DNA of 64,000 nt from Bosea sp. ANAM02 (GTDB taxonomy: Bacteria > Pseudomonadota > Alphaproteobacteria > Rhizobiales > Beijerinckiaceae). The position numbers were made by a program, and so were the translations under genes. Of this stretch, positions 1-64,000 are shown in pieces (the stretch's first letter is position 1; each line of letters opens with the position of its first letter). The notes under the pieces are model-generated. The model ran no database searches. It was not told the DNA's origin and saw nothing but the letters and a program-made list of their open reading frames with translations. The stretch spans positions 1,020,001 to 1,084,000 of the forward strand of contig NZ_AP022848.1 of assembly GCF_011764485.1 (NCBI RefSeq). Reading direction: 5' to 3'.

Positions 1-12
1 GTGCTGATGTGA

Positions 13-1968
13 TCAGACCTTCCGCCACAGCGCAACGCTGCGGGCGGGCAGCATACCCTCCATTCGGCCGTCGGAGGTGAATATCTGCTCCCATCGGCCG
101 GCGGGAAGCGTGATCGCGGCCGCATGCATACTACGGTTGAGCGCGATCAGCAGGCTCTCGGTTGCGCCGTGCAGCAGCAAGCAGAAGGCATCGAGACCGG
201 CCCAGTCCTGATCGGCGATCGCTGTCGCGTCGGCTTTCAGCCAGCGCGCATCCGGCGGCTCTCCCGTGCCGGTTAGAAAGATATCGGCGGCTAGAAGCGG
301 GTGCCGGCGGCGCAGTGCGGCGAGCGCGGCGACCAGGGCGGTCAGTTCATCGTCTGCCCGCTCCCAGTCCAGCCAAGAGGTCGGATTGTCCTGTGCGTAG
401 GCATTGTTGTTGCCGTGCTGGCTCCGCCCGAACTCGTCGCCCGCCGTCAACATCGGAATACCGCGTGACAGGAAGAGCGTCGCGAGTAGCGCTCGGACGT
501 CGCGACCGCGCGCGGCTTCGATCGATGCGTCGCGCGTCGGGCCTTCGATGCCGCAGTTCCAGCTATGGCTGTCATCGTCGCCGTCGCGGTTCCCCTCGCC
601 ATTGGCCTCGTTGTGCTTGCGTTCGTAGGAGACGAGGTCGCGCAGCGTGAAGCCGTCATGGGCGGCGATGAAATTGATGCTGGCTTGCGGGCTGCGATGT
701 TTGTTGGCGAAGAGGTCCGACGAGCCGGCCAGCCGCGTCGCCAGCGCGCCGGTCCCCCCGGCATCGCCGCGCCAGAAGCGGCGGACATCGTCGCGATAAC
801 GCCCGTTCCACTCGGCGAAAGGAGCGGGGAATTCGCCGAGGCGATATCCGCCGGGGCCGATATCCCAGGGCTCCGCGATCAGGATGGCTCGCGAGAGCTC
901 CGGATCCTGCAGGATGGTGCCGAAAAGCGGTGCATCCTGCGTAAACCCCGCCTCGGTCCGACCCATCACCGTGCCGAGATCGAAGCGGAACCCGGCGATG
1001 CCGAGGCGCAGCCAGTGCCGCATCGCGTCCATCGCCAGACGCAGCACCGGAGCGCGATCGAGCGCGAGCGTGTGGCCGCAGCCGGTATCGTTGACGAGGC
1101 GGGCGGGATCGTCGGCGGCATGGCGGTAATAGACGGCATTGTCGAGGCCGCGCAGGCTGACTGTGCCGCCGAATTCATCGCTTTCGGCTGTGTGGTTCAG
1201 CACGATATCGAGGATCACGCCGATGCCGGCCTTGGCATAGGTGGCGCAGAGTGCTGCAAGATCGACCGGCCCGCCGGGCGCGAGCCGTGGGTCGAGCGCG
1301 AAGAAGTTAACGGGATTGTAGCCCCAGGCATTGGCGAGCCCGAGCGGCGGCAAGTGGCGCTCGTCCATCCAGGCGGCGACCGGCATCAGCTCGACATGGC
1401 TGACGCCGAGCTTCTGCAGATGGGCGATGACGGATGGTTCACGCAGGGCGACAAGTGTTCCCCGCAAAGGCGGCGGGACGGCCGGGTGGCGCATGCTGAA
1501 GGATCGGACGCCGAGCTCGTAGAGGAAGGTCGGCGGCGTCGGTTCGGAAGCCCGGACCTCGCCGGGGACGGGGAGGGGCTGCACGATGCAGCGCGGCACG
1601 AGCGCTGCTGTTTCCGCGCCATGGCGGGCGAGCGCTGGATCCCAGCGGAAGGGGCGATCGATCAGCGTCGCATAGGGGTCGACGAGCAGCTTCGTCGGGT
1701 CGAACCGATGGCCTCGCTCGGGCTGCCATGGCCCCTCGACGCGCAGGCCGTAGCGCATCCCCGCGCCGGCACCCTCCAGCAAGCCGTAATGGATGTCGCC
1801 ATCACGGCAGGGCAGCGGCAGCGATGCCAGCTCCGTCTCGCCGGCCTCGTCGAAAATGCAGGCGAAGACGCGGGTGCCGTGGCGCGAGAAGACTGCGAAG
1901 CGGACTCCGTCCTCCACAAGGGACGCACCGATGATTAGCGGGCGCGCGCAGGGAATGATCCGCTGCAT
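13..1968 (-). CDS. glgX: Glycogen debranching enzyme GlgX (GH13)
   Basis: Cytoplasmic glycogen debranching enzyme that removes the short branches left by phosphorylase. About 651 residues, the normal length for GlgX. An N-terminal CBM48-type region is followed by the GH13 barrel with all four conserved regions visible: DIVLNH, GFRFDLG (nucleophile Asp), LIAEPWD (acid Glu) and AAHDGF. The ATG at 1968 starts at MQRIIPC, 13 bases after the glgP stop. A TTG at 1977, with a GAGAAGG box eight bases upstream, is an equally good or better start and would add three residues. The gene follows glgP in one operon, so phosphorylase and debrancher are made together. Function is clear from the motifs; only the start is uncertain. 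Confidence 0.95.
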   Translation of the reverse strand: MQRIIPCARPLIIGASLVEDGVRFAVFSRHGTRVFACIFDEAGETELASLPLPCRDGDIHYGLLEGAGAGMRYGLRVEGPWQPERGHRFDPTKLLVDPYATLIDRPFRWDPALARHGAETAALVPRCIVQPLPVPGEVRASEPTPPTFLYELGVRSFSMRHPAVPPPLRGTLVALREPSVIAHLQKLGVSHVELMPVAAWMDERHLPPLGLANAWGYNPVNFFALDPRLAPGGPVDLAALCATYAKAGIGVILDIVLNHTAESDEFGGTVSLRGLDNAVYYRHAADDPARLVNDTGCGHTLALDRAPVLRLAMDAMRHWLRLGIAGFRFDLGTVMGRTEAGFTQDAPLFGTILQDPELSRAILIAEPWDIGPGGYRLGEFPAPFAEWNGRYRDDVRRFWRGDAGGTGALATRLAGSSDLFANKHRSPQASINFIAAHDGFTLRDLVSYERKHNEANGEGNRDGDDDSHSWNCGIEGPTRDASIEAARGRDVRALLATLFLSRGIPMLTAGDEFGRSQHGNNNAYAQDNPTSWLDWERADDELTALVAALAALRRRHPLLAADIFLTGTGEPPDARWLKADATAIADQDWAGLDAFCLLLHGATESLLIALNRSMHAAAITLPAGRWEQIFTSDGRMEGMLPARSVALWRKV

Positions 1969-1981
1969 CGGAGCCAACGTC

Positions 1982-4474
1982 TCAACCTTCTCCCGGTGCC
2001 GCGGCGGGCAGATTCCAGATACGCTGCGCATATTCGCGGATGGCGCGGTCGGCGCTGAACCAGGCGCAATGCGCCGTATTGTTCACCGACATGCGCCACC
2101 GCCGCGCCTGATCCGCCCACAGGCTATCGATCCGCCGCTGGGTGAGGCGGTAGCTCTCGAAATCGTTGAGCACCATGAACCAGTCATTGGCGAGGATACC
2201 TTCCACGAGCCCGGCATAGCGGTCGCGATCGCGGGGGGAGTAGGCGCCGCCGGCGACCGCATCGAGCACGCCTTCGAGATGAGCCGAGGCATGGATGATG
2301 TCGGCGCTCGGGCGAGGATCGCGTCGCGCCGCCTCGACCTCTTCTGCCGTCATGCCGAAGATCGCGATGTTGTCTGCCCCGACACGCTCGCCGATCTCGA
2401 TATTGGCGCCGTCGAGCGTGCCGATGGTGATGGCTCCATTCAGCGCGAATTTCATATTGCCGGTGCCGGACGCCTCCATGCCGGCCGTCGAGATCTGCTC
2501 CGACAGGTCGGCGGCCGGTATGATGGTCTCGGCGAGGCTGACATTGTAGTTCGGCAGGAACACCACCTTGAGCCGGTCTCGCGTCGTGATGTCGTTGTTC
2601 ACAACCGCGGCGACGTCATTGATGAGATTGATGACAGATTTGGCGGTGGCGTAATTCGAGGCGGCCTTGCCGGCGAAGATTTTCACGCGCGGGGCCCAGT
2701 CGCGATAGGGCTCGGACCGAATGGCGTCGTAGAGCGCGATCGTCTCAAGGATGTTGAGCAGCTGGCGCTTGTATTCGTGGATGCGCTTGATCTGCACGTC
2801 GAAGAGCGCGGCGGGGTCGACGGTGACGCCGCAATCCTGCCGGATGATCGTCGCGAGCCTGAGCTTGTTCTCGCGCCGGATCGCGGCCAGCCGGTCGTGC
2901 ACCGCGGCGTCGTCGGCGTGTTTTCCGAACTGGCGAATCAGCCCGATATCGTCCGCGACCTTGTCCCCGCAGGTTTCCTTGAGGAGGTTCGTCAGGCCGG
3001 GATTGGCGTTGAAAAGCCAGCGGCGCGGCGTGATGCCGTTGGTGACGTTCGTGATCCGGTCCGGGAAGACATGGTGCAGTGGCGCGAACACCGTCTCCTT
3101 CATCAGGTTCGAATGCAGGGCGGAGACGCCATTGACCTTGTGCGAGCCGACGAAGGCGAGATGCGCCATCCGGACCCGTCGCCCGTGATATTCGTCGATC
3201 AGTGAAAGCGCGGAGAGGTCGGCATCGGGCGCGTCGCGGCGGACGCCGTCGAGGAAGCGGGCATTGATGCCGAAGATGATCTGCATATGGCGCGGCAGGA
3301 GCCGCTCCATCAGCGCGACCGGCCAGGTTTCCAGCGCTTCCGGCAGGAGCGTGTGATTGGTGTAGGAGATCGTTGCCGTCGTGATCTCCCAGGCTCGCTC
3401 CCATTCGACCTCATGCTCGTCGATCAGCAACCGCATGAGCTCTGCGACCGCAAGCGAGGGATGGGTGTCGTTGAGTTGGATCGCGGCCTTCTCGGCGAGG
3501 TTGTTCAGCGTGCCGAACTGGCGATGGTGGCGCCGGACAAGATCCTGAAGCGAGGCGGAGGTGAAGAAGAACTCCTGCCGCAGGCGCAATTCCTGCCCGA
3601 CCGGGGTCGAGTCGTTGGGATAGAGCACCTTCGATATCGCTTCGGCGCGGTTGCGCTCGGCGACAGCCCCGACTAGATCGCCCTGATTGAAGGCATCCAG
3701 CGATAGGGGATGCATCGCCCTTGCGCGCCAGAGCCGCAAGGTGTTGGCGGCGCGCCCCTGCCAGCCGACGACGGGCGTATCATAGGCGACAGCGAAGATG
3801 GTCTCCTCCGGTGCCCAAAACACCTGCCCGGGCTTCCCGCCCGCAGCCACGGTGCCGCCAAAGCCGATCTTGTAGGCGCTCTCGCGTCGTTCGAACTCCC
3901 AGGGATTGCGGAAGGACAGCCAATCCTCCGGCACTTCGATCTGACGGCCGCCGTCGATGCGCTGCTTGAACAGACCGTGATCGTAGCGGATGCCGTAGCC
4001 GAGAGCCGGCACGCCGGTCGAGGCCATGGCTTCCATGTAGCAGGCGGCGAGGCGGCCCAGGCCGCCGTTGCCGAGGGCGGCGTCAGGCTCGAGATTCTCG
4101 ATCCCGGCCAAGTCGACATCGAGCTCGCGCAGTGCCTGCGCCATGGAACCGGTAAGGCCGAGATTGTTCAGCGTGTCGGCGAGCGAGCGCCCGATCAAAA
4201 ACTCCAGGGAGAGGTAATAGACGCGCTTCCTGCCGGTGGCATAGCTCTCCCGGGTCGACTTCTGCCAGACATCGATGACGTGATCGCGAGCCGCGAGGAT
4301 CGCCGCCGTCAGCCAGTCATGGGGCTGCGCGACCGCCGGGCTTTTCCCGAGCGAATAGGAGAGCTTGCGCACCACCTCCGCCTTGATGCGCTCGACCTGC
4401 TCGTCGGGCTCGTAATGAACAGAGGTCTCGCGAGAAAGAGCTGACAAAGGAAAGTCCCAGGCTGGAATCCGCAT
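1982..4474 (-). CDS. glgP: Glycogen/maltodextrin phosphorylase GlgP (GT35)
   Basis: Releases glucose 1-phosphate from glycogen or maltodextrin using pyridoxal phosphate. About 830 residues from the ATG at 4474, close to the 815 of E. coli GlgP. The N-terminal part carries NGGLGRLAACYMEAMA and the C-terminal part the PLP-site signature EASGTGNMKFALNG, including the Schiff-base lysine. The open frame continues 121 codons further upstream to 4837, but that extension is low-complexity, does not look like the family and was left out. No strong ribosome site precedes 4474, and an ATG at 4504 is also possible. First gene of the glgP-glgX operon. Confidence 0.93.
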   Translation of the reverse strand: MRIPAWDFPLSALSRETSVHYEPDEQVERIKAEVVRKLSYSLGKSPAVAQPHDWLTAAILAARDHVIDVWQKSTRESYATGRKRVYYLSLEFLIGRSLADTLNNLGLTGSMAQALRELDVDLAGIENLEPDAALGNGGLGRLAACYMEAMASTGVPALGYGIRYDHGLFKQRIDGGRQIEVPEDWLSFRNPWEFERRESAYKIGFGGTVAAGGKPGQVFWAPEETIFAVAYDTPVVGWQGRAANTLRLWRARAMHPLSLDAFNQGDLVGAVAERNRAEAISKVLYPNDSTPVGQELRLRQEFFFTSASLQDLVRRHHRQFGTLNNLAEKAAIQLNDTHPSLAVAELMRLLIDEHEVEWERAWEITTATISYTNHTLLPEALETWPVALMERLLPRHMQIIFGINARFLDGVRRDAPDADLSALSLIDEYHGRRVRMAHLAFVGSHKVNGVSALHSNLMKETVFAPLHHVFPDRITNVTNGITPRRWLFNANPGLTNLLKETCGDKVADDIGLIRQFGKHADDAAVHDRLAAIRRENKLRLATIIRQDCGVTVDPAALFDVQIKRIHEYKRQLLNILETIALYDAIRSEPYRDWAPRVKIFAGKAASNYATAKSVINLINDVAAVVNNDITTRDRLKVVFLPNYNVSLAETIIPAADLSEQISTAGMEASGTGNMKFALNGAITIGTLDGANIEIGERVGADNIAIFGMTAEEVEAARRDPRPSADIIHASAHLEGVLDAVAGGAYSPRDRDRYAGLVEGILANDWFMVLNDFESYRLTQRRIDSLWADQARRWRMSVNNTAHCAWFSADRAIREYAQRIWNLPAAAPGEG

Positions 4475-4669
4475 GGGCACGATCTCGTAATGCGGTGGCC
4501 ACATCAAGGCTTGGCCTGACACGCCCGGAATGCACGGGGACCAGGGAACATGCGGAATAGTCCGGCGTTCCCACCTGTCGGGATCCGGAAACCTCTGAAA
4601 TAGCTCAAACGCTGCCTGTCCTTCGGATGGGAACGAATTGGGCCATTCCGGACTTAACCGGTGCGACCC

Positions 4670-4795
4670 ATGAGTGACATCGGTGAGACGATGGAGGCAA
4701 CCCAGCGGCTCGCCCGGCGCGAGGGCACCGGAGTTCAACTCACGCCTGAGGCCGAGCGCGCGGTCCGGAATGGCGGGAAGCCGCCAGCGAGCTGA
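4670..4795 (+). CDS. Possible 41-residue protein
   Basis: Short frame ATG-TGA between glgP and the next plus-strand gene, encoding a charged peptide that ends EAERAVRNGGKPPAS. There is no clear ribosome site for the first ATG; an internal ATG at codon 8 follows GGTGAGACG. I do not recognise a family. It lies in the otherwise empty 410-base divergent promoter region and may be chance. Confidence 0.25.
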   Translation: MSDIGETMEATQRLARREGTGVQLTPEAERAVRNGGKPPAS

Positions 4796-4884
4796 ATATT
4801 GCGAAGCCGACGCTTGCCGCGAGGATGGCGGAACCATGCCGCCTCGAAGCCGGTTGCGCCGGGGTGCACTGAGGAGGTCCCGTC

Positions 4885-5094
4885 ATGACGATCGAGCCGA
4901 TTATCGCAGGAGGCAAGCGGAGCGCCCGGCGCGGTCGCCCAGTCGCAATCGAAGATCGTGAGCAATACGTGGCGGCGGCGCGGGCGTGCCAGTTGTCCGA
5001 TTACCCGGAAGGCACCGCCGAAGCGATGGAGCTTGCCGCTTTGGTCGAAGCCATCCTGGTGTGGGAGCAATCCAATGCCGACGCGTTGCACTAG
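4885..5094 (+). CDS. Small conserved-looking protein, 69 aa
   Basis: Small soluble acidic protein of unknown function (69 residues) with a short basic N-terminal stretch and an otherwise helical, Ala/Glu-rich sequence ending ALVEAILVWEQSNADALH. The start is well supported by GAGGAGG about five bases before the ATG. It is followed after 11 bases by the acyl-carrier-like gene, so the two are probably one transcript. No motif, membrane segment or signal peptide is visible. It does not resemble a family I can name. Confidence 0.6.
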   Translation: MTIEPIIAGGKRSARRGRPVAIEDREQYVAAARACQLSDYPEGTAEAMELAALVEAILVWEQSNADALH

Positions 5095-5105
5095 CCGAGG
5101 CTGAG

Positions 5106-5420
5106 ATGGGCGATCTCAACGCGGACGAAGCGGTTCTCGTCAAACGCCTCGTCGAGATCATTGCGACCGAAGGTCTCGTTCATCCCCAACGGCTCGATCC
5201 CGGAGCGTCGCTGGAAGCTGATCTCGGGCTGTCGCTGGACGACCTCACCTTGATCGGGAATGCGGTCGAGCGCGAGTTCGATTGCGACATGGTTCCGGAT
5301 GACGAGATGGAAGCCTGCCGCAGCGTCAGGCAACTCGTCGATCTGATCGTGGGGCGCATTGCGGCGAAGTCAGCGTCGGAACCGTCGCAGGGAGGCGGCT
5401 TCGGGAAACCTCCAGGATAG
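5106..5420 (+). CDS. Acyl-carrier-like protein with altered DSL motif
   Basis: 104-residue protein with the helical layout of an acyl carrier protein: LEADLGLSLDDLTLIGNAVE around residues 38-57, then an acidic loop and an ACRSVRQLVDLI final helix. The phosphopantetheine-site serine appears conserved, but the usual Asp of DSL is Leu (GLSLDD), as if one residue were missing. GAGG five bases upstream supports the ATG. Paired with the 69-residue gene before it; next to it lies a short-chain dehydrogenase remnant. A carrier for an unknown acyl or aminoacyl group is the simplest reading; whether it is pantetheinylated is unknown. Confidence 0.7.
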   Translation: MGDLNADEAVLVKRLVEIIATEGLVHPQRLDPGASLEADLGLSLDDLTLIGNAVEREFDCDMVPDDEMEACRSVRQLVDLIVGRIAAKSASEPSQGGGFGKPPG

Positions 5421-5443
5421 AGGGTGGCCTGAATGTTGGTTCG

Positions 5444-5665
5444 GCTATCCGCGCCAATGCGGTCGCCCCCGGGCCGATCTGGACGCCGCTCATTCCGTCG
5501 ACCTTGCCGCCGGAGAGCGTCAGCCAATTCGGCAAGCAGGTCCCGATGCAGCGTCCCGGCCAGCCAGCCGAACTCGCGACGGCCTATGTCATGCTGGCTG
5601 ATCCGCTTTCTAGCTATGTCTCGGGCGCGACCGTCGCCGTGACCGGCGGCCGGCCGATCATCTGA
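5444..5665 (+). pseudogene. 3' remnant of a short-chain dehydrogenase/reductase gene
   Basis: An open frame without its own start reads AIRANAVAPGPIWTPLIPST, then LPPESVSQFGKQVPM, then ends with [18 protein letters not shown] and a stop. This is the C-terminal third of a classical SDR (the IxVNAVAPGPxxTPL and YVSGxxxxVTGG stretches). The catalytic YxxxK and the nucleotide-binding half are missing; upstream is the carrier-protein gene. The remaining part is not visibly frameshifted, so the loss looks like a 5' deletion. Confidence 0.8.
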
Positions 5666-5693
5666 GGTCCACGGAAAAGACGAGGGCAGGCCT

Positions 5694-8315
5694 TTGGCCG
5701 AAAAGCTGCAAGCCTATCGCGCCAAGCGCGATTTCAGGAAGACCAAGGAGCCGAGCGACGCGATCGCGGTGGCTCCTTCAAACCGGCTGCGCTTCGTCAT
5801 CCAGAAGCATGACGCAACGCGGCTGCATTACGACCTGCGCCTGGAGCTGGATGGCGTCTTCAAATCCTGGGCCGTGACCAGGGGGCCGTCGCTCGACCCC
5901 GGCGACAAGCGCCTCGCCGTCGAGGTCGAAGATCACCCGCTGGCCTATGGCGATTTCGAGGGGACGATCCCGAAGGGGCAATATGGCGGTGGCACCGTCC
6001 AGCTCTGGGATCGTGGCTACTGGGAGGCGGAGGGCAAGCTCAGTCCGCAGCGACAACTCGAAAAGGGCGACCTCAAGTTCACGCTCGATGGCAAGCGGTT
6101 GCAGGGCAGCTTCGTCTTGGTGCGCATGAAGCATGACCGCGACGGCGGCAAGCGCACTAACTGGCTCCTGATCAAGCATCGCGACGACCATGCGGTGGAT
6201 TCCGATGGCGATGCGGTCCTGAAAGCCGATGCCTCGGTGGCCTCGGGTCGGACGATGAAGGCGATCGCGGCCGGGCGCGGCCGATCGCCCAAGCCTTTTC
6301 TGATGGCCGGGCAAGCCGTCGATGCCGATGCCGTCTGGGATAGCAAGCAGGGTCTGGCGGCGCAGGCGCGCGCAGGTAAGCCGGCACAACCCAAGGCTGC
6401 AGGTCGAGCCCCGAAAGCGCGCCGCGCTACAGCTGCCGACCTGCCGAATTTCATCGCGCCTCAGCTCTGCCGGAGCGTCGAGCGGCCGCCGGCGGGCAGC
6501 GGCTGGGTCCATGAGATCAAATTCGACGGCTATCGCATCCAGGCGCGTGTTGCTGCCGGCAAGGTCACATTGAAGACTCGCAAGGGGCTCGACTGGACGA
6601 GGAGGTTCGGGGCCGTGGCCAAGGCGTTCAAGGGCCTGCCGGACTGCGTCATCGACGGCGAGATCGTCGCGCTCGACGATCATGGCGCGCCGGATTTCGC
6701 CGCTTTGCAGGCGGCGCTATCCGAGGAGCAGACCGAAAACCTCGTCTTCTTCGCCTTCGATTTGCTGTTCCTCGACGGTGAGGACTGGCGCGAGAGACCT
6801 CTTCTCGCCCGCAAGCCAAGGCTGGAGGCACTGCTGGACGACGCGGCCGATGGCGCTACGCTGCGCTATGTCGAGCATTTCGAGACCGGCGGCGATGCCG
6901 TGTTGAAATCCGCGTGCCGCTTGTCTCTGGAGGGCATCGTCTCAAAGCGAGGCGATGCGCCCTACACTTCGGGTCGCAACGATAGCTGGACGAAAGCCAA
7001 ATGCCGCGCCGGCCATGAGGTCGTCATCGGCGGCTGGGCGACCACGGCCGGTAAATTCCGCTCGCTGCTCGTCGGCGTCCATCGCGGTCCGCATTTCATC
7101 TATATCGGCCGGGTCGGCACGGGCTATGGCGCGGCCACGGTCGAGAAGCTGCTGCCGCACCTGAAAGAACGCGAGGCCAAGACCTCCCCGTTCACCGGCA
7201 AGGGCGCGCCCCGGCGAGCTTCGGGGGTGCATTGGGTCGAGCCCGTCCTCGTCGCCGAGATCGAATTTGCGGGCTGGACCGGCGACGGCATGGTTCGGCA
7301 GGCCGCCTTCAAAGGCTTGCGGGAGGACAAGCCGGCGGCGGAGGTCGAGACCGATTTGCCTGCGCCACCGGAGAAAGCAGAACCGCCCAAGCCCGCGCCG
7401 GGACGTGGCGGACGGATCGATATCCTGGGCGTGCCCCTGTCCAAGCCCGACAAGCCGCTCTGGCCCGATGCCGAGGATGGCAAGCCCGTCACGAAGCTCG
7501 ACGTCGCCCGCTATTTCGAAGCCGTCGGGCCCTGGCTGCTACCGCATATCCAGGGCCGGCCCTGTTCGCTATTGCGGGCACCCGACGGGATCGAGGGCGA
7601 GGTCTTCTTCCAGCGCCATGCCGGCCTCGGCACTTCCAGCCTGTTCGAGCTGGTGAAGATTTCCGGTGACAGGAAATCCTATCTCCAGATCGACCGGATC
7701 GAGGCGCTGATCGCAACCGCCCAGATCGGCGGAATCGAGCTACATCCCTGGAATTGCCGGCCGGGCGAGCCGGAGGTTCCGGGGCGGTTGGTCTTCGACC
7801 TCGATCCGGGACCGGCCGTTCCTTTCGACGCCGTGATCGCGGCAGCCAAGACGATGAAGGAGCGGCTTGATGCTCTGGGCCTCGTCAGCTTCTGCAAGAC
7901 CACCGGCGGCAAGGGACTGCATGTCGTGACCCCGCTGGCGAAGCCTCGCCGCGGCGGCCCGGACTGGCCGGCAGCTAAGGACTTCGCGCGCCGTCTCTGT
8001 GCGGATATCGCCGCGGACGAGCCGGAACGCTATGTCGTCAACATGGCCAAGCGCCTTCGCAAAGGGCGCATATTCCTCGACTATCTCCGCAACGACCGCA
8101 TGGCGACGGCTGTTGCGCCCTTGTCGCCCCGCGCCCGACCGGGAGCGCACGCCTCGATGCCGCTGACCTGGCCGCAGGTGAAATCTGGGCTCGATCCCGC
8201 CCGCTACACCATCCGCACGGTTCCGAAGCTGCTAGGGGGAAACAAGGCCTGGGCGGATTATGAGGAAGCCGAGCGGCCTTTGGCGGATGCGATCAAAAAG
8301 CTCGGCCGCTCCTGA
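5694..8315 (+). CDS. ligD: ATP-dependent DNA ligase LigD (PE-ligase-polymerase)
   Basis: Multidomain repair enzyme of bacterial non-homologous end joining, 873 residues. Order of domains: 3'-phosphoesterase (about 30-170, with [15 protein letters not shown]), adenylating ligase (about 255-560, EIKFDGYR with catalytic Lys276) and the primase-like polymerase (about 575-870, with the metal-binding DLDPG at 702-706). This is the Pseudomonas-type order, not the mycobacterial one. The start is TTG at 5694, with GAGGG seven bases upstream; no in-frame ATG fits the conserved N terminus better. Two ku genes follow directly, so the NHEJ set is complete. Confidence 0.95.
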
Positions 8316-8382
8316 TTGACGCCCCGCTGTGTCGGAACGGATCGGCAGCCGATGCGTTTCGCGTCCGATCGGAGAACCGTCC

Positions 8383-9168
8383 ATGGCCCAGCATACATTT
8401 TGGAAAGGCTATCTCAAACTGTCGCTCGTGACCTGTCCGGTCGCGATGATGCCGGCGCGCTCCGAGAGCCAGAAAGTCCGCTTTCACACGCTCAACCGCA
8501 AGACAGGGCACCGCATCCAAAGCCGCTTCGTCGACGCCGTCACCGGCAAGCCGGTCGCCGATGCCGACGAGGTCAAAGGCTATCCCAAGGGGGATGACGA
8601 CTACGTCATGCTCGAGGATGACGAGCTCGACGCCGTCGCGCTGGAGAGCACGCGCACAATCGATATCGAGCTGTTCGCGCCGCGCTCCTCCGTTGGCTGG
8701 ATCTGGTACGACACGCCGCATTACCTCGTGCCGGACGGCAAGATCGGCGACGAAGCCTTCTCGGTTATCCGCGAGGCGATGAAGGCGACCAGGACGGTCG
8801 GTATCTCTCGCGTTGTCCTCTACCGGCGTGAGCGTGCCGTCCTGTTGGAGCCGCGCGACAGGGGCATTGTGTTATGGACCTTGCGCTATGGCGACGAAGT
8901 CCGCGACGAGAAGGATTATTTCGCTGATATCAAGAAGGCGAAACCCGAGCCCGACATGCGCGCGCTCATGGAGAAGCTGATCACCTCGCGCACGAAGGAC
9001 TGGTCGCCGGAGCTTGCGCAGGATCCTGTCCAGGACGAACTGCTCGATCTCATCAAGGCCAAGCAGAAAGGCCGCAAGCCGGCCCGGAAAACCAAACATG
9101 CCGCCAACGAGGGCAATGTCATCAGCATCATGGATGCCCTCAAGCGCAGCCTGGAACCGCGGAAATGA
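8383..9168 (+). CDS. ku: Non-homologous end-joining protein Ku (first copy)
   Basis: DNA-end-binding Ku protein, 261 residues, starting MAQHTFWKGYLKLSLVTCPV, the typical Ku N terminus. GGAG eight bases before the ATG at 8383 selects this start over an upstream in-frame ATG at 8329. The Ku core (HTLNRKTG, VSGRVL-like region) runs to about residue 240, followed by a short basic tail. It binds broken ends as a dimer and recruits LigD, encoded just upstream on the same strand. Its TGA abuts exactly the stop of the convergent second ku gene. Confidence 0.94.
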   Translation: MAQHTFWKGYLKLSLVTCPVAMMPARSESQKVRFHTLNRKTGHRIQSRFVDAVTGKPVADADEVKGYPKGDDDYVMLEDDELDAVALESTRTIDIELFAPRSSVGWIWYDTPHYLVPDGKIGDEAFSVIREAMKATRTVGISRVVLYRRERAVLLEPRDRGIVLWTLRYGDEVRDEKDYFADIKKAKPEPDMRALMEKLITSRTKDWSPELAQDPVQDELLDLIKAKQKGRKPARKTKHAANEGNVISIMDALKRSLEPRK

Positions 9169-10038
9169 TCAGCTCGCCTTGCGCTGTGGCTCGGTCTCTG
9201 CGGCCGTCTTGCGGGCGGATTTTCGCTTCTTGGCGGGTTTGTCAGCCGATTTGCCATCGCCTTGACCGCTCTTGGCGCTCTGTCTGAGAGCATCGAGAAG
9301 ATTGACCACCTTCGCCGGCTCCGGCCGCTTCACCGGCTTGATCTTGCGTCCTTCGATCTTCGCCTTGACCAGTTCCGCCAGCGCAGTCTCGTAGCGGTCG
9401 TCGAAAGCCTTGGGGTCGAAGCGGCCAGCTTTGGTGCGGATGATATGCTCGGCGAGTTCCAGCATCTCGCCTTCGATCTTTAACTTCGGGATGTCGTCGA
9501 AGGCGCTTTCCGCCGGACGGACCTCGTAATCGAAATTGAGAGTCGTCGCGATCATTCCGGCATCATGTGGCCGGATCAGAATCGAGCGCATCCGCCGGAA
9601 GATAACGGTGCGCGCCAGGGCCGCGCTCTCCCGGCTCGCCATGACGTCGCGAATCAGGGTGTAGGCCTCGGTCGCGATCGGCGTGCTCGGCGTCACGTAA
9701 TAGGGTCGGTCGAAGAACAGGTCGTCGATCTCGTCGCAGGGCAGGAAGGTCGCGACGTCGAGGACCTTGTCGCTTTCTGGGGTTGCCTCGGCGATTTCAT
9801 CCGGCTCGATCACGATGTAGTCGCCATCGCCGCGATCGTAGCCCTTGACCTGATCATCCTTCTCGACCGGCTTCCCTGTGACCTCATCGATGAACTGGCG
9901 ATGCACTCGGTTGCCGGTCTTGCGATTCAGAGTGTGGAAGGAGATGCGCTCGCCGGTTGAGGCGGCAGTGTAAAGTGCCACCGGGCAGATGACTTCGGCG
10001 ACCTTGAGGACGCCTTTCCAAATCGCGCGCGGCGCCAT
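9169..10038 (-). CDS. ku: Non-homologous end-joining protein Ku (second copy)
   Basis: Second Ku, 289 residues, beginning MAPRAIWKGVLKVAEVICPV and carrying the HTLNRKTGNRVHRQF stretch. It ends with a long Lys/Arg/Ala-rich extension (last 45 residues, e.g. KKRKSARK), which the first copy lacks; in Ku proteins such tails bind DNA. It differs clearly in sequence from the first copy, so the two could form different homodimers or a heterodimer, as reported for rhizobial Ku sets. Convergent with the first ku, with no base between the stop codons (TGATCA). Confidence 0.94.
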   Translation of the reverse strand: MAPRAIWKGVLKVAEVICPVALYTAASTGERISFHTLNRKTGNRVHRQFIDEVTGKPVEKDDQVKGYDRGDGDYIVIEPDEIAEATPESDKVLDVATFLPCDEIDDLFFDRPYYVTPSTPIATEAYTLIRDVMASRESAALARTVIFRRMRSILIRPHDAGMIATTLNFDYEVRPAESAFDDIPKLKIEGEMLELAEHIIRTKAGRFDPKAFDDRYETALAELVKAKIEGRKIKPVKRPEPAKVVNLLDALRQSAKSGQGDGKSADKPAKKRKSARKTAAETEPQRKAS

Positions 10039-10347
10039 GTCGTCAGTCTCGCATCAGAGCGGGAAGTGCGGATGAAAAACCGTTCGTCTCAAGCGAAAGT
10101 TCCCGTGTCGAGCCGATCAACGGCTTATTTGCATCCGATCCTTGGCTTGTTATGCCTCTGCGAATTGGATTGCCAGGAACGCAATGGTATCCGAGCCGGG
10201 TAAGGCCAAGCTCAGGCGGCGGACGCCGATGTCATCGCATCGTCCGAAAGCGGGCCTTCAACGTCCTGGGTGGCGGCCGACCTCGCCATCGATCCAGCAA
10301 GCTATCTCGATTTCGCGGCCGACGAGATTGGTAAGCTCTTCTCAGGC
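10039..10347. other. Intergenic region with no clear gene
   Basis: Contains the promoter region of the second ku gene and about 200 bases of non-coding sequence leading into the IS remnant. Short open frames are present in several registers, one reading DPASYLDFAADEIGKLF, but none shows a start with a ribosome site or a family I recognise. Confidence 0.5.
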
Positions 10348-10730
10348 TCCGGCTTGGCGATCCGCATCGACCGAAGGCTGAAGGCGATCGATGTCATCGA
10401 CGTGCTCTCGGACCTCTTCATCCTGCGCGGTGTGCCGGAGCATATTCGTTCAGACAAAGGCCCCAAGTTCGTCGCCAAGGCCGTGCAGGGTTGGATCAGC
10501 GCGGTTGGCGCGAGACCGCCTACATCGCACCCGGCAGCCCCTGGGAGAACGGCTTCATCGAGTCGTTCAACGCCCGGCTCCGGGACGAGTTTCTCGATGG
10601 CGAGATCTTCTACACCCTCGCCGAGGCGAAGATCGCCGTCGAAAGTGGGCGGCGGCACTTCAACACCGTGCGCCCACACGGCTCGCTCGGTTACAAGCCT
10701 CCCGCGCCGGAGGTTCTCATCCCTCCATGA
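10348..10730 (+). pseudogene. IS3-family transposase remnant (orfB), frameshifted
   Basis: C-terminal half of an IS3-family (IS2/IS407-like) OrfB transposase. The first frame reads LAIRIDRRLKAIDVIDVLSD and continues FILRGVPEHIRSDKGPKFVA to about 10513; one missing base near GGCGCGAGACCG shifts the rest to the next frame, TAYIAPGSPWENGFIESFNA to LGYKPPAPEVLIPP. The second Asp (SDKG) and the Glu (FIESF) of the DDE triad are present, but the first Asp and the whole N-terminal half are missing. Conserved Asn/Glu after the second Asp have become Lys. The element's right end probably lies near 10836, where a GGACC...GGATCA stretch resembles the termini of such elements. Confidence 0.85.
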
Positions 10731-11208
10731 CCGCGCGGGCGGCTGCGCAACCCGGGCCTGCTACGCCGCCCGCGCTGGCGCCCAGGCCAACCGTACATTA
10801 ACAATCAAGCCGGACCTCTCGACGGGGCGGATCAGATCCCGGATCGGTGTCGTTCTGCGGCTTTTCCGAAATGAGGGTTCACTCTCGCGAAGTGAAGCTG
10901 TCTCGCAGTGACGATCCTGGCTTGCCCCCCGGAACCCGGCTGTCGAAAAATGCCCGGACGGCGCAGAGTAAGGTTCGACACATCCGGGATTGATCAGGTC
11001 GATGCGTCTGCAAGCAAGTCGTCGGTTTCGAGTGAATATCGGCCGAGAAGTTTATATTAGTTCGATTTATTATTCCGTTTTGAAGAATAAAGCGACGCGA
11101 CTTAACGCTGTTCCCACAGGCATTCCTTGGTTGGATTGCGCTACCGCCTGAATGGCATCAAGATAGCGAGGTTTTTAGTCACTTTCGATTTCGGCTGGAG
11201 GGGAAGGA
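10731..11208. promoter_or_regulatory. Intergenic region with AT-rich island upstream of adenylation operon
   Basis: 478 bases without a gene. The first 100 are probably the right end of the IS remnant. From about 11035 to 11105 the sequence turns unusually AT-rich for this window (GTTTATATTAGTTCG, then TTTATTATTCCG), which marks a likely promoter or foreign-DNA segment for the operon starting at 11209. I cannot assign exact -35/-10 boxes. Confidence 0.45.
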
Positions 11209-12819
11209 GTGGGGGATTGCTTCAATCTGGCGCGTGGGTTGGCGCGACAGGCGAGGGAATGTCCTGACGCATTGGCTCTCCAGGCTGGCGGGATTGCGCT
11301 GACCTATGGCGCGCTTGCGCGACAGGTGACGGAGCTTGCGGGATTGCTCGCGGGGCATCGTCGGTCGCGGCGCATCGGCATTCTCGGCACGCGCAGCAGC
11401 GAGGCCTATATCGGCATTCTCGCTGCCTGCTGGGCTGGCAGCGCCTATGTCCCGCTCAATCTCAAATGGCCGGCCGCGCGCCTGATCGCCCTGTTCGGCC
11501 AGTTGCAGCTCGATGCCCTCATCGCCGACGAGAACGGCACCGGCCTCCTGACGCCGGAGGTTCTCGCCAACGCTCCCGATCTGGTCGTGATCCCGGCCGG
11601 GCGCACGCTCGCGCCGGCCCGGCCCGATCAATCCGTGCTTCCGCGCGGCAGCTTTACGGTTCCGCCACTCGACGAGCCGGTGCCCGTCGCGCCCGGCGAC
11701 GCCGGCTACATCATCTTCACCTCCGGCACGACCGGGCTGCCGAAGGGCGTGATGATCTCGGCCGGTTCGCTGGCTCATTATCTCGATCAGAGCGAGCCAT
11801 GGACGCGCTATGGCCCCGCCGACCGGATCGGCGAGGCCTGCGACGTCACCTTCGATCTCTCGGTCCATAATCTGTTTCTCTGCCTGCGGGCCTGCGCCTC
11901 GCTGCATGTGATGTCGCAGCTCGAAATGCTGGCTCCGGCGCGCTTCATCCGCGGCCATGAGCTTACGGCCTGGATGTCGGTGCCGACGGTGATCGCGCTG
12001 ATGCGGCAGAGCGGGGCGCTGAAGCCGGGCATCTTCCCGAGCCTCAGGCTCTCGATCTTCTGCGGCGAGCCGCTGCCGGTCTCGGCGGCGCAGGCCTGGG
12101 CGGCGGCCACGCCCAACGGCGTCGTCGAGAACATCTACGGGCCGACCGAGGCGACGGTGATCGGCCTGCGCCAGCCCTTGACGGAGCCGCCGGTCGTGAC
12201 CGAAGGGCGCGATATCCTCGCGATCGGCCGGCCCTATCCCACCATGAAGGTGGCCATTCTCGATCCGCGGCAGCAGCCGGTCGCGGCGGGCGAAGCCGGC
12301 GAGATCGCGCTCGCGGGTCCGCAGCTCGGCATCGGCTATTTCGGCCTGCCGGAGCTGACGGCCGATCGCTTCCGCATGATCCGCGGCGAGCGCTGGTATT
12401 TGACCGGCGATCTCGGGCGCATGGACGCGCATGGGGTCTTCCATCATCTCGGCCGGATCGACAATCAGGTGAAGCTCAAGGGCAACCGGGTCGAGCTGGA
12501 GGAGATCGACACGCATCTGCGCCGGGCCGCGGGCACCGACCTCGTCGCGACCGTGGCCTGGCCGGTCGCCCATGGCTCGGCCGAAGGGCTCGTCGCCTTC
12601 GTCAGCGGCGGCCATGGCGATGTCGAGGCGATCAGGCGGGATCTCGTGCGGAAGCTGCCGCGCTATCTCGTCCCCGGCCGGATCGTCACCGGACCGGACC
12701 TGCCCCGCAACATCAACGGCAAGATCGACCGTGGCGCGCTGGCGCACCGGCTCGATCAGGATGCCCGGTCCGTTTCCGTCGAGGCCGAGGTCATCCGCCC
12801 GGCCGACCCTGTTTCCTGA
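11209..12819 (+). CDS. Amino-acid adenylation enzyme (ANL superfamily, DltA-like)
   Basis: Stand-alone adenylation enzyme of 536 residues predicted to activate an amino acid as AMP ester and load it on a carrier protein. Visible core motifs: A3 FTSGTTGLPKG (170-180), A4 FDLSV with Asp216 at the place that binds the alpha-amino group in amino-acid-activating domains, A5 YGPTEAT, A7 YLTGDLG, A8 GRIDNQVKLKGNRVELEEI and A10 NGKIDR with Lys505. Start GTG, preceded by GGAGG at seven bases. The next gene is a carrier protein 14 bases downstream, then a GNAT-like transferase and a flippase: the logic of a dlt system without DltB/DltD. Substrate unknown. Confidence 0.88.
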   Translation: MGDCFNLARGLARQARECPDALALQAGGIALTYGALARQVTELAGLLAGHRRSRRIGILGTRSSEAYIGILAACWAGSAYVPLNLKWPAARLIALFGQLQLDALIADENGTGLLTPEVLANAPDLVVIPAGRTLAPARPDQSVLPRGSFTVPPLDEPVPVAPGDAGYIIFTSGTTGLPKGVMISAGSLAHYLDQSEPWTRYGPADRIGEACDVTFDLSVHNLFLCLRACASLHVMSQLEMLAPARFIRGHELTAWMSVPTVIALMRQSGALKPGIFPSLRLSIFCGEPLPVSAAQAWAAATPNGVVENIYGPTEATVIGLRQPLTEPPVVTEGRDILAIGRPYPTMKVAILDPRQQPVAAGEAGEIALAGPQLGIGYFGLPELTADRFRMIRGERWYLTGDLGRMDAHGVFHHLGRIDNQVKLKGNRVELEEIDTHLRRAAGTDLVATVAWPVAHGSAEGLVAFVSGGHGDVEAIRRDLVRKLPRYLVPGRIVTGPDLPRNINGKIDRGALAHRLDQDARSVSVEAEVIRPADPVS

Positions 12820-12833
12820 CGAAAGGAGGATAT

Positions 12834-13082
12834 GTGAACGTCGATCCGCAAGACCTGCGCCGAACCGTCGTCGCATTGCTCGCCGAGGCCGGACATGCCG
12901 GCCCGATCTGCGAGAGCGAGTCGCTGTTCCTGAGCGGGCGGCTCGATTCCCTTGCCGCTGCCGAAATCCTGGCGCTGCTCGAACGCGATTACGGGCTCGA
13001 TCTGGCCGATGCCAATTTCGACATCACCGGGATCGACACGCTCGCTCGGCTCGAGGCGCTGGCGCGTCAGCAGCCCGCCTGA
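12834..13082 (+). CDS. Acyl/peptidyl carrier protein
   Basis: 82-residue phosphopantetheine carrier protein with the attachment serine at position 39 in GRLDSLAAAEIL. Start GTG after a strong AAGGAGG site. It follows the adenylation gene by 14 bases, and its stop overlaps the ATG of the next gene (TGATG), so the three are translationally coupled. The likely role is to receive the amino acid activated by the preceding enzyme and hand it to the GNAT-like protein. It needs a phosphopantetheinyl transferase, which is not encoded in the window. Confidence 0.88.
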   Translation: MNVDPQDLRRTVVALLAEAGHAGPICESESLFLSGRLDSLAAAEILALLERDYGLDLADANFDITGIDTLARLEALARQQPA

Positions 13083-13993
13083 TGCGGGACACGAGCGCCG
13101 ACGCCCTCCCGGAGGTCTTGCCCGAGGCTGGAGCGACAGCCGCTGCGCGCCCGCGCTTCCTGCGCCCGATCGGGTCGTCCCGGCGCGACGAGGCCGTGAC
13201 GCTGCTGATGGAGGGCTTTCCGGCGACCAGCCGCGCCTTCTGGGAGCGGGGGTTGGAGCGGCAGGTCGCACTGCAGGGCGGTGATTTCGGCTATTGCCTG
13301 GAGGCGGGCGGCCAGGTCGTCGGCATTATGCTGGCCTTGCGCAGCACGCGCAGCCGACCCGACGGGACGCTCTATCCCGTGGTCAACCTGTCGAGCTGGT
13401 ACATCCAGCCGGCGCATCGCTGGCGCGCCGTTCCGATGCTGCGCGCCATCGTCGAGGAGAGCGATGGGCTCGTCACCGATCTCACCGCCTCCGAGTCGAT
13501 CTACCGGATGAATGCCGCTGTCGGCCTGTCGCCCTGGAGCAATGGCATGATTCTCGCCGGCGTCCTGCCCTGGGCCGCGCTGCCGGCCCGGCGCGGCTCC
13601 AGCGTGCTGCGCCTCGCTCAGGCGACCGCAGTGCTCGGCCCGGCTGAGGCCGCGATGCTGGAATGGCATGAGCGGGACGGGCTGATCGCCGGCGTGCTTT
13701 GCGAGGAAACGAGCACCTGCCCGCTGCTCTTCCGCCCGATCCGGCGCAAGGGGGTGCGCTTCGCTCAGTTGATCTTCGCCGGCAGCCGCAAGGCCGTGAT
13801 CCGCAACCTGCCGGCAGTGATGCGCTTTCTCGCCGGCCGCGGCATCCTGTTCCTGTCGATCGACGCGTATCGCGAGGATTGCCCGCGGGGCGCCTTCTTC
13901 CGACCCGGACGGCAGCGCTTCTGGCGTGGCGTGGTCGACCGAGACCGGCTCGACTACGCCTATTCCGAACTCGTCCTGTTCGGCGTCTCCTAG
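13082..13993 (+). CDS. GNAT-like acyl/aminoacyl transferase
   Basis: 303-residue soluble protein whose first half has a GNAT-like layout: a FLRPIGSSRRDEAVTLL opening, a strand-rich CLEAGGQVVGIMLALRS segment and WYIQPAHRWRAVPMLRAIVE in place of the CoA-binding motif. The usual Q/RxxGxG/A signature is degenerate, so the donor may be a carrier-bound group rather than CoA (inference). The second half (after about residue 170) has no motif I know. The ATG overlaps the carrier-protein stop by one base. Position between carrier and flippase suggests it moves the activated residue onto a lipid-linked or surface molecule. Confidence 0.65.
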   Translation: MRDTSADALPEVLPEAGATAAARPRFLRPIGSSRRDEAVTLLMEGFPATSRAFWERGLERQVALQGGDFGYCLEAGGQVVGIMLALRSTRSRPDGTLYPVVNLSSWYIQPAHRWRAVPMLRAIVEESDGLVTDLTASESIYRMNAAVGLSPWSNGMILAGVLPWAALPARRGSSVLRLAQATAVLGPAEAAMLEWHERDGLIAGVLCEETSTCPLLFRPIRRKGVRFAQLIFAGSRKAVIRNLPAVMRFLAGRGILFLSIDAYREDCPRGAFFRPGRQRFWRGVVDRDRLDYAYSELVLFGVS

Positions 13994-14019
13994 GCGGGAC
14001 GGCAGGCAGTCACCCGGTG

Positions 14020-15459
14020 ATGCTCCTTCGCAAGACGCTGCTCTACATGCCGGCCGGGACGCTCGGCCCGCTGATCCAGCTCGCCACCATCGTGGTGCTG
14101 ACCCATTGGCTGGCGCCGGTCGAGCTCGGCGTCTACGCATTGGTGGTGGCGCTGCAGGATCTCGCGCAGATCGCGACGCTGTCCTGGTGGTCGCAATATG
14201 GGCTGCGCTATCTCGACGAGACCGATCCGGCCTTGCGGGCGCGGCAGGATCGCACCGAGATCGGCGTGATCGCCCTGGCCGGGATCGCTCAGGCACTGCT
14301 CGTCGCGGGCTTCACCATCGTGCTGGGGGATGGCCCGGCGGAGCCCGGCCTTATCGGCAGCGCGGCGCTCGCCGGCGTCATGCGCGGAACCGTCGTGCAT
14401 GCGAGCGTCCGTGCTCGGGCGCAGCAGCAGATCGGGCTGCATGCCTTCGCGCAGATGGCGGCCCCCTGCCTGAGCCTCGGCTTGAGCCTGGCCGGCTTCG
14501 CCCTGTTCGGGCCCGGCCTGACGGTGGCCTTCCTCGCCATGGCGCTCGGCCATTGTCTCGTCGCCCTGCCCATGGCGCTGAAGCTCGATTATCGCCAGGT
14601 CCGTGGCGGTATCGACCATGCCACGTTGCGGAGAGGCTTCCGCTACGGCGTCTTCACGGCGCTGGGCGCCGGCCTTGCCTGGGGCTCGATGCAGAGCATG
14701 CGCTTCGTCACCGATCTGGTGTTCGGCGCGGCGGCGGTCGGCCTGATCCATGTCGGCTGGGGCATCGGCCAGCGCATCGCCACCCAGCTCTCCGTGCTGG
14801 CGACGACGGCTTTGTTCCCGATGGCGGCCAGCCGCGCCCGGACCGAAGGCATCGCCGCGGGCGTGAGCCAGTTGCTGGTCGCGGGACCGATCCTGCTCGC
14901 CGTGCTGGCGCCCGCGACGGTCGGGCTCGCTTTTGTCGCCGGGCCGGCCGCCCGCCTCCTGACCGCGCCGGCCTATCAGGAGATGACGGCGGCGATCCTG
15001 CCCGTGGCGATGCTGGCAGGGGGCGTGCGGGCCTTCCGCAATCACTATCTCGACGAAATCCTGCAGCTGACCGACCGGTCGCGCCTGATGACGGCGCTGG
15101 ACGGGCTCGAGGCCGTGACCACGATGCTGCTTTGCGGCGCCGGCGCATTGCTCTACGGCATCGCCGGCGCCCTGATCGGATGCCTGGTCGCCGCCATCCT
15201 GGCGACGGCATTGGCCGTCGTCCTGGTCGCGCGGCAGCATGGCCCCTTGCTGACGGCGCGTGCCATCTTCGCGACGGGGACGGCCTGCCTGGCGATGGCT
15301 GCCGTTCTCGCAGCGCTGCCGAGGCCAGAAGGGCTCGTCGGATTGACCGTCACCTGCTGTCTCGGCGGGACCGTCTATCTCGCGATCTACGCCTTGTTCG
15401 AGCACCGCGCGCTCAGGCAGCTGGCGCGCGGCTCGTTCACGCGGAAGCATGGCGGCTAG
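14020..15459 (+). CDS. Polysaccharide-type flippase (MOP superfamily, Wzx-like)
   Basis: 479-residue integral membrane protein with about 12-14 hydrophobic segments along its whole length, beginning LLYMPAGTLGPLIQLATIVV, and the domain spacing of oligosaccharide exporters of the MOP superfamily (conserved GPL...ELGVYALV opening). Predicted to move a lipid-linked molecule across the inner membrane. Last gene of the operon with adenylation enzyme, carrier and GNAT-like protein; 26 bases separate it from the preceding gene. No glycosyltransferase or polymerase is adjacent, so the cargo is unclear. A GTG directly before the ATG could also be the start. Confidence 0.85.
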   Translation: MLLRKTLLYMPAGTLGPLIQLATIVVLTHWLAPVELGVYALVVALQDLAQIATLSWWSQYGLRYLDETDPALRARQDRTEIGVIALAGIAQALLVAGFTIVLGDGPAEPGLIGSAALAGVMRGTVVHASVRARAQQQIGLHAFAQMAAPCLSLGLSLAGFALFGPGLTVAFLAMALGHCLVALPMALKLDYRQVRGGIDHATLRRGFRYGVFTALGAGLAWGSMQSMRFVTDLVFGAAAVGLIHVGWGIGQRIATQLSVLATTALFPMAASRARTEGIAAGVSQLLVAGPILLAVLAPATVGLAFVAGPAARLLTAPAYQEMTAAILPVAMLAGGVRAFRNHYLDEILQLTDRSRLMTALDGLEAVTTMLLCGAGALLYGIAGALIGCLVAAILATALAVVLVARQHGPLLTARAIFATGTACLAMAAVLAALPRPEGLVGLTVTCCLGGTVYLAIYALFEHRALRQLARGSFTRKHGG

Positions 15460-15577
15460 ATCGTCCCGCATCGAAGATGCCACTGGGCCGCCGGTCAGCG
15501 TTCTCGTCCCAAACAGTCCAGCGGTATCCGGCGGTCGTCCTCGGGTGCGGCCGCATCAGATTCCGGCTTGTGCCGGA

Positions 15578-15599
15578 CAAACTGGTTCTATATTGGTCT
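15578..15599 (+). promoter_or_regulatory. Predicted operator/promoter, TGGTYC-N5-TGGTCY direct repeat
   Basis: Upstream of the PP2C-sugar-transporter operon. TGGTTC and TGGTCT boxes lie 11 bases apart and overlap a possible -10 (TATATT). It matches the site before murQ at 16 of 22 positions, and both are preceded by TTCCGGCTTG. A third version lies between anmK and its divergent neighbour. Inferred to bind the GntR regulator encoded at 31350. Confidence 0.6.
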
Positions 15600-15632
15600 A
15601 TATTACGACCGCGTCTGATGCCAGCGCGGCAG

Positions 15633-16625
15633 ATGGGAGCGTCCGGAACGGTGCAAGGCGAGGGGCTTGTATCAGCGTCTGTCGACCACTTCGCGCCGGC
15701 TGCCAGTGAAGCCGGGCCGGGCTGGCGCGTGATCTCGCAAGCCAGCGAAAAGGGCAGCGCCGCCTATAACGAGGACATCTCGGGAGCGGCCGGTTCCTGT
15801 GCCTGGATCATCGACGGTTCGGCGTTCTTCTCCGGTGCAGCCCGCACGACCATCGAATCGGAAGGCGCCTGGCTCGTCCGGCGGATCGACGCGATCCTGC
15901 GCGCGAACGCGCCGGAAACCTTGGACTTTTCGGCCTGGGCCGAAGAGCTCGAACGGCAATTGCAACAGGACTATGCGGCGCTGGGCGACGGATATCCGGA
16001 GCGCGAGCCAGGTGAGGGGCCTTCCGCCGTGCTCGGCCTTATCCGCCTGCGGCGCGAAAGGGATGCCTGCCGCATCGAGGGAGCCATGATCGGCGACGTC
16101 TCGATCATGATGCGGGACGGCGGCCGGCTCGAACGCTGGACCGATCCGTCGAGCGGCCCGTTCGAGGCCCGGACCATCGCGGCGGCGACTGCGGACGGAC
16201 ATCTTCCCGGCGAGGTGATCTCGCCGAAGGCGCTGGCGCAGATCCTGCGCAACCGGCGCTCGCTCAACCGGGAGGGCGGCTATTGGGCCGTCAATCCCGG
16301 CCTGAGCTGGACGGCGGGCCTGCGCCTGTTCTCGGCCGAGGTCTCGCCGGAGGCGACCGTCCTGCTCGCTTCCGACGGCTTCATGCGCCTCGTCGATGTG
16401 GTCGCGCATTGCGACGAGGCCGGGCTGATGGATGCGGTCGAGCGCCGAGGCGTCACGGCTGCCGTTGCCGAATTGCGCCGGCTCGAAAGCGCGGACCCGC
16501 TGGCGGAGCGCTTCAGACGCGTGAAGATCCATGACGATGCCACCGCGTTGCTGGTGACGCCGGCTTCGCGCGACGATCCTGTCGAAAAGCCGTCACAAGA
16601 CGACGAGAACAACCAGGGAGAATGA
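15633..16625 (+). CDS. PP2C-like protein phosphatase
   Basis: About 330 residues with the metal-binding pattern of PP2C phosphatases: NED at 46-48, WIIDGS with Asp61, GDVSI, LASDGFMRLVD and HDDATALLV near the C terminus. The motifs are spread as in a full PP2C domain and there is no membrane segment or extra domain. Its stop overlaps an ATG of the next gene, so it is the first gene of the sugar ABC transporter operon. Its substrate (a protein or a small phosphate) cannot be told. Start uncertain among ATG 15618, ATG 15633 and GTG 15651; the conserved part begins near residue 31. Confidence 0.75.
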   Translation: MGASGTVQGEGLVSASVDHFAPAASEAGPGWRVISQASEKGSAAYNEDISGAAGSCAWIIDGSAFFSGAARTTIESEGAWLVRRIDAILRANAPETLDFSAWAEELERQLQQDYAALGDGYPEREPGEGPSAVLGLIRLRRERDACRIEGAMIGDVSIMMRDGGRLERWTDPSSGPFEARTIAAATADGHLPGEVISPKALAQILRNRRSLNREGGYWAVNPGLSWTAGLRLFSAEVSPEATVLLASDGFMRLVDVVAHCDEAGLMDAVERRGVTAAVAELRRLESADPLAERFRRVKIHDDATALLVTPASRDDPVEKPSQDDENNQGE

Positions 16626-16627
16626 CA

Positions 16628-17905
16628 ATGCTGGCCGGGCTTCAGACCAAATCCATCGTCAGGCGGACACTCGGAAAGCTGGCGCTGACGCTGTTCGCCG
16701 CCGCGACGGCTTTCGCCGCACCGGGGCAGGCGCAGGCGGAAGACATTACCATGTGGAGCTGGCGCCAGGAGGACAAGGCCGCCTATGCCAAGCTGATCGC
16801 CGCCTTCCGCAAGCACCATCCCGATATCAACGTGAAGTTCGAGGCCTTCGAGGCGGCGAACTACAACACCGTCCTTTCAACGGCGCTCGCCGGCGGCACC
16901 GGCCCGGATGTCGTGCAGGTCCGCGCCTATGGCACGCTGGGCGTCGGCAAGCCCGACTATCTCGTTCCGCTCGACAAGACGATGGTGCCGGAATTCGCGA
17001 ATTTCCCGGATTCGGCGATCGCCGCCGAGACGATGCGGGCCGACGGCAAGCTCTATGCCGTGCCCTTCGCCTCGCAGACCATGCTGATCATCTACAACAA
17101 GGAGCTGTTCGAGAAGGCGGGCGTCACGCCGCCGAACACCTGGGACGAGCTCGTCGCCGTCTCAAAGACGTTGAAGGAAAAGGGCATCAACCCGTTCGGC
17201 AACGGCACGGCGACGGCCTGGCAGAACGAGACGATCGTCGGCGCGTTGCTCTCCTCGCTGATCGGGCGGCAGTTCGAGCAGGACGTGCTCGCCGGCAAGG
17301 CCGATTTCACCGACGCCCGCTTCGTCGGTGCGCTCGCCAGGCTCAACGAGATCAAGGAATATTTCGCGCCGAATTTCTCGGGCGTCGACTATGCGGCCTC
17401 CCAGCAGTTCTTCGCCGCGGGCCGGGCCGCGATGTTCGCCGGAGGGTCCTTCGAGATCGCGAACTTCCTGCGCCAGAATCCCAAGCTGAAGCTCGGCCTC
17501 TTCGCTTCGCCTGTCGCCAAGGCCGGCGACGAGCGCCTGGTCGCGCTCTTCTATGACGGCGGCTATGCAATCAATGCGGCGTCCAAGAAGCGGGACGCGG
17601 CGCTGAAGTTCCTGCGCTTCCTCGGCACGCCGGAATTCGGCACGGCCTTCTCGAACGAGTTGCAGAACATCTCGCCGATCAAGGGCGTCGTCTTCGAGAA
17701 CCCGCTGCTCAAGGAGGTCGCGACGCTGAACCAGAGCGCGATGTCCTACATCATGCTGGTCAATTTCCGCTATCAGGAGCCGACCGGCTCGGTGCTGCTG
17801 CAGGCGGGCGTGCAGAAGATGCTCGCCGGCAAGGCCACGCCGGCCGAGGTCGGCGCCGAGGTCACCAAGGGCATCGCAACCTATTACGCGCCCTTCAAGA
17901 AATAG
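16628..17905 (+). CDS. Sugar ABC transporter substrate-binding protein (family 1)
   Basis: Periplasmic binding protein of the MalE/UgpB type, about 425 residues. Signal peptide over the first 38 residues (positive start, ALTLFAAATAFAAPGQAQA). Then EDITMWSWRQEDKAAY and GTGPDVVQV, both typical of the family. AGGGAGA seven bases before the second ATG favours 16628 over the ATG at 16622 that overlaps the PP2C stop. Clustered with NanE and a BadF-type kinase, so the likely ligand is an amino sugar or an amino-sugar-containing disaccharide. A stem-loop follows the gene. Confidence 0.9.
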   Translation: MLAGLQTKSIVRRTLGKLALTLFAAATAFAAPGQAQAEDITMWSWRQEDKAAYAKLIAAFRKHHPDINVKFEAFEAANYNTVLSTALAGGTGPDVVQVRAYGTLGVGKPDYLVPLDKTMVPEFANFPDSAIAAETMRADGKLYAVPFASQTMLIIYNKELFEKAGVTPPNTWDELVAVSKTLKEKGINPFGNGTATAWQNETIVGALLSSLIGRQFEQDVLAGKADFTDARFVGALARLNEIKEYFAPNFSGVDYAASQQFFAAGRAAMFAGGSFEIANFLRQNPKLKLGLFASPVAKAGDERLVALFYDGGYAINAASKKRDAALKFLRFLGTPEFGTAFSNELQNISPIKGVVFENPLLKEVATLNQSAMSYIMLVNFRYQEPTGSVLLQAGVQKMLAGKATPAEVGAEVTKGIATYYAPFKK

Positions 17906-17931
17906 ACGCGACGCTGCGACGCCAGTCTGAG

Positions 17932-17958
17932 GTTCACGGTCGATTTGCGGCCGTGAAC
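17932..17958 (+). other. Intercistronic stem-loop after binding-protein gene
   Basis: GTTCACGG and CCGTGAAC form a perfect eight-pair stem around an 11-base loop, between the binding protein and the first permease gene. No T-run follows. Such hairpins often protect the upstream message and lower permease expression; that role is inferred. Confidence 0.55.
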
Positions 17959-18014
17959 GCTGGCCCCGTGCAGCCGCCGCTTGCCTCCCCGGCGCATCCC
18001 GAGGGCCAGAGCCG

Positions 18015-18947
18015 ATGCAGACGGATTACCGAAACCGCGAGAAGCGCAGGCGAGCGGCCTGGATCGCCTTCCTGATTCTGCCCCCGCTCGCGATCATGCT
18101 GACTTTCGTGGTCTGGCCGCTGCTTTCGGCCCTGAGCGCCGCCTTCTATCGCTGGGACGGCATGGCGCAGGGCGATTTCATCGGCTTGAAGAATTTCGCC
18201 GATGTCCTGTTCGGCGAGCATTTCGCGGCGCTGACCTGGCGTGCCTTCCGCCACAATCTCTTCGTCTTCTTCGCGCTGTTCGTGGTGCAGAACAGCGTCG
18301 GCTTCCTGCTCGCCTGGTTCATCTATCGCGAGCCCTTCGGCTTCCGCTTCCACCGCATCGCGATCTTCATGCCGGTGATCCTTTCGACCGTGCTGGTCGG
18401 CTTCCTGTGGAAACTCTTCCTCGACCCGAATTTCGGGCTGGTGAACCAGTTGCTCGACATGGCCGGGCTCGGCGGCCTGCGCCAGCCCTGGCTCGGCCAG
18501 GAGACGACGGCGCTGCCGGCGTTGGTGCTCGCCAATGCCTGGCACTGGATCGGCTTTCCGGCGCTGGTCTATCTCGCCGGCATGCAGCGCATCCCGCGCG
18601 AGATCCTCGAAGCCGCCAAGCTCGACGGCTGCACTGGCTGGCAGATACTGACCCGCGTGGTCTGGCCGCTGGTGACGCCCTCGACCACGATCACGCTGAC
18701 GCTGCTCTTCATCGGCGCGTTCAACTGGTTCGAGCTGCCCTACATCATGGCAGGGCTCGACGGCTCGCCCTATGGCTCGACCGACGTTCTCGGCCTGTAT
18801 TTCTACCGCACCGCCTTCGGCAATCAGACGGCGGGCATCCAGGATTTCGGGCATGGCAATGCGCTGGCCGTGCTGATGTTCCTGTTCATCGCGGTGTTCG
18901 CGACGATCATCACCCAGTATCTGCGCCGGCGGGAGGTCGCGCTGTGA
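18015..18947 (+). CDS. Sugar ABC transporter permease (MalF/UgpA type)
   Basis: Inner-membrane permease of 310 residues with six predicted membrane helices and the ATPase-contact loop EAAKLDGCTGWQILTRVVWP near residue 200. The N terminus is short and cytoplasmic (NREKRRRAAW). Its stop overlaps the start of the next permease (TGATG). No ATPase gene is found in the operon, so a shared MsiK/UgpC-type ATPase encoded elsewhere must drive it. Confidence 0.92.
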   Translation: MQTDYRNREKRRRAAWIAFLILPPLAIMLTFVVWPLLSALSAAFYRWDGMAQGDFIGLKNFADVLFGEHFAALTWRAFRHNLFVFFALFVVQNSVGFLLAWFIYREPFGFRFHRIAIFMPVILSTVLVGFLWKLFLDPNFGLVNQLLDMAGLGGLRQPWLGQETTALPALVLANAWHWIGFPALVYLAGMQRIPREILEAAKLDGCTGWQILTRVVWPLVTPSTTITLTLLFIGAFNWFELPYIMAGLDGSPYGSTDVLGLYFYRTAFGNQTAGIQDFGHGNALAVLMFLFIAVFATIITQYLRRREVAL

Positions 18948-19801
18948 TGTTCCGTGCCGCCAGCAATGACCCGCTCTTTCCGCGCAGCAGCGCCGGCAGC
19001 CTGATCGCCGCCGCATTCCTGATCGGCAATTCCGTGCTGATGCTCTACCCGATCGTCATCATGGTCTTCTCGGCCTTCAAGACGACGCCGGAGATTTTCG
19101 ACGCGCCCTTCGCCGTGCCGGATTTCGCCTATGTCGAGAACTTCAAGCGCATCTGGGGCGAGACCAGCTTGCCGAGCTATTTCGTCAATTCGGTCGTCAT
19201 CACCGGAACCTCGATCCTGCTGACGCTGCTCTTCGGCACCATGGGCGCCTATGCGCTGGCGCGCTACTCATTCCCCGGCAATTCGGCGATCTTCATGTTC
19301 TTCCTGGCCGGGCTGATGCTGCCGCTGAAGCTCGCGGTCATCCCGCTCTTCCTGCAGATGCGCGATTTCGGATTGCTCGACACAAGGCTCGGCCTGATCC
19401 TGATCTACACGGCGATGGGCCTGCCCTCGACGATCTTCATCATGACCGGATTCCTGCGCACCTTGCCGGTCGAACTGGAGGAAGCCGCACGCATCGACGG
19501 CGCCTCGGAACCTCGCATCATGCTCTCGATCATGCTGCCGCTTTCGGTGCCGCCGATGGTGATCGCCGCGATCCAGAATGCAGTGCCGACCTGGAACGAT
19601 TTCTTCTTCCCGCTGGTCTTCATCCAGACCGACGCCCGCAAGACCCTGCCGCAGGGCCTCTCGGTGTTCATGGGCGAATACACCACCGATTGGGGCATGC
19701 TCTTCGCCGGCCTCACCATCGCGGCCCTGCCGCTGACCATCGTCTATATCCTGATGTCGCGCCAGTTCATCCGCGGCATGACCGCCGGAGCGGTGAAGTG
19801 A
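18947..19801 (+). CDS. Sugar ABC transporter permease (MalG/UgpE type)
   Basis: 284-residue partner permease with six membrane helices and the EAA loop (EEAARIDGASEPRIMLSIML). Starts within the stop of the preceding gene; a GTG three bases earlier is an alternative. Its own stop overlaps the GTG of nanE. Together with the preceding permease it forms the channel of the amino-sugar importer. Confidence 0.92.
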   Translation: MFRAASNDPLFPRSSAGSLIAAAFLIGNSVLMLYPIVIMVFSAFKTTPEIFDAPFAVPDFAYVENFKRIWGETSLPSYFVNSVVITGTSILLTLLFGTMGAYALARYSFPGNSAIFMFFLAGLMLPLKLAVIPLFLQMRDFGLLDTRLGLILIYTAMGLPSTIFIMTGFLRTLPVELEEAARIDGASEPRIMLSIMLPLSVPPMVIAAIQNAVPTWNDFFFPLVFIQTDARKTLPQGLSVFMGEYTTDWGMLFAGLTIAALPLTIVYILMSRQFIRGMTAGAVK

Positions 19802-20481
19802 CGGCAGAGCCCCTGATCCCCCATCGCAGCCTTGCCGTTTCCTGCCAGGCGCGGGCCGACAATCCCCTGCACGGGCCGGTCTTCATGGCGGCGATGGCGC
19901 TTGCGGCGGAGCAAGGTGGGGCGCTGGCCTTGCGTGCCAACGGCCCGGCCGACATCGCCGCGATCCGCGCTGTCAGCGCCTTGCCGATCATCGGCATCCT
20001 CAAGCGCTGGGACGACCGGTTTCCGGTCTACATCACGCCGGACTTCGCCAGCGCCGAGGCGATCGCTGCGGCCGGCGCCGACATCATCGCCATCGACGCG
20101 ACCGACAGGCCCCGCGACGGCGAGCCGCTGGACCGCCTGATCGCCCGCATCCGCGACGAGCTGGGCAAGCCGGTCTTCGCGGATTGCGCGACGCTGGAGG
20201 ATGGCGTGCGCGCCGCCGCATTCGGCGCGAGCTACGTCGCGACGACGCTCTCCGGCTACACGCCCGAGACGGAAGCGCGGAAAGCGCTCGGCCCCGACCT
20301 TGCCCTGATCGAGGCCCTGGCCAGGGCTCTTTCGGTGCCGGTCGTAGCCGAAGGGCGCTTCGAGCAGCCGGAGCAACTGGAGACCGCTTTCGCCGCCGGG
20401 GCGCATGCCGTCGTCATCGGCACGACGATCACCAATCCCCGCGAGATCACCCGCCGCTTCGCCCGCCATGCCGGCGCCTGA
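19798..20481 (+). CDS. nanE: N-acetylmannosamine-6-phosphate 2-epimerase NanE-type
   Basis: 227-residue TIM-barrel epimerase that converts ManNAc-6-phosphate to GlcNAc-6-phosphate. Family segments: SCQARADNPLHGP at the N terminus, GILKRWDDRFPVYITP, IAIDATDRPR, VFADCATLEDG and VAEGRFEQPEQ. The GTG overlaps the stop of the preceding permease. No sialate lyase or ManNAc kinase with a recognisable ROK pattern is in the window; the BadF-type kinase that follows may supply the phosphorylation. The product feeds NagA at 33.2 kb. Confidence 0.9.
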   Translation: MTAEPLIPHRSLAVSCQARADNPLHGPVFMAAMALAAEQGGALALRANGPADIAAIRAVSALPIIGILKRWDDRFPVYITPDFASAEAIAAAGADIIAIDATDRPRDGEPLDRLIARIRDELGKPVFADCATLEDGVRAAAFGASYVATTLSGYTPETEARKALGPDLALIEALARALSVPVVAEGRFEQPEQLETAFAAGAHAVVIGTTITNPREITRRFARHAGA

Positions 20482-21406
20482 GGACGGTCTCGGCCTCGGC
20501 ATCGAGACGGGCGGGACCGGCTCGAGCTGGTGCCTGTCGGCTTCTTCGGGCGCGATTGTGGCGCGCGGCGAGATGGAGCCGATGACCGGCCATGTTTTCA
20601 CGCTGGCCGAGCATGAGCGGGTCGCCGGTATCTTCGCGCGATTGGCGTCGGAGATTGCCGGCATCGGCAGACCAGAGGCCATCGTCGCGGGCATCACCGG
20701 CCTCGGGCCTGAAAGCGCCGTCACGGCTGTCTTTTCCGGAATCCTGGCCACGGCCTTCGGCTGCTCCGAGGACGGCATCCTCGTCGTCGACGACATGTGG
20801 CTGGGTTACCGCGCCCGCTTCGCGCCGGGCGAGGGCATCATCGTCTATTCCGGTACAGGGGCGATCGGATACCATCTGAACGCCGAGGGTGAGATCATCC
20901 GCGCCGGCGGGCGCGGCGTGCTGATCGACGATGGCGGCTCCGCCGCCTGGATTGCGGCCGAAGCCTTGCGCCGATTGCTGCGCCGCGAGGACGAGGCTCC
21001 CGGCTCCGGCTGGGACAGCACGCTCGGCCATGCGCTCGCGCAGGCGCTTGGCGGAGCATCATGGGATGCCGTGCGGACCTATGTCTATGGCGGTGACCGT
21101 GGCAGTCTCGGGCTGTTGGCGCGAGCCGTAGCGGCGGGTGCGGAAGCGGGTGATGCGACGGCCATCGACATCTTCACGCAAGCCGGCGAGGAATTGGCGC
21201 GGCTCGCTCTGGCTCTGAGGGCGCATATCGGCGCCAAACCGGTTGTCCTCTGCGGCCGCGCCGCGACGCTGTCTCCGCTGATTGCGCAGCGCTTCCAGGT
21301 GCTCGTGGCGCCGCCGGTCGCGCAGGATGAGATGCAGGTCGATGTGCCCGGTTGCGCGGCCCGCCTGGCCTGCGAGTTGGCCCACGCAAATGAGAAGCGG
21401 TTCTAG
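20468..21406 (+). CDS. BadF/BadG/BcrA-type amino-sugar kinase
   Basis: 312-residue ASKHA-fold kinase. The phosphate-binding GIETGGTGSSW near the N terminus, VVDDMWLGYRARF, IIVYSGTGAIG and LIDDGGSAAWIAAEAL follow the pattern of the BadF/N-acetylglucosamine kinase family. Starts 14 bases inside nanE. Likely phosphorylates the imported amino sugar before or after NanE chemistry. A second member of the family, with a different N terminus, lies at 22010-22882; which sugar each one uses cannot be told. Confidence 0.82.
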   Translation: MPAPEDGLGLGIETGGTGSSWCLSASSGAIVARGEMEPMTGHVFTLAEHERVAGIFARLASEIAGIGRPEAIVAGITGLGPESAVTAVFSGILATAFGCSEDGILVVDDMWLGYRARFAPGEGIIVYSGTGAIGYHLNAEGEIIRAGGRGVLIDDGGSAAWIAAEALRRLLRREDEAPGSGWDSTLGHALAQALGGASWDAVRTYVYGGDRGSLGLLARAVAAGAEAGDATAIDIFTQAGEELARLALALRAHIGAKPVVLCGRAATLSPLIAQRFQVLVAPPVAQDEMQVDVPGCAARLACELAHANEKRF

Positions 21407-21413
21407 GAACAGC

Positions 21414-22013
21414 ATGGCGGACGTCTTTTTCGTGACCCATCCTGAAGTCGTCGTCGATCCGCAGGTCCCGGTGCCGGACTGGGGTTTATCGTCCGTCGGC
21501 CGGGCGCGCATCGAGACCTTCTGTCAACGACCGGAACTGGCCGGTGTGACCGATGTCTTCACCAGCGACGAACGCAAGGCTATGGATTGCGCCGAGGCCC
21601 TGCAACGTGCCTGCAGCCTGCCCTTCACGACGCGCGATGACCTGCGTGAGAACGATCGCTCGGCTACAGGCTATGTCGCGCCGCCACGCTTCTGGGAGAT
21701 CGTCGACCAGTTCTTCGCTGAGCCGGATATCAGCATCCTCGGCTGGGAGACGGCGCGGGATGCACAGGCGCGGATCAAGGCAGGCGTGGCAGCCTGCATC
21801 GCAGCGCGACGTGGAGCGGGCGACCTCGTGATCTTCGCGCATGGCGGTGTCGGCACGCTGCTGCTCAGCGATCTCCGCGGCGAGCTGATTTCGCGCAAGC
21901 ATGGCCAGCCCATCGCCGGAGGCGGCTGCTATTTCACTTTCGATATGGCGAGCCGGGCGTTGCGGCACGGTTGGCGCGACATCGTTCCCGAACAAGCCGG
22001 CGTCGGATCTTAG
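21414..22013 (+). CDS. Histidine phosphatase superfamily protein with THPE motif
   Basis: 199-residue phosphoglycerate-mutase-like protein. The N-terminal catalytic histidine sits in FFVTHPE (His9) rather than the usual RHGE, so the first Arg of the active site is replaced by Thr. The second histidine motif is present as FAHGGVGTLLL, and ERKAMDCAEAL matches the helix after the SxxxR region. AGGA six bases upstream supports the ATG. Last gene of the amino-sugar transport operon; it overlaps the convergent kinase by four bases. Probably a small-molecule phosphatase; substrate unknown. Confidence 0.78.
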   Translation: MADVFFVTHPEVVVDPQVPVPDWGLSSVGRARIETFCQRPELAGVTDVFTSDERKAMDCAEALQRACSLPFTTRDDLRENDRSATGYVAPPRFWEIVDQFFAEPDISILGWETARDAQARIKAGVAACIAARRGAGDLVIFAHGGVGTLLLSDLRGELISRKHGQPIAGGGCYFTFDMASRALRHGWRDIVPEQAGVGS

Positions 22014-22882
22014 ACCCGCGGCCGGACCAGCGAGAGCGCCCCGGCGATCGCGTCGCTCTTCACATGCGACAGCCGCCGCCTAACATCCGGCGCGAGCCAG
22101 GCTTCCATCGCCGAGGACAGGCCGCCGATCAGGGCCACGCGCGGCACGCTGCGCTCGAACAGGGTGCGCACCATCGCGTCGATCATCGCTGCGGCGTTCT
22201 GCATGATCATGCGGGCATGGGAATCGCCGAGATCGGCATGGCGCAGCACCAGCGGCGCCAGCGTCGCGTAATCGGTGGCATGGGCCTTGTCCATCCAGGC
22301 GATGACCTCGAAGGGGTCGGCCTCGAAGCGCGCCAGCACATCCTGCGTGAAACGCGTCGCCGGCTCGCGCCCGTCATGGGCGCGCAGCGAAACGCGGATG
22401 GCGGCGAGGCCGAGATCGGCGCCGCTGCCTTCGTCTCCGATCGGAAAGCCGTAGCCGCCGATCCGCAGCTCCTCGCCGTTCACCCGGGCGAGCCCGATCG
22501 AGCCGGTGCCGATGATGACGATGCCGCCATCCTCGCCGGCATGTGCGCCGAGGCAGGCGGCCAGGCCGTCGCTCTCGAAGATCGTTTCCGCGAAGGGTGC
22601 CTCCCAGGCGGCAAGCGCCTCCTGCATGCCCTTGCGCCCGATGCCGGCGAGGCAGATGCCGGCGCGGACGCGCGCGAAACCGGCCTCGGTGAGGCCGGCC
22701 TCGGCGATGGCGCCGCGTGCCGCCTGCATCACGGCGGCGAGCGAGGTTTCGAGACCGAGCCTAAGCGAAGCCGGCCCGGCGATGCCGGAGCCCAACACCT
22801 CACCTGAAGCCGTTTCGAGACGGCAGCGGCAGCCGGTGCCGCCGCCATCCACGCCGAGATAGAGATCGGCCGGCGGGCTCAT
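22010..22882 (-). CDS. BadF-type N-acetylglucosamine kinase
   Basis: 290-residue ASKHA kinase beginning LYLGVDGGGTGCRCRLE, the phosphate-binding DGGGT of GlcNAc kinases. IVIIGTGSIGLARVNG, GYGFPIGDEGSGADLG and a C-terminal LIGGLSS complete the family pattern. Its ATG overlaps the murA stop, so it is the last gene of the minus-strand peptide-transporter operon. Probably produces GlcNAc-6-phosphate (or GlcN-6-phosphate) for NagA and the SIS deaminase. Confidence 0.88.
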   Translation of the reverse strand: MSPPADLYLGVDGGGTGCRCRLETASGEVLGSGIAGPASLRLGLETSLAAVMQAARGAIAEAGLTEAGFARVRAGICLAGIGRKGMQEALAAWEAPFAETIFESDGLAACLGAHAGEDGGIVIIGTGSIGLARVNGEELRIGGYGFPIGDEGSGADLGLAAIRVSLRAHDGREPATRFTQDVLARFEADPFEVIAWMDKAHATDYATLAPLVLRHADLGDSHARMIMQNAAAMIDAMVRTLFERSVPRVALIGGLSSAMEAWLAPDVRRRLSHVKSDAIAGALSLVRPRV

Positions 22883-24138
22883 GCCGGGACCCGCTCGATA
22901 TCGGCGCCGCAGCGCGTGAGCTTGCGGTCGAGCGCCTCATAACCACGGTCGAGATGATAGATGCGGCTGACGACGGTCTCGCCCTCGGCGACGAGGCCGG
23001 CGAGCACGAGGCTGACCGAGGCGCGCAGATCCGTCGCCATGACCGGCGCGGCCTTTAGGCGGGCGACGCCGCGCACGGTCGCGCTGGTGCCCTTCAAGGT
23101 GATGTCGGCACCGAGCCGGACCAGTTCCGGCACATGCATGAAGCGGTTCTCGAACACCGTCTCGCGGATCAGCGAGGTGCCGTCCGCCACGCTCATCAGC
23201 GCCATGAACTGCGCCTGCAGATCGGTCGAGAAGCCGGGATAGGCCTGGGTCATGATGTCGATGCCGGTGAGCCGGCCGGGGCGCGTCACCATCAGGCCGC
23301 GATCGCTCGGCCACAGCCGGACACCGGCCGCCTCCAAGGCCTCGCCGACCGCCGCGAGATGCTCGAGCCGCGCGCCGACCAGCTCCAGCTCTCCGCCGGT
23401 GATCGCGGCAGCGACCGCATAGGTGCCGGCCTCGATCCGGTCGGCGACGATTTCATGGGTCGCGGGCGAGAGGCTCTGCGCGCCCTGCACCAACAGGCGG
23501 TGGCTGCCGATGCCCTCGATCCTGACGCCCATCGCGTTGAGGCAGCGGGCGAGATCGAGCACTTCCGGTTCCTTGGCGGCGTTGACGATCTCGGTTTCGC
23601 CCCTGGCGAGGCTGGCCGCCAGAAGTGCGGTTTCGGTCGCGCCGACCGAGGAGAAGGGGAAGACGATGCGCGCGCCGGTCAGGCCCCGTGGCGCCCTGGC
23701 CTCGATATAACCGCCGGCCACGTCGATCTCGGCGCCGAGCGCTTCAAGCGCCTTGATATGCAGATCGACCGGCCGGGCACCGATGGCACAGCCGCCCGGC
23801 AGCGAGACGCGCGCCTCGCCGAAGCGTGCCGCCAGCGGCCCGAGCACGAGGATGGTCGCGCGCATCTTGCGGACGGTGTCGTAGCTCGTCTCGCGCGGTC
23901 CGGCCTTGGCGGCATCGAGCGTCAGCGCATCGGCGGCCCGGCCGGAGAAGGTGACGCCATAGCCTTCGAGCAGGGCCTGCATCGTCTTGACGTCGACCAC
24001 GTCGGGCAGGTTGCGGAGCGTCAATGGCTTGTCCGAGAGGAGCGCCGCGGCGAAGGCCGGCAGCGCCGCGTTCTTCGCGCCGCGGATCTCGACCGTGCCG
24101 GACAGCCTCCGGCCGCCGCGGATCAGGAGTTTGTCCAT
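22879..24138 (-). CDS. murA: UDP-GlcNAc 1-carboxyvinyltransferase (MurA paralogue)
   Basis: 419-residue EPSP-synthase-fold enzyme that adds enolpyruvate to UDP-GlcNAc, the first step to UDP-MurNAc. Lys22-Asn23 (RGAKNAALP) and the fosfomycin-target Cys117 in LPGGCAIGARPVDLH are both present, so it should be active and fosfomycin-sensitive. The location is unusual: it is translationally coupled to a GNAT gene before it and a GlcNAc kinase after it, in a peptide-transport/recycling operon instead of a cell-wall cluster. It may be an additional copy induced with recycling; I cannot tell whether the genome has another murA. Confidence 0.93.
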   Translation of the reverse strand: MDKLLIRGGRRLSGTVEIRGAKNAALPAFAAALLSDKPLTLRNLPDVVDVKTMQALLEGYGVTFSGRAADALTLDAAKAGPRETSYDTVRKMRATILVLGPLAARFGEARVSLPGGCAIGARPVDLHIKALEALGAEIDVAGGYIEARAPRGLTGARIVFPFSSVGATETALLAASLARGETEIVNAAKEPEVLDLARCLNAMGVRIEGIGSHRLLVQGAQSLSPATHEIVADRIEAGTYAVAAAITGGELELVGARLEHLAAVGEALEAAGVRLWPSDRGLMVTRPGRLTGIDIMTQAYPGFSTDLQAQFMALMSVADGTSLIRETVFENRFMHVPELVRLGADITLKGTSATVRGVARLKAAPVMATDLRASVSLVLAGLVAEGETVVSRIYHLDRGYEALDRKLTRCGADIERVPA

Positions 24139-24608
24139 CAGCGGGCCTCCTCAGGATGAGGGCTGGTGTTCTGGTGGGGCATCGTCGGCTTCTCATAACG
24201 CAGGAAGCGGTGCAGCGCGCCGGCGAATTCCCGTTCGTAGTCGTCCGCGACCTGCCAGCCGGCCCGCTCATAGAAGCGCCGTGCGCCTTCGTTGGCGGCG
24301 AAGACTTCGAGCGAGCGGGCGCCGTTCGCCTCGGCATGGGCAAGCAGCGCGGCGCCATGGCCCTGACCGGTTTCGGCCGCGAAGAGCATGGCGACGTGCC
24401 CATTCTTGACCAGCAGGACGCCGCGCATGCCATCAGTGTCGAGAACTGTCAGGTCGGCCAACTCCCGGGCGAAGCGCGCTTCGAAATGCGCCTTGTCGAA
24501 GCCGAGCGCGGCATCACCGATGATCGGGCGGAAATGCGTGGCATAAGCCTCCGCCATCAGCGTCGCGGCAGGTGCGATATCGGCCGCGACCGCCTTGCGG
24601 ACGATCAC
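24138..24608 (-). CDS. GNAT-family N-acetyltransferase
   Basis: 156-residue acetyltransferase with the acetyl-CoA site VAMLFAAETGQGHGAALLAHAEANGA (Q/RxxGxG-like GQGHGA) and the C-terminal LEVFAANEGARRFYERAGW motif. It starts with GTG inside the stop of the upstream permease and ends inside the murA start (ATGA), so it is tightly coupled to both. In this setting it may acetylate an imported amino sugar, peptide or antibiotic-like compound; the target is not evident from sequence. Confidence 0.85.
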   Translation of the reverse strand: MIVRKAVAADIAPAATLMAEAYATHFRPIIGDAALGFDKAHFEARFARELADLTVLDTDGMRGVLLVKNGHVAMLFAAETGQGHGAALLAHAEANGARSLEVFAANEGARRFYERAGWQVADDYEREFAGALHRFLRYEKPTMPHQNTSPHPEEAR

Positions 24609-25423
24609 GACTGGCCCCGGAGCCGAGGATCGAGCTCGTCGCGCAGGGCGTCGCCCAGCAGGTTGAAGCCGAGCGAGAGCAGGAGGATGCCGAGCCCGGC
24701 GAAGATCGCGTTCCAGGGCGAAAGCAGCACGAAATTGCGCCCCTCCGCCAGCATCAGCCCTAGCGAGGGCGTCGGCGGCTGGGTGCCGAGCCCGAGAAAG
24801 GAGAGCGAGGCCTCGACCAGGATCGCGGCCGAGAGCAGGAGCGAGCTCTGCACCAGGATGACCGAGGCGAGATTGGGCAGGATATGGCGCAGCATGATCC
24901 TGAGATCGGTGGCGCCGATCGAGCGGATGCCGGCGACGAAATCGCTCTCGACCAGCACCATGGCCGGCCCCCGGATCAGGCGCGCGAAGATCGGCACATA
25001 GACCACGGCGATGGCGATCGCGGCGCTTTCCGTGCGCGGGCCGAGCATGGCGATGATGCCGATCGCCAGCAGCATCACCGGGAAGGCGAAGAGGATATCC
25101 ATCGCCCGCATGATGATGCGGTCCCACCAGCCGCGATAGAAGGCGGCGAGCAGGCCGAGGCTGCCGCCGATCACGAGCGCGAGCCCGACCGCGATGCCGC
25201 AGGCGATCAGCGCCGTGCGATAGCCGTAGAGGATGCGGGAGAGGATATCGCGGCCGAGATGGTCGGTGCCGAGCCAATGCGCGACGCTCGGTCCCTTCAT
25301 CCTGGCGACGATGTCCTGCGCCAGCGGGTCATAGGGCGCGATCAGCGGCGCGCCGAGCGCGAGCACGATCTGCAGGACGACGAAGATGCCGGCGACAATG
25401 GCGATGCGGCGGCTCTGGCTCAT
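24605..25423 (-). CDS. Peptide-type ABC transporter permease (DppC/OppC type)
   Basis: 272-residue permease with the N-terminal OppC segment (PLIAPYDPLAQD, HWLGTDHLGRDILSR) and the DppC membrane core with FVAGIRSIGATDLRIMLRHILP as ATPase-contact loop. Overlaps its neighbours on both sides (ATGA, GTGA). Together with the next gene it makes a peptide or muropeptide channel. No DppD/DppF ATPases follow. Confidence 0.9.
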   Translation of the reverse strand: MSQSRRIAIVAGIFVVLQIVLALGAPLIAPYDPLAQDIVARMKGPSVAHWLGTDHLGRDILSRILYGYRTALIACGIAVGLALVIGGSLGLLAAFYRGWWDRIIMRAMDILFAFPVMLLAIGIIAMLGPRTESAAIAIAVVYVPIFARLIRGPAMVLVESDFVAGIRSIGATDLRIMLRHILPNLASVILVQSSLLLSAAILVEASLSFLGLGTQPPTPSLGLMLAEGRNFVLLSPWNAIFAGLGILLLSLGFNLLGDALRDELDPRLRGQS

Positions 25424-26373
25424 CAGGCCGCCCTCAGCCGGGGGTCGATCAGCGCATAGGCAAAATCGACCAGAGCGTTGACCAGCACGAAGCCGACGGT
25501 GACGACGAGGATCGTGGCCTGGACGAGCGGATAGTTGCGCTCTGCGATGGCGCCGAGGATCAGGCGGCCAAGGCCGGGGATCGAGAAGACCTGCTCGACC
25601 ACGATGGCGCCGCCGAGCAGATAGCCGGTCATGATGCCGACGCTGGTCACGAAGGGGATCAGCGCGTTGCGCAGGGCATGCCGGTAGAGCACGGCTCGTT
25701 CGCCCAGCCCCTTGGCGCGGGCGGTGCGGATATAGTCCTGGCCGAGCGCATCGAGCATGGCCGTGCGCACCAGCCGCGAGAGGTTCGCCAGGATCGGCAG
25801 CGCCAGCGCGATCGCCGGCAGCAGCAGGCGCTGGAGATTGCCGAGCGGGTCCTCGCTGAACGGCACATAGCCGAGCGAGGCGAAGCTCGGCGCCAGCGTC
25901 GCAACCGTGATCAGCATGACGATGCCGAGCCAGAAGGAGGGGATGGTGAGTCCGGCGATGGCACCGACGCGCAGAACGAGATCCGCGCGTCCGCCGCGCC
26001 AATGCGCCATCAGGCAGCCGAGCGGGATCGCGAGCCCGGCGCCGAGCACGAGCGAGAACAGGGTGAGCTGGAGCGTCGGCCAGATCTGGGCGGCAATCTC
26101 CTGCATCACCGGTCGGCCGGTCCAGATCGAGGTGCCGAAATCGCCCCGGACGGCATGGCTCAGCCAGACCCAGTATTGCTCCAGCAAGGGCCGGTCGAGA
26201 CCGAGCGCGCCGCGCATCGCGGCGATGCGCTCGGGCGTCACCTCGGTATTGGCGCCGAGCATGATCGCCACCGCGTCGCCCGGGATCAGCCGGATCATCA
26301 GGAAGACGATCACGGAGATCCCGAACAGCACGATCACGAGGTCGAGGCTGCGCTGCAGCAGGTGACGGAGCAT
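25423..26373 (-). CDS. Peptide-type ABC transporter permease (DppB/OppB type)
   Basis: 316-residue permease of the DppB class: N-terminal LLQRSLDLVIVLFGISVIVF helix, RLIPGDAV, the AVRGDFGTS stretch and TARAKGLGERAVLYRHALRN as cytoplasmic contact loop. Lies 18 bases after the binding-protein gene. With that protein and DppC it forms an importer that, from its neighbours (AnmK, MurA, kinases), is likely to bring in muropeptides or amino-sugar peptides. Confidence 0.91.
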   Translation of the reverse strand: MLRHLLQRSLDLVIVLFGISVIVFLMIRLIPGDAVAIMLGANTEVTPERIAAMRGALGLDRPLLEQYWVWLSHAVRGDFGTSIWTGRPVMQEIAAQIWPTLQLTLFSLVLGAGLAIPLGCLMAHWRGGRADLVLRVGAIAGLTIPSFWLGIVMLITVATLAPSFASLGYVPFSEDPLGNLQRLLLPAIALALPILANLSRLVRTAMLDALGQDYIRTARAKGLGERAVLYRHALRNALIPFVTSVGIMTGYLLGGAIVVEQVFSIPGLGRLILGAIAERNYPLVQATILVVTVGFVLVNALVDFAYALIDPRLRAA

Positions 26374-26391
26374 GCCTCGGCCTTTGTCAGG

Positions 26392-27921
26392 TCAACGCAG
26401 GCTGGCGCGGCCGAGCGAGACCAGCGAGCGGTTGGCGTAGATGTCGTAGCCCTGCAGGTTGCTGCGCACCGCGCTGAACAGCGTGGGATAGGCGATATGC
26501 GCCGCCGGTCCCGTGCAGCCCAGGATCTTCTGCGCGTCCCGATAGGCGGCCTGGCGTGTGGGCTTGTCCAGCGTCGAGCGGCCCTTGTCGAGCAGCGCGT
26601 CGAGTGCGGGATTGCTGTACTTGAACACGTTGGTCGAGCCGCCGGTGCGGAAGGCGCGGTAGAAATAATCGTCGGGCTCGATGCTGCCGGCATTGGTCGA
26701 GGCGAAGAGGTCGAAGTTCGAGTTGCGCCAGTCCTGCACGAACTGGCCGAGCTCCGGGTTCTTCAGCTCGACCTTGAAGCCGGCCTTGCCGAGCTGCTGC
26801 TGCACCACCTGCGCGATGTCGCGGATGTCCTGCCGCGGCAGCACGGTCATGCTGACCGTGACCGGGGTCGCGAGACCGGCTTCCTTGAGCAAGGCCTGGG
26901 CCTTGGCCGGGTCATAGGCGTAGCAGGGCAGATCCTTCACATCGACGGCCCAGTCCTTCAACACGGCCGGGAGCGGAGCCGCCGGCGTGCCGTTGCCGAA
27001 CAAGGCGGCGTCGATGATCTCCTTGCGGTTCAGCGCGTAGTTCAGCGCCTCACGCACCTTCGCATTGTCGAAAGGCGGCTTCGACGTGTTCATGCCGATC
27101 AGCGTGTAGGCGAGCTCGGTCGTCTCCTGCACCGCGATATTCGGCTTGCCCTTGAGCTGGAGGGCGGTCGCCGCATCGATATGCGGCAGCAGCGCGAACT
27201 GGCCGTTGCCGATGCCGACCTGACGGGTTGCCGCTTCCGGCACGAAGTTGAACTTCACGCCGGCGAGCTTGACCCCGGCGACGTTCCAGTAGCCGGCATG
27301 CTTGGCGAGGCGGATGAAGCCGTTCGGCTGCCATTCCTCGAACTTGAACGGGCCAGTACCCATGGGGGCGCGCTGGAGCGCATCTTTGTTGCCTTCGAGG
27401 CCGCGCGGCACGATGGCGATGCCGGTGAGCGAGGCAAGCAGCGGCGCGGAGGGCTCCTTGAGCTTCAGCTCGAGCGTCGTCGCATCGACAGCAGTCGCGC
27501 TCTCCATCGCGGAGAGGCGGCTGGCGAGCGGCGAGCCGACATCCTTCGACAGCACGCGGCGCAGCGACGAAGCCGCATCCTCGGCTTCCATCGGCTTGCC
27601 GTCATGGAAGGTGACACCGGGGCGCAGCTTGAAGGTCACGGTCCTGCCGTCGGCCGAGGCGGTCCAGGACTGGGCGAGGCCCGGGACGATGTTGAGATCC
27701 TTGTCGAGCGCGGTGAGGCCCTCGTAGATCGGGCCGAGCACGATCTGGGACGAGGCGAAGGCGGTGACGATATGGGGATCGAGCCCGGCCGGTGACGCCT
27801 CGACGGCGACCTCCAGCGTCTGGGCGGAAGCCGCGCTCGCGAGCAGCGCGAAGGCCGTCGCAGCGACGCTGCAACGCAGGGCGCGACGCAGCCCGGAACC
27901 CTGTTTCACGACACGAAGCAT
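26392..27921 (-). CDS. Periplasmic substrate-binding protein, family 5
   Basis: 509-residue solute-binding protein of the DppA/OppA family. The signal peptide is residues 1 to about 34 (RRALRCSVAATAFALLASAASA). Then TLEVAVEASPAGLDPHIV and LAQSWTASADGRTVTFKLR, as in this family. AGGAGGGG five bases before the ATG at 27921 fixes the start; the frame is open 24 codons further up. It shares its promoter region with the divergent anmK, which points to cell-wall fragments as ligand. This recalls the YejABEF/YepA muropeptide importers known from Agrobacterium, but the relation is inferred. Confidence 0.9.
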   Translation of the reverse strand: MLRVVKQGSGLRRALRCSVAATAFALLASAASAQTLEVAVEASPAGLDPHIVTAFASSQIVLGPIYEGLTALDKDLNIVPGLAQSWTASADGRTVTFKLRPGVTFHDGKPMEAEDAASSLRRVLSKDVGSPLASRLSAMESATAVDATTLELKLKEPSAPLLASLTGIAIVPRGLEGNKDALQRAPMGTGPFKFEEWQPNGFIRLAKHAGYWNVAGVKLAGVKFNFVPEAATRQVGIGNGQFALLPHIDAATALQLKGKPNIAVQETTELAYTLIGMNTSKPPFDNAKVREALNYALNRKEIIDAALFGNGTPAAPLPAVLKDWAVDVKDLPCYAYDPAKAQALLKEAGLATPVTVSMTVLPRQDIRDIAQVVQQQLGKAGFKVELKNPELGQFVQDWRNSNFDLFASTNAGSIEPDDYFYRAFRTGGSTNVFKYSNPALDALLDKGRSTLDKPTRQAAYRDAQKILGCTGPAAHIAYPTLFSAVRSNLQGYDIYANRSLVSLGRASLR

Positions 27922-27985
27922 GACAACCCCTCCTGATGTTGATGGACGGCGCCTGTTCCGACGCTCGTATGAACCCGATCGCATA

Positions 27986-28002
27986 TGGACCACTTGCGGA
28001 CC
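27986..28002 (-). promoter_or_regulatory. Predicted operator between binding-protein gene and anmK
   Basis: Read on the minus strand it is TGGTCC-N5-TGGTCC... (first box followed by GCAAG, second by ATATG), a direct repeat with 11-base period. It matches the sites at 15578 and 30393. It sits in the 158-base divergent promoter region, so one site could control both genes. Confidence 0.55.
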
Positions 28003-28079
28003 AATCTGGACAAGGCTTAACCGATCGCCTAGAGCCGGTGCAAGCCTCGAAGCAGCGACTCCGGGGTTACAGGGGCGAA

Positions 28080-29189
28080 ATGACGATGCGTGACCTCGAC
28101 AAGCCCGTATTGACCGCGATCGGCGTGATCAGCGGCACCTCGATGGACGCGATCGATGTCTCGATCGTCGAAAGTGATGGGCGCGATCGGCTCAGCTTCG
28201 GCGCCGGCGCCGGCTATCCCTATCCGCCCGAGACCCGCCGCCAGTTGCAGGCGCTGGTCGCCGAGGCCGAGCGCGCGCTGACCGAGCCGCTGGTCGAGCT
28301 CGAAGCCGCGGTGACCGCGGCCCATCTCGACGCGGTCCGGCGCTTCATGGCCGAGCAGGGCATTAAGCCGGAGAGCGTCGATCTCGTCGGTCTCCACGGC
28401 CAGACCGTCTATCACCGCCCCGAAATCCGCTTCACTCGCCAGTTGATCGACGGGCCGGCGGTGGCGCAGGCGCTCGGCATCCCGACCGTCGACGGCTTCC
28501 GCCATGCCGATGTCGAGGCCGGCGGCGAGGGGGCGCCCTTCGCGCCGCTCTATCATCGGGCGCTGGCCCAGGGGCTGGAGCAGCCGTTGATGGTGCTCAA
28601 CCTGGGCGGCGTCGGCAATGTCACCTATATCGACGGCGAGGAGGTGATCGCCTTCGACACCGGCCCGGCCAGCGCCATTCTCGACGATTTCGTCCTGCGC
28701 CGCCTCGGCAGGACCTATGATGCCGACGGCACACTGGCTGCGAGCGGCAAGGTGCGCGAGGACCTCGTCGCCGACTTCATGGTCAATCCCTATTTCGACC
28801 GGCCGGCGCCCAAGTCGCTGGACCGCAACGATTTCCACCGCCGCGCCCAGGTGGTCGAAGCACTCTCCGATGCCGATGGAGCGGCGACGCTCGCAGCCTT
28901 CACGGTCGAGAGCGTGGTCGATGCGCTCCGGCATGTGCCGAAGGCGCCGCGGCGCTGGCTCGTCACCGGCGGCGGGCGTCTCAACGGACATTTCATGCGC
29001 CGCCTGCATGAGCGCCTCGGCGTGCCGGTCGAGCCGGTCGAAGCGGCGGGCTGGGCCGGCGATGTCATCGAGGCTCAGACCTTCGGCTATCTCGCGATCC
29101 GCTCGGTGAAGGGTCTGCCGCTCAGCCTGCCCGGCACGACAGGGGTGCCGCAGCCGTTGACGGGCGGGCGGTTGAACCTGCCGGGATAG
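28080..29189 (+). CDS. anmK: Anhydro-N-acetylmuramic acid kinase AnmK
   Basis: 369-residue kinase that opens and phosphorylates 1,6-anhydro-MurNAc to MurNAc-6-phosphate in peptidoglycan recycling. The ATP-site GVISGTSMDAIDVS near the N terminus is diagnostic. GLHGQTVYHRP, VLNLGGVGNVTYI, AFDTGPASAILDDF and GGGRLNGHFM follow. The usual TGPGN is TGPAS here. AGGGG five bases before ATG 28080 supports this start. The product is the substrate of MurQ at 30.4 kb. Transcribed away from the peptide-type importer with a shared operator. Confidence 0.94.
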   Translation: MTMRDLDKPVLTAIGVISGTSMDAIDVSIVESDGRDRLSFGAGAGYPYPPETRRQLQALVAEAERALTEPLVELEAAVTAAHLDAVRRFMAEQGIKPESVDLVGLHGQTVYHRPEIRFTRQLIDGPAVAQALGIPTVDGFRHADVEAGGEGAPFAPLYHRALAQGLEQPLMVLNLGGVGNVTYIDGEEVIAFDTGPASAILDDFVLRRLGRTYDADGTLAASGKVREDLVADFMVNPYFDRPAPKSLDRNDFHRRAQVVEALSDADGAATLAAFTVESVVDALRHVPKAPRRWLVTGGGRLNGHFMRRLHERLGVPVEPVEAAGWAGDVIEAQTFGYLAIRSVKGLPLSLPGTTGVPQPLTGGRLNLPG

Positions 29190-29217
29190 AGCCTGCTGAT
29201 TTTTCGCGGCACCACGC

Positions 29218-29365
29218 CGTCATTCCGGGGCTTCGCGCAGCGAAGAGCCCGGAACCCAGAGCCGATGGCGTTTCCGAAGAGGGCGCGGTTAGGCGGCAAA
29301 TCAAGCGATGAGCGGCATCGGTTCTGGGTTCCGGGCTCAGGCCTGCGGCCTGCCCCGGAATGACG
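29218..29365. repeat. Long intergenic palindrome (REP-like element)
   Basis: Between the convergent ends of anmK and the EamA transporter. The left arm starts CGTCATTCCGGGGC and contains GAGCCCGGAACCCAGA; the right arm is its reverse complement, ending GCCCCGGAATGACG, with about 50 bases between. Shares GTCATTCCGGG...CTTCGC...GCGAAG with the element at 58493. Can also act as a two-way terminator. Confidence 0.75.
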
Positions 29366-29458
29366 GCAGAGGTTCTGCCGACCTCGTCTTCAGCAACGGC
29401 CCTTCCGTCAAAAGCGTCATTGCTTCGTCGCTGCACTCCTCCGGTCCAGGGCAAAATC

Positions 29459-30358
29459 TTAGCGCCTGAGCAGCCAGCAGGCGCCGATGATCAGCACCGC
29501 GCCGATCGTGGCCTGCGGCGTCGGCAATTCCGTGAAGAAGACGAGGCCGATCAGGATCGCCCAGATCAGCCCGGTATATTCGACTGCGACGAGGCGGCTC
29601 GCTTCGCCCCGCGCAAAGGCCAGCGCCAGCGCGACATGGCCGGCAAGGCCCAGCGCACCGATCAGGATGAAGGCCGGCCAATCGGCCGATGCGATCGGCG
29701 CCCAGAACAAGGCCGACGGCAGGGCGAGGATGGCGGCCGGGATCGCCGACTGGAACAGCGCGATCGTCAGGGGCGGATCGCCGCGCTTGGCGCGCTGGCG
29801 CAGGAGCACGATGGAGAGGGCATAGGCGAGGGCGCAGCCGAGCACGGCGGCGATGCCGAGCGCCCGCTCCGGCGCGATCGTCGCCAGACTGAAGCCGCCC
29901 GCCGTGATCATGACGCCGGCGAAGCCGATCGCGAGGGCGAAATAGACCATGGGCTTCGGCCGTTCGCCCAGCAGCGGAATGGCGATCAGCGCGACCAGAA
30001 GCGGCGCGATGAAGGAGATGATGAAGACCTCGGCCAGCGGCAGGATCCCGAGCCCGTAGAAGAAGCCGAGTGTCGAAAGCGCGACCAGGACGCCGCGCAG
30101 CAGGTTGCCGGTGATCACGCCTCGATCCGGCAGCGGCGCGCGCAGGGCGAGGAAGAGCAGGGCGCCCATCGCCGCCGTCACCGCGAAGCGAAGGAAGGTC
30201 AGGTGCAGCGCGCTGTAGCGCGGCGACAGCTCCTTCACGACGCCGTCCATCACTGTGAGCAGGGCGATGCCGACGAGGCCGAGCAGGAAGGGCGGGACGG
30301 CGGCCGTGAGGCGGGCGGCGCGAAGGGACAAGGAAATCTGCGGTTCTGGCTGCGACAT
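29459..30358 (-). CDS. EamA/DMT-family transporter
   Basis: 299-residue membrane protein with ten hydrophobic helices arranged as two EamA repeats (about 20-150 and 165-295). Contains LSTLGFFYGLGILPLAEVFII and VEYTGLIWAILIGLVFFTE, typical of DMT-family metabolite exporters. It faces murQ across a shared promoter region but is not obviously part of the recycling pathway. Substrate unknown. Confidence 0.88.
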   Translation of the reverse strand: MSQPEPQISLSLRAARLTAAVPPFLLGLVGIALLTVMDGVVKELSPRYSALHLTFLRFAVTAAMGALLFLALRAPLPDRGVITGNLLRGVLVALSTLGFFYGLGILPLAEVFIISFIAPLLVALIAIPLLGERPKPMVYFALAIGFAGVMITAGGFSLATIAPERALGIAAVLGCALAYALSIVLLRQRAKRGDPPLTIALFQSAIPAAILALPSALFWAPIASADWPAFILIGALGLAGHVALALAFARGEASRLVAVEYTGLIWAILIGLVFFTELPTPQATIGAVLIIGACWLLRR

Positions 30359-30392
30359 GGCTTCCCTGTCCGCTTCCGGCTTGCTACTGGGC

Positions 30393-30414
30393 CAAAGTGG
30401 ACTTAATTTGGTCT
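30393..30414 (+). promoter_or_regulatory. Predicted operator/promoter upstream of murQ
   Basis: TGGACT-N5-TGGTCT with 11-base period; the first box is imperfect. It overlaps a possible promoter (TTGCTA, 17 bases, TAATTT). It matches the site at 15578 at 16 of 22 positions, with TTCCGGCTTG upstream in both. Inferred autoregulation by the GntR encoded in the same operon. Confidence 0.6.
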
Positions 30415-30432
30415 GGTCACAAGAGGCAGTTC

Positions 30433-31353
30433 ATGGCGACGGAAGATGTCAGCGCACGCTTTCAGGATCTTGATGCCTGGGGCGATCTCGATATCCTGAA
30501 GGCGCTCTACGAAGGCCAGCTCGCGGCGGTCGCGGCGATCGCGACCTCACTGCCGGCGATCGCGGAGGCCGTCGCAGCCGCCGTGCCGCGGCTGGAGGCC
30601 GGCGGGCGGCTGATCTATGCCGGCGCCGGTACCTCCGGACGCATCGGCGTCCAGGACGGGGCCGAATTGACGCCGACCTTCGACTGGCCGGAAGAGCGCC
30701 TCGGCTTCGCCATCGCCGGCGGCGACGAGGCGATCCTCCATGCGGTCGAGAATGCCGAGGATTCGGTCGATGACGGCACCGAGGCGATGCGCCGGGCCGG
30801 GATCGGTCCGAACGACGTCGTCATCGGCCTCGCCGCCAGCGGCCGCACGCCCTACACGCTCGCGGCGATCGGCGAGGCCAAGGCGCGCGGCGCGCTGACG
30901 CTCGGCGTCGCCAACAACCGCGGCTCGGCGCTGCTGCGCACCGCCGATCTCGGCATCCTCATCGAGACCGGCGAAGAGGTCGTCGCCGGCTCGACCCGGA
31001 TGAAGGCGGGAACAGCGCAGAAGATCGTGCTCAACCTGTTCTCGACGCTGCTGATGATCCGGCTGGGCCGCGTCTATCGCGGGCTGATGGTCCATATGCG
31101 GGCGACCAATGCCAAGCTCCGGCATCGCGCGGCCGAGATGGTCGACATGATCACCGGCTGCGGCATGGAGGCTGCGGCCCGGCATCTCGACCGCGCCCGC
31201 GGCGACGTCAAGCGCGCTGCATTGCTGGCGAGCGGCGCCGATGCCGCGCTCGCCGAAACGCTGCTTGCCCGCCATCGCGGCAATCTGCGCCTCGCGCTCG
31301 TCGATCTCGGCGCCGGGCCGGCTTCGCAAGCCACGCCCAAGGCGGCGTCATGA
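30433..31353 (+). CDS. murQ: N-acetylmuramic acid 6-phosphate etherase MurQ
   Basis: 306-residue SIS-domain lyase that removes lactate from MurNAc-6-phosphate to give GlcNAc-6-phosphate. GAGTSGRIGVQDGAE, then LTPTFDWP and the acid/base ENAEDS segment match the family; AASGRTPYTLAAI and AGSTRMKAGTAQK are the sugar-phosphate sites. GAGG seven bases upstream selects ATG 30433 over 30397. First gene of murQ-gntR-SIS-nagA, all overlapping by one to four bases. It links AnmK to NagA. Confidence 0.94.
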   Translation: MATEDVSARFQDLDAWGDLDILKALYEGQLAAVAAIATSLPAIAEAVAAAVPRLEAGGRLIYAGAGTSGRIGVQDGAELTPTFDWPEERLGFAIAGGDEAILHAVENAEDSVDDGTEAMRRAGIGPNDVVIGLAASGRTPYTLAAIGEAKARGALTLGVANNRGSALLRTADLGILIETGEEVVAGSTRMKAGTAQKIVLNLFSTLLMIRLGRVYRGLMVHMRATNAKLRHRAAEMVDMITGCGMEAAARHLDRARGDVKRAALLASGADAALAETLLARHRGNLRLALVDLGAGPASQATPKAAS

Positions 31354-32183
31354 ACGAGGCCGCGCCCGGACGTGGTTCGCGGCGTCCGCGCGAGGCCGCC
31401 TCCGGGACCGCGCCCGAAGCGATGACGACCAAGCAGCAGGCGATCCTGCAGGCATTGGCCGGCGACGACCCGACGCCGCGCTATCTCAGGCTCGCCGGCG
31501 CGCTGGCCCGATTGATCGAGAGCGACGTTTTCCAGCCGGGCGACGCGGTTCCCTCCGAACGCGATCTGGCGCAGCTCACCGGCTATGCCCGCGTCACCGT
31601 GCGAAACGCCATCGACGAGTTGATTCGCAGCGGCACCCTGTCGCGCCGCCATGGTTCGGGCACCTTCGTCGCCTCGCGCATCGAGCAGCCGCTCTCGGTG
31701 CTGGCGAGCTTCTCGACCGATATCGAGAATCGCGGCGGCCGGCCCGGTTCGATCTGGCTCTCGCGCGAGCTCGCGCGGCCGAAGCCGCAGGAATCGATGG
31801 CGCTCGGGCTCGGGCCGGGCGACAGCGTCGTACGCCTGACCCGCGTCAGGACCGCCGATGGCGAGCCGCTGGCGATCGAGTGCGCGGTCGTGCCCGCCAG
31901 CATCCTGCCGTCTCCGGACCTCGTCGAGATGTCGCTCTATGCCGCTCTCGCGCAGCGTGGCGCGGTGCCCGCCCATGGCGTGCAGCGTATCCATGCCGGC
32001 CTCGCCACGGCCGAGGAGGCCCGGCATCTCGGCGTGCCGGCCGGCAGCGCCCTGCTCCGGATCGAGCGGCGCGCCTTTCTCGCCAACGGAAAGCCGGTCG
32101 AGTTCACGGTCTCCGCCTATCGCGGCGATCGCTACGATTTCGTCGCGACCCTGAAGGGTGAAGCCATGGGGCCGCAATCATGA
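31350..32183 (+). CDS. GntR/HutC-family regulator with UTRA domain
   Basis: 277-residue repressor type. A winged helix at about 45-108 (VPSERDLAQLTGYARVTVRN, HGSGTFV) is followed by a UTRA effector domain to about 265. The N terminus is about 24 residues longer than usual; an internal ATG at 31422 is an alternative start. Coupled by ATGA to murQ before and to the SIS gene after. HutC-type regulators near nag genes usually sense an amino-sugar phosphate. The TGGTYC-N5-TGGTCY sites at 15.6, 28.0 and 30.4 kb are the likely targets. Confidence 0.9.
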   Translation: MNEAAPGRGSRRPREAASGTAPEAMTTKQQAILQALAGDDPTPRYLRLAGALARLIESDVFQPGDAVPSERDLAQLTGYARVTVRNAIDELIRSGTLSRRHGSGTFVASRIEQPLSVLASFSTDIENRGGRPGSIWLSRELARPKPQESMALGLGPGDSVVRLTRVRTADGEPLAIECAVVPASILPSPDLVEMSLYAALAQRGAVPAHGVQRIHAGLATAEEARHLGVPAGSALLRIERRAFLANGKPVEFTVSAYRGDRYDFVATLKGEAMGPQS

Positions 32184-33211
32184 CCCGTTCAGACGCTCCG
32201 GGCACGCGCATGTCGCGCGAGGTCGCGGAAATCCCGCAAGCCGCCGCCCGCCTGCTGGACGAGGGGCGGGTCGCGATCGCGCAGGTTGCGGCAGCGATCG
32301 ACATGGGCCGCGTCAGCCATGCGGTGGTCAGCGGCCGCGGCAGCTCCGGCCACGCCGGCACCTATCTGCGCTATCTCATCGAAACACGCCTCGGCCTGAG
32401 CGCCGCGCCCGCAGCCCCCTCGGTGGTGACGCGCTACGGTGCGAGCCCTCGCCTCGGTGAGGCGCTCTACATCCTGATCTCGCAATCCGGCCGCAGCCCC
32501 GATCTGGTCGCCGCCGCCGAGCAGGCGACGGCGGCCGGCGCGCAGACCATCGCCATCGTCAACGATGCGGGTTCGCCCGCAGCGCGGGCCTGCCGCCATG
32601 TCATCCCGATCGCCGCCGGGCCGGAGCTCGCGGTGGCCGCAACCAAGACGGTGATCAACACCATGCTGGCCGGCCTGCTGCTGGTCGGCGCCCTCGAGCA
32701 GGACAAGGCGCTCGCCGCCGTGGCGAAAACCGCGCCGGAACGGCTGGCGCAGGCGCTCGCCCTCGACTGGTCGCCCTGGGCGCGTCGCCTGTCCGGCGCT
32801 CCCGCCGGCTTCGTGATCGGGCGCGGGCTCAGCCTGGGCTCCGCCCGCGAGGCGGCGCTCAAGGCTGCTGAGGTGCTGGGCGTGCCGGCGCTCGCCTATA
32901 GCGCTGCCGAGGTCCTGCACGGTCCCAAGGCGGCGATCCGCAGCGAGCATCCGATCCTCGGGCTCAATGCCGGCGGCGAGGTGTCCGACAGCATCGAAGA
33001 CGCTCTGGCGACGCTGACTCGTCAGGGCAGCCCGGTCTTCTCGGGCTCCGGCACGAAGCCGAGCCTGCCGGGATTAGGCCCGGGCGATCCGGCGCTCGAC
33101 GCGATCGCGCTGCTGGTGCCGGTCTATCGCGCGCTCGAGGCCGAAGCCGCCCGGCTCGGCCGCGATGTCGACAGCCCGCCCGGCCTGCGCAAGGTCACGG
33201 AGACGCTGTGA
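32180..33211 (+). CDS. SIS-domain glucosamine-6-phosphate deaminase (NagB-II type)
   Basis: 343 residues with two SIS domains like the isomerase half of GlmS (GRGSSGHAGTYLRYL, LISQSGRSPDLVAAAEQA, GRGLSLGSAREAALKAAEVL), but without the glutaminase domain. Such proteins beside nagA deaminate GlcN-6-phosphate to fructose-6-phosphate. It replaces a classic NagB, which is absent here. The ATG overlaps the gntR stop; an internal ATG at 32210 is possible. Followed directly by nagA (TGATG). Confidence 0.88.
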   Translation: MTRSDAPGTRMSREVAEIPQAAARLLDEGRVAIAQVAAAIDMGRVSHAVVSGRGSSGHAGTYLRYLIETRLGLSAAPAAPSVVTRYGASPRLGEALYILISQSGRSPDLVAAAEQATAAGAQTIAIVNDAGSPAARACRHVIPIAAGPELAVAATKTVINTMLAGLLLVGALEQDKALAAVAKTAPERLAQALALDWSPWARRLSGAPAGFVIGRGLSLGSAREAALKAAEVLGVPALAYSAAEVLHGPKAAIRSEHPILGLNAGGEVSDSIEDALATLTRQGSPVFSGSGTKPSLPGLGPGDPALDAIALLVPVYRALEAEAARLGRDVDSPPGLRKVTETL

Positions 33212-34338
33212 TGGCGGCCGCCCGGCAAGCCTGGCGCGCGCGGCGCCTGTTCGACGGCATGCGGATCCTGGACGACAGGATCGTCGTCGCCGAGGACGAC
33301 ATAGTCACTGCGGTGCTTTGCGGCGATGCTACGCCCGATTGCGCGACCGAGGACCTGCCCGAGGATGCCGTGCTGGCACCGGGCTTCATCGATGTCCAAG
33401 TCAATGGCGGCGGCGGCGTCATGCTGAACGACAGCCTCTCGGCCGAGGGCATCGCCACGATCGCGGCCGCCCATGCAAGCTTCGGCACGCGCTTCCTGCT
33501 GCCGACCCTGATCAGCGCCAGCCGCGCCGATATCGCCCGCGCGATCGCCGCGGTGCGGGAGGCGATCGCGCAGGGCGTGCCCGGCGTGCTCGGCGTGCAT
33601 CTCGAAGGCCCCTTCATCAATCCCGAGCGCAACGGCGCCCACCCGCTCGCCAACCTGCTGCGGCCCGAGTCCTCGGATATCGACCTGCTCGCATCGCTCG
33701 GCTCCGCCGGCGTGACGCTGGTGACGCTCGCACCGGAGCGCGTGCCGGAGGGCTTCATCCGCGCCCTGGTCGATCGCGGCGTCAGGGTCTGCGCCGGCCA
33801 CAGCAACGCCACCGCCGCGGAGATGGCGCGGGCCCGCGCCGAAGGGCTCTCCGGCGTCACGCATCTGTTCAACGCCATGTCGCAGCTCGGCTCGCGCGAG
33901 CCCGGCGTGGTTGGCGCGGCGATGTCCGATCCCGGCCTCGCCGCCGGCATCATCGCCGACGGCCATCATGTCGCCTGGCCCTCCTTCCAGGCCGCCTTTC
34001 GCGCTATCGGGCCGCAGAAGATGATGCTCGTCACCGATGCCATGGCGACGATCGGCGCGCCGCGCGACGCCTTCGAGCTGTTCGGCGAGACGATCCATGT
34101 CAGCGAAGGGCGCCTGGTCAATGGCGAAGGCCGGCTGGCCGGAGCCCATCTCGACATGAGCGCCGCGATCCTGAATGCACATCTCCATGGCGGCGCCTCG
34201 CTGGACCAGGCTTTGACGATGGCGACCGCGGCGCCGGCTGCCTTTCTTGGTCTCTCCTGCAGTCATGGCCGGATCGCGCCGGGCCGGAAAGCCGCTTTTT
34301 CGATGTTGCGCACCACGCCCGCCGCGTCCTTGTCGTAA
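33211..34338 (+). CDS. nagA: N-acetylglucosamine-6-phosphate deacetylase NagA
   Basis: 375-residue amidohydrolase-fold deacetylase converting GlcNAc-6-phosphate to GlcN-6-phosphate. Metal and catalytic motifs: GFIDVQVNGGGG, HLEGPFINP with Glu132, GHSNA, HLFNAM, ADGHHV and VTDAM with catalytic Asp276. The ATG overlaps the SIS stop; a GTG one codon earlier is an alternative. Last gene of the murQ operon; it receives GlcNAc-6-phosphate from MurQ, NanE and the BadF kinases, so it is the meeting point of the region. Confidence 0.94.
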   Translation: MAAARQAWRARRLFDGMRILDDRIVVAEDDIVTAVLCGDATPDCATEDLPEDAVLAPGFIDVQVNGGGGVMLNDSLSAEGIATIAAAHASFGTRFLLPTLISASRADIARAIAAVREAIAQGVPGVLGVHLEGPFINPERNGAHPLANLLRPESSDIDLLASLGSAGVTLVTLAPERVPEGFIRALVDRGVRVCAGHSNATAAEMARARAEGLSGVTHLFNAMSQLGSREPGVVGAAMSDPGLAAGIIADGHHVAWPSFQAAFRAIGPQKMMLVTDAMATIGAPRDAFELFGETIHVSEGRLVNGEGRLAGAHLDMSAAILNAHLHGGASLDQALTMATAAPAAFLGLSCSHGRIAPGRKAAFSMLRTTPAASLS

Positions 34339-34536
34339 CCGACTGCACTCCGGCTGATCCCATCGGCTATCTGCCGGTCGTGCTGAGTGGGACGTCGGAT
34401 CCATAGCGGCTTCCGTCGATCGATTAGCCGGCTTGAATTTGGAGCGATGCCATTCGTCCGATAGATTCGCGGAGCTTGCCCGCGATCCTGCGGAGAGGCG
34501 TGCGCGGATAAGACGAACCTGCGAAGGTCCATCCCG

Positions 34537-35481
34537 ATGATCCTGGTCTGCGGCGAAGCCCTGGTCGATCTGTTCGCCGAGGCCGGTACGGGTGGCGAGA
34601 TGCCGGCGCGGATCGTGGCCGGCGGCTCGCCCTTCAATGTCGCGATCGGCCTGGCGCGGCTTGGCGTCGCGGCAGGTTTCCTCGGGGGCGTCTCGCGCGA
34701 CGGTTTCGGCAACCTGCTCGCCGATCTCCTGGTTCGCGAGGGGGTCGATGATCGCTATCTCGTCCGGACCGATCGTCTCACCACCATCTCGGTCGTGACG
34801 ACCGGCCGGGACGGCCATCCCGGCTACGCCTTCCATGGCGAAGGCGCGGCCGATCGTTCGCTGACTATCGCCGACCTGCCGACGATGCTGCCGGACTCGA
34901 TCCGGGCGTTGACCTTCGGCTCCTACACGATGGCGGTGGAACCCGTCGGGTCGGCCTTCGCGGCGCTGGCCGAGCGGGAGCGTGGCCGGCGCGTCATCAG
35001 CGTCGACCCCAATCTGCGCCCGACCGCAATCGGCGAATTGTCGGGCTGGCATCGGGCGGCCGAACGGTTCTATCGCGCGGCGACCATCGTCAAGGCCAGC
35101 GACGAGGATATCCGGATCGCCTGGGACGGCCAGCTAACGCCCGCGGAAGCTGCTTCCCACTGGCTCGATCTGGGAGCCCGGCTGGTCGTCGTCACGCAAG
35201 GTGGGCAGGGCGCGATCGCCTTCGCGGCTGCCGGCCAGGTTTGCGTGCCGAGCCGCAAGGTCGCGGTGCAGGACACGGTGGGTGCCGGCGACACTTTCCA
35301 TGCGGCGCTGCTCGCACGCCTCGCCCGGACCGGTCGACTCGAGCCGGAGGCGATCGCCGCGCTCGACCGCGAGGCGCTTGCCGACCTGCTTGCCTATGCC
35401 GTGGCGGCCGCGTCGATCACGGTGACGCGCCGGGGCGCCGATCTGCCGAGCGCGGCGGAGGTCGAGGCAGTCCGGCAGTAA
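34537..35481 (+). CDS. PfkB-family carbohydrate kinase (fructokinase-like)
   Basis: 314-residue ribokinase-fold kinase. GGSPFNVAIGLARLG at the N terminus is a sugar-binding signature and DTVGAGDTFHAALLARL contains the catalytic Asp and anion hole. Reads most like bacterial fructokinases. GAAGG nine bases before the ATG. It lies 198 bases after nagA and has no TGGTYC repeat of its own, so it is probably a separate unit. Confidence 0.87.
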   Translation: MILVCGEALVDLFAEAGTGGEMPARIVAGGSPFNVAIGLARLGVAAGFLGGVSRDGFGNLLADLLVREGVDDRYLVRTDRLTTISVVTTGRDGHPGYAFHGEGAADRSLTIADLPTMLPDSIRALTFGSYTMAVEPVGSAFAALAERERGRRVISVDPNLRPTAIGELSGWHRAAERFYRAATIVKASDEDIRIAWDGQLTPAEAASHWLDLGARLVVVTQGGQGAIAFAAAGQVCVPSRKVAVQDTVGAGDTFHAALLARLARTGRLEPEAIAALDREALADLLAYAVAAASITVTRRGADLPSAAEVEAVRQ

Positions 35482-35814
35482 GCAGGAGATGCGGGATGCT
35501 CCGGTGCACGAGCCTGAAGCAGCCAGCCTCAGCGCGAGAACGAGCCGTGGCGGATTTTCGCGGAGCGTCTTGGGGACGGCGCGACAGGGGGCATGCCGGA
35601 GGGCGTTTGGAGACGGCGCGTTGTCACGAAGTTCCGTCAGGCGCACGGGATTCTCCCATGATTCGGTGTGTTTCGGACGATGCAGATGGCTCGACGAGAG
35701 ACGAGCCCTCGGCCCCTCGTCATTGACTTCCGGTCCTTTCCGGCGCCTACTCTTCTGCAGGCCGACTACCCCCGATCGGGCGGTTAGCGTTCTCAGTTTC
35801 CGCGCCGCGCGCGG
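35482..35814. other. Intergenic region, nothing recognised
   Basis: 333 bases between the PfkB kinase and the next small gene. Only short open frames of unlikely composition; no hairpin with a T-run and no repeat was noticed. Confidence 0.5.
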
Positions 35815-36132
35815 ATGATCGGCGTTCAGGTGAAACCCACGGTCGAGGCGTACACGGTTGCAATGCCGTGGTATGAGCGCGATGACTTCACCCAGCTCTG
35901 GGAGCTGGCTCACGACCGCGATCAGATGCCGTCCGACTACGAGGTCTGGCACCAGAATGCGGTGGCCGTGATGAATGTCTGGCTTGCGCGCGGGCGGGCG
36001 CTGGAGATCGTCACGATCAAGCCGGCTGAATTCCTGGCCTGGCTGCAGGAGAGCGGCCTGTCGAACACCGCGGAGACTCGCCGGAAATATGTCGAGTTTC
36101 GCGCCGGCGCGCATTGCCACGACGTCGCTTAG
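35815..36132 (+). CDS. Conserved small protein of unknown function, about 90-105 aa
   Basis: Soluble protein of 105 residues from ATG 35815 or 89 from ATG 35863, where the conserved-looking part begins (MPWYERDDFTQLWELAHDRD). The rest, KNAVAVMNVWLARGRALEIV-like and FLAWLQESGLSNTAETR, resembles a small hypothetical family that I recall as common in Hyphomicrobiales. No enzymatic motif or signal peptide. Neither start has a good ribosome site. Function unknown. Confidence 0.65.
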   Translation: MIGVQVKPTVEAYTVAMPWYERDDFTQLWELAHDRDQMPSDYEVWHQNAVAVMNVWLARGRALEIVTIKPAEFLAWLQESGLSNTAETRRKYVEFRAGAHCHDVA

Positions 36133-36198
36133 ACCATCGCGCGTCAGACCGGAGGCGATGATCGATCGGATTGCTGTAGGGCGCTTGCCTTCGATGCT

Positions 36199-36270
36199 TT
36201 AGATCGTCCGCGTCCAGCGCAGGAAAGCGGATAGCCGCAGCAGGCTGTTGATGATCAGCGTATAGATCAC
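36199..36270 (-). CDS. Possible 23-residue hydrophobic peptide
   Basis: GTG start with GGAGG seven bases upstream, encoding a hydrophobic, positively charged peptide (begins MIYTLIINSLLRLSAF, ends RTI) and stopping at TAA. The size and composition fit a small membrane peptide. It lies alone in a gene-free stretch. Support is only the ribosome site and composition. Confidence 0.35.
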   Translation of the reverse strand: MIYTLIINSLLRLSAFLRWTRTI

Positions 36271-36686
36271 GTGGGCGCCTCCATCTCACAGCTCACGATA
36301 AGCCGCGGCGCTTCCGTGTCGTTGATATGGCGCAAGCCGCTCCGATAAACTCCGGGGCGGGTCGCCCCGATGACGCCGGCATTCCGGACAGTCCAACGCG
36401 CGCCGATCGCAGAGAATTCCACCTTGCTCTGCAGTCAGGGCAGAACTTTCCGCTATTGTCCTCGCGAAGGTGAAGAGTACTTTCCGGCGTCGCAATGCTC
36501 GAAGGGATCGGCAGCGCAGGGCTCGACCCCCGCATGCCGGGGGTCGACGGCTGACATCGCGTGGCCGATCCTGCATCGGTCTCTGGTGATCGCCGTGCCG
36601 CCTCATCAGTCTGGCTGAGGCGCTCCTCTCATCCAGCCGCTATGTTGATCGTTAGTTCCGTCCGAGCGTCAATCCGGAGATACCCG
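36271..36686. other. Intergenic region upstream of the caspase-like gene
   Basis: About 415 bases with less regular codon structure than the neighbours. Open frames on the minus strand (for example one with CPDCRARW) lack supported starts. It holds the promoter of the caspase-like gene, which I could not pin down. Confidence 0.45.
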
Positions 36687-38582
36687 TTGTCTCAACGTCG
36701 TTTCGTGCCCGCCGCCCTGTCGTTGATGCTGGCGACCGTGCCTGGCGCGGTGTGGCCGCAGGTGCCGGCCGATCTCATGGCCTGCGCCGACGAGCGCGTG
36801 AAGACGACGATGCTGCCACCCGCGCAACTGGCAGCAGCGGAAGCGGCCTGCAGCCGTGTGCTGGCGGGCGCCCCCTCGTCGGCGGGCCAGCAGAAGGCAT
36901 CGTTCTATCGCGGATTGATGCGTTTCCTGCTGGTCGTGCAGAAGGGCATGGCGGCGAGCGGAAAGGCGGACGGTTCGGTCGCCTATGCGCCGCCGACGCT
37001 GGTGCAGGTCCAGCCGGCGCTCGTGGATGTGGAAACGGCGATCGGCCTGGACGGCCCGATGAAGGGCGATGCGCTGACGCTGCGCGCGACGATCAACCAG
37101 ACGATCGGGCGCAGCTCGGAGGCACGGGCGGATGTCGCGGAAGCCATGCAAGCTGCGCCCGAGGATGCCACGCCCTTCGTGCAGCGCGCGCTGGAGCACG
37201 AGCGCAATGGCGACGTGAATGCCGCGATGATCGATCTCGACCGGGCCCTCGAGCTCGATCCGAAAGCGGGAACGGCTTTGTCGGCGCGCGGCGACCTGCT
37301 GCGGCGCCTCGGCTATCTGCAGCGGGCGCGGACCGATCTGGAGGGCGCGGCGGCGCTCGGGCCGCCGTTCCGTCGGCTGGCGCTGATGCGCAAATCCGAG
37401 CTCGAATTGCGCGCGGGCGATCTGCGCGCAGCCTATGATGACATCGTCGCGGCTTCGCACGAGACCGACGACATGCCGAAGGCGGATGCGGCCTTGGCCA
37501 GCGCCGATCTTTTCGTGCAGGCTGGGGCGCTCGCCCTCGACAAGCTGAAGGATGCCGAAACGGCCGAGAAGCTCTATCGCGAGGCCGAAAAGCTTGCGCC
37601 GAAGAACTGGTCGGCGGCGCTCGGCCTGGCGCGGGTCGCGGAGGTCAAGGGCGAGAAGGCGAAGGCTGAGGCGATCTACAAGCGCATCCTGGCGGCAACG
37701 CGCGCGACGCCCCGGCTGCTGGAGCGCATCCTCGCATCGTGGCGCCTCAAACAGCTCTCGCAGCCGGCCTTCCGCGGCACGGGGCCGTTCCGCAACGGTT
37801 TCGATTCCGGCGTCGCTCCGGCGAAACCCTCGCCGGACGGGCTGAAGCGCATCGCCTTCGTGATCGGATCGAGCGATTATTCCGAGCTTTCGAGCCTGCC
37901 CAATGCACGGCGCGACGCGGCGGTGATGGCGAATGCGCTCGCCGACATGGGCTTCGATGCGATCGAGATCGCCGAGAACGTCGCGAAGGCCGACCTGCGC
38001 CGAATTCCGGCTCTCATCGCCGAGCAGGCGGCGCAGGCCGATGTCGTGCTGGTGTTCTATGCCGGGCATGGCGTCGAGACCGGCGGGACCAATTATCTCG
38101 TGCCGACCGATGCGACGCTCGACAGCGACAAGGTTCTTCGCAGCGACGCGCTCGCGCTCGGCGATCTGACGGCCGCGGCTGCGAAGGCGCGGCGCGGCGC
38201 GCTCGTCATCGTCGATGCCTGTCGTGACGATCCCTTCGCGGAGGCGCAGGCGGTGGCGGCCTCGCGCGGGGCGGGCGGGCGACAACTAGCGGCCCTGCCG
38301 GCGCGCATTCATGGCGGGCTTGCGGCCGTGCCGCAGCCGGCGCCCAACAATGTCGTGCTGCACTCGACGCAGCCGGGCAAGACCGCCTCCGATGGCGACG
38401 GCCTGGACAGTCCGTTCGTGCGCGCCCTGCTGGAGACGCTGTCGTCGCCCGGCAAGACGCTGGACGCGGTCGTACAGGAGACGGCGACGCGCGTCTCCGA
38501 GAAGACCGAAGGACGGCAGGTGCCGGCGGCCTATGGCGCGGCACCGGCGGTCGCCCTGCTGCCGAAGAAGGCCGCGCGCTAG
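36687..38582 (+). CDS. Secreted TPR-caspase (peptidase C14) protein
   Basis: 631-residue protein with a signal peptide (residues 1-25, FVPAALSLMLATVPGAVWPQ), a TPR-like helical region (about 120-370; repeats such as ALELDPKAGTALSARGDLLRRLG and AEKLYREAEKLAPKNWSAALG) and a C-terminal caspase-like domain (about 390-630). The catalytic dyad is visible: His461 in YAGHGVETGG and Cys512 in IVDACRDDP. The start is TTG at 36687 with GGAG seven bases upstream; an ATG at 36642 has no ribosome site and would hide the signal peptide. Bacterial caspase homologues cleave after Arg/Lys or Asp in some cases; the target here is unknown. Confidence 0.85.
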   Translation: MSQRRFVPAALSLMLATVPGAVWPQVPADLMACADERVKTTMLPPAQLAAAEAACSRVLAGAPSSAGQQKASFYRGLMRFLLVVQKGMAASGKADGSVAYAPPTLVQVQPALVDVETAIGLDGPMKGDALTLRATINQTIGRSSEARADVAEAMQAAPEDATPFVQRALEHERNGDVNAAMIDLDRALELDPKAGTALSARGDLLRRLGYLQRARTDLEGAAALGPPFRRLALMRKSELELRAGDLRAAYDDIVAASHETDDMPKADAALASADLFVQAGALALDKLKDAETAEKLYREAEKLAPKNWSAALGLARVAEVKGEKAKAEAIYKRILAATRATPRLLERILASWRLKQLSQPAFRGTGPFRNGFDSGVAPAKPSPDGLKRIAFVIGSSDYSELSSLPNARRDAAVMANALADMGFDAIEIAENVAKADLRRIPALIAEQAAQADVVLVFYAGHGVETGGTNYLVPTDATLDSDKVLRSDALALGDLTAAAAKARRGALVIVDACRDDPFAEAQAVAASRGAGGRQLAALPARIHGGLAAVPQPAPNNVVLHSTQPGKTASDGDGLDSPFVRALLETLSSPGKTLDAVVQETATRVSEKTEGRQVPAAYGAAPAVALLPKKAAR

Positions 38583-38592
38583 AGCACGCGCA

Positions 38593-38617
38593 GAACAGAC
38601 TGCATCGCAGTCTGTTC
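38593..38617. terminator. Hairpin after the caspase-like gene
   Basis: GAACAGACTGC and GCAGTCTGTTC form a perfect 11-pair stem with a three-base loop (ATC), starting 10 bases after the stop codon. No T-run follows, so it may be a mRNA-end hairpin rather than a classic terminator. Confidence 0.6.
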
Positions 38618-38645
38618 GGACCACGCGTTCTCCATCAGTAAGTTA

Positions 38646-38696
38646 GAGACGGATTCACCGATCAGATTGATTCAACCTGATCGGTGAATCCGTTTC
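38646..38696. terminator. Long hairpin between convergent genes
   Basis: GGATTCACCGATCAG and its exact reverse complement are separated by 11 bases, and the pairing extends outward with one or two mismatches to about 20 pairs (GAGAC/GTTTC). It lies between the convergent caspase-like gene and the minus-strand secreted protein, so it probably ends both transcripts. Confidence 0.7.
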
Positions 38697-38700
38697 TAGC

Positions 38701-39168
38701 CTACTTTGTCTCAGCGACGGTCAGCGTCATCTGGCTGCGCCCGATGCGGCCTTCCTTGTCGGTCGCTTCGATGACGATGACATGCTTACCGGGCGGCACG
38801 ATCACGGCCGGAGCCTCGATGCCCGACGCCGTGACGAAGGGCTTGAGGCGCGCGGTCAGGTCGACTTCAGGCTGGCGCCGATAGGTGATGCGCACGCTCT
38901 CGGGGTCGATCGCGACGCTGTTGCGCGGCTTGAACCTGACGGCCAGCCGGAAGGTTCCGCTCACTCCGATCGGCGGCGGCGAGACCGCATCGATGCCGGG
39001 GCCGCGCGTCAGGTTGCGCTCCTGCGCCGCGCCCGGATCGGCGGAGGGCAGGCGGGCTTCTTCGGCCGTGATGAGGCGCACGGGCTCGGCGGCCAGTGCC
39101 AGGGACCCGCCCAGGACGAGGGCGAGCGCGGAGAGGGTGATGGTTCGGTATCCCGGAAAACGGCGCAT
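38701..39168 (-). CDS. Small secreted protein, unknown function
   Basis: 155-residue exported protein: signal peptide over residues 1-27 (TITLSALALVLGGSLALA), then about 125 residues with a beta-rich C-terminal half (FRLAVRFKPRNSVAIDPES, HVIVIEATDKEGRIGRSQM) like a single Ig-type domain. AAGGA six bases before ATG 39168 selects this start. Convergent with the caspase-like gene and separated from it by a hairpin; no known motif. It may be a periplasmic partner of the caspase-like protein only by position. Confidence 0.75.
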   Translation of the reverse strand: MRRFPGYRTITLSALALVLGGSLALAAEPVRLITAEEARLPSADPGAAQERNLTRGPGIDAVSPPPIGVSGTFRLAVRFKPRNSVAIDPESVRITYRRQPEVDLTARLKPFVTASGIEAPAVIVPPGKHVIVIEATDKEGRIGRSQMTLTVAETK

Positions 39169-39309
39169 CGGCTTCCTTGTGGGGCTGGTGGCGTTCGTGG
39201 CGCGATGATCTCCGGGATGCTGTCGCTGCGTCAACCGACCTTGACGGCCCGGCCCCGGCTGGCTCGCGCATAACGAGCGGATAGCGTCGGGCGGTGTCCG
39301 CCGGGCTCG

Positions 39310-40503
39310 TCAGGCGATCGGCCGGGTCAATTCGCCATGGCGGGCGACGATCCTGCCGCGTTTGACGACGGTGCGGTCGGCTGGGCGCTCGACGATCGCC
39401 TCGCAGAGGGTCTCGCCGGGCAGGATCACAAGATCGGCGATGCAGCCGATATCGAGGCCGTAATTCTCGATGCCCATCACCTTGGCGCCCTGATAGGTGC
39501 AGGCGTCGAGCGCAAGTTCCATCTCCTCGTCGCGGCGGAAATTGTTGCGCAGTCCGATCAGCGTCGCGCGCTCCAGCATGTCGCCCATGCCGTAGGGATT
39601 CCAGCTGTCGCGCACGCCATCCGAGCCGCCGGCGATGACGACGCCGGCCTTGACGCAGGCCATGACCGAGGGGGCGGGCGAGGCGGCGGGTGCGGTCGTG
39701 ACCAGTGCGATGCGTTCCCTGGCCAGGTCCTCCATCAGGCGGCGGACATGGTCGGCATCGGGCATGCCCAGGCAGAAGGCGTGGCTGATCGCGACCTTGC
39801 CCTGCATGCCGAGCGTGCGGGTGCGCTCGATGATGAGCTCCATCGAGAAGGCGCCGACCTCGCCGCGCTCATGCAGGTGGATGTCGAGCGGGCGGTCGTA
39901 TTTGCCGGCAAGGCCGAAGATCGCGTCGAGATGGCCCTTGGGGTCGCGGTCGAGCGTGCAGGGATCGAGCCCGCCGACGACGTCGGCGCCCATCGCCATC
40001 GCCTGGTCGAGCAGTTCGAGCGTGCCGGGCCGGATCAACATGCCGGATTGCGCGAAGGCGACGATCTCGACATCGATCACGTCCCTGAGCCGCTCGCGCA
40101 TGGCCATGACGCCTTCGATGCCGGCGAGGCCGACTTCCGTGTCGACGTCGACATGGCTGCGGATATGGGTGGTGCCGAGCCTGATCATCTGCGCCACGAG
40201 CCGGCCGGACTGGCGGTCGGCATCGATGCCGAATTCGCGGCGGTTGCGGCGTTCGGTCTCGATCTTGTCGATCAGGGCGGGACCGGCAGTGTGCCGGTGC
40301 CAGCCCATGCCCCAGAAGCTCTTGTCGAGATGGGTATGGGCCTCGACGAGGCCGGGGATCATCAGGCGGCCACCGGCATCGAAGACGGTCCCGGCGCCCG
40401 CGGTTGCGGTACCGATCGCCGCGATGCGCCCGTCGCGGACCAGCACGTCCGTTGCGGCGCCGCCGGCCGGTCGGACGTTCCGGATCAAGAGGGTTTCTGT
40501 CAC
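39310..40503 (-). CDS. Amidohydrolase of the cytosine-deaminase-like family
   Basis: 397-residue metal-dependent hydrolase with EAHTHLDKSFWG (first metal motif), IRSHVDVDTEVGLAGIE, DIHLHERGE, ISHAFCLGM and GSDGVRDSWNPYG (Asp). This order matches the CodA/N-isopropylammelide-type subgroup that deaminates or hydrolyses ring or amide compounds. GTG start with AAGGAG eight bases upstream. The nearby amidase/DUF3225 pair is of a kind also found with triazine-type degradation genes, but the substrate cannot be assigned. Confidence 0.87.
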   Translation of the reverse strand: MTETLLIRNVRPAGGAATDVLVRDGRIAAIGTATAGAGTVFDAGGRLMIPGLVEAHTHLDKSFWGMGWHRHTAGPALIDKIETERRNRREFGIDADRQSGRLVAQMIRLGTTHIRSHVDVDTEVGLAGIEGVMAMRERLRDVIDVEIVAFAQSGMLIRPGTLELLDQAMAMGADVVGGLDPCTLDRDPKGHLDAIFGLAGKYDRPLDIHLHERGEVGAFSMELIIERTRTLGMQGKVAISHAFCLGMPDADHVRRLMEDLARERIALVTTAPAASPAPSVMACVKAGVVIAGGSDGVRDSWNPYGMGDMLERATLIGLRNNFRRDEEMELALDACTYQGAKVMGIENYGLDIGCIADLVILPGETLCEAIVERPADRTVVKRGRIVARHGELTRPIA

Positions 40504-40706
40504 GAGGCGTCTCCTTCTTTCTGACCGGTACGAGCCGGCTTCTCGATCTCGGTATCGCATCCGTCGCAAGCCAAGCCCAATCCGGGCATGCGGCAGCGGC
40601 GATCGGATATCCACCGGCATTCCGGGGAGTTGTCGAAGCCGCCGGGCATCGTGTAACCCCGCCGGAGGGGCCGATCGCGAAACTCCGGCCGCAAGACGGG
40701 AAAGAC

Positions 40707-41006
40707 ATGTCGGACGACGATTACATCTATGACGAGGCGACCGGGGAATGGCGCCCGGCCTCGGAGCTGAAGCAGGCGGCGGCAGACGCCGCCCCGGTGG
40801 TGCGCGATGCCGCCGGCAACGTGCTCGCTGATGGCGATTCCGTCGTGCTGGTCAAGGACCTCAAGGTGAAAGGCGCCAACCAGACCCTCAAGCAGGGCAC
40901 GGTGATCCGCTCGATCCGCCTGACCGAGAATGTCGAGGAGATCGACTGCCGCCACGACACGATCAAAGGCCTCGTGCTGCGCACCGAATTCGTCCGCAAA
41001 CGTTGA
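40707..41006 (+). CDS. YjdM/PhnA-family protein (C-terminal domain only)
   Basis: 99-residue protein whose second half, DGDSVVLVKDLKVKG, then GTVIRSIRL and EIDCRHDTIKGLVLRTEFV, is the PhnA/YjdM domain. The N-terminal zinc-ribbon of E. coli YjdM is absent, replaced by DDDYIYDEATGEWRPASEL. Despite the old name, no link to phosphonate use is proven for the family. It stands alone on the plus strand between minus-strand genes. Confidence 0.85.
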   Translation: MSDDDYIYDEATGEWRPASELKQAAADAAPVVRDAAGNVLADGDSVVLVKDLKVKGANQTLKQGTVIRSIRLTENVEEIDCRHDTIKGLVLRTEFVRKR

Positions 41007-41018
41007 GCATTGCCGCGT

Positions 41019-41423
41019 CTACCAGAGGCGCGGCCCCTCCATCGTCGAGACATGGGCGGAGACGACCTTCCAGCCGAGTTCCGGAAAGCGCACCCAGCTC
41101 TGGCTCTGCCGGCCGATGACGTCGCGCCCGCGCACCTTGAACTCAAGATTGACAGTGGCGATGTCGCGGCCCAGCGTCAGGATCTCCAGCCGGATCCGCT
41201 TCTCCTTGATCCCCGGTCCCGGCGGGCGGGCGACACGATGGCCGTGGATCTCGTTGAAGCCGTAGCCGTTCTCGTGCAGGGCATAGCGGATCGTGTAGGG
41301 GCTGTTCCAGAACGAGGCGTCGAGGACGTCGACATCCTTGTCGATGAGCGCCTGCTCGTAAGCCTCGAACAGGGTGCTGATCTCGGCGACGATCTCGGGA
41401 AGGTTCGGGGTCAGGTCGGTCAT
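41019..41423 (-). CDS. DUF3225/AtzH-like protein
   Basis: 134-residue protein of the SnoaL/NTF2-like fold (FEAYEQALIDKDVDVLDASF, SQSWVRFPELGWKVVSAHVS). Proteins of this family accompany amidases of the AtzE type, where a partner supports amidase assembly. Here its ATG overlaps the stop of an amidase gene, fitting that pairing. Enzymatic activity of its own is not evident. Confidence 0.83.
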   Translation of the reverse strand: MTDLTPNLPEIVAEISTLFEAYEQALIDKDVDVLDASFWNSPYTIRYALHENGYGFNEIHGHRVARPPGPGIKEKRIRLEILTLGRDIATVNLEFKVRGRDVIGRQSQSWVRFPELGWKVVSAHVSTMEGPRLW

Positions 41424-42598
41424 GACGATGCGGACTCCATGGCCTCGGCGACGGCGATGAGGCTGGCGTCGCTGCCGCGCGCGCCGATGATGGACAGGCC
41501 GACAGGCGCGCCGTCGACGCGTGCGCCGGGCAGGTTGACTTGCGGATGGCCGGCGAGACCGCCCTGCGCGCAGAGGCAGGTGATGCGGTCGCGCATCGGC
41601 CTCAACACCGGCGTCGGCAATCCACGCAGGGGCGCGGGGAACGGCGTCGTCGGCAGGCACAGGATGGTGCCAGAAGGCAGCAGATAGCGCAGTCTTGCGC
41701 GGGCTTCCTCGCGCATCAGCGCGGCCCAGTTCTGCTCGGCGACCGGAACCTGCGAGCCGGCGATCAGGCCGGCCGCGACGGTGAAGGCCATGCGCGGGTT
41801 GTCCCGCTCGATCCAGGGGCGGAAGGTCTGCCAGGCCTCGACCGGCTGCAGGCTGCGCTGCGCCCGCGCCCAGACCGACAGGCCCTGCGGCGCCATGATC
41901 CCGTCGCGCGGCGTGGTGCCGAGAACGCGGGCGAGGCGTTCGACCATCGGCTGCAAGACGGCAGCGACTTCGGGGTCGGCGAAGCCGAAGGCATCGGTGG
42001 CGACGAGCAGCTTCGTCGGCAGCGGGCCGGGCGCCTCGCCGAACATCACCTCGCCGATGCGGGCGAAGGTCGCGGCGTCGCGGGTGAACCAGCCGGCCGT
42101 GTCCGAACTCGGCGCCTGCGGCATCAGCCCGGTCAGGTCAAGCCGGCCATGGGTCGGCCGAATGCTGTAGAGCCCGCAGAAGCTTCCGGGCACGCGCATC
42201 GAGCCGCCGGTATCGGTGCCGAGCGCGGTGTCGCAGAGCCCGGCTGCGACGGCGGCGGCCGAGCCGGAGGAGGAGCCGCCGGGCACGCGATCGGGCGCGG
42301 CGGTGTTCAGCGGCGTGCCGTCGAAGGCGTTCTCGCCGAGGATGCCGAGCGAGACCTCGTCGGTGATGGTCTTGCCGACGAGCTCGGCACCGGCATCGAG
42401 CAGGGTCTGCACGGCCCAGGCATGACGCTCCGGGATGGGGTTGGCCCTGGCCCAGTCATGGTTGCCGCCGCCGGTCGGCGCGCCCGCGATATCGAACAGG
42501 TCCTTCACCGCAAAAGTCAGGTCGGAGAGCGGGCCGTCCGGCCGGCCGGGAATGCGGATGCGGGGGCCGGGCACGAAGGCGTTGACGCGATCCTCCAT
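41420..42598 (-). CDS. Amidase signature family enzyme
   Basis: 392-residue amidase with the Ser-cisSer-Lys triad pattern: FAVKDLFD (Lys), GGSSSGSAAAVAAGL (cis-Ser) and GTDTGGSMRVPGSFCG (nucleophile Ser). Start ATG 42598 with GAGG five bases upstream; the frame is open further up but the extension looks non-coding. Coupled to the DUF3225 gene. Probably an AtzE-like hydrolase of biuret- or allophanate-like amides, or a general amidase. Confidence 0.88.
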   Translation of the reverse strand: MEDRVNAFVPGPRIRIPGRPDGPLSDLTFAVKDLFDIAGAPTGGGNHDWARANPIPERHAWAVQTLLDAGAELVGKTITDEVSLGILGENAFDGTPLNTAAPDRVPGGSSSGSAAAVAAGLCDTALGTDTGGSMRVPGSFCGLYSIRPTHGRLDLTGLMPQAPSSDTAGWFTRDAATFARIGEVMFGEAPGPLPTKLLVATDAFGFADPEVAAVLQPMVERLARVLGTTPRDGIMAPQGLSVWARAQRSLQPVEAWQTFRPWIERDNPRMAFTVAAGLIAGSQVPVAEQNWAALMREEARARLRYLLPSGTILCLPTTPFPAPLRGLPTPVLRPMRDRITCLCAQGGLAGHPQVNLPGARVDGAPVGLSIIGARGSDASLIAVAEAMESASS

Positions 42599-42775
42599 CA
42601 CGGCCTCGACGACGGCGTTTCGCCCAGGGAGGTCTGTCGGATCGGCATCGGCACGTCTTCTGGTCCTGTCAGCTATTCGACTCGCGGTCGCCGACCAGCC
42701 TAGCAGGTTTGCCGCCGGAGCAAACGGCATGGCGTGGGAGCACCTCGCCGACCTCGAAGAGCTGCGGCTTTGCTC

Positions 42776-43333
42776 TCAAGCCCGGGATGGCGCGCGCTTC
42801 GCGGCGGCCGACTTTGCCGCCTGTTCCTGCTGGTTCAGAAAGCCTTCTTGCGCCGCAGTCTCGACGGCCGCGGCATCATGCTCGCGCCGGATCCGTGCGA
42901 TGGCCTCCGCCGCGCCCGCTCCGTTCTCGACGAGCAGCAGCGCTGCGATGGTGCCGGTGCGGCCGAGGCCGGCGCGGCAATGAATCGCCCAGCTCTCGCC
43001 TTCCCGAAGCCGGTCGGCCAGATCGAGCTTGCGCCAGCCCGCCATGAAAGCGGCATCGGGCACGCCATAATCGGGGATGGGGAGGTGGACCCATTCCAGG
43101 CCGGCAGCGTGGATGGCGGCGGCGAAGCCCTCCGGAAATTCCCTGGCCTCGACGAGGCTGAGCAGGCCGGTGGCACCCATGCGTCCGAGCCGGGCCAGAT
43201 CCTCCGCCAGCGCTGCCCGCGCGGCGCTATCGTCGAGCACCTCCCCGCGTCGGCCGGGGCAGGGGCCAAGCAGCACTGCGCCGGCGAAACCGGGCAGGGC
43301 GAGACGGGACACGGAAGGTGCGGGGCTCTGCAA
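42776..43333 (-). CDS. Dual-specificity/tyrosine-type protein phosphatase
   Basis: 185 residues with the phosphatase P-loop HCRAGLGRTG (catalytic Cys119) and the general acid Asp in LPIPDYGVP (about residue 88). The start is TTG at 43333 with GGAGG five bases upstream. The frame is open for another 66 codons, but that part overlaps a hairpin and a likely -10 box (TATCAT near 43368), so it is not coding. Divergent from the proline iminopeptidase operon. Substrate unknown. Confidence 0.82.
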   Translation of the reverse strand: MQSPAPSVSRLALPGFAGAVLLGPCPGRRGEVLDDSAARAALAEDLARLGRMGATGLLSLVEAREFPEGFAAAIHAAGLEWVHLPIPDYGVPDAAFMAGWRKLDLADRLREGESWAIHCRAGLGRTGTIAALLLVENGAGAAEAIARIRREHDAAAVETAAQEGFLNQQEQAAKSAAAKRAPSRA

Positions 43334-43430
43334 ACAATCCTCCGGAATCGCGTGGGACCAGATATGATAACCGCCCAAGCGTCCTTGCGCGAAATGTATC
43401 CGGAACGGCCAAACGGATTTCAGGGCCGTC

Positions 43431-43460
43431 GGCGCTGGGACGGGCGAGCGTCCCAGCGCC
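43431..43460. other. Perfect 12-pair hairpin in divergent promoter region
   Basis: GGCGCTGGGACG, six-base loop, CGTCCCAGCGCC. Lies between the phosphatase gene (minus) and the proline iminopeptidase gene (plus), upstream of both. Without a T-run on either side it is more likely a protein site or structural element than a terminator. Confidence 0.5.
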
Positions 43461-43582
43461 GGCAATGTATTCCGTGTCGTCATAACAATGCGCCGCGAAT
43501 GCATTAGCCAGCGGCGCTTCGGGCATGCCATCCTGCCGCTATCGAGGGAGCGTCAGGACGCTCCGGTGCGGCGGAGTCCGGC

Positions 43583-44560
43583 GTGGCAGACGATGACAGC
43601 GCCCTCTACGAGGCGGTCGAGCCCTATCAGTCCCTGCGCCTGCCGGTCGGCGACGGACATGAGCTCCATGTCGACCTCAGCGGCAATCCCCACGGCATTC
43701 CCGTCGTCTTCCTGCATGGCGGGCCGGGCGGCGGCACCAAGCCGGCCCAGCGCAAGACCTTCGACCCCTCCGCCTTCCGGATCGTGACCTTCGACCAGCG
43801 CGGGGCCGGGCGCTCCAGCCCCCTGGCGGAGCTCGCAGGCAATACCACGCAGGCGCTGATCGCCGATCTCGAACGCATCCGCGCGCATCTCGGCATCGAG
43901 CGCTGGCTGGTCACCGGCGGTTCCTGGGGGAGCTGCCTCGGCCTCGCCTATGGGCAGGCCCATCCGGAGCGCTGCCTCGGCTTCCGCCTGCACGGCATCT
44001 TCATGGCCGAGCGCGCCGAGATCGACTGGTGGTTCCACGGCTCGCGCACGATCTTCCCGGACCATTGGGAGACCTTCGCCGCTTTCGTGCCGGAAGCGGA
44101 GCGGGGCGATCTGCTCAGCGCCTATTATCGCCGCCTCACCGGGCCCGATCGTGAGCAGCAACTGGCGGCCGCGATCGCCTTGCGCACCTTCTCGGGGAAA
44201 ACCCAGACCTTCCTGCCCGATGCCGAGCATGTCGCGGCCCTGACCGAGCCGGACGCCGCGCTCGCGCTCGCCCGCATCTTCACGCATTACTGCGTCAACG
44301 GCGCCTTCCTCCAGCCCGGCCAGTTGCTGCGCGACGTCTCGCGCATCCGGCATCTGCCGGCCGAGATCGTGCAGGGGCGCTACGATATCGTGACGCCGAT
44401 GTGCACGGCCTGGCGCCTGAAGACGGCCTGGCCCGAAGCCCGCTTCACCATCGTCACCGAGGCCAACCACGCAGCGACGCCAAGCGCGCCGGCCCTGTCG
44501 CTGGCGCTGCGCGATGCGACCGACCGCCTGCGCGATTCGATGCCGGCCCTTGCGGCCTGA
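43583..44560 (+). CDS. pip: Proline iminopeptidase (alpha/beta hydrolase)
   Basis: 325-residue cytoplasmic peptidase that removes N-terminal proline. FLHGGPGGGTKP oxyanion motif, DQRGAGRSSPL and the nucleophile elbow GGSWGS (Ser114) are typical. Asp (RYDIVTP) and His (NHAATPSA region) complete the triad. GTG start, GGAG eight bases before. First of a run of peptide-degrading and peptide-import genes that extends to 54279. Confidence 0.92.
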   Translation: MADDDSALYEAVEPYQSLRLPVGDGHELHVDLSGNPHGIPVVFLHGGPGGGTKPAQRKTFDPSAFRIVTFDQRGAGRSSPLAELAGNTTQALIADLERIRAHLGIERWLVTGGSWGSCLGLAYGQAHPERCLGFRLHGIFMAERAEIDWWFHGSRTIFPDHWETFAAFVPEAERGDLLSAYYRRLTGPDREQQLAAAIALRTFSGKTQTFLPDAEHVAALTEPDAALALARIFTHYCVNGAFLQPGQLLRDVSRIRHLPAEIVQGRYDIVTPMCTAWRLKTAWPEARFTIVTEANHAATPSAPALSLALRDATDRLRDSMPALAA

Positions 44561-44570
44561 AGGAACGACC

Positions 44571-46385
44571 ATGTACGAAGCCGCCAGCCAGATCCGCCTG
44601 GGCATCGAGCCCTATCTCGAAATCCGCAGCGCCAAGAGCCCGGCCGTCACGCCGGATGGCGAGCTGCTCGCCTATCTCAGCGACGAAAGCGGCACGCATC
44701 AGATCTGGCTGCGGCCGCTAGCCGGCGGGGCGCCCTGGCGCCTGACCGACATGCCGGAGCCGGTCGGTTCGATCGCCTTCAACCCGAAGAGCCGCGACCT
44801 GCTCTTCACGATGGATTGCGGCGGCGACGAGCGGCATCAGCTCTGGCTGGTGCCGGGCGCTTCCGGCGTGCCGCAGCCACTGACCGACGATCCGACCGTG
44901 GTGCATGTCTGGGGCTGCTGGGCGCCGGACGGGCAGCGCATCGCCTTCGCCTCGAACGCGCGCGACCGCGAGCATATGGACATCTATGTGATGGACATGG
45001 CGACGCGCGCGGCGCGGCGCGTCTTCGAGGGCAGCGGCTATCGCGAGGCGGTGGCCTTCTTCCCGGACGGCCGTTCGCTGCTGGTCGCCGACGCCACCCA
45101 TGCGATGAACGACCAGGACCTGTTCCGGCTCGATCTCGCAAGCGGGGCGCGCGAGGCGCTGCTGCCGCATGAGGGCCGTGCCCGCTATGCCCAGAACCGG
45201 ATGAAGAAGGACGGCAGCGGCTTCTTCACCATCACCGACCAGGGGCGCGAATTCCTCAGCGTCGCCTTCCGGTCGGCCAGCGACGGCACGCTGAACTGGA
45301 TCGTCGAGCGCGACGGGCAGGATATCGAGGCGGTGGCGCTGGCGCCGGACCAGAGCCGCCTCGCCTATGTCGCGAATGACCGTGGCTGGAACCGCATCTT
45401 CGTGCGCGAGATCGCCGGCGGGGCCGAGTTCGAGGTCGAGGGATTTCCGGCAGGGTCGGTCGGATCGGTCGCCTGGCTGCCGGACGGTTCGGGGCTGGTC
45501 TTCCCGCTCGACGGCTCGACCTCGTCGCCGGACATCTGGCGCTTCGATATCGCGACGAAGCAGGTTAAGCGCCTGACGGATGCCTCGAAGGCCGGGCTCG
45601 ATCAATCCACCTTCGTCGAGCCGACGGTCGCGAGCACCAAGAGCTTCGACGGGCTGGAGGTGCCGTTCTTCGTCTACCGGCCGCGCGGCAAGGCGCCGGA
45701 AGGCGGCCACCCGGCCGTCGTCGTCGTACATGGCGGGCCGGAGGCGCAGTGGACCCCGATCTTCCGGGCCGACCTGCAGTTCTTCCTGAGCCAGGGCATC
45801 ATGGTGATCGCGCCCAACGTGCGCGGCTCGACCGGCTATGGCCGCAGCTACCACCATCTCGACGACAAGCATCTGCGCATGGACAGCGTCGCCGACCTCA
45901 AGGCGGTCAGGCTGTGGCTGCGTGAGCAATCCGACGTGAACGACGAGCGCGTCGCGGTTTATGGCCGCTCCTATGGCGGCTTCATGGTGCTGGCGGCGCT
46001 GACCGAGCAGCCCGAGCTGTGGAAGGTCGGGATCGAGTTCTACGGCATCGCCAATTTCCTGACGCTGCTGGAGACGACCGGGCCATGGCGGCGCTACCTG
46101 CGCGCGGTGGAATATGGCGATCCCGTTACCGATCGCGAGAACCTGATCCGCTTCTCGCCGATCCACAAGCTCGACCAGATCCGCGTGCCGCTCTTCATCG
46201 CGCAGGGCTTCGACGATCCTCGCGTGCCGCCGGGCGAGAGCGAGATGGTCTATTCGGTGCTGCGCGGCCTCGGCCGCCCGGTCGAGTATGTGCGCATCCC
46301 GCATGAGGGCCATGGCTTCGCCCGGATCGAGAACCGGCGCACCGTCTTCGGCGGCGTGGCCCGATTCCTGCGAGAGCATCTTTGA
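44571..46385 (+). CDS. S9-family prolyl oligopeptidase-like peptidase
   Basis: 604-residue serine peptidase. The first 370 residues form a beta-propeller (repeated PDGxxxAYxSxxxG units such as VTPDGELLAYLSDESGTHQI); the rest is an alpha/beta hydrolase domain with nucleophile Ser467 in YGRSYGGFM, Asp in GFDDPRVPP and His581 in HEGHGF. No signal peptide, so cytoplasmic. AAGGA six bases upstream. Ten bases after the iminopeptidase gene; the two likely work together on imported peptides. Confidence 0.92.
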   Translation: MYEAASQIRLGIEPYLEIRSAKSPAVTPDGELLAYLSDESGTHQIWLRPLAGGAPWRLTDMPEPVGSIAFNPKSRDLLFTMDCGGDERHQLWLVPGASGVPQPLTDDPTVVHVWGCWAPDGQRIAFASNARDREHMDIYVMDMATRAARRVFEGSGYREAVAFFPDGRSLLVADATHAMNDQDLFRLDLASGAREALLPHEGRARYAQNRMKKDGSGFFTITDQGREFLSVAFRSASDGTLNWIVERDGQDIEAVALAPDQSRLAYVANDRGWNRIFVREIAGGAEFEVEGFPAGSVGSVAWLPDGSGLVFPLDGSTSSPDIWRFDIATKQVKRLTDASKAGLDQSTFVEPTVASTKSFDGLEVPFFVYRPRGKAPEGGHPAVVVVHGGPEAQWTPIFRADLQFFLSQGIMVIAPNVRGSTGYGRSYHHLDDKHLRMDSVADLKAVRLWLREQSDVNDERVAVYGRSYGGFMVLAALTEQPELWKVGIEFYGIANFLTLLETTGPWRRYLRAVEYGDPVTDRENLIRFSPIHKLDQIRVPLFIAQGFDDPRVPPGESEMVYSVLRGLGRPVEYVRIPHEGHGFARIENRRTVFGGVARFLREHL

Positions 46386-46415
46386 GCGCCCCCGGCATCT
46401 GAAAGGACGCAAGCC

Positions 46416-47843
46416 ATGCAGAACTCCGAGATCATCTGGGAGCTGGTCGATGCCAAGCGGCAGCCTTTCGAGGCGCTGAGCGACCGCGTCTGGGGCATGC
46501 CCGAGATCGCCTATACCGAGTACCGCTCGGTCGGCGAGCATATCGCGATGCTGAAGGAGCAGGGCTTCCGCATCACCGAGAATGTCGCGGGCATCCCGAC
46601 GGCCGTGATGGGCGAGGCGGGCGAGGGCGGCCCGGTCATCGCCATCCTCGGCGAATACGACGCGCTGCCGGGTCTCAGCCAGGAGGCCAATATCGCCGAG
46701 CCGAAGCCGGTCGAGGCCGGCGGCCACGGCCATGGCTGCGGCCATAACATGCTGGGCTCGGCGGCGCTGCTGGCGGCGACCGCGGTGAAGGACTGGCTCG
46801 CCAGGACCGGCCGGCCGGGGCGCGTGCGCTATTTCGGCTGCCCGGCCGAAGAGGGTGGCGCGGCCAAGGCCTTCATGGTGCGGGCCGGCGCGTTCGACGA
46901 TGTCGATGTCGCGATCTCCTGGCATCCGGCCTCGATGACCAAGGTCGACGACGCCCTGTCGCTGGCCAATACCCGCATGGATTTCCAGTTCACCGGCCGC
47001 GCCTCGCATGCGGCGGCTGCGCCGCATCTCGGCCGCTCGGCGCTCGATGCGGTGGAATTGATGAATGTCGGCGTCAACTACATGCGCGAGCATGCGCCGT
47101 CCGACGCCCGCATCCATTATGCTTATCTCGATACCGGCGGCATCGCTCCCAATGTCGTGCAGGCCTCGGCCAAGGTGCGCTACGCCATCCGGGCGCGCGA
47201 CCTCGCCGGCATGCTGGAGCTCAACGAGCGCGTGAAGAAGATCGCCGAGGGCGCGGCCTTGATGACCGAGACCACGGTCTCGATCTCGATCATGAGCGCG
47301 GTCTCCAACATGCTCGGCAACACGCCGCTGGAAGACGCCATGTTCAGGAATATCGACCGGCTCGGCCCGGTGCCGTTCGACGAGGCAGACAAGGCCTATG
47401 CGGCCAAGATCCAGGCGACGCTCGGCCCGGCAGACATCCTCAACGACTACCGCAAGACCGGCATCGCGCCGCGCGAGAATACGCCGCTCTGCGATTTCGT
47501 CGTGCCGCAAGGCACGCGCGGCGTGCCGATGATCGGCTCGACCGATGTCGCCGACGTGAGCTGGAAGGTGCCGACCATCCAGGCCAGGGTCGCAACCCAT
47601 GCGATCGGAACGCCCGGCCATTCCTGGCAGATCACGGCACAGGGCAAGGCGCCCGCCGCGCATAAGGGCATGGTCCATGCCGCCAAGATCATGGCGGCGA
47701 CGGCGGTGGACGCGATCAGCGACGAGACGCTGCTGGCGCGCGCCAAGAAGGACCATCAGGAGCGGACGACGCGGACGCCGTATGTCTGCCCGATCCCGCC
47801 CGATGTGAAGCCGCCGATCAAGCCGCGGCCCGAGGCTGCCTGA
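46416..47843 (+). CDS. M20-family amidohydrolase (AbgB-like)
   Basis: 475-residue zinc hydrolase of the M20 family. GGHGHGCGHNMLGSAAL carries the first metal ligands, RYFGCPAEEGGAAKAF the catalytic Glu pair and SFTGRASHAAAAPHLG-like sequence the dimerisation domain. Closest in layout to the AbgB p-aminobenzoyl-glutamate hydrolase and related aminoacylases. AAAGGA upstream of the ATG. Located between the peptidases and a Dpp transporter: probably hydrolyses an imported N-acyl amino acid or peptide conjugate. Confidence 0.9.
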   Translation: MQNSEIIWELVDAKRQPFEALSDRVWGMPEIAYTEYRSVGEHIAMLKEQGFRITENVAGIPTAVMGEAGEGGPVIAILGEYDALPGLSQEANIAEPKPVEAGGHGHGCGHNMLGSAALLAATAVKDWLARTGRPGRVRYFGCPAEEGGAAKAFMVRAGAFDDVDVAISWHPASMTKVDDALSLANTRMDFQFTGRASHAAAAPHLGRSALDAVELMNVGVNYMREHAPSDARIHYAYLDTGGIAPNVVQASAKVRYAIRARDLAGMLELNERVKKIAEGAALMTETTVSISIMSAVSNMLGNTPLEDAMFRNIDRLGPVPFDEADKAYAAKIQATLGPADILNDYRKTGIAPRENTPLCDFVVPQGTRGVPMIGSTDVADVSWKVPTIQARVATHAIGTPGHSWQITAQGKAPAAHKGMVHAAKIMAATAVDAISDETLLARAKKDHQERTTRTPYVCPIPPDVKPPIKPRPEAA

Positions 47844-47851
47844 ACGAATTC

Positions 47852-47882
47852 GCCCGGAGAAACCTGCAAGGTTGCTCCGGGC
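47852..47882 (+). other. Hairpin between M20 gene and binding-protein gene
   Basis: GCCCGGAG and CTCCGGGC enclose an inner AACCT-GCA-AGGTT stem. The structure lies 8 bases after the M20 stop and 50 before the binding-protein start. It may attenuate or stabilise the transcript within the operon. Confidence 0.5.
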
Positions 47883-47931
47883 GGCCGACATGTTTTCAAT
47901 CAAACAACAACCAAAGAGCGGGACAGAGATC

Positions 47932-49560
47932 ATGGCCAACCGAAATCAAGAGACCAAGCGACGCATTCCGGGACGCAAGCTCCTGTCGGCGGCAGCCGCC
48001 GCCGCGCTCTGCGCGGGAGCGGGCGCCGCCATCGCGGCCACGCCGAAGAACGCGCTGGTGATGGCCTGGAACATCGACGCGATCAGCACCTTCGATCCCG
48101 CCCAGGTCGGCGAGGTCGTCACCAACGAGATCCTGCAGAACACCTGCGACACGCTGGTCGATTTCGACCCGGCCGACGAGCGCAAGGTCGTGCCGAGCTT
48201 CGCCTCGCGCTGGGACGTGTCGCCGGATCGCAAGGAGATCACCTTCCACCTGCAGAAGGGCGCGAAGTTCCCCTCCGGCAACCCGGTGACGGCCGAGGAT
48301 GTCGCCTGGTCGATGCACCGGGTCGTCAAGCTCAATTTCGGCAATGCCGCGACGCTGACCGAGTACGGCTTCACCAAGGACAATGTCGAGAAGAACATCG
48401 TCGCCGGTCCCGACACGCTCACCTTCAAGCTGGACAAGCCCTATCCGACGACGCTGGTGCTGCAGGCGATCGCCGCCAACCGCGTCTCCATGGTGATGGA
48501 CAAGAAGACCCTGCTGGCGAACGAGCAGGGCGGCGATCTCGGCAACAAGTATCTCGCGACCCGCACGGCCTGCGTCGGCCCCTACAAGCTGACGCGCTGG
48601 AATGCCGGCGAGTCGATCGTGCTGGAGGCCAACGACAATTACTGGGGCAAGGCGCCGGCGCTGAAGCGCGTTCTGATCCGCCATGTCGCCGAGCCCGGCA
48701 CACAGCGCCTCCTGCTCAGCCAGGGTGATGTCGACGTGGCGCGCGACCTGACCCCGGAAGACCTGCGTGACCTCGAGAGCTCGAAGGATATCGCGATCGA
48801 GAAGGTCCTGCGCCCGCAGCTCTTCTACTGGGGCTTCAACGTCGCGGACGGTCCGTTCGCCAAGGAGAAGGTGCGCCTCGCGATGCGCTACCTGATCGAC
48901 TACGAGGGCCTGGGCAAGACGGTCATGACCCATCTCGGCGTGCCGCGCGCCAGCTTCGCCCAACTCGGTGCCGTCGGGGCGCTGGACGAGAAGGAAGGGC
49001 AGCCCTTCAAGCTCGATCTCGACAAGGCCAAGCAGCTCCTGACGGAGGCCGGCTATCCCAACGGCTTCGAGGCGAGCGTGCTGTTCGGCACGTTGCCGCA
49101 CGCCAACCCGATCGCCCAGAGCGTCCAGCAGAACGCCGCCAAGGTCGGCGTCAAGCTCTCGCTGGAGCGCATGGCCAATGCCCAGCTCTTCAGCAAGGTG
49201 CGCGGGCGCGAGTACCAGTCGGCGATGCTCGCCTGGCAGACCGGCGTTCCGGACGCCCATGGCAACGCCTCGCGTCTCGTCTTCAACCCCGACAACCGGC
49301 TGGAAGCCAAGCAGACGCAATATCCGAGCTGGCGTGCCGCCTTTCAGGACCTCGAGCTGAACAAGCAGATCGATGCGGCCCTGCTGGAGCCCGACGCCGC
49401 CAAGCGCGACGCGCTCTATGCCACGATCCAGAAGGAAGTGATGGCCAAGGGTCCGATGGCCTTCATGTTCCAGATGAACAGCGTCGCCGGCGTGCGCAAG
49501 GACCTGAAGTCGTGGACGTGGAACGGCTTCCGGACCTATTACGAGCGCGCCGCCAAGTAA
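47932..49560 (+). CDS. Peptide ABC transporter substrate-binding protein (family 5)
   Basis: 542-residue periplasmic binding protein with a twin-basic-rich N terminus (KRRIPGRKL) and signal peptide to about residue 40 ([17 protein letters not shown]). Then family-5 features: [39 protein letters not shown]. Start ATG 47932 is preferred over an upstream ATG (47872). Followed by DppB, DppC, DppD and DppF genes: the importer is complete. Ligand likely a di/oligopeptide or conjugate handled by the peptidases upstream. Confidence 0.9.
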
Positions 49561-49570
49561 GGCCGCCGCG

Positions 49571-50641
49571 ATGTCCCGAACCGCGACCGCGGCGCCGGGC
49601 CTGAGCAGCGATCCGGGACGGGCTATCCTCCCGTCCTGGGTCAAGGCCTCCGGCCGGACCCTCGCCTCCTTCGCCGTCACCCTCCTCGGGCTGGCGGCGT
49701 TGACCTTCTTCATCGGCCGCCTGCTGCCGCTCGATCCCGTCGTCGCCGTGCTCGGCGACAACGTGACCCAGGAAGCCTATCAGGCGATGTACAAGCAGCT
49801 CGGTCTCGACCAGCCGCTCTATGTCCAGTTCGGCCGCTATATCTGGGGCGTGCTGCATCTCGATTTCGGGATGGCGCTGACCACCGGCAAGCCGGTGATG
49901 GGGGATATCGCCCGCGTCTTCCCGGCGACGATCGAGCTCGCAAGCGTGGCGATCGTGATCGGCACCAGCCTCGGCATTCCGTTCGGCGTGCTCTCGGCGA
50001 TGTATCGCGGATCCCTGCTCGACCAGGTCGTGCGGATCGTCGGGCTGATCGGCTATTCCGCGCCGAATTTCTGGCTCGGCCTGATGGGGCTGGTGCTGTT
50101 CTACGCCACTTTGGGCTGGGTCGGCGGGCCCGGCCGCATCGACTTCACCTACGAGTTCGACCTCGAACCCGTCACCGGCTTCCTGCTGATCGACAGCCTG
50201 CTCGCCGGCAACTGGGAGATGTTCGCCAATGCCGTGTCGCACATCATCCTGCCGGCCTCGATCCTGGCCTTCAGCTCGCTCGCCTATATCAGCCGGATGA
50301 CCCGCAGCTTCATGATGGAGCAGCTCGGGCAGGAATATGTGGTGACGGCGCGCGTGAAGGGCCTGTCCTGGGCGCGCACCGTCTGGGGCCATGCCTTCCG
50401 CAACATCGCCGTGCAGGTGCTGACCGTGGTCGCGCTGTCCTATGCCTTCCTGCTCGAAGGTGCGGTGTTGACCGAGACCGTCTTCGCCTGGCCGGGCTTC
50501 GGCCGCTACCTGACCAATGCGCTGCTCGCCGGCGACATGAACGCGGTCGTCGGCTGCACGCTTTTGGTCGGCGTCATCTTCGTCACGCTCAACCTGTTGT
50601 GCGATCTGCTCTACCGGGTCTTCGACCCACGGACCCGCTGA
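49571..50641 (+). CDS. Peptide ABC transporter permease (DppB type)
   Basis: 356-residue permease with an N-terminal 30-residue extension before the usual first helix, [18 protein letters not shown], and the contact loop [21 protein letters not shown] long periplasmic insert ([20 protein letters not shown]) is typical of the GsiC/DppB class. Directly follows the binding protein. Confidence 0.92.
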
Positions 50642-50644
50642 GAC

Positions 50645-51577
50645 ATGGCCACGGCACCACAACCCATCGACCAGGCCGGCGGGCGGGGCTTCCGGGCCTG
50701 GCTCGCGGCGCCCGTTCCGTCCTCGCCCTTCCAGGCGCGGATGCAGCAATTGTCGCTGAAATGGTGGCGGCTCAGGGGCAACCCTGCCGCCATGCTCGGC
50801 CTCGCCATCATCGTCGTGATCGTCGTGGCGGCGCTGTTCGCCCCCTTGATCGCGACGCATGACATCTACGCGCAGGATCTGACGAACCGGCTGCAACGGC
50901 CTTCGGCTGCGCATTGGTTCGGCACCGACGAGCTCGGCCGCGACATCTTCAGCCGGCTGGTCTTCGGCGCGCGGATCACGCTCTACATCGCCATGCTGAC
51001 GGCTGTGATCGCAGCGCCGCTTGGGCTGATCGTCGGCACCACCTCCGGCTATCTCGGCGGCTGGGTCGATACCGTGCTGATGCGCATCGTCGACATCTTC
51101 CTGGCCTTCCCGAGCCTGGTGCTGGCGCTCGCCTTCGTCGCGGCGCTGGGGCCCAGCATCGATCATGCGATCATCGCGATCGCGCTTGCCGCCTGGCCGC
51201 CGATCGCGCGGCTGGCGCGGGCCGAGACGCTGTCGATCCGCAAGTCCGACTATATCGCGGCGGTCCGCCTGCAGGGCGCGTCGCCGCTCAGGATCATCCT
51301 CGGCCATGTCGTGCCGATGTGCATTCCCTCCGTCGTGGTGCGCATCACGCTGAGCATGGCGTCGATCATCCTGACGGCGGCCGGCCTCGGCTTCCTGGGT
51401 CTCGGCGCGCAGCCGCCGAGCCCGGAATGGGGCGCGATGCTGGCGTCGGGCCGCGAGTTCATCCTGACCAATGGCTGGATCGCCGGCATTCCCGGCCTCG
51501 CCATCCTGATCACCAGCCTGGCCTTCAACCTGTTCGGCGACGGCCTGCGCGACATCCTGGACCCTCGCCATGGATAA
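50645..51577 (+). CDS. Peptide ABC transporter permease (DppC type)
   Basis: 310-residue permease with an OppC N-terminal segment, [20 protein letters not shown], six membrane helices and the [20 protein letters not shown] contact loop. Starts three bases after the DppB stop and overlaps the following ATPase gene by eight bases. Confidence 0.92.
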
Positions 51578-52436
51578 GCCGCTGCTCGAGGTCGAGGACC
51601 TCTCCGTCACCTTCAAGGGCGCGCATCGCACGGTGCAGGCGGTGCGCGGCATCTCCTTCAGCGTCGGCCGCGAAAAGGTCGGTATCGTCGGCGAATCCGG
51701 CTCCGGCAAGTCGCTGACCGGGCGCACGATCCTGAAGCTGACACCGAAGGCGGCGACGATTGAAGCCAAGAAGCTGTCCTTCGACGGGATCGACCTGCTC
51801 GCCGCCAGCGAACGCCAGATGCGGACCATCCGGGGCAACCGCATCTCGATGATCCTGCAGGACCCCAAGTTCTCGCTCAATCCGCTGATGCGGGTCGGCG
51901 AGCAGATCACCGAGGCCTATCGCCTGCACCACAAGGTCGGCGGCAAGGAGGCGGAAGTGAAAGCGCTCGCCATGCTGGAGGCGGTGAAGATCCGCGACCC
52001 CGCCCGCGTCTTCAGGCTCTATCCGCACGAAGTCTCCGGGGGCATGGGTCAGCGCATCATGATCGCGATGATGCTGATCCCGGAGCCGGACCTGATCATC
52101 GCGGACGAGCCGACCTCGGCGCTCGACGTCACCATCCGGCGGCAGGTGTTGAGCATTCTGGACGAGCTGGTGACGCGGCGCGGCGCCGGGCTGATCTTCA
52201 TCAGCCACGACCTCAATCTCGTGGCGGATTTCTGCGACCGCGTGCTGGTGATGTATGCCGGGCGGATCATGGAGGACATCCCGGCGCGCGAATTGCGCAA
52301 TGCGCGTCATCCCTATACCCGCGCCTTGCTCGACAGCCTGCCGCGGCTCGACCGGCCGGCCGACATGCTACAGGTGCCGAGCCGCGATCCGTCCTGGCTG
52401 GACGGGCCGACCTTGCAGAGCGGGAGCCGGGCATGA
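51570..52436 (+). CDS. Peptide ABC transporter ATPase (DppD type)
   Basis: 288-residue ATPase. Walker [10 protein letters not shown]-loop [12 protein letters not shown], signature VSGGMGQRI, Walker [13 protein letters not shown] and H-loop SHDL are all intact. The C-terminal oligopeptide-transporter extension ([15 protein letters not shown]) is present. Overlaps both neighbours. Powers import with DppF. Confidence 0.94.
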
Positions 52437-53227
52437 ATGCGAGCGATCCGGCCATGGCCGCGAACCGTCCGGCGGCCCTCACGGTCGACCATCTTTCTGT
52501 CGTCTTCGGCCGCGGAGCCTCGGCGCTGAAGGCGGTGGACGACGTATCCTTCACGCTTCTTCACGGCGAGGCCTTCGGCCTGATCGGTGAGTCCGGCTGC
52601 GGCAAGTCGACCGTGCTGCGCGCGCTCGCGGGCTTGAACAGCGAGTATGGTGGCAGGGTCGCCTTCCATGACCGTGAGGTGCCGCACAAGCGCGACAAGG
52701 CGTTCTTCCGCCGCGTGCAGATGGTGTTCCAGGACCCCTATGCTTCGCTGCACCCGCGCAAGATGGTGCAGAACGTGCTGGCCGAGCCGCTGAAGATCCA
52801 CGGCTTCGACCGGACGCAGGAGCGCATCGACGAGATCCTCACCGCCGTCGGTCTCGGGCCCTCCTTCCGCTACCGCTTTCCGCACGAGCTCTCGGGCGGG
52901 CAGCGCCAGCGCGTCGCGATCGCGCGTGCGCTCATCATCGAGCCGGAACTGCTGCTGCTGGACGAGCCGACCTCGGCGCTCGACGTCTCCGTGCAGGCGG
53001 AAATCCTCAACCTGCTGAAGCAGCTCAGGCGCGACCGCGACCTGACCTATCTGATGGTCAGCCACGATCTCGCGGTCGTGACGCATCTGTGCGAGCGGGT
53101 CGCGATGATGAGCGAGGGCCGCATCCTCGAGGAGATGAGCGCGACGGACGTCCGGGCCGGCCGCGCGCGGGAGCCCTATACGCGCGAATTTCTCGAGGCG
53201 AGCGTGGGCTATCGCCCGATCGCGTGA
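52433..53227 (+). CDS. Peptide ABC transporter ATPase (DppF type)
   Basis: 264-residue partner ATPase: Walker A GESGCGKST, MVFQDPYASLHPRKM, signature LSGGQRQRVAIARAL, Walker [17 protein letters not shown]-loop SHDLAVV. Starts inside the DppD stop (ATGA). The C-terminal extension (EPYTREFLEASVG) is short but present. Confidence 0.94.
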   Translation: MNASDPAMAANRPAALTVDHLSVVFGRGASALKAVDDVSFTLLHGEAFGLIGESGCGKSTVLRALAGLNSEYGGRVAFHDREVPHKRDKAFFRRVQMVFQDPYASLHPRKMVQNVLAEPLKIHGFDRTQERIDEILTAVGLGPSFRYRFPHELSGGQRQRVAIARALIIEPELLLLDEPTSALDVSVQAEILNLLKQLRRDRDLTYLMVSHDLAVVTHLCERVAMMSEGRILEEMSATDVRAGRAREPYTREFLEASVGYRPIA

Positions 53228-53250
53228 GCGGACGGGCTGCGGAGAACCAG

Positions 53251-54279
53251 ATGATGGATGAGGCAGGGATCATGGGCGCAGCCCCGGGGGCGGAGCATTG
53301 GCCGGCGCATGGCTGGGAGAGCGTCGCGCCGGAGGCGGCCGGTTGGTCGCGCGAGGGGCTCGACCGCGCCTGGCGCTATGCCGATACGATCTCGACCGCG
53401 ACGCTGATGATCGTGCAGGGCGGGCGCGTGGTGGCGAGCCGCGGCGATCTCGCCCATCGCTATCAGTGCCATTCCGTCCGCAAGAGCTTCCTCAGCGCGC
53501 TCATTGGCATCCATGAGGAGGAGGGCCGGATCGACCTGTCGCGGACGCTCGCCGATCTCGGCATCGACGACAAGGAAGGCCTGAGTGAGCGCGAGAAGGC
53601 GGCGACGATCTACGATTTGCTGACGGCGCGCTCGGGCATCTTCCACCCGGCGGGCTATGAATCGCTCTGGATGAAGTCGATCAAGCCGCCGCGCCATTCG
53701 CAGCCGCCCGGTGCCTTCTGGCTGTACAACAACTGGGATTTCAACGCGCTGGGGACGATCTTCACGGCGCTGACGGGGGCCGGCATCCATGACGATTTCC
53801 TGGCGCGGATCGGCCGCCCGCTCGGTCTGGAGGATTTCCGCCTCGACGACGAGCGCCGCGACGGCTGGCTGCAACCGGACGATTGCTCGTTTCATCCCGC
53901 CTATCCGTTCCGGATGTCGACGCGCGATCTCGCCCGCTTCGGCCTGATGTTCCTGCGGCAGGGCCGCTGGCAGAACGAGCAGGTCGTGCCGGCCAACTGG
54001 GTCGCGACCAGCGTGCTGCCGCTCTCCGATGCCGGGCCGCGCGGCGGCTACGGTTATATGTGGTGGACCGAGCGCTCCGGTGCGGGCTTTCCCGGCGTCG
54101 TGCTGCCGGCCGGCAGCTACAGCGCGCAGGGCGTGGGCGGGCAGTATTGCCTCGTCATCCCCTCGCTCGACCTGGTGATCGTCCACCGCGTCGACACCGA
54201 CATCAAGGGCATGGAGGTGAACCGCTTCGCTTTCGGCCGCCTGCTGCGCCTCGTTCTCGAAGCGCGCAAGCCGGGCTGA
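53251..54279 (+). CDS. Serine hydrolase (class C beta-lactamase/DD-peptidase fold)
   Basis: 342-residue serine hydrolase with the SxxK motif SVRK (Ser75-Lys78), YNN as the YxN motif and a C-terminal GVGGQ where KTG would be. No signal peptide, so likely cytoplasmic and acting on small peptides or esters rather than on the cell wall. GGAG upstream of two adjacent ATGs (53251, 53254). Ends the peptide-use operon, 24 bases after dppF. Possibly a D-aminopeptidase-like enzyme; not certain. Confidence 0.85.
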   Translation: MMDEAGIMGAAPGAEHWPAHGWESVAPEAAGWSREGLDRAWRYADTISTATLMIVQGGRVVASRGDLAHRYQCHSVRKSFLSALIGIHEEEGRIDLSRTLADLGIDDKEGLSEREKAATIYDLLTARSGIFHPAGYESLWMKSIKPPRHSQPPGAFWLYNNWDFNALGTIFTALTGAGIHDDFLARIGRPLGLEDFRLDDERRDGWLQPDDCSFHPAYPFRMSTRDLARFGLMFLRQGRWQNEQVVPANWVATSVLPLSDAGPRGGYGYMWWTERSGAGFPGVVLPAGSYSAQGVGGQYCLVIPSLDLVIVHRVDTDIKGMEVNRFAFGRLLRLVLEARKPG

Positions 54280-54286
54280 GGATGCG

Positions 54287-55237
54287 TCAGGCGATCGCCG
54301 CCACGGGCGCGCGGGCAGCGCCTTGCGGTCTGGCCGGCAGGCCGCTCTCGCCGAGGGCCGTCCAGAACTGCTCGACGGGGAGGCGGCCCTGCTGCCGTGG
54401 CCGATAGAGCCGGATTTCGGCGGTGATGTACCACGAGGTGTCGGCCGCCGGCACGAGCTGGCCGCTGCGCAATTCCTCGACGATCAGGCTCTCCGGCACC
54501 CAGGCGACGCCGCGTCCGGCCAGAACCATGGCCTTGAGGCCGATGGACATCGGGTTCTCGTAGACGGTGACGAGCGGCGTCGGCCGCTCGGCGAAGAGCT
54601 GGGCGAGGCGCCGCGCGAAGAAGGTCGAGCTGCCATAGCTCAGCAGGCGCACCGGCGCATCGCCGCTGCGGAAGGCATGGAGCGGCTCGCCGCTGCCGTC
54701 GGGGATCGAGACCGGGATCGCCCGTTCGGCGCCGAGCCGGCGATGGGTGAAACGCTCGGGGTCGAGCTCCGGCAGCACGGCCTCATGGGCATAGGTCAGC
54801 AGGAAGTCGCATTCGCCCCGATCGAGCAGCGCGACATTGCCGTCGAAGGAGGAACGCTGTTCGCAGAACCGCGTCTTCAGCGGGCCGAGCCTCTCCTCCA
54901 TACGGCGGATGAGGCCGGGAAAATAGGTCAGCGACAGGGTGTTGAGCGTCGAGAAGATCAGCGTTTCCGTGGCGATCTCGTGCATCTGGCGCAGCTCCTG
55001 CCGCGCGCCCTGCACCTGCCGCAGGATTTCCTGAGCACGCGGCAGGAAGGTCCGGCCCGCCTCGGTGAGACGGATCGGATAGCTGCTGCGGTCGAAGAGC
55101 GGCGAGCCGAGCCAATCCTCGAGCTGCTTGACCCGGCGGCTCAAGGCCGATTGCGTGATGTTGCGCTCACGAGCGGCGCGCGAGAAGCTGAGCGTGCTCG
55201 ACAGGCTCAGCACGTCCTCCAGCCATTTCAGCTCCAT
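54287..55237 (-). CDS. LysR-family transcriptional regulator
   Basis: 316-residue LTTR. The winged helix covers residues 1-65 (FSRAARERNITQSALSRRVK), with a periplasmic-binding-fold effector domain following. GGAGG eight bases before ATG 55237. It is the last gene after the kinase-aminotransferase fusion on the minus strand and convergent, seven bases apart, with the serine hydrolase. Target could be either cluster; effector unknown. Confidence 0.9.
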   Translation of the reverse strand: MELKWLEDVLSLSSTLSFSRAARERNITQSALSRRVKQLEDWLGSPLFDRSSYPIRLTEAGRTFLPRAQEILRQVQGARQELRQMHEIATETLIFSTLNTLSLTYFPGLIRRMEERLGPLKTRFCEQRSSFDGNVALLDRGECDFLLTYAHEAVLPELDPERFTHRRLGAERAIPVSIPDGSGEPLHAFRSGDAPVRLLSYGSSTFFARRLAQLFAERPTPLVTVYENPMSIGLKAMVLAGRGVAWVPESLIVEELRSGQLVPAADTSWYITAEIRLYRPRQQGRLPVEQFWTALGESGLPARPQGAARAPVAAIA

Positions 55238-55324
55238 CGCCGCATCCTCCAAGTGCCGGGAAGGATGCCATGACCGCCCCGGCCACGCCAGAAGCGGGCA
55301 GGGGCATGGCGATGGGGCGAGAGG

Positions 55325-58300
55325 CTAGCGCGTCGCCTCGACCTCGCGCAGGCAGATCCTGAGCCGGTCGAGGATCATCTCGACATCGTCGGTGCCGACC
55401 GTCAGCGGCGGGCGGATCTTGAGGATGTTGTCGGCCGGTCCCTCGCGTCCGACGAGGACGCGCATGTCGCGCAGGCGGTTCATCACATGGGCCGCCGCAT
55501 CGGTCGCAGGCTCCAGCGTCTCGCGATCCGTGACCAGCTCCAACCCGAGGAAGAGGCCGATGCCACGCACGTCGCCGACGCTAGGATAATCCTTCGAGAG
55601 TTCGCGCATGCCGGCGAGCAGCTTGTCGCCCATCGCCTTGGCATTGGACGAAAGTCCCTCCTCCTCGACGATGTCGAGCACTTCCGAGGCGATCCGGCAG
55701 GAGAGGTTCGAGCCGCCGAAGGTCGAGAAATATTCCGGGCCTTCCGCGAAGCGCTCGGCGATGGCGCGGGTGGTGATGACGGCGCCGATGGGGTGGCCGT
55801 TGCCGAGCGGCTTGCCGAGCACGACGATATCCGGCTGCACATTCTGCTGCTCGAAGCCGAAATAATAGTCGCCGAGGCGCCCCAGCCCGGTCTGGACCTC
55901 GTCGGCGATGCAGATGCCGCCGGCGGCGCGGATGCGCTCATAGACCGCCGCGAGATAGCCGGGCGGCGGGATGATCTGGCCGCCGACGCTCGGGAAGGTC
56001 TCGGCGATGAAGCCGGCGACCTTGCCGCCGCGTTCCGCGATGGCTGCGAGCGCGCCGTCGACCTGCTGGGCGTAGTGCAGCGCCCGGTCGGCGTCGTCGC
56101 GGCGGAAGCGGCCGCGATAGTCGTCGGCGACGTCGACGAGCTGCACCCAGGGCTTGCGTCCGCCCATGTTCGGCTTGTTGAACTTATAGGCGGAGATGTC
56201 GATCGCGCCGGTGGTGTTGCCGTGATAGCCGTGATCGGGCGTGACGATGTCGTAGCCGCCGCTCGCCGCACGGGCGAGGCGCAGCGCCAGTTCGTTCGCC
56301 TCCGAGCCGGAATTGACGAAGAAGCAGACCTCCAATTCCTTGGGCAGCTTGGCGGTCAGGCGCTCGGCCAGACCCATCGGCGCCGGGTGCAGATAGCGCG
56401 TGTTGGAGTTCATCCGCGCGAGCTGGTCCATCGCCACCTTGCGGATGCGCGGATGGGCGTGGCCGACATGCGGCACGTTGTTGTAGGCGTCGAGATAGGG
56501 CCGCCCCATCGCGTCGAAGAGATGGTGGCGCCAGCCGCGCAGGAAGGTGACCGGCTTCTTGTAGCTGAGCTTGAGATTGGCGCCGAAACGGGCCTTGCGC
56601 TCGGCCAGCAGCGCGGCCTCGTCGATCGCCTGATAGGCGACGACCTCGTCGGGCAGGTTGAGGAGGGCTGCGGGGTTCGGGCAGATCGCCTGCCAGAGCG
56701 CCCAATCGTCGGGATCGGCGACGCCCGGCCAGTCATGGCCCATGCCGTCCAGCGTCAGCGCGAGCTGGAAATGCAGATGCGGCTCCCAGCCACCATTCTC
56801 CTCGGCCGGGCCGAGCTTCGCGAAAGCCTCGCCCGCCGCGATCTCCCGGCCGGGCTTGAGCTTTGTTGCGCCGTCCGCCGCGAGATGGCCGTAGAGCGTA
56901 TGGAAGACGTCGCCGGCGGGCGTGCGGTGCTCGAGGATGACGACGCCGCCATAATCGAGATGGCCCTTGCGGTTCTCCGCCAGCGCGACCTTGCCGGCCA
57001 AGGGGGCGCGGACTGGCTCCCCCGCCGGCGCGAAGACATCGACGGCCATATGGATGGTGCGGCGGTTCGAGGCGAGCCAACGGCCCTTGCGAAAAGCCTT
57101 GTCGGTGTAGACCAGCCGCGGCTCGCCATATTGGCCGAGCCACCATTCCGAGGTGATGCCGAGCCCGGCGCCGAGATTGCGGGCCTCGTCGGCGCGCAGC
57201 TCGAACGGGTTCTGCGGGATCGTCGCCTCGGCGATGCCGAGCGAGCCGACAGGCAAACCGTCGAGCGCACGGCCGAGCACGGGCGCGAAGCTGCCGCGCT
57301 GCGCGGCGATCCAGCTCGCGATGCGGCCGGCAGCGTCGGTGACCGGCAGGCCGCAGGCATTGCGCAGGCGCGCGCCCATCAACTCGCCGTCGATGGCGGG
57401 GTTTTCGAGAAGGCGCCAGGCGGGGGCCTGCGAGATGGTGACATAGGGGTCGTTCGGGCGACCCTTGGCTTCGATCGTCGAGTTCACGACGCTGACGGCG
57501 AGGCGCATGCGGACGAGCGGCCAGATCAGGCCGATCTCCTCGGCGCCGAGCGGCGAGACGCCGTGATAGCCGGCGACGAAGGCGGCGAGCGCCGCTTCCG
57601 GCGCCTCGTGGTCGAGGATGGCGTAAGCCGCGGCGATGGCGATCTCGCAGACGCGCGGGCCATGGGTCATGTCGCCGAAATCGATCAGGCCGCTGATGCG
57701 GGCGGGCCCGCCGAGGCGTGGCTCGACGAGGATGTTGAAGTCGTTGAGGTCGTTATGGATGGTCTGACGCGGCAGCCTGTCGAGCGCGGGCTTGAGCGCC
57801 TCGAAGCCGGCGACAATGCCGGCCACGAGCGTGCGGCGCGCGCCTTCCAGCACGTCGAGATGCGGCTTGATCCAGCCGGCTTCGGTCAGGTCCCATTTCG
57901 CGGCGTCCGGAGCAGCGGTGACCTTGAAGTCGCGGAGCGCGAGATCGAGACGCGCGGTCAGGGCGCCGAGCTCGGTGAGGACGGCGGGCGGCTGCGGCCC
58001 GGCTTCGCCCATCGGAATGCCGGTAAACGCCCGCTGGACCCAGACCATGCGCTGCTGGCCCTGGGCGTCCGGCACGTCCTGCCAGAAGCGCCCGCCTTCG
58101 GCGGGGAGAAGACGCGGCAGCGGCAGCGTCGGATCGGTGGCGAGCGCGTGATTGATCGCGGCACATTGCTGGTCGACGAGGGCGGGTTCGCCCTGCGGGC
58201 GCATCGCCTTGACGATGACGTCGCCCTCGCTGGTCCGGCCGCGGAAGTTGAGGTCGTATTCGCCGCCGAGCTGGCGCAGCCCGCCAGCGATGCCGAACTG

Positions 58301-58333
58301 CTCGGCAACCCCACGCAACCAGACATGTTCCAT
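55325..58333 (-). CDS. Kinase-M23 domain-class III aminotransferase fusion
   Basis: 1002-residue three-domain protein. (1) Aminoglycoside-phosphotransferase-like kinase, about 10-330: IHNDLNDFNIL (His193-Asp195, Asn) and LIDFGDMTHG. (2) M23/LytM-like domain, about 420-560, with the zinc motif HxxxD (His428, Asp432) and HxH (519-521), plus LYGHL. (3) Class III PLP aminotransferase or phospholyase, about 600-1002: VNSGSEANELAL, IADEVQTGLGRLG and PLP Lys841 in VLGKPLGNGHP. Domains 1 and 3 match the hydroxylysine kinase/ethanolamine-phosphate phospholyase logic: phosphorylate an amino alcohol, then eliminate phosphate. No signal peptide. GGGGGAGAG precedes the ATG. The role of the M23 part is unclear. 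Confidence 0.9.
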   Translation of the reverse strand: MEHVWLRGVAEQFGIAGGLRQLGGEYDLNFRGRTSEGDVIVKAMRPQGEPALVDQQCAAINHALATDPTLPLPRLLPAEGGRFWQDVPDAQGQQRMVWVQRAFTGIPMGEAGPQPPAVLTELGALTARLDLALRDFKVTAAPDAAKWDLTEAGWIKPHLDVLEGARRTLVAGIVAGFEALKPALDRLPRQTIHNDLNDFNILVEPRLGGPARISGLIDFGDMTHGPRVCEIAIAAAYAILDHEAPEAALAAFVAGYHGVSPLGAEEIGLIWPLVRMRLAVSVVNSTIEAKGRPNDPYVTISQAPAWRLLENPAIDGELMGARLRNACGLPVTDAAGRIASWIAAQRGSFAPVLGRALDGLPVGSLGIAEATIPQNPFELRADEARNLGAGLGITSEWWLGQYGEPRLVYTDKAFRKGRWLASNRRTIHMAVDVFAPAGEPVRAPLAGKVALAENRKGHLDYGGVVILEHRTPAGDVFHTLYGHLAADGATKLKPGREIAAGEAFAKLGPAEENGGWEPHLHFQLALTLDGMGHDWPGVADPDDWALWQAICPNPAALLNLPDEVVAYQAIDEAALLAERKARFGANLKLSYKKPVTFLRGWRHHLFDAMGRPYLDAYNNVPHVGHAHPRIRKVAMDQLARMNSNTRYLHPAPMGLAERLTAKLPKELEVCFFVNSGSEANELALRLARAASGGYDIVTPDHGYHGNTTGAIDISAYKFNKPNMGGRKPWVQLVDVADDYRGRFRRDDADRALHYAQQVDGALAAIAERGGKVAGFIAETFPSVGGQIIPPPGYLAAVYERIRAAGGICIADEVQTGLGRLGDYYFGFEQQNVQPDIVVLGKPLGNGHPIGAVITTRAIAERFAEGPEYFSTFGGSNLSCRIASEVLDIVEEEGLSSNAKAMGDKLLAGMRELSKDYPSVGDVRGIGLFLGLELVTDRETLEPATDAAAHVMNRLRDMRVLVGREGPADNILKIRPPLTVGTDDVEMILDRLRICLREVEATR

Positions 58334-58492
58334 TATCTCTCCCCCGCGACGGAGCTGCGGTGGCTCCGCGCTCGTTTGCTCAGGCCCGGTCGAATCGACC
58401 GGCGCCGTCATCCATAGCCAGAAAGGCAGCCGGTTGGACCCCGCAAAGATTGCGGGACAGCGGCTGCCGGGTTGCGTGGGGCGAGGGCGCTT

Positions 58493-58532
58493 GTCATTCC
58501 GGGTTCTTCGCTACGCGAAGCCCCGGAATTAC
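58493..58532. repeat. Short palindromic REP-like element
   Basis: GTCATTCCGGG, CTTCGC-TAC-GCGAAG, CCCGGAATTAC: an almost perfect 40-base palindrome, three bases before the argH stop on the other side. The same core occurs in the element at 29218. Confidence 0.75.
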
Positions 58533-58535
58533 AAT

Positions 58536-59954
58536 TCAGCTTTGGATCGGTTCGTTGGACAGCCAACGCTGCTTCGCCCGCTCGATCGCCTCGCGCACCG
58601 TGTCGGGCGCGGTGCCACCATAGCTGCGGCGGCTGCGGACGGAGTGCTCCGGGGCCAGCACTTCGAAGACCGCCGCGCCGATGCGCGGATCGACCGAGCG
58701 CATGGCGTCGAGGTCGAGCGCCTGCAAGGTGCAGCCCTTCGCCTCGGCCAGCGCGACGACGCGGGCTGTGATGTGATGGGCGTCGCGGAAGGGGATGCCG
58801 GCCTCGCGCACCAGCCAGTCGGCGAGGTCGGTTGCGGTCGGAAAGCCACGTTCGAGGAAGGCGCGCATGCCCTCGGGCCGCACGGTGAGGTCGCGGACCA
58901 TGCCGGTGGTGGCGGCGACGCAGAGTTCGACCGTCTCCAGCGCGTCGAACATCGGCTCCTTGTCCTCCTGCATGTCCTTCATGAAGGTCATCGGCAGGCC
59001 CTTGACCATTACCAGCATGGCGGTGAGCGAACCGACGACGCGGCCGGTCTTGCCGCGCACCAGCTCGGCCGCGTCCGGGTTGCGCTTCTGCGGCATGATC
59101 GAGGAGCCTGTGGTGAAGGCGTCCGACAGCGCAATGAAGCGGAAGCCGTCGCTGCACCAGAGCGAGATCTCCTCGTTGAGGCGCGAGAGATGCACGGCCA
59201 GCATCGAGCAGCAGAACAGCAGTTCGCAGATATGGTCGCGCGCGCCGACCGAATCCATCGAGTTCTCGGTCGGCCGGGCGAAGCCGAGTTCGGCCGCTGT
59301 GAACTGACGGTCGATCGGGAAGGCGGTGCCGGCGAGCGCGGCAGCGCCGAGGGGCGAGACATTGGTGCGCTGGCGCGCGCCGGCGAGACGCTCGCGATCA
59401 CGGCCGAACATCTCGACATAGGCCATGAGATGGTGGCCGAAGGTGACGGGCTGGGCGACCTGCATATGGGTGAAGCCTGGCATGATCGTCCCGGCATGCT
59501 CGCTGGCGCGCTCGATCAGGGCCTGCTGCAAGTCGCGGATGGTGCCGTCGAGAGCGTCGATCGCGTCGCGCATCCAGAGGCGGACATCGGTGACGGCCTG
59601 ATCGTTGCGGCTGCGGGCCGTGTGCAGGCGCCCGGCCGGCTCGCCGATGATCTCCTTGAGGCGCGCCTCCACGTTCATGTGGATGTCCTCGAGATCGATG
59701 CTGAACTGCAGCTCGCCGCGGTCGATCTCGCCGCGGATCTGATCGAGTCCGGCCTGGATGCGCTCGTTGTCGGCGCCGGCGATGATGCCCTGGCGGGCGA
59801 GCATGGCGGCATGGGTCTTGGACGCCGCGATGTCCTGCCGATAAAGCCGGTAGTCGAAGCCGATCGAGGGATTGATCCTGCGCATCACATCGGCCGGCGC
59901 GGTGGTGAAGCGGCCGCCCCACATCTTGTTGGCACCGGGGTTCTGGTCGGACAT
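58536..59954 (-). CDS. argH: Argininosuccinate lyase-family protein
   Basis: 472-residue fumarase/aspartase-superfamily lyase. Signature [25 protein letters not shown] and [20 protein letters not shown] segments are those of ArgH. GGAGAG upstream of ATG 59954. Its neighbours are an aminotransferase, a DauR-like regulator and an ornithine cyclodeaminase relative rather than arg biosynthesis genes, so it may cleave argininosuccinate or a related N-succinyl compound in a catabolic or special pathway. The symbol reflects the family only. Confidence 0.85.
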
Positions 59955-60009
59955 GATGGGCTCTCCGGGAGCGGCTGTGACGTGATCGCCAAGGGATAGC
60001 AATCGGTAC

Positions 60010-60046
60010 TTGGACTGTAAATTCCAAAATCGACCTTGACGTCCAA
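60010..60046. promoter_or_regulatory. Possible operator in the argH/aminotransferase promoter region
   Basis: TTGGACTGTAAATTCCAA contains TTGGA/TCCAA, and GTCCAA 14 bases further pairs with the first TTGGAC. This AT-rich, symmetric stretch lies midway in the 151-base divergent promoter region. A natural target for the DauR-like regulator encoded at 61232. Confidence 0.45.
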
Positions 60047-60105
60047 ATCATGCCCATCATACTCGCAGACATATGCGGCGGATCAGTCGCCGCGGGATGG
60101 GCAGC

Positions 60106-61221
60106 ATGAAGATCGAAGAATTCACACTGGAGCGGATCCAGTCGCTCTACGAGAACACCGTCGAGTTCAATCTCTCGGATAGCGGCGTCCATCCCTATTC
60201 GCTGAACGAACTGCTCAGCGCGGATGAGCGCGCGAAGCTGATGGAGGTCGAGCTCGGCTATGGCTGGACCAATGGTGCGGTCGAATTACGTGAGGATATC
60301 GCCAAGCTCTACCGCAACCGGACCTCGGACGAGGTGATCGTCACCAACGGCTCGGCCGAAGCCAATTTCCTGATGGTGATGTCGTTGATCGAGCCGGGCG
60401 ACGAGATCGTCGTGTTCGTGCCGAACTACCTGCAGATCTGGGGCTGGGCGCGGGCGATCGGCGCGACCGTCAAGGAAGTGAAGCTGCGCGAGGAGCTGGG
60501 TTGGACGCCCGATCTCGACGAGGTCCGCCGGGCGATCACGCCGCGGACCAAGCTGATGACGATCTGCAACCCGAACAATCCGACGGGCAGCCTGCTCTCG
60601 CGCGAGACGATGGACGCGCTGGTGGAGATCGCCCGGAAGCAGGGCTGCTACCTCCATGCCGACGAGGTCTACAAGGGCGCCGAGCTCGAAACCGACGAGC
60701 CGCCCAGCTTCGCAGACCTCTACGAGAAGGCGATCATCACCAGCGGCCTCTCCAAGGCGATGGCGCTGCCCGGCCTGCGCATCGGCTGGCTGGTCGGACC
60801 GGCCAAGGACATCTACACGGCCTGGCAGAACAAGGACTACACCTCGATCACCACGAGCGCGCTGAGCGAGCACATCGCCCGCATCGTCGTGCAGCCGGCC
60901 AAACGCGCCGAGATCCTGCAGCGCAGCAAGACCATCCTGCGGGAAAACCTCACGCTGCTGACGAACTGGGTGAAGGCGAACGAGGAGTTCTTCTCGTTCG
61001 TGCCGCCCAGGGCCGGGGGCATGGCCTTTATCAAATACAGCCACTCGATGAACTCGACCGAGCTGGTGCACCGTCTGCGCGAGGAGCGTGGCATCATGCT
61101 GCTGCCGGGCGATGTCTACGGGATGGACGGCTATATCCGCATCGGCATCGGCGCGCCCGGCGATCATCTCTCGGCGGGGCTGGAGCGTCTGAGCGACTAT
61201 CTCAAGTCGCAGCCGCGGTGA
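60106..61221 (+). CDS. Class I/II PLP-dependent aminotransferase
   Basis: 371-residue fold-type I aminotransferase: VTNGSAEANFLMVMSLIEPGD, NPNNPTGSLLS, HADEVYKGAE and PLP lysine in SGLSKAMALPGLRIGW. First gene of the plus-strand unit, divergent from argH. It is similar along its length to the partial aminotransferase at 62948-64000 (both have a LxESGVHPxS and LGYGWTxG opening), so the two are diverged copies. ATG 60106 chosen; ATG 60097 is possible. Substrate unknown. Confidence 0.88.
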   Translation: MKIEEFTLERIQSLYENTVEFNLSDSGVHPYSLNELLSADERAKLMEVELGYGWTNGAVELREDIAKLYRNRTSDEVIVTNGSAEANFLMVMSLIEPGDEIVVFVPNYLQIWGWARAIGATVKEVKLREELGWTPDLDEVRRAITPRTKLMTICNPNNPTGSLLSRETMDALVEIARKQGCYLHADEVYKGAELETDEPPSFADLYEKAIITSGLSKAMALPGLRIGWLVGPAKDIYTAWQNKDYTSITTSALSEHIARIVVQPAKRAEILQRSKTILRENLTLLTNWVKANEEFFSFVPPRAGGMAFIKYSHSMNSTELVHRLREERGIMLLPGDVYGMDGYIRIGIGAPGDHLSAGLERLSDYLKSQPR

Positions 61222-61231
61222 CGGAGCGGGC

Positions 61232-61849
61232 ATGACGCCGGAACTCGCCCCCTACCTGCCGGTCTGCGATGCGGTGGCGCTGCTGTTCCGGCCGCATGCC
61301 GAGGTCGTACTGCACGACCTCGGCTCGCAGAGCGTCGTGCATATCGCCGGCAATTTCTCGCAGCGCGTGCTGGGCGAGCCGTCCCTGCTCGACGAGATCG
61401 GCTTCGACCCGAACGAGACGATCATCGGCCCTTATGAGAAGGTGAACTGGGACGGGCGGCGGCTGAAATCGATCAGCATCGTGCTCTCGACCGGGACCAA
61501 GGCGATCGGCGTGCTCTGCATCAATGTCGACGTTTCGCAGTTCCATGCGCTGATGCAGACGCTCTCGGCCTTCGCCACTGTGCCAGCCGGCGTCGAGAAG
61601 CCGCAGGCCCTGTTCAAGGAAGACTGGCACGAGCGCATCAACGAGTTCGTTCAGCAATGGACGCAGAGCCGCGGACTCGCGGTGACCAGCCTCAGCCGCG
61701 CCGAGAAGCGCGAGCTGGTGGCGGACCTCGCCGCGAACGGCGCCTTCGGCGGGCGCAATGCCGCCGCCTATATCTCGCGCATCCTCGGGCTCGCCCGCGC
61801 GACCGTCTACAACTACCTCAACCAGGCCAACGAGAACCCGGATGCTTGA
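61232..61849 (+). CDS. YheO/DauR-like PAS-HTH transcriptional regulator
   Basis: 205-residue regulator with an N-terminal YheO-type PAS domain (about 8-118, LFRPHAEVVLHDLGSQSVVHI) and a C-terminal helix-turn-helix (AAAYISRILGLARATVYNYL, 170-198). The family includes DauR, which controls D-arginine use in Pseudomonas beside an ornithine-cyclodeaminase-like gene, the same neighbour as here. It overlaps that gene by eight bases. Likely a sensor of an amino acid in this cluster. Confidence 0.86.
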   Translation: MTPELAPYLPVCDAVALLFRPHAEVVLHDLGSQSVVHIAGNFSQRVLGEPSLLDEIGFDPNETIIGPYEKVNWDGRRLKSISIVLSTGTKAIGVLCINVDVSQFHALMQTLSAFATVPAGVEKPQALFKEDWHERINEFVQQWTQSRGLAVTSLSRAEKRELVADLAANGAFGGRNAAAYISRILGLARATVYNYLNQANENPDA

Positions 61850-62795
61850 CCTGTCGCGTGCGGAGATCGAGGCCGCCGTCGATCTCGACCGGGCCTTCGT
61901 CGCGCTGGAGGAGGGGTTCAAGGCCGCTGCCGCCGGGCAGGCGCAGATGCCGCCGGTCGGCTATCTCGGCTTCCCCGCGCATAATGGCGATTGCCACGTC
62001 AAGTTCGGCCATATCGCCGGCGACGCCATCTTCGTCGTGAAGATTGCGACGGGCTTCTACGACAACCCGGCCAAGGGCCTGCCGACGACCAGCGGGATGA
62101 TGATCGCGCTCTCGGCCGAGACCGGCGCGGTCGTCGCGATCCTGCGCGACGAGGGCTGGCTCACCGATCTCAGGACGGCGCTCGCCGGCGCCATTGCGAC
62201 GCGGGCCGGGATGCGGGCCGATGCGCGCCGGATCGGGATCGTGGGCGCTGGCACGCAGGCGCGGTTCCAGATCCGCGCCGCCGCACATCTGCTGCGCGAG
62301 CGCGAGCCGCGCTTTGCGGTTTGGGCGCGTTCGCCCGAGAAGCTGGAGGCGCTAAGGCACGATATCGACGGAGAGGGGATAGTCGTCGAGCCGGTTAATG
62401 AGCTGGAGGCGCTCTGCGCGCAATCGGATGCGCTTATCACCGTGACGCCGGCCGCCGCACCGATCATCCGCGACGACTGGATCAGGCCGGGTACGCATAT
62501 CACCGCGCTCGGTGCCGATGCGCCGGGCAAGCAGGAGCTGGAAACGGCGCTGGTCGCACTCGCCGATGTCAGGATCGCGGATTCGCTGGAGCAGAGCCTC
62601 GACCATGGCGAGTTCGCCGCCGCCGCCAAGGTCGGGTTGATCGACGCGGGCGATTGCGTCGAGCTGGGGGCGGTGCTGGCCGGGGATGTGCCGGCACGGC
62701 GCTCGAACGAGGACATCACCATCGCCGATCTCACGGGGATCGCGGTGCAGGATATCGCGATCGCGCGGGTGGTGCTGGACGGGGTGGGGCGCTGA
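61842..62795 (+). CDS. Ornithine cyclodeaminase/mu-crystallin family protein
   Basis: 317-residue NAD(P)-binding enzyme. Substrate region KIATGFYDNPAKGLPTTSGM, Rossmann loop GIVGAGTQARFQIRAA, and ITALGADAPGKQEL, EDITIADLTGIAVQDIA at the C terminus, all typical. The family covers ornithine cyclodeaminase, imino-acid reductases and amino-acid dehydrogenases. Next to a DauR-like regulator it could be a DauB-like enzyme acting on an imino acid; alternatively a cyclodeaminase making proline. Starts inside the regulator gene. Confidence 0.88.
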   Translation: MLDLSRAEIEAAVDLDRAFVALEEGFKAAAAGQAQMPPVGYLGFPAHNGDCHVKFGHIAGDAIFVVKIATGFYDNPAKGLPTTSGMMIALSAETGAVVAILRDEGWLTDLRTALAGAIATRAGMRADARRIGIVGAGTQARFQIRAAAHLLREREPRFAVWARSPEKLEALRHDIDGEGIVVEPVNELEALCAQSDALITVTPAAAPIIRDDWIRPGTHITALGADAPGKQELETALVALADVRIADSLEQSLDHGEFAAAAKVGLIDAGDCVELGAVLAGDVPARRSNEDITIADLTGIAVQDIAIARVVLDGVGR

Positions 62796-62817
62796 CCGCT
62801 TTCTTGTCCAACACGGC

Positions 62818-62923
62818 GTCATCCCGGCCGGAGCGAAGCGAAGACCCGGGATTCATTCCTGAGCTTGTCCGATAAAGGCTCCGGCATGGAATCCCGGGTC
62901 TCCCTGCGGTCGCCCGGGATGAC
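62818..62923. repeat. Palindromic REP-like element between convergent genes
   Basis: Left arm GTCATCCCGG...GACCCGGGATTC, right arm GAATCCCGGGTC...CCGGGATGAC, about 36-base arms with 30 bases between. It lies between the ends of the cyclodeaminase and the second aminotransferase. Related in style (GTCATnCCGG, GCGAAGCGAAG) to the elements at 29218 and 58493. Confidence 0.75.
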
Positions 62924-62947
62924 ATCGGAGGGGGCAGAGGGCCGTTT

Positions 62948-64000
62948 TCAACCCCTCTGCCGCGCTAGAAAGCGATCCATCCGAACCAGCCCATCTCTGA
63001 GCACCTCGGTCGGGACGCCGATGCCGACGCGGATATGGTTCTCGATGCCGAACCAGCTTCCGGCGACGACGAAGACGCTCTCCTCCTCGCGCAGCTTCTG
63101 CGAGAAGACCTCCGAGGGCATGGCGAGCGGATAGCGCAGGAAGGCCATGCCGCCGGCCTGAGGCCGCCGCCACGACCAGTCGTTATGTTGCGCCATCCAT
63201 TGCGCGACGAGATCGGCATTGCTGCGCAGCAGATCCCGGCCACGCGCAAGCAGGCGGCCGCGCGTTTCGGGGCGCATCACCTCTTCCGCGAGGATCTGGC
63301 TGAGGATGCCGCTGCCGATCGTGGTGTAATCCTGCCGCTCGGCCGCCGACGCCACGACCTCGGCGGGAACGACGATCCAGCCGAGACGCAGGCCGGGGCA
63401 GGCGAAGGATTTCGACAGGCTGGAGGTGACGACGACCTTGGGATAGCTGCCCCAGAGCGTCTCGGTTTCGGCCCCGTCGATCTCGCCGCCGCGATAGATC
63501 TCGTCGACCATAAGCCAGGCATCGTTGCGCTTGGCTGCTTCAATGAGGGCGGCGCGGCTTGCCGCCGAGAGCACGCTGCCGGTCGGGTTGGCCGGGTTGG
63601 TCACGGCGATCGCCTTGGCGCCGGCCGCGAGCTTGGCTAGGTGGGCCGGGCCGATCTGCCAGTCGGCATCGCCGGAAAGTTCCAGCCGGCGGATGTCGAA
63701 GCCGAGCGCGCGGCCGAGCCCATCGATCTGCATGAAGTTCGGCAGGGCGAAGACCAACGCGTCGCCGGGCTCGAACAGTGCCATCAGCGCGATCATCGTC
63801 GCTTCGGAGGAGCCGTTGGTCACGAGCACGTTCGCGGCGCTGGCGCCGGGATACCAGGAGGCGATGTTGGCGCGTAAGCCCGGCCGGCCATCGGTCCAGC
63901 CATAGCCGAGCGGCTGCTTCAGCAGATCGCGCGCGGCCTGTTCGCCGAGGATGTCCTCGATCGACCAGGGATGGACGCCGCTCTCGGTCAGGTTGATCTC
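62948..64000 (-). CDS. Class I/II aminotransferase, 5' end outside window
   Basis: Partial gene: the last 350 residues of a fold-type I aminotransferase; the frame is open to the window edge, where it reads EINLTESGVHPWSIEDILG. VTNGSSEATMIALMALFEPGD, NPANPTGSVLS, MVDEIYRGGE and PLP lysine in SSLSKSFACPGLRLGW are present. Diverged copy of the aminotransferase at 60106-61221. Opposite strand to the regulator and cyclodeaminase genes and separated from them by a palindrome. Confidence 0.88.
   Translation of the reverse strand, partial: EINLTESGVHPWSIEDILGEQAARDLLKQPLGYGWTDGRPGLRANIASWYPGASAANVLVTNGSSEATMIALMALFEPGDALVFALPNFMQIDGLGRALGFDIRRLELSGDADWQIGPAHLAKLAAGAKAIAVTNPANPTGSVLSAASRAALIEAAKRNDAWLMVDEIYRGGEIDGAETETLWGSYPKVVVTSSLSKSFACPGLRLGWIVVPAEVVASAAERQDYTTIGSGILSQILAEEVMRPETRGRLLARGRDLLRSNADLVAQWMAQHNDWSWRRPQAGGMAFLRYPLAMPSEVFSQKLREEESVFVVAGSWFGIENHIRVGIGVPTEVLRDGLVRMDRFLARQRG

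Follow-up and report, generated by a model that had tools for sequence, protein, structure and literature searches.

A Soluble GNAT-Fold Protein Alternates with a DltB-Like MBOAT beside a DltA-Type Adenylation Enzyme and Its Carrier in Bosea and Related Bacteria

Beside one kind of stand-alone adenylation enzyme and its small carrier protein, a DltB-like membrane MBOAT and a GNAT-fold protein exchange with each other, and either may have replaced the other. The genome of Bosea sp. ANAM02 carries the GNAT form of the set together with a flippase gene. We lean toward the hypothesis that the set carries out an aminoacylation of the dlt kind, with a cytoplasmic GNAT filling the role of the MBOAT, and that the acceptor would therefore be modified inside the cell and, in Bosea, flipped out; we hold this to be somewhat better than an even bet.

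The Gene Set and Its Distribution

Four genes are encoded on one strand of the window, that is, the whole stretch of 64 kb that was analyzed:

11209..12819, + strand: stand-alone amino-acid adenylation enzyme of the DltA/NRPS-A type (hereafter A), 536 aa, GTG start
12834..13082, + strand: carrier protein, 82 aa, phosphopantetheine serine in SGRLDSL
13082..13993, + strand: tandem-GNAT-fold protein without the glycine CoA loop, 303 aa; proposed aminoacyltransferase with the carrier as donor
14020..15459, + strand: MOP/Wzx-type flippase, HfsF-like, 479 aa

The genes overlap or nearly touch, as originally noted: 14 bases separate A from the carrier gene, the ATG of the GNAT gene overlaps the carrier stop codon by one base, and 26 bases lie between the GNAT and flippase genes. 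The sequence AGGAGG sits 4 bases ahead of the GTG start of the carrier gene. At Rfam gathering scores no non-coding RNA was matched in the 64-kb window. A defense system was rejected, with zero PADLOC matches for all four proteins at E 0.01.

The set recurs in three other genomes of the genus and is for this reason more than a chance assembly. Gene order is identical in G161 (A 89%, GNAT 84%, and flippase 85% identity) and in G160, and G204 has two divergent pairs, A-carrier and GNAT-flippase. Thus, the expectation that relatives conserve the four-gene order is borne out in two of these three genomes but not in the rearranged G204, nor in five genomes outside Bosea in which the flippase is not adjacent. 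The G204 set lies near a gene of the asparagine-synthase type, a second ligase with a carrier, and a BBP2_2 barrel.

A is found in 10 of 67 same-genus genomes. At E 1e-110, a sample of 397 genomes of the order gave two with A, G000 being one of them; the sample was drawn evenly over a larger group and scored for three candidates per genome, so that some may be missed. The GNAT is found in 4 of 61 genomes of the genus and 16 of 150 of the order (G000 included), the weakest find being G092 (E 6e-4, two internal stops), which the GNAT profile did not recover in L035. Six of the 67 same-genus genomes (G210–G215) lie outside the GNAT search, and no A or flippase matches occur in them.

Exchange of MBOAT and GNAT beside the Adenylation Enzyme

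Among the matches listed, 31 distinct loci encode a close relative of A; the MBOAT is beside it in 21 and the GNAT in 9, with neither in one locus and both in none. In 2 of the 21 MBOAT-type loci, again among the matches listed, the MBOAT lies on the strand opposite A. The sample comprises 24 loci whose A is at least 45% identical and 10 same-genus loci, minus the three common to both sets (G168=L046, G209=L047, and G153=L045); the 24 come from 80 matches listed, the 56 more distant of which were left out, and are no census. On a tree of A built without the duplicates L143, L145, and L146, the MBOAT/GNAT label switches at least two times on well-supported branches, and a single change suffices in 0% of 200 bootstrap trees.

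An MBOAT profile, for which 5 of the 10 same-genus genomes searched and the L050 genome served as positive controls, gave zero matches genome-wide in the four GNAT-type same-genus genomes and in five other GNAT-type genomes. The predicted absence of DltB therefore holds for a DltB-like MBOAT of the type found in the relatives. That the relatives' protein is an MBOAT is supported by its predicted model (pLDDT 86.6), for which PDB ranks 1–15 are all MBOAT proteins: the entries at ranks 2 and 3 name DltB in their titles, the one at rank 1 (6bug, whose title says no more than "a membrane protein") is one that we take to be DltB, and ranks 4–15 are HHAT, PORCN, DGAT, and ACAT/SOAT. The likeness to DltB is modest (TM 0.48–0.56, with two hits at E <0.001), and the match to the DltB HMM is faint (19.3 and 26.8 bits, cut-off 375). 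In an alignment of 16 rows, read for a catalytic histidine at its presumed position, His328 does not vary, but a histidine follows the GN motif in only 12.

The Flippase and the Proposed Destination of the Product

The predicted MOP-superfamily flippase is best described as HfsF-like, with all scores below cut-offs. It matches the NCBIfam model of HfsF, the holdfast polysaccharide flippase, almost end to end (residues 1–466) at 92.2 bits, far under the curated cut-off of 700, and Polysacc_synt_3 at 22.0 bits, just under the cut-off of 23. A full-length copy (at least 386 bits) is encoded in 4 of the 67 same-genus genomes, the same four in which the GNAT was found among the 61 searched for it, and an Aquamicrobium homolog adjoins glycosyltransferases. 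Outside Bosea, the flippase is not adjacent to A-carrier-GNAT in five genomes and is undetected genome-wide in four of these five. It is therefore not a fixed fourth part, and we reject the notion of a fixed four-gene unit.

These distributions bear on the strongest alternative, which we regard as unlikely but worth serious attention: the MOP protein would be a drug/metabolite-type transporter exporting a free aminoacyl conjugate (a dipeptide, N-aminoacyl amine, or amino acid) that A, the carrier, and the GNAT make. The occurrence of A-carrier-GNAT elsewhere without a flippase alongside fits such a pathway, as does the patchiness of A within the genus, which is typical of accessory metabolites. 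Furthermore, no glycosyltransferase, polymerase, or lipid-carrier gene was recognized around the set here, in G161, or in G160, in stretches viewed partly by eye, which also weighs against our favored hypothesis. Against it, the transporter resembles polysaccharide flippases, with three same-genus copies scoring 92, 73, and 80 bits against HfsF over nearly their full length, all under 700, and the same A/carrier pair otherwise accompanies a DltB-like MBOAT, known relatives of which work on surface polymers.

Adenylation Enzyme and Carrier

A matches the Pfam AMP-binding family (PF00501) at 220.7 bits and, among NCBIfam models, scores 295.4 bits against TIGR01733 (cut-off 317.4). The DltA models TIGR01734 and PRK04813 give 237.9 bits (cut-off 559.85) and 241.9 bits (cut-off 476), respectively, and no gene in the whole genome reaches the TIGR01734 cut-off. 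Pfam gives only AMP-binding for A and finds a condensation domain in none of the four proteins, which is not the composition of an NRPS module. Asp216 in FDLSV and Lys505 in NGKIDR are at the places originally given for them and do not vary across an alignment of 35 rows that includes this A; we take Asp216 to be the alpha-amino-binding position of amino-acid adenylation domains. The invariance of Asp216 and the best-matching curated models, which are amino-acid adenylation and DltA even if below cut-off, support the assignment of A as amino-acid rather than fatty-acid type, and activation of a fatty acid is judged unlikely on the same evidence.

This evidence also weighs against the proposal that the cargo of A is a hydroxy, fatty, or other acid, with which the GNAT would N-acylate an amino sugar ahead of its export. 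Sugars of O-antigen and flagellin are known to be N-acylated in an acyl-carrier-dependent way, and the GNAT family also adjoins a ligase_PEP_1-like ligase (L021 and three similar loci). Yet an aminoacyl-carrier ligase is present in seven loci with relatives of the GNAT, and, with Asp216 and the curated models pointing the same way, we consider a non-amino-acid cargo improbable.

The pocket code of A is DLHMICIVIK, at GrsA positions 235, 236, 239, 278, 299, 301, 322, 330, 331, and 517, which were placed by motif and are presumed to correspond. Among the matches listed, eight of the nine GNAT-type enzymes carry this code, whereas only 3 of the 21 MBOAT-type enzymes do, all of them among the five same-genus MBOAT-type ones. 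A single I-to-V change distinguishes one further GNAT-type and seven MBOAT-type enzymes, and 11 of the 21 MBOAT-type enzymes differ at two to five positions, again among the matches listed; the L021–L024 enzymes, with unalignable columns, yielded no code. A retains the cysteine found in the DltA-type FCGE motif. D-alanine as the substrate is a guess, because A falls far under the DltA cut-offs and has only 5 of 10 pocket positions in common with a Photorhabdus DltA-like enzyme.

The 82-residue protein is indeed a carrier with a DSL serine, as predicted: it matches PP-binding (PF00550) at 28.2 bits and the DltC model at 15.4 bits (cut-off 68). The motif LDS(L/V) is present in the carriers of all nine GNAT-type loci among the matches listed; it reads LDSL in L144, and L066 has LQSV.

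The GNAT Family and Its Charging Modules

The third protein has no Pfam match above cut-off and no NCBIfam match, and its predicted model (pLDDT 90.7) matches tandem GNATs. Similar folds include Eis, glucosamine N-acetyltransferase, and N-myristoyltransferase, which use acetyl-CoA or acyl-CoA; HfsK and FemX are not among the PDB matches listed, and we attach no weight to this. When 22 distinct members of the family are aligned, 21 lack the CoA pyrophosphate loop, R/Q-x-x-G-x-G/A, and the other (L043) has part of it. Residues N102, H196, D291, and E296 are conserved. The protein encoded here reads RWRAVP at the expected place, in agreement with the degenerate CoA motif first described for it. 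Bosea GNATs and those of the other five GNAT-type genomes form two separate groups.

Of the 24 loci in which a GNAT of this family lies, 20 also have an identified carrier-charging module: A in nine, an aminoacyl-carrier ligase in seven, and a ligase_PEP_1-type ligase with a decarboxylase in four. No charging module was identified in the remaining loci, L031–L034, and L031 and L032 have weak matches to the A profile (30–56 bits). That the GNAT is an ordinary acetyl-CoA sugar N-acetyltransferase, with A and the carrier serving something else, is very improbable: tandem GNATs of like predicted fold do take acetyl-CoA or acyl-CoA, but the CoA glycine loop is lost almost throughout the family, most of its loci hold a charging module, the carrier and GNAT genes overlap, and GNAT and MBOAT are mutually exclusive in the 31 loci among the matches listed. 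The original prediction had the GNAT take the amino acid from the carrier. This is plausible, given the GNAT's alternation with a DltB-like MBOAT next to the same A/carrier pair and its missing CoA glycine loop, and gene context and the lost motif suggest that it depends on the carrier.

Comparison with Known Systems

The closest known system is dlt (DltA, DltB, DltC, and DltD), which likewise has a stand-alone adenylation enzyme and a small carrier in a single operon; relatives of the present pair accompany a DltB-like MBOAT, and the FCGE cysteine is shared. Unlike dlt, the set has an A that scores far below the DltA cut-offs and a GNAT and flippase where dlt has DltB, and teichoic acids are not expected in this Gram-negative bacterium. 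The statement that no described pathway has these parts is thus softened: the set is kin to dlt in its adenylation enzyme, carrier, and transferase rather than unrelated, and its novelty is judged from databases.

Two further systems share the GNAT. In seven amino acid:[carrier protein] ligase loci of 18–20 kb, a class II seryl-tRNA-synthetase-like ligase (PRK07080) is accompanied by a same-family GNAT; unlike the present set, these loci have another charging-enzyme fold, an acyl-CoA dehydrogenase-like gene (seven of seven), and no match to this flippase. The exosortase-A-associated ligase/decarboxylase module (TIGR03098 and TIGR03099) is represented by four loci with a same-family GNAT, carrier, ligase, and decarboxylase; in L021, the only one on which the two models were run, both genes score slightly under the curated cut-offs. 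A ligase of this type also lies near the set in G204. The differences are the ligase family, the PLP decarboxylase, and the unmatched flippase.

Proposed Mechanism and Significance

We infer the amino acid, its transfer, the acceptor, and the export as follows. A would convert a small amino acid, which may be D-alanine, into the aminoacyl-adenylate and then load it on the carrier's phosphopantetheine arm. The protein that takes the amino acid off the carrier would, in many relatives, be a DltB-like membrane MBOAT; here, the soluble tandem-GNAT protein would act in its place, with the carrier-bound aminoacyl thioester rather than an acyl-CoA as donor, and the acceptor that it aminoacylates would face the cytoplasm. 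The neighboring Wzx-type flippase of Bosea would carry the product, for which a lipid-linked sugar or short glycan is the likeliest candidate, over the inner membrane to be built into a surface polymer. Two features of the GNAT family count against this scheme: it also serves the ligase_PEP_1-type module, whose cargo need not be an amino acid, and four of its 24 loci have no identified charging module.

A bolder reading, which we advance only tentatively, is that the GNAT family comprises dedicated carrier-protein-dependent aminoacyltransferases serving at least three unrelated charging modules (the DltA-like A, the class II synthetase-like aminoacyl-carrier ligase, and the ligase_PEP_1-type ligase with its decarboxylase), and that in Bosea it makes the dlt-like step a cytoplasmic one, in which a lipid-linked sugar receives its amino acid within the cell before it is flipped outward, a topology opposite to that of DltB.

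If our proposal is true, dlt-like decoration with amino acids is not bound to a membrane MBOAT, and a soluble transferase and a flippase can couple to a like enzyme and carrier. Rhizobial aminoacyl-carrier ligases, whose end use is to our knowledge unsettled, would gain an assayable candidate for their acceptor enzyme. The MBOAT-type and GNAT-type genomes of one genus offer an internal comparison for tracing the acceptor.

The operon and its surroundings

The original prediction proposed a four-gene set of an amino-acid adenylation enzyme (A), a carrier, a GNAT-like protein and a flippase, and this set is indeed present as closely spaced genes, all on the plus strand, in a contig of 4.96 Mb out of a genome total of 5.65 Mb.

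Features of the operon and its flanks
5694-10038: LigD and two Ku genes, upstream of the operon
8329-9168 (+) and 9169-10038 (-): the two Ku genes, abutting end to end
10270-10911: short integrase-core (rve) match, upstream; 29.4 bits, just under the cut-off
11209-12819 (+): A
12834-13082 (+): carrier
13082-13993 (+): GNAT-like protein, predicted tandem GNAT fold
14020-15459 (+): flippase, HfsF-like
Downstream: weak SpoIIE match, 14.7 bits, below the cut-off
Downstream: ABC transporter solute-binding protein

In a protein search the GNAT's nearest named matches come from Bosea (84 and 86% identity), which marks the genome as Bosea-like. Close to the operon is a double-Ku end-joining locus. A second transposase-like stretch (10491-10730, by eye) lies in another frame than the rve match, and the two are probably the remnant of a broken insertion sequence.

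Substrate pocket of the adenylation enzyme

A matches Pfam AMP-binding (220.7 bits). Its best NCBIfam model is amino acid adenylation (295.4 bits, below the cut-off of 317.4), and the DltA models score 237.9 and 241.9 bits, below cut-offs of 559.85 and 476. Asp216 and Lys505, residues first picked out by inspection, prove invariant across a 35-row alignment that includes the window enzyme. The ten pocket positions, located by way of known motifs, read DLHMICIVIK. A DltA-like enzyme of Photorhabdus (DltA model 349.5 bits, below the cut-off), whose gene lies directly 3' of one resembling an MBOAT by eye, has the pocket DLYVLCTVAK. It agrees with the window A at five of ten positions, among them the Asp and the FCGE-motif Cys. 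In DltA, this Cys favours D-alanine. Based on this kinship of pocket codes, the proposed reading of the pocket yields a small amino acid as the likely substrate, with D-alanine as a possible one.

Partners of A in relatives

When named genomes were scanned with the alignment of A, at least 80 loci matched; among the matches listed, 24 have an A of at least 45% identity. Beside A stands a membrane protein, X, in 18 of these 24, a GNAT of this family in five, neither in one and both in none. Within the genus, 10 of 67 genomes encode A at E 1e-120, four with GNAT and flippase, five with X and one with neither. Three records are common to both sets, and the resulting 31 distinct loci (among the matches listed plus the same genus), a sample of relatives rather than a census, comprise nine GNAT-type, 21 X-type and one with neither. 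X lies on the strand opposite to A in two of the 21 (L142 and L144). Searched genome-wide, the X profile matches in all five X-type genomes of the genus, in none of its four GNAT-type genomes or the one with neither, and in none of five GNAT-type genomes outside it (one positive control matched).

Two protein searches returned GNATs and A enzymes with equal longest contigs (42225, 18207, 7982, 36775, 539182, 104207, 5068 and 5175 bases), so these proteins probably share contigs, a co-occurrence judged from longest-contig bases only.

One genome (L045/L145) has an A of 67-68% identity, perhaps a decaying copy, and no carrier, GNAT or MBOAT match in that locus. Four pairs of divergent GNATs (search rows P0015/P0025, P0017/P0030, P0021/P0031 and P0024/P0028) have equal longest contigs within each pair and are probably two copies on one contig. 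The same-genus genome G160 carries a second, distant family GNAT (L043, G160:C15) in a locus that encodes an aminoacyl-carrier ligase; a gene for a thiamine-pyrophosphate enzyme adjoins it.

X is a predicted DltB-like MBOAT

X is a membrane protein of ~490 residues that matches TIGR04091 faintly (19.3 and 26.8 bits, cut-off 375). A structure model built from 16 sequences (pLDDT 86.6) retrieved 6bug (titled 'a membrane protein'; a DltB structure) at rank 1 of a PDB search, two DltB chains at ranks 2 and 3, and HHAT, PORCN, DGAT1 and ACAT/SOAT at ranks 4-15. The match to DltB is modest (TM 0.48-0.56; two matches with E <0.001). In the 16-row alignment His328 and Asn402 are invariant, and a histidine follows the GN motif in 12 rows. 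By this modest structural match, X is a predicted DltB-like MBOAT. A carrier match occurs in 20 of 21 X-type loci (21 of 21 in the printed rows, the frame in L058 being doubtful). Because A, the MBOAT-fold protein and the carrier (20/21) occur together, these loci constitute a dlt-like core.

In Bosea sp. AAP35 (L046:10984-16359) A, carrier and MBOAT lie close to Pel-type polysaccharide genes (PelG, 283 bits; a DUF3492/GT4 glycosyltransferase; GH114; Poly_export), a hint of an amino-sugar acceptor. Acetyltransf_6 (GNAT domain) genes occur near A-MBOAT-carrier in L050:7804-9863, where the gene that follows matches PIG-L deacetylase at a borderline score (28.1 bits, cut-off 28.2), and in L147:10484-11653.

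Flippase and glycan context

The flippase matches the HfsF model over nearly its full length, far below the cut-off. Copies of at least 386 bits occur in four of 67 same-genus genomes, the same four that encode the GNAT (61 of 67 searched for it); five further matches all score at most 34 bits. Of the five GNAT-type genomes from other genera, that of Aquamicrobium alone encodes a homologue (123 bits); it lies in a separate stretch from the A set, with two glycosyltransferase genes nearby. In the same-genus genome G204, A-carrier and GNAT-flippase form two divergent pairs, neighboured by asparagine-synthase type and NAD-synthase type genes, a BBP2_2 barrel and a second ligase (TIGR03098, 459 bits, cut-off 592) with a carrier. 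The G204 and Aquamicrobium contexts point to surface glycan work. In the window, G161 and G160, no glycosyltransferase was recognised beside the set, as judged partly by eye.

Exchange of transferases

On a tree of 35 A sequences (9 GNAT-type, 21 MBOAT-type, 5 others) the partner changes three times. Well-supported branches force at least two of these changes, and a single change suffices in none of the 200 bootstrap trees. Bosea GNAT-type A groups with Bosea MBOAT-type A, apart from the GNAT-type A of Rhizobium, Mesorhizobium, Aquamicrobium and Pseudochrobactrum; the GNATs of Bosea and of these four genera likewise form separate well-supported groups on their own tree. The pocket code is DLHMICIVIK in eight of nine GNAT-type enzymes, the ninth ending VK, and in 3 of 21 MBOAT-type enzymes (3/5 within the genus); seven of the 21 differ solely by the VK ending, and the other 11 at two to five positions (e.g., DLHLFCIIAK), with the Cys always kept. 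Given the trees and the near-identical codes, it looks as though, within Bosea at least, one seemingly common activated amino acid is passed to two unrelated kinds of transferase.

Gene content, its conservation, the exchange and the predicted folds are directly supported. We infer every chemical step of the following scheme, which as a whole is the most likely one. A would form an aminoacyl-AMP and then load the carrier, the GNAT would transfer the amino acid to a cytoplasmic acceptor amine or hydroxyl, and the flippase would take the lipid-linked product outwards. The dlt system hands over its amino acid at or through the membrane, and in the MBOAT-type relatives the amino acid would instead be passed on in this way.
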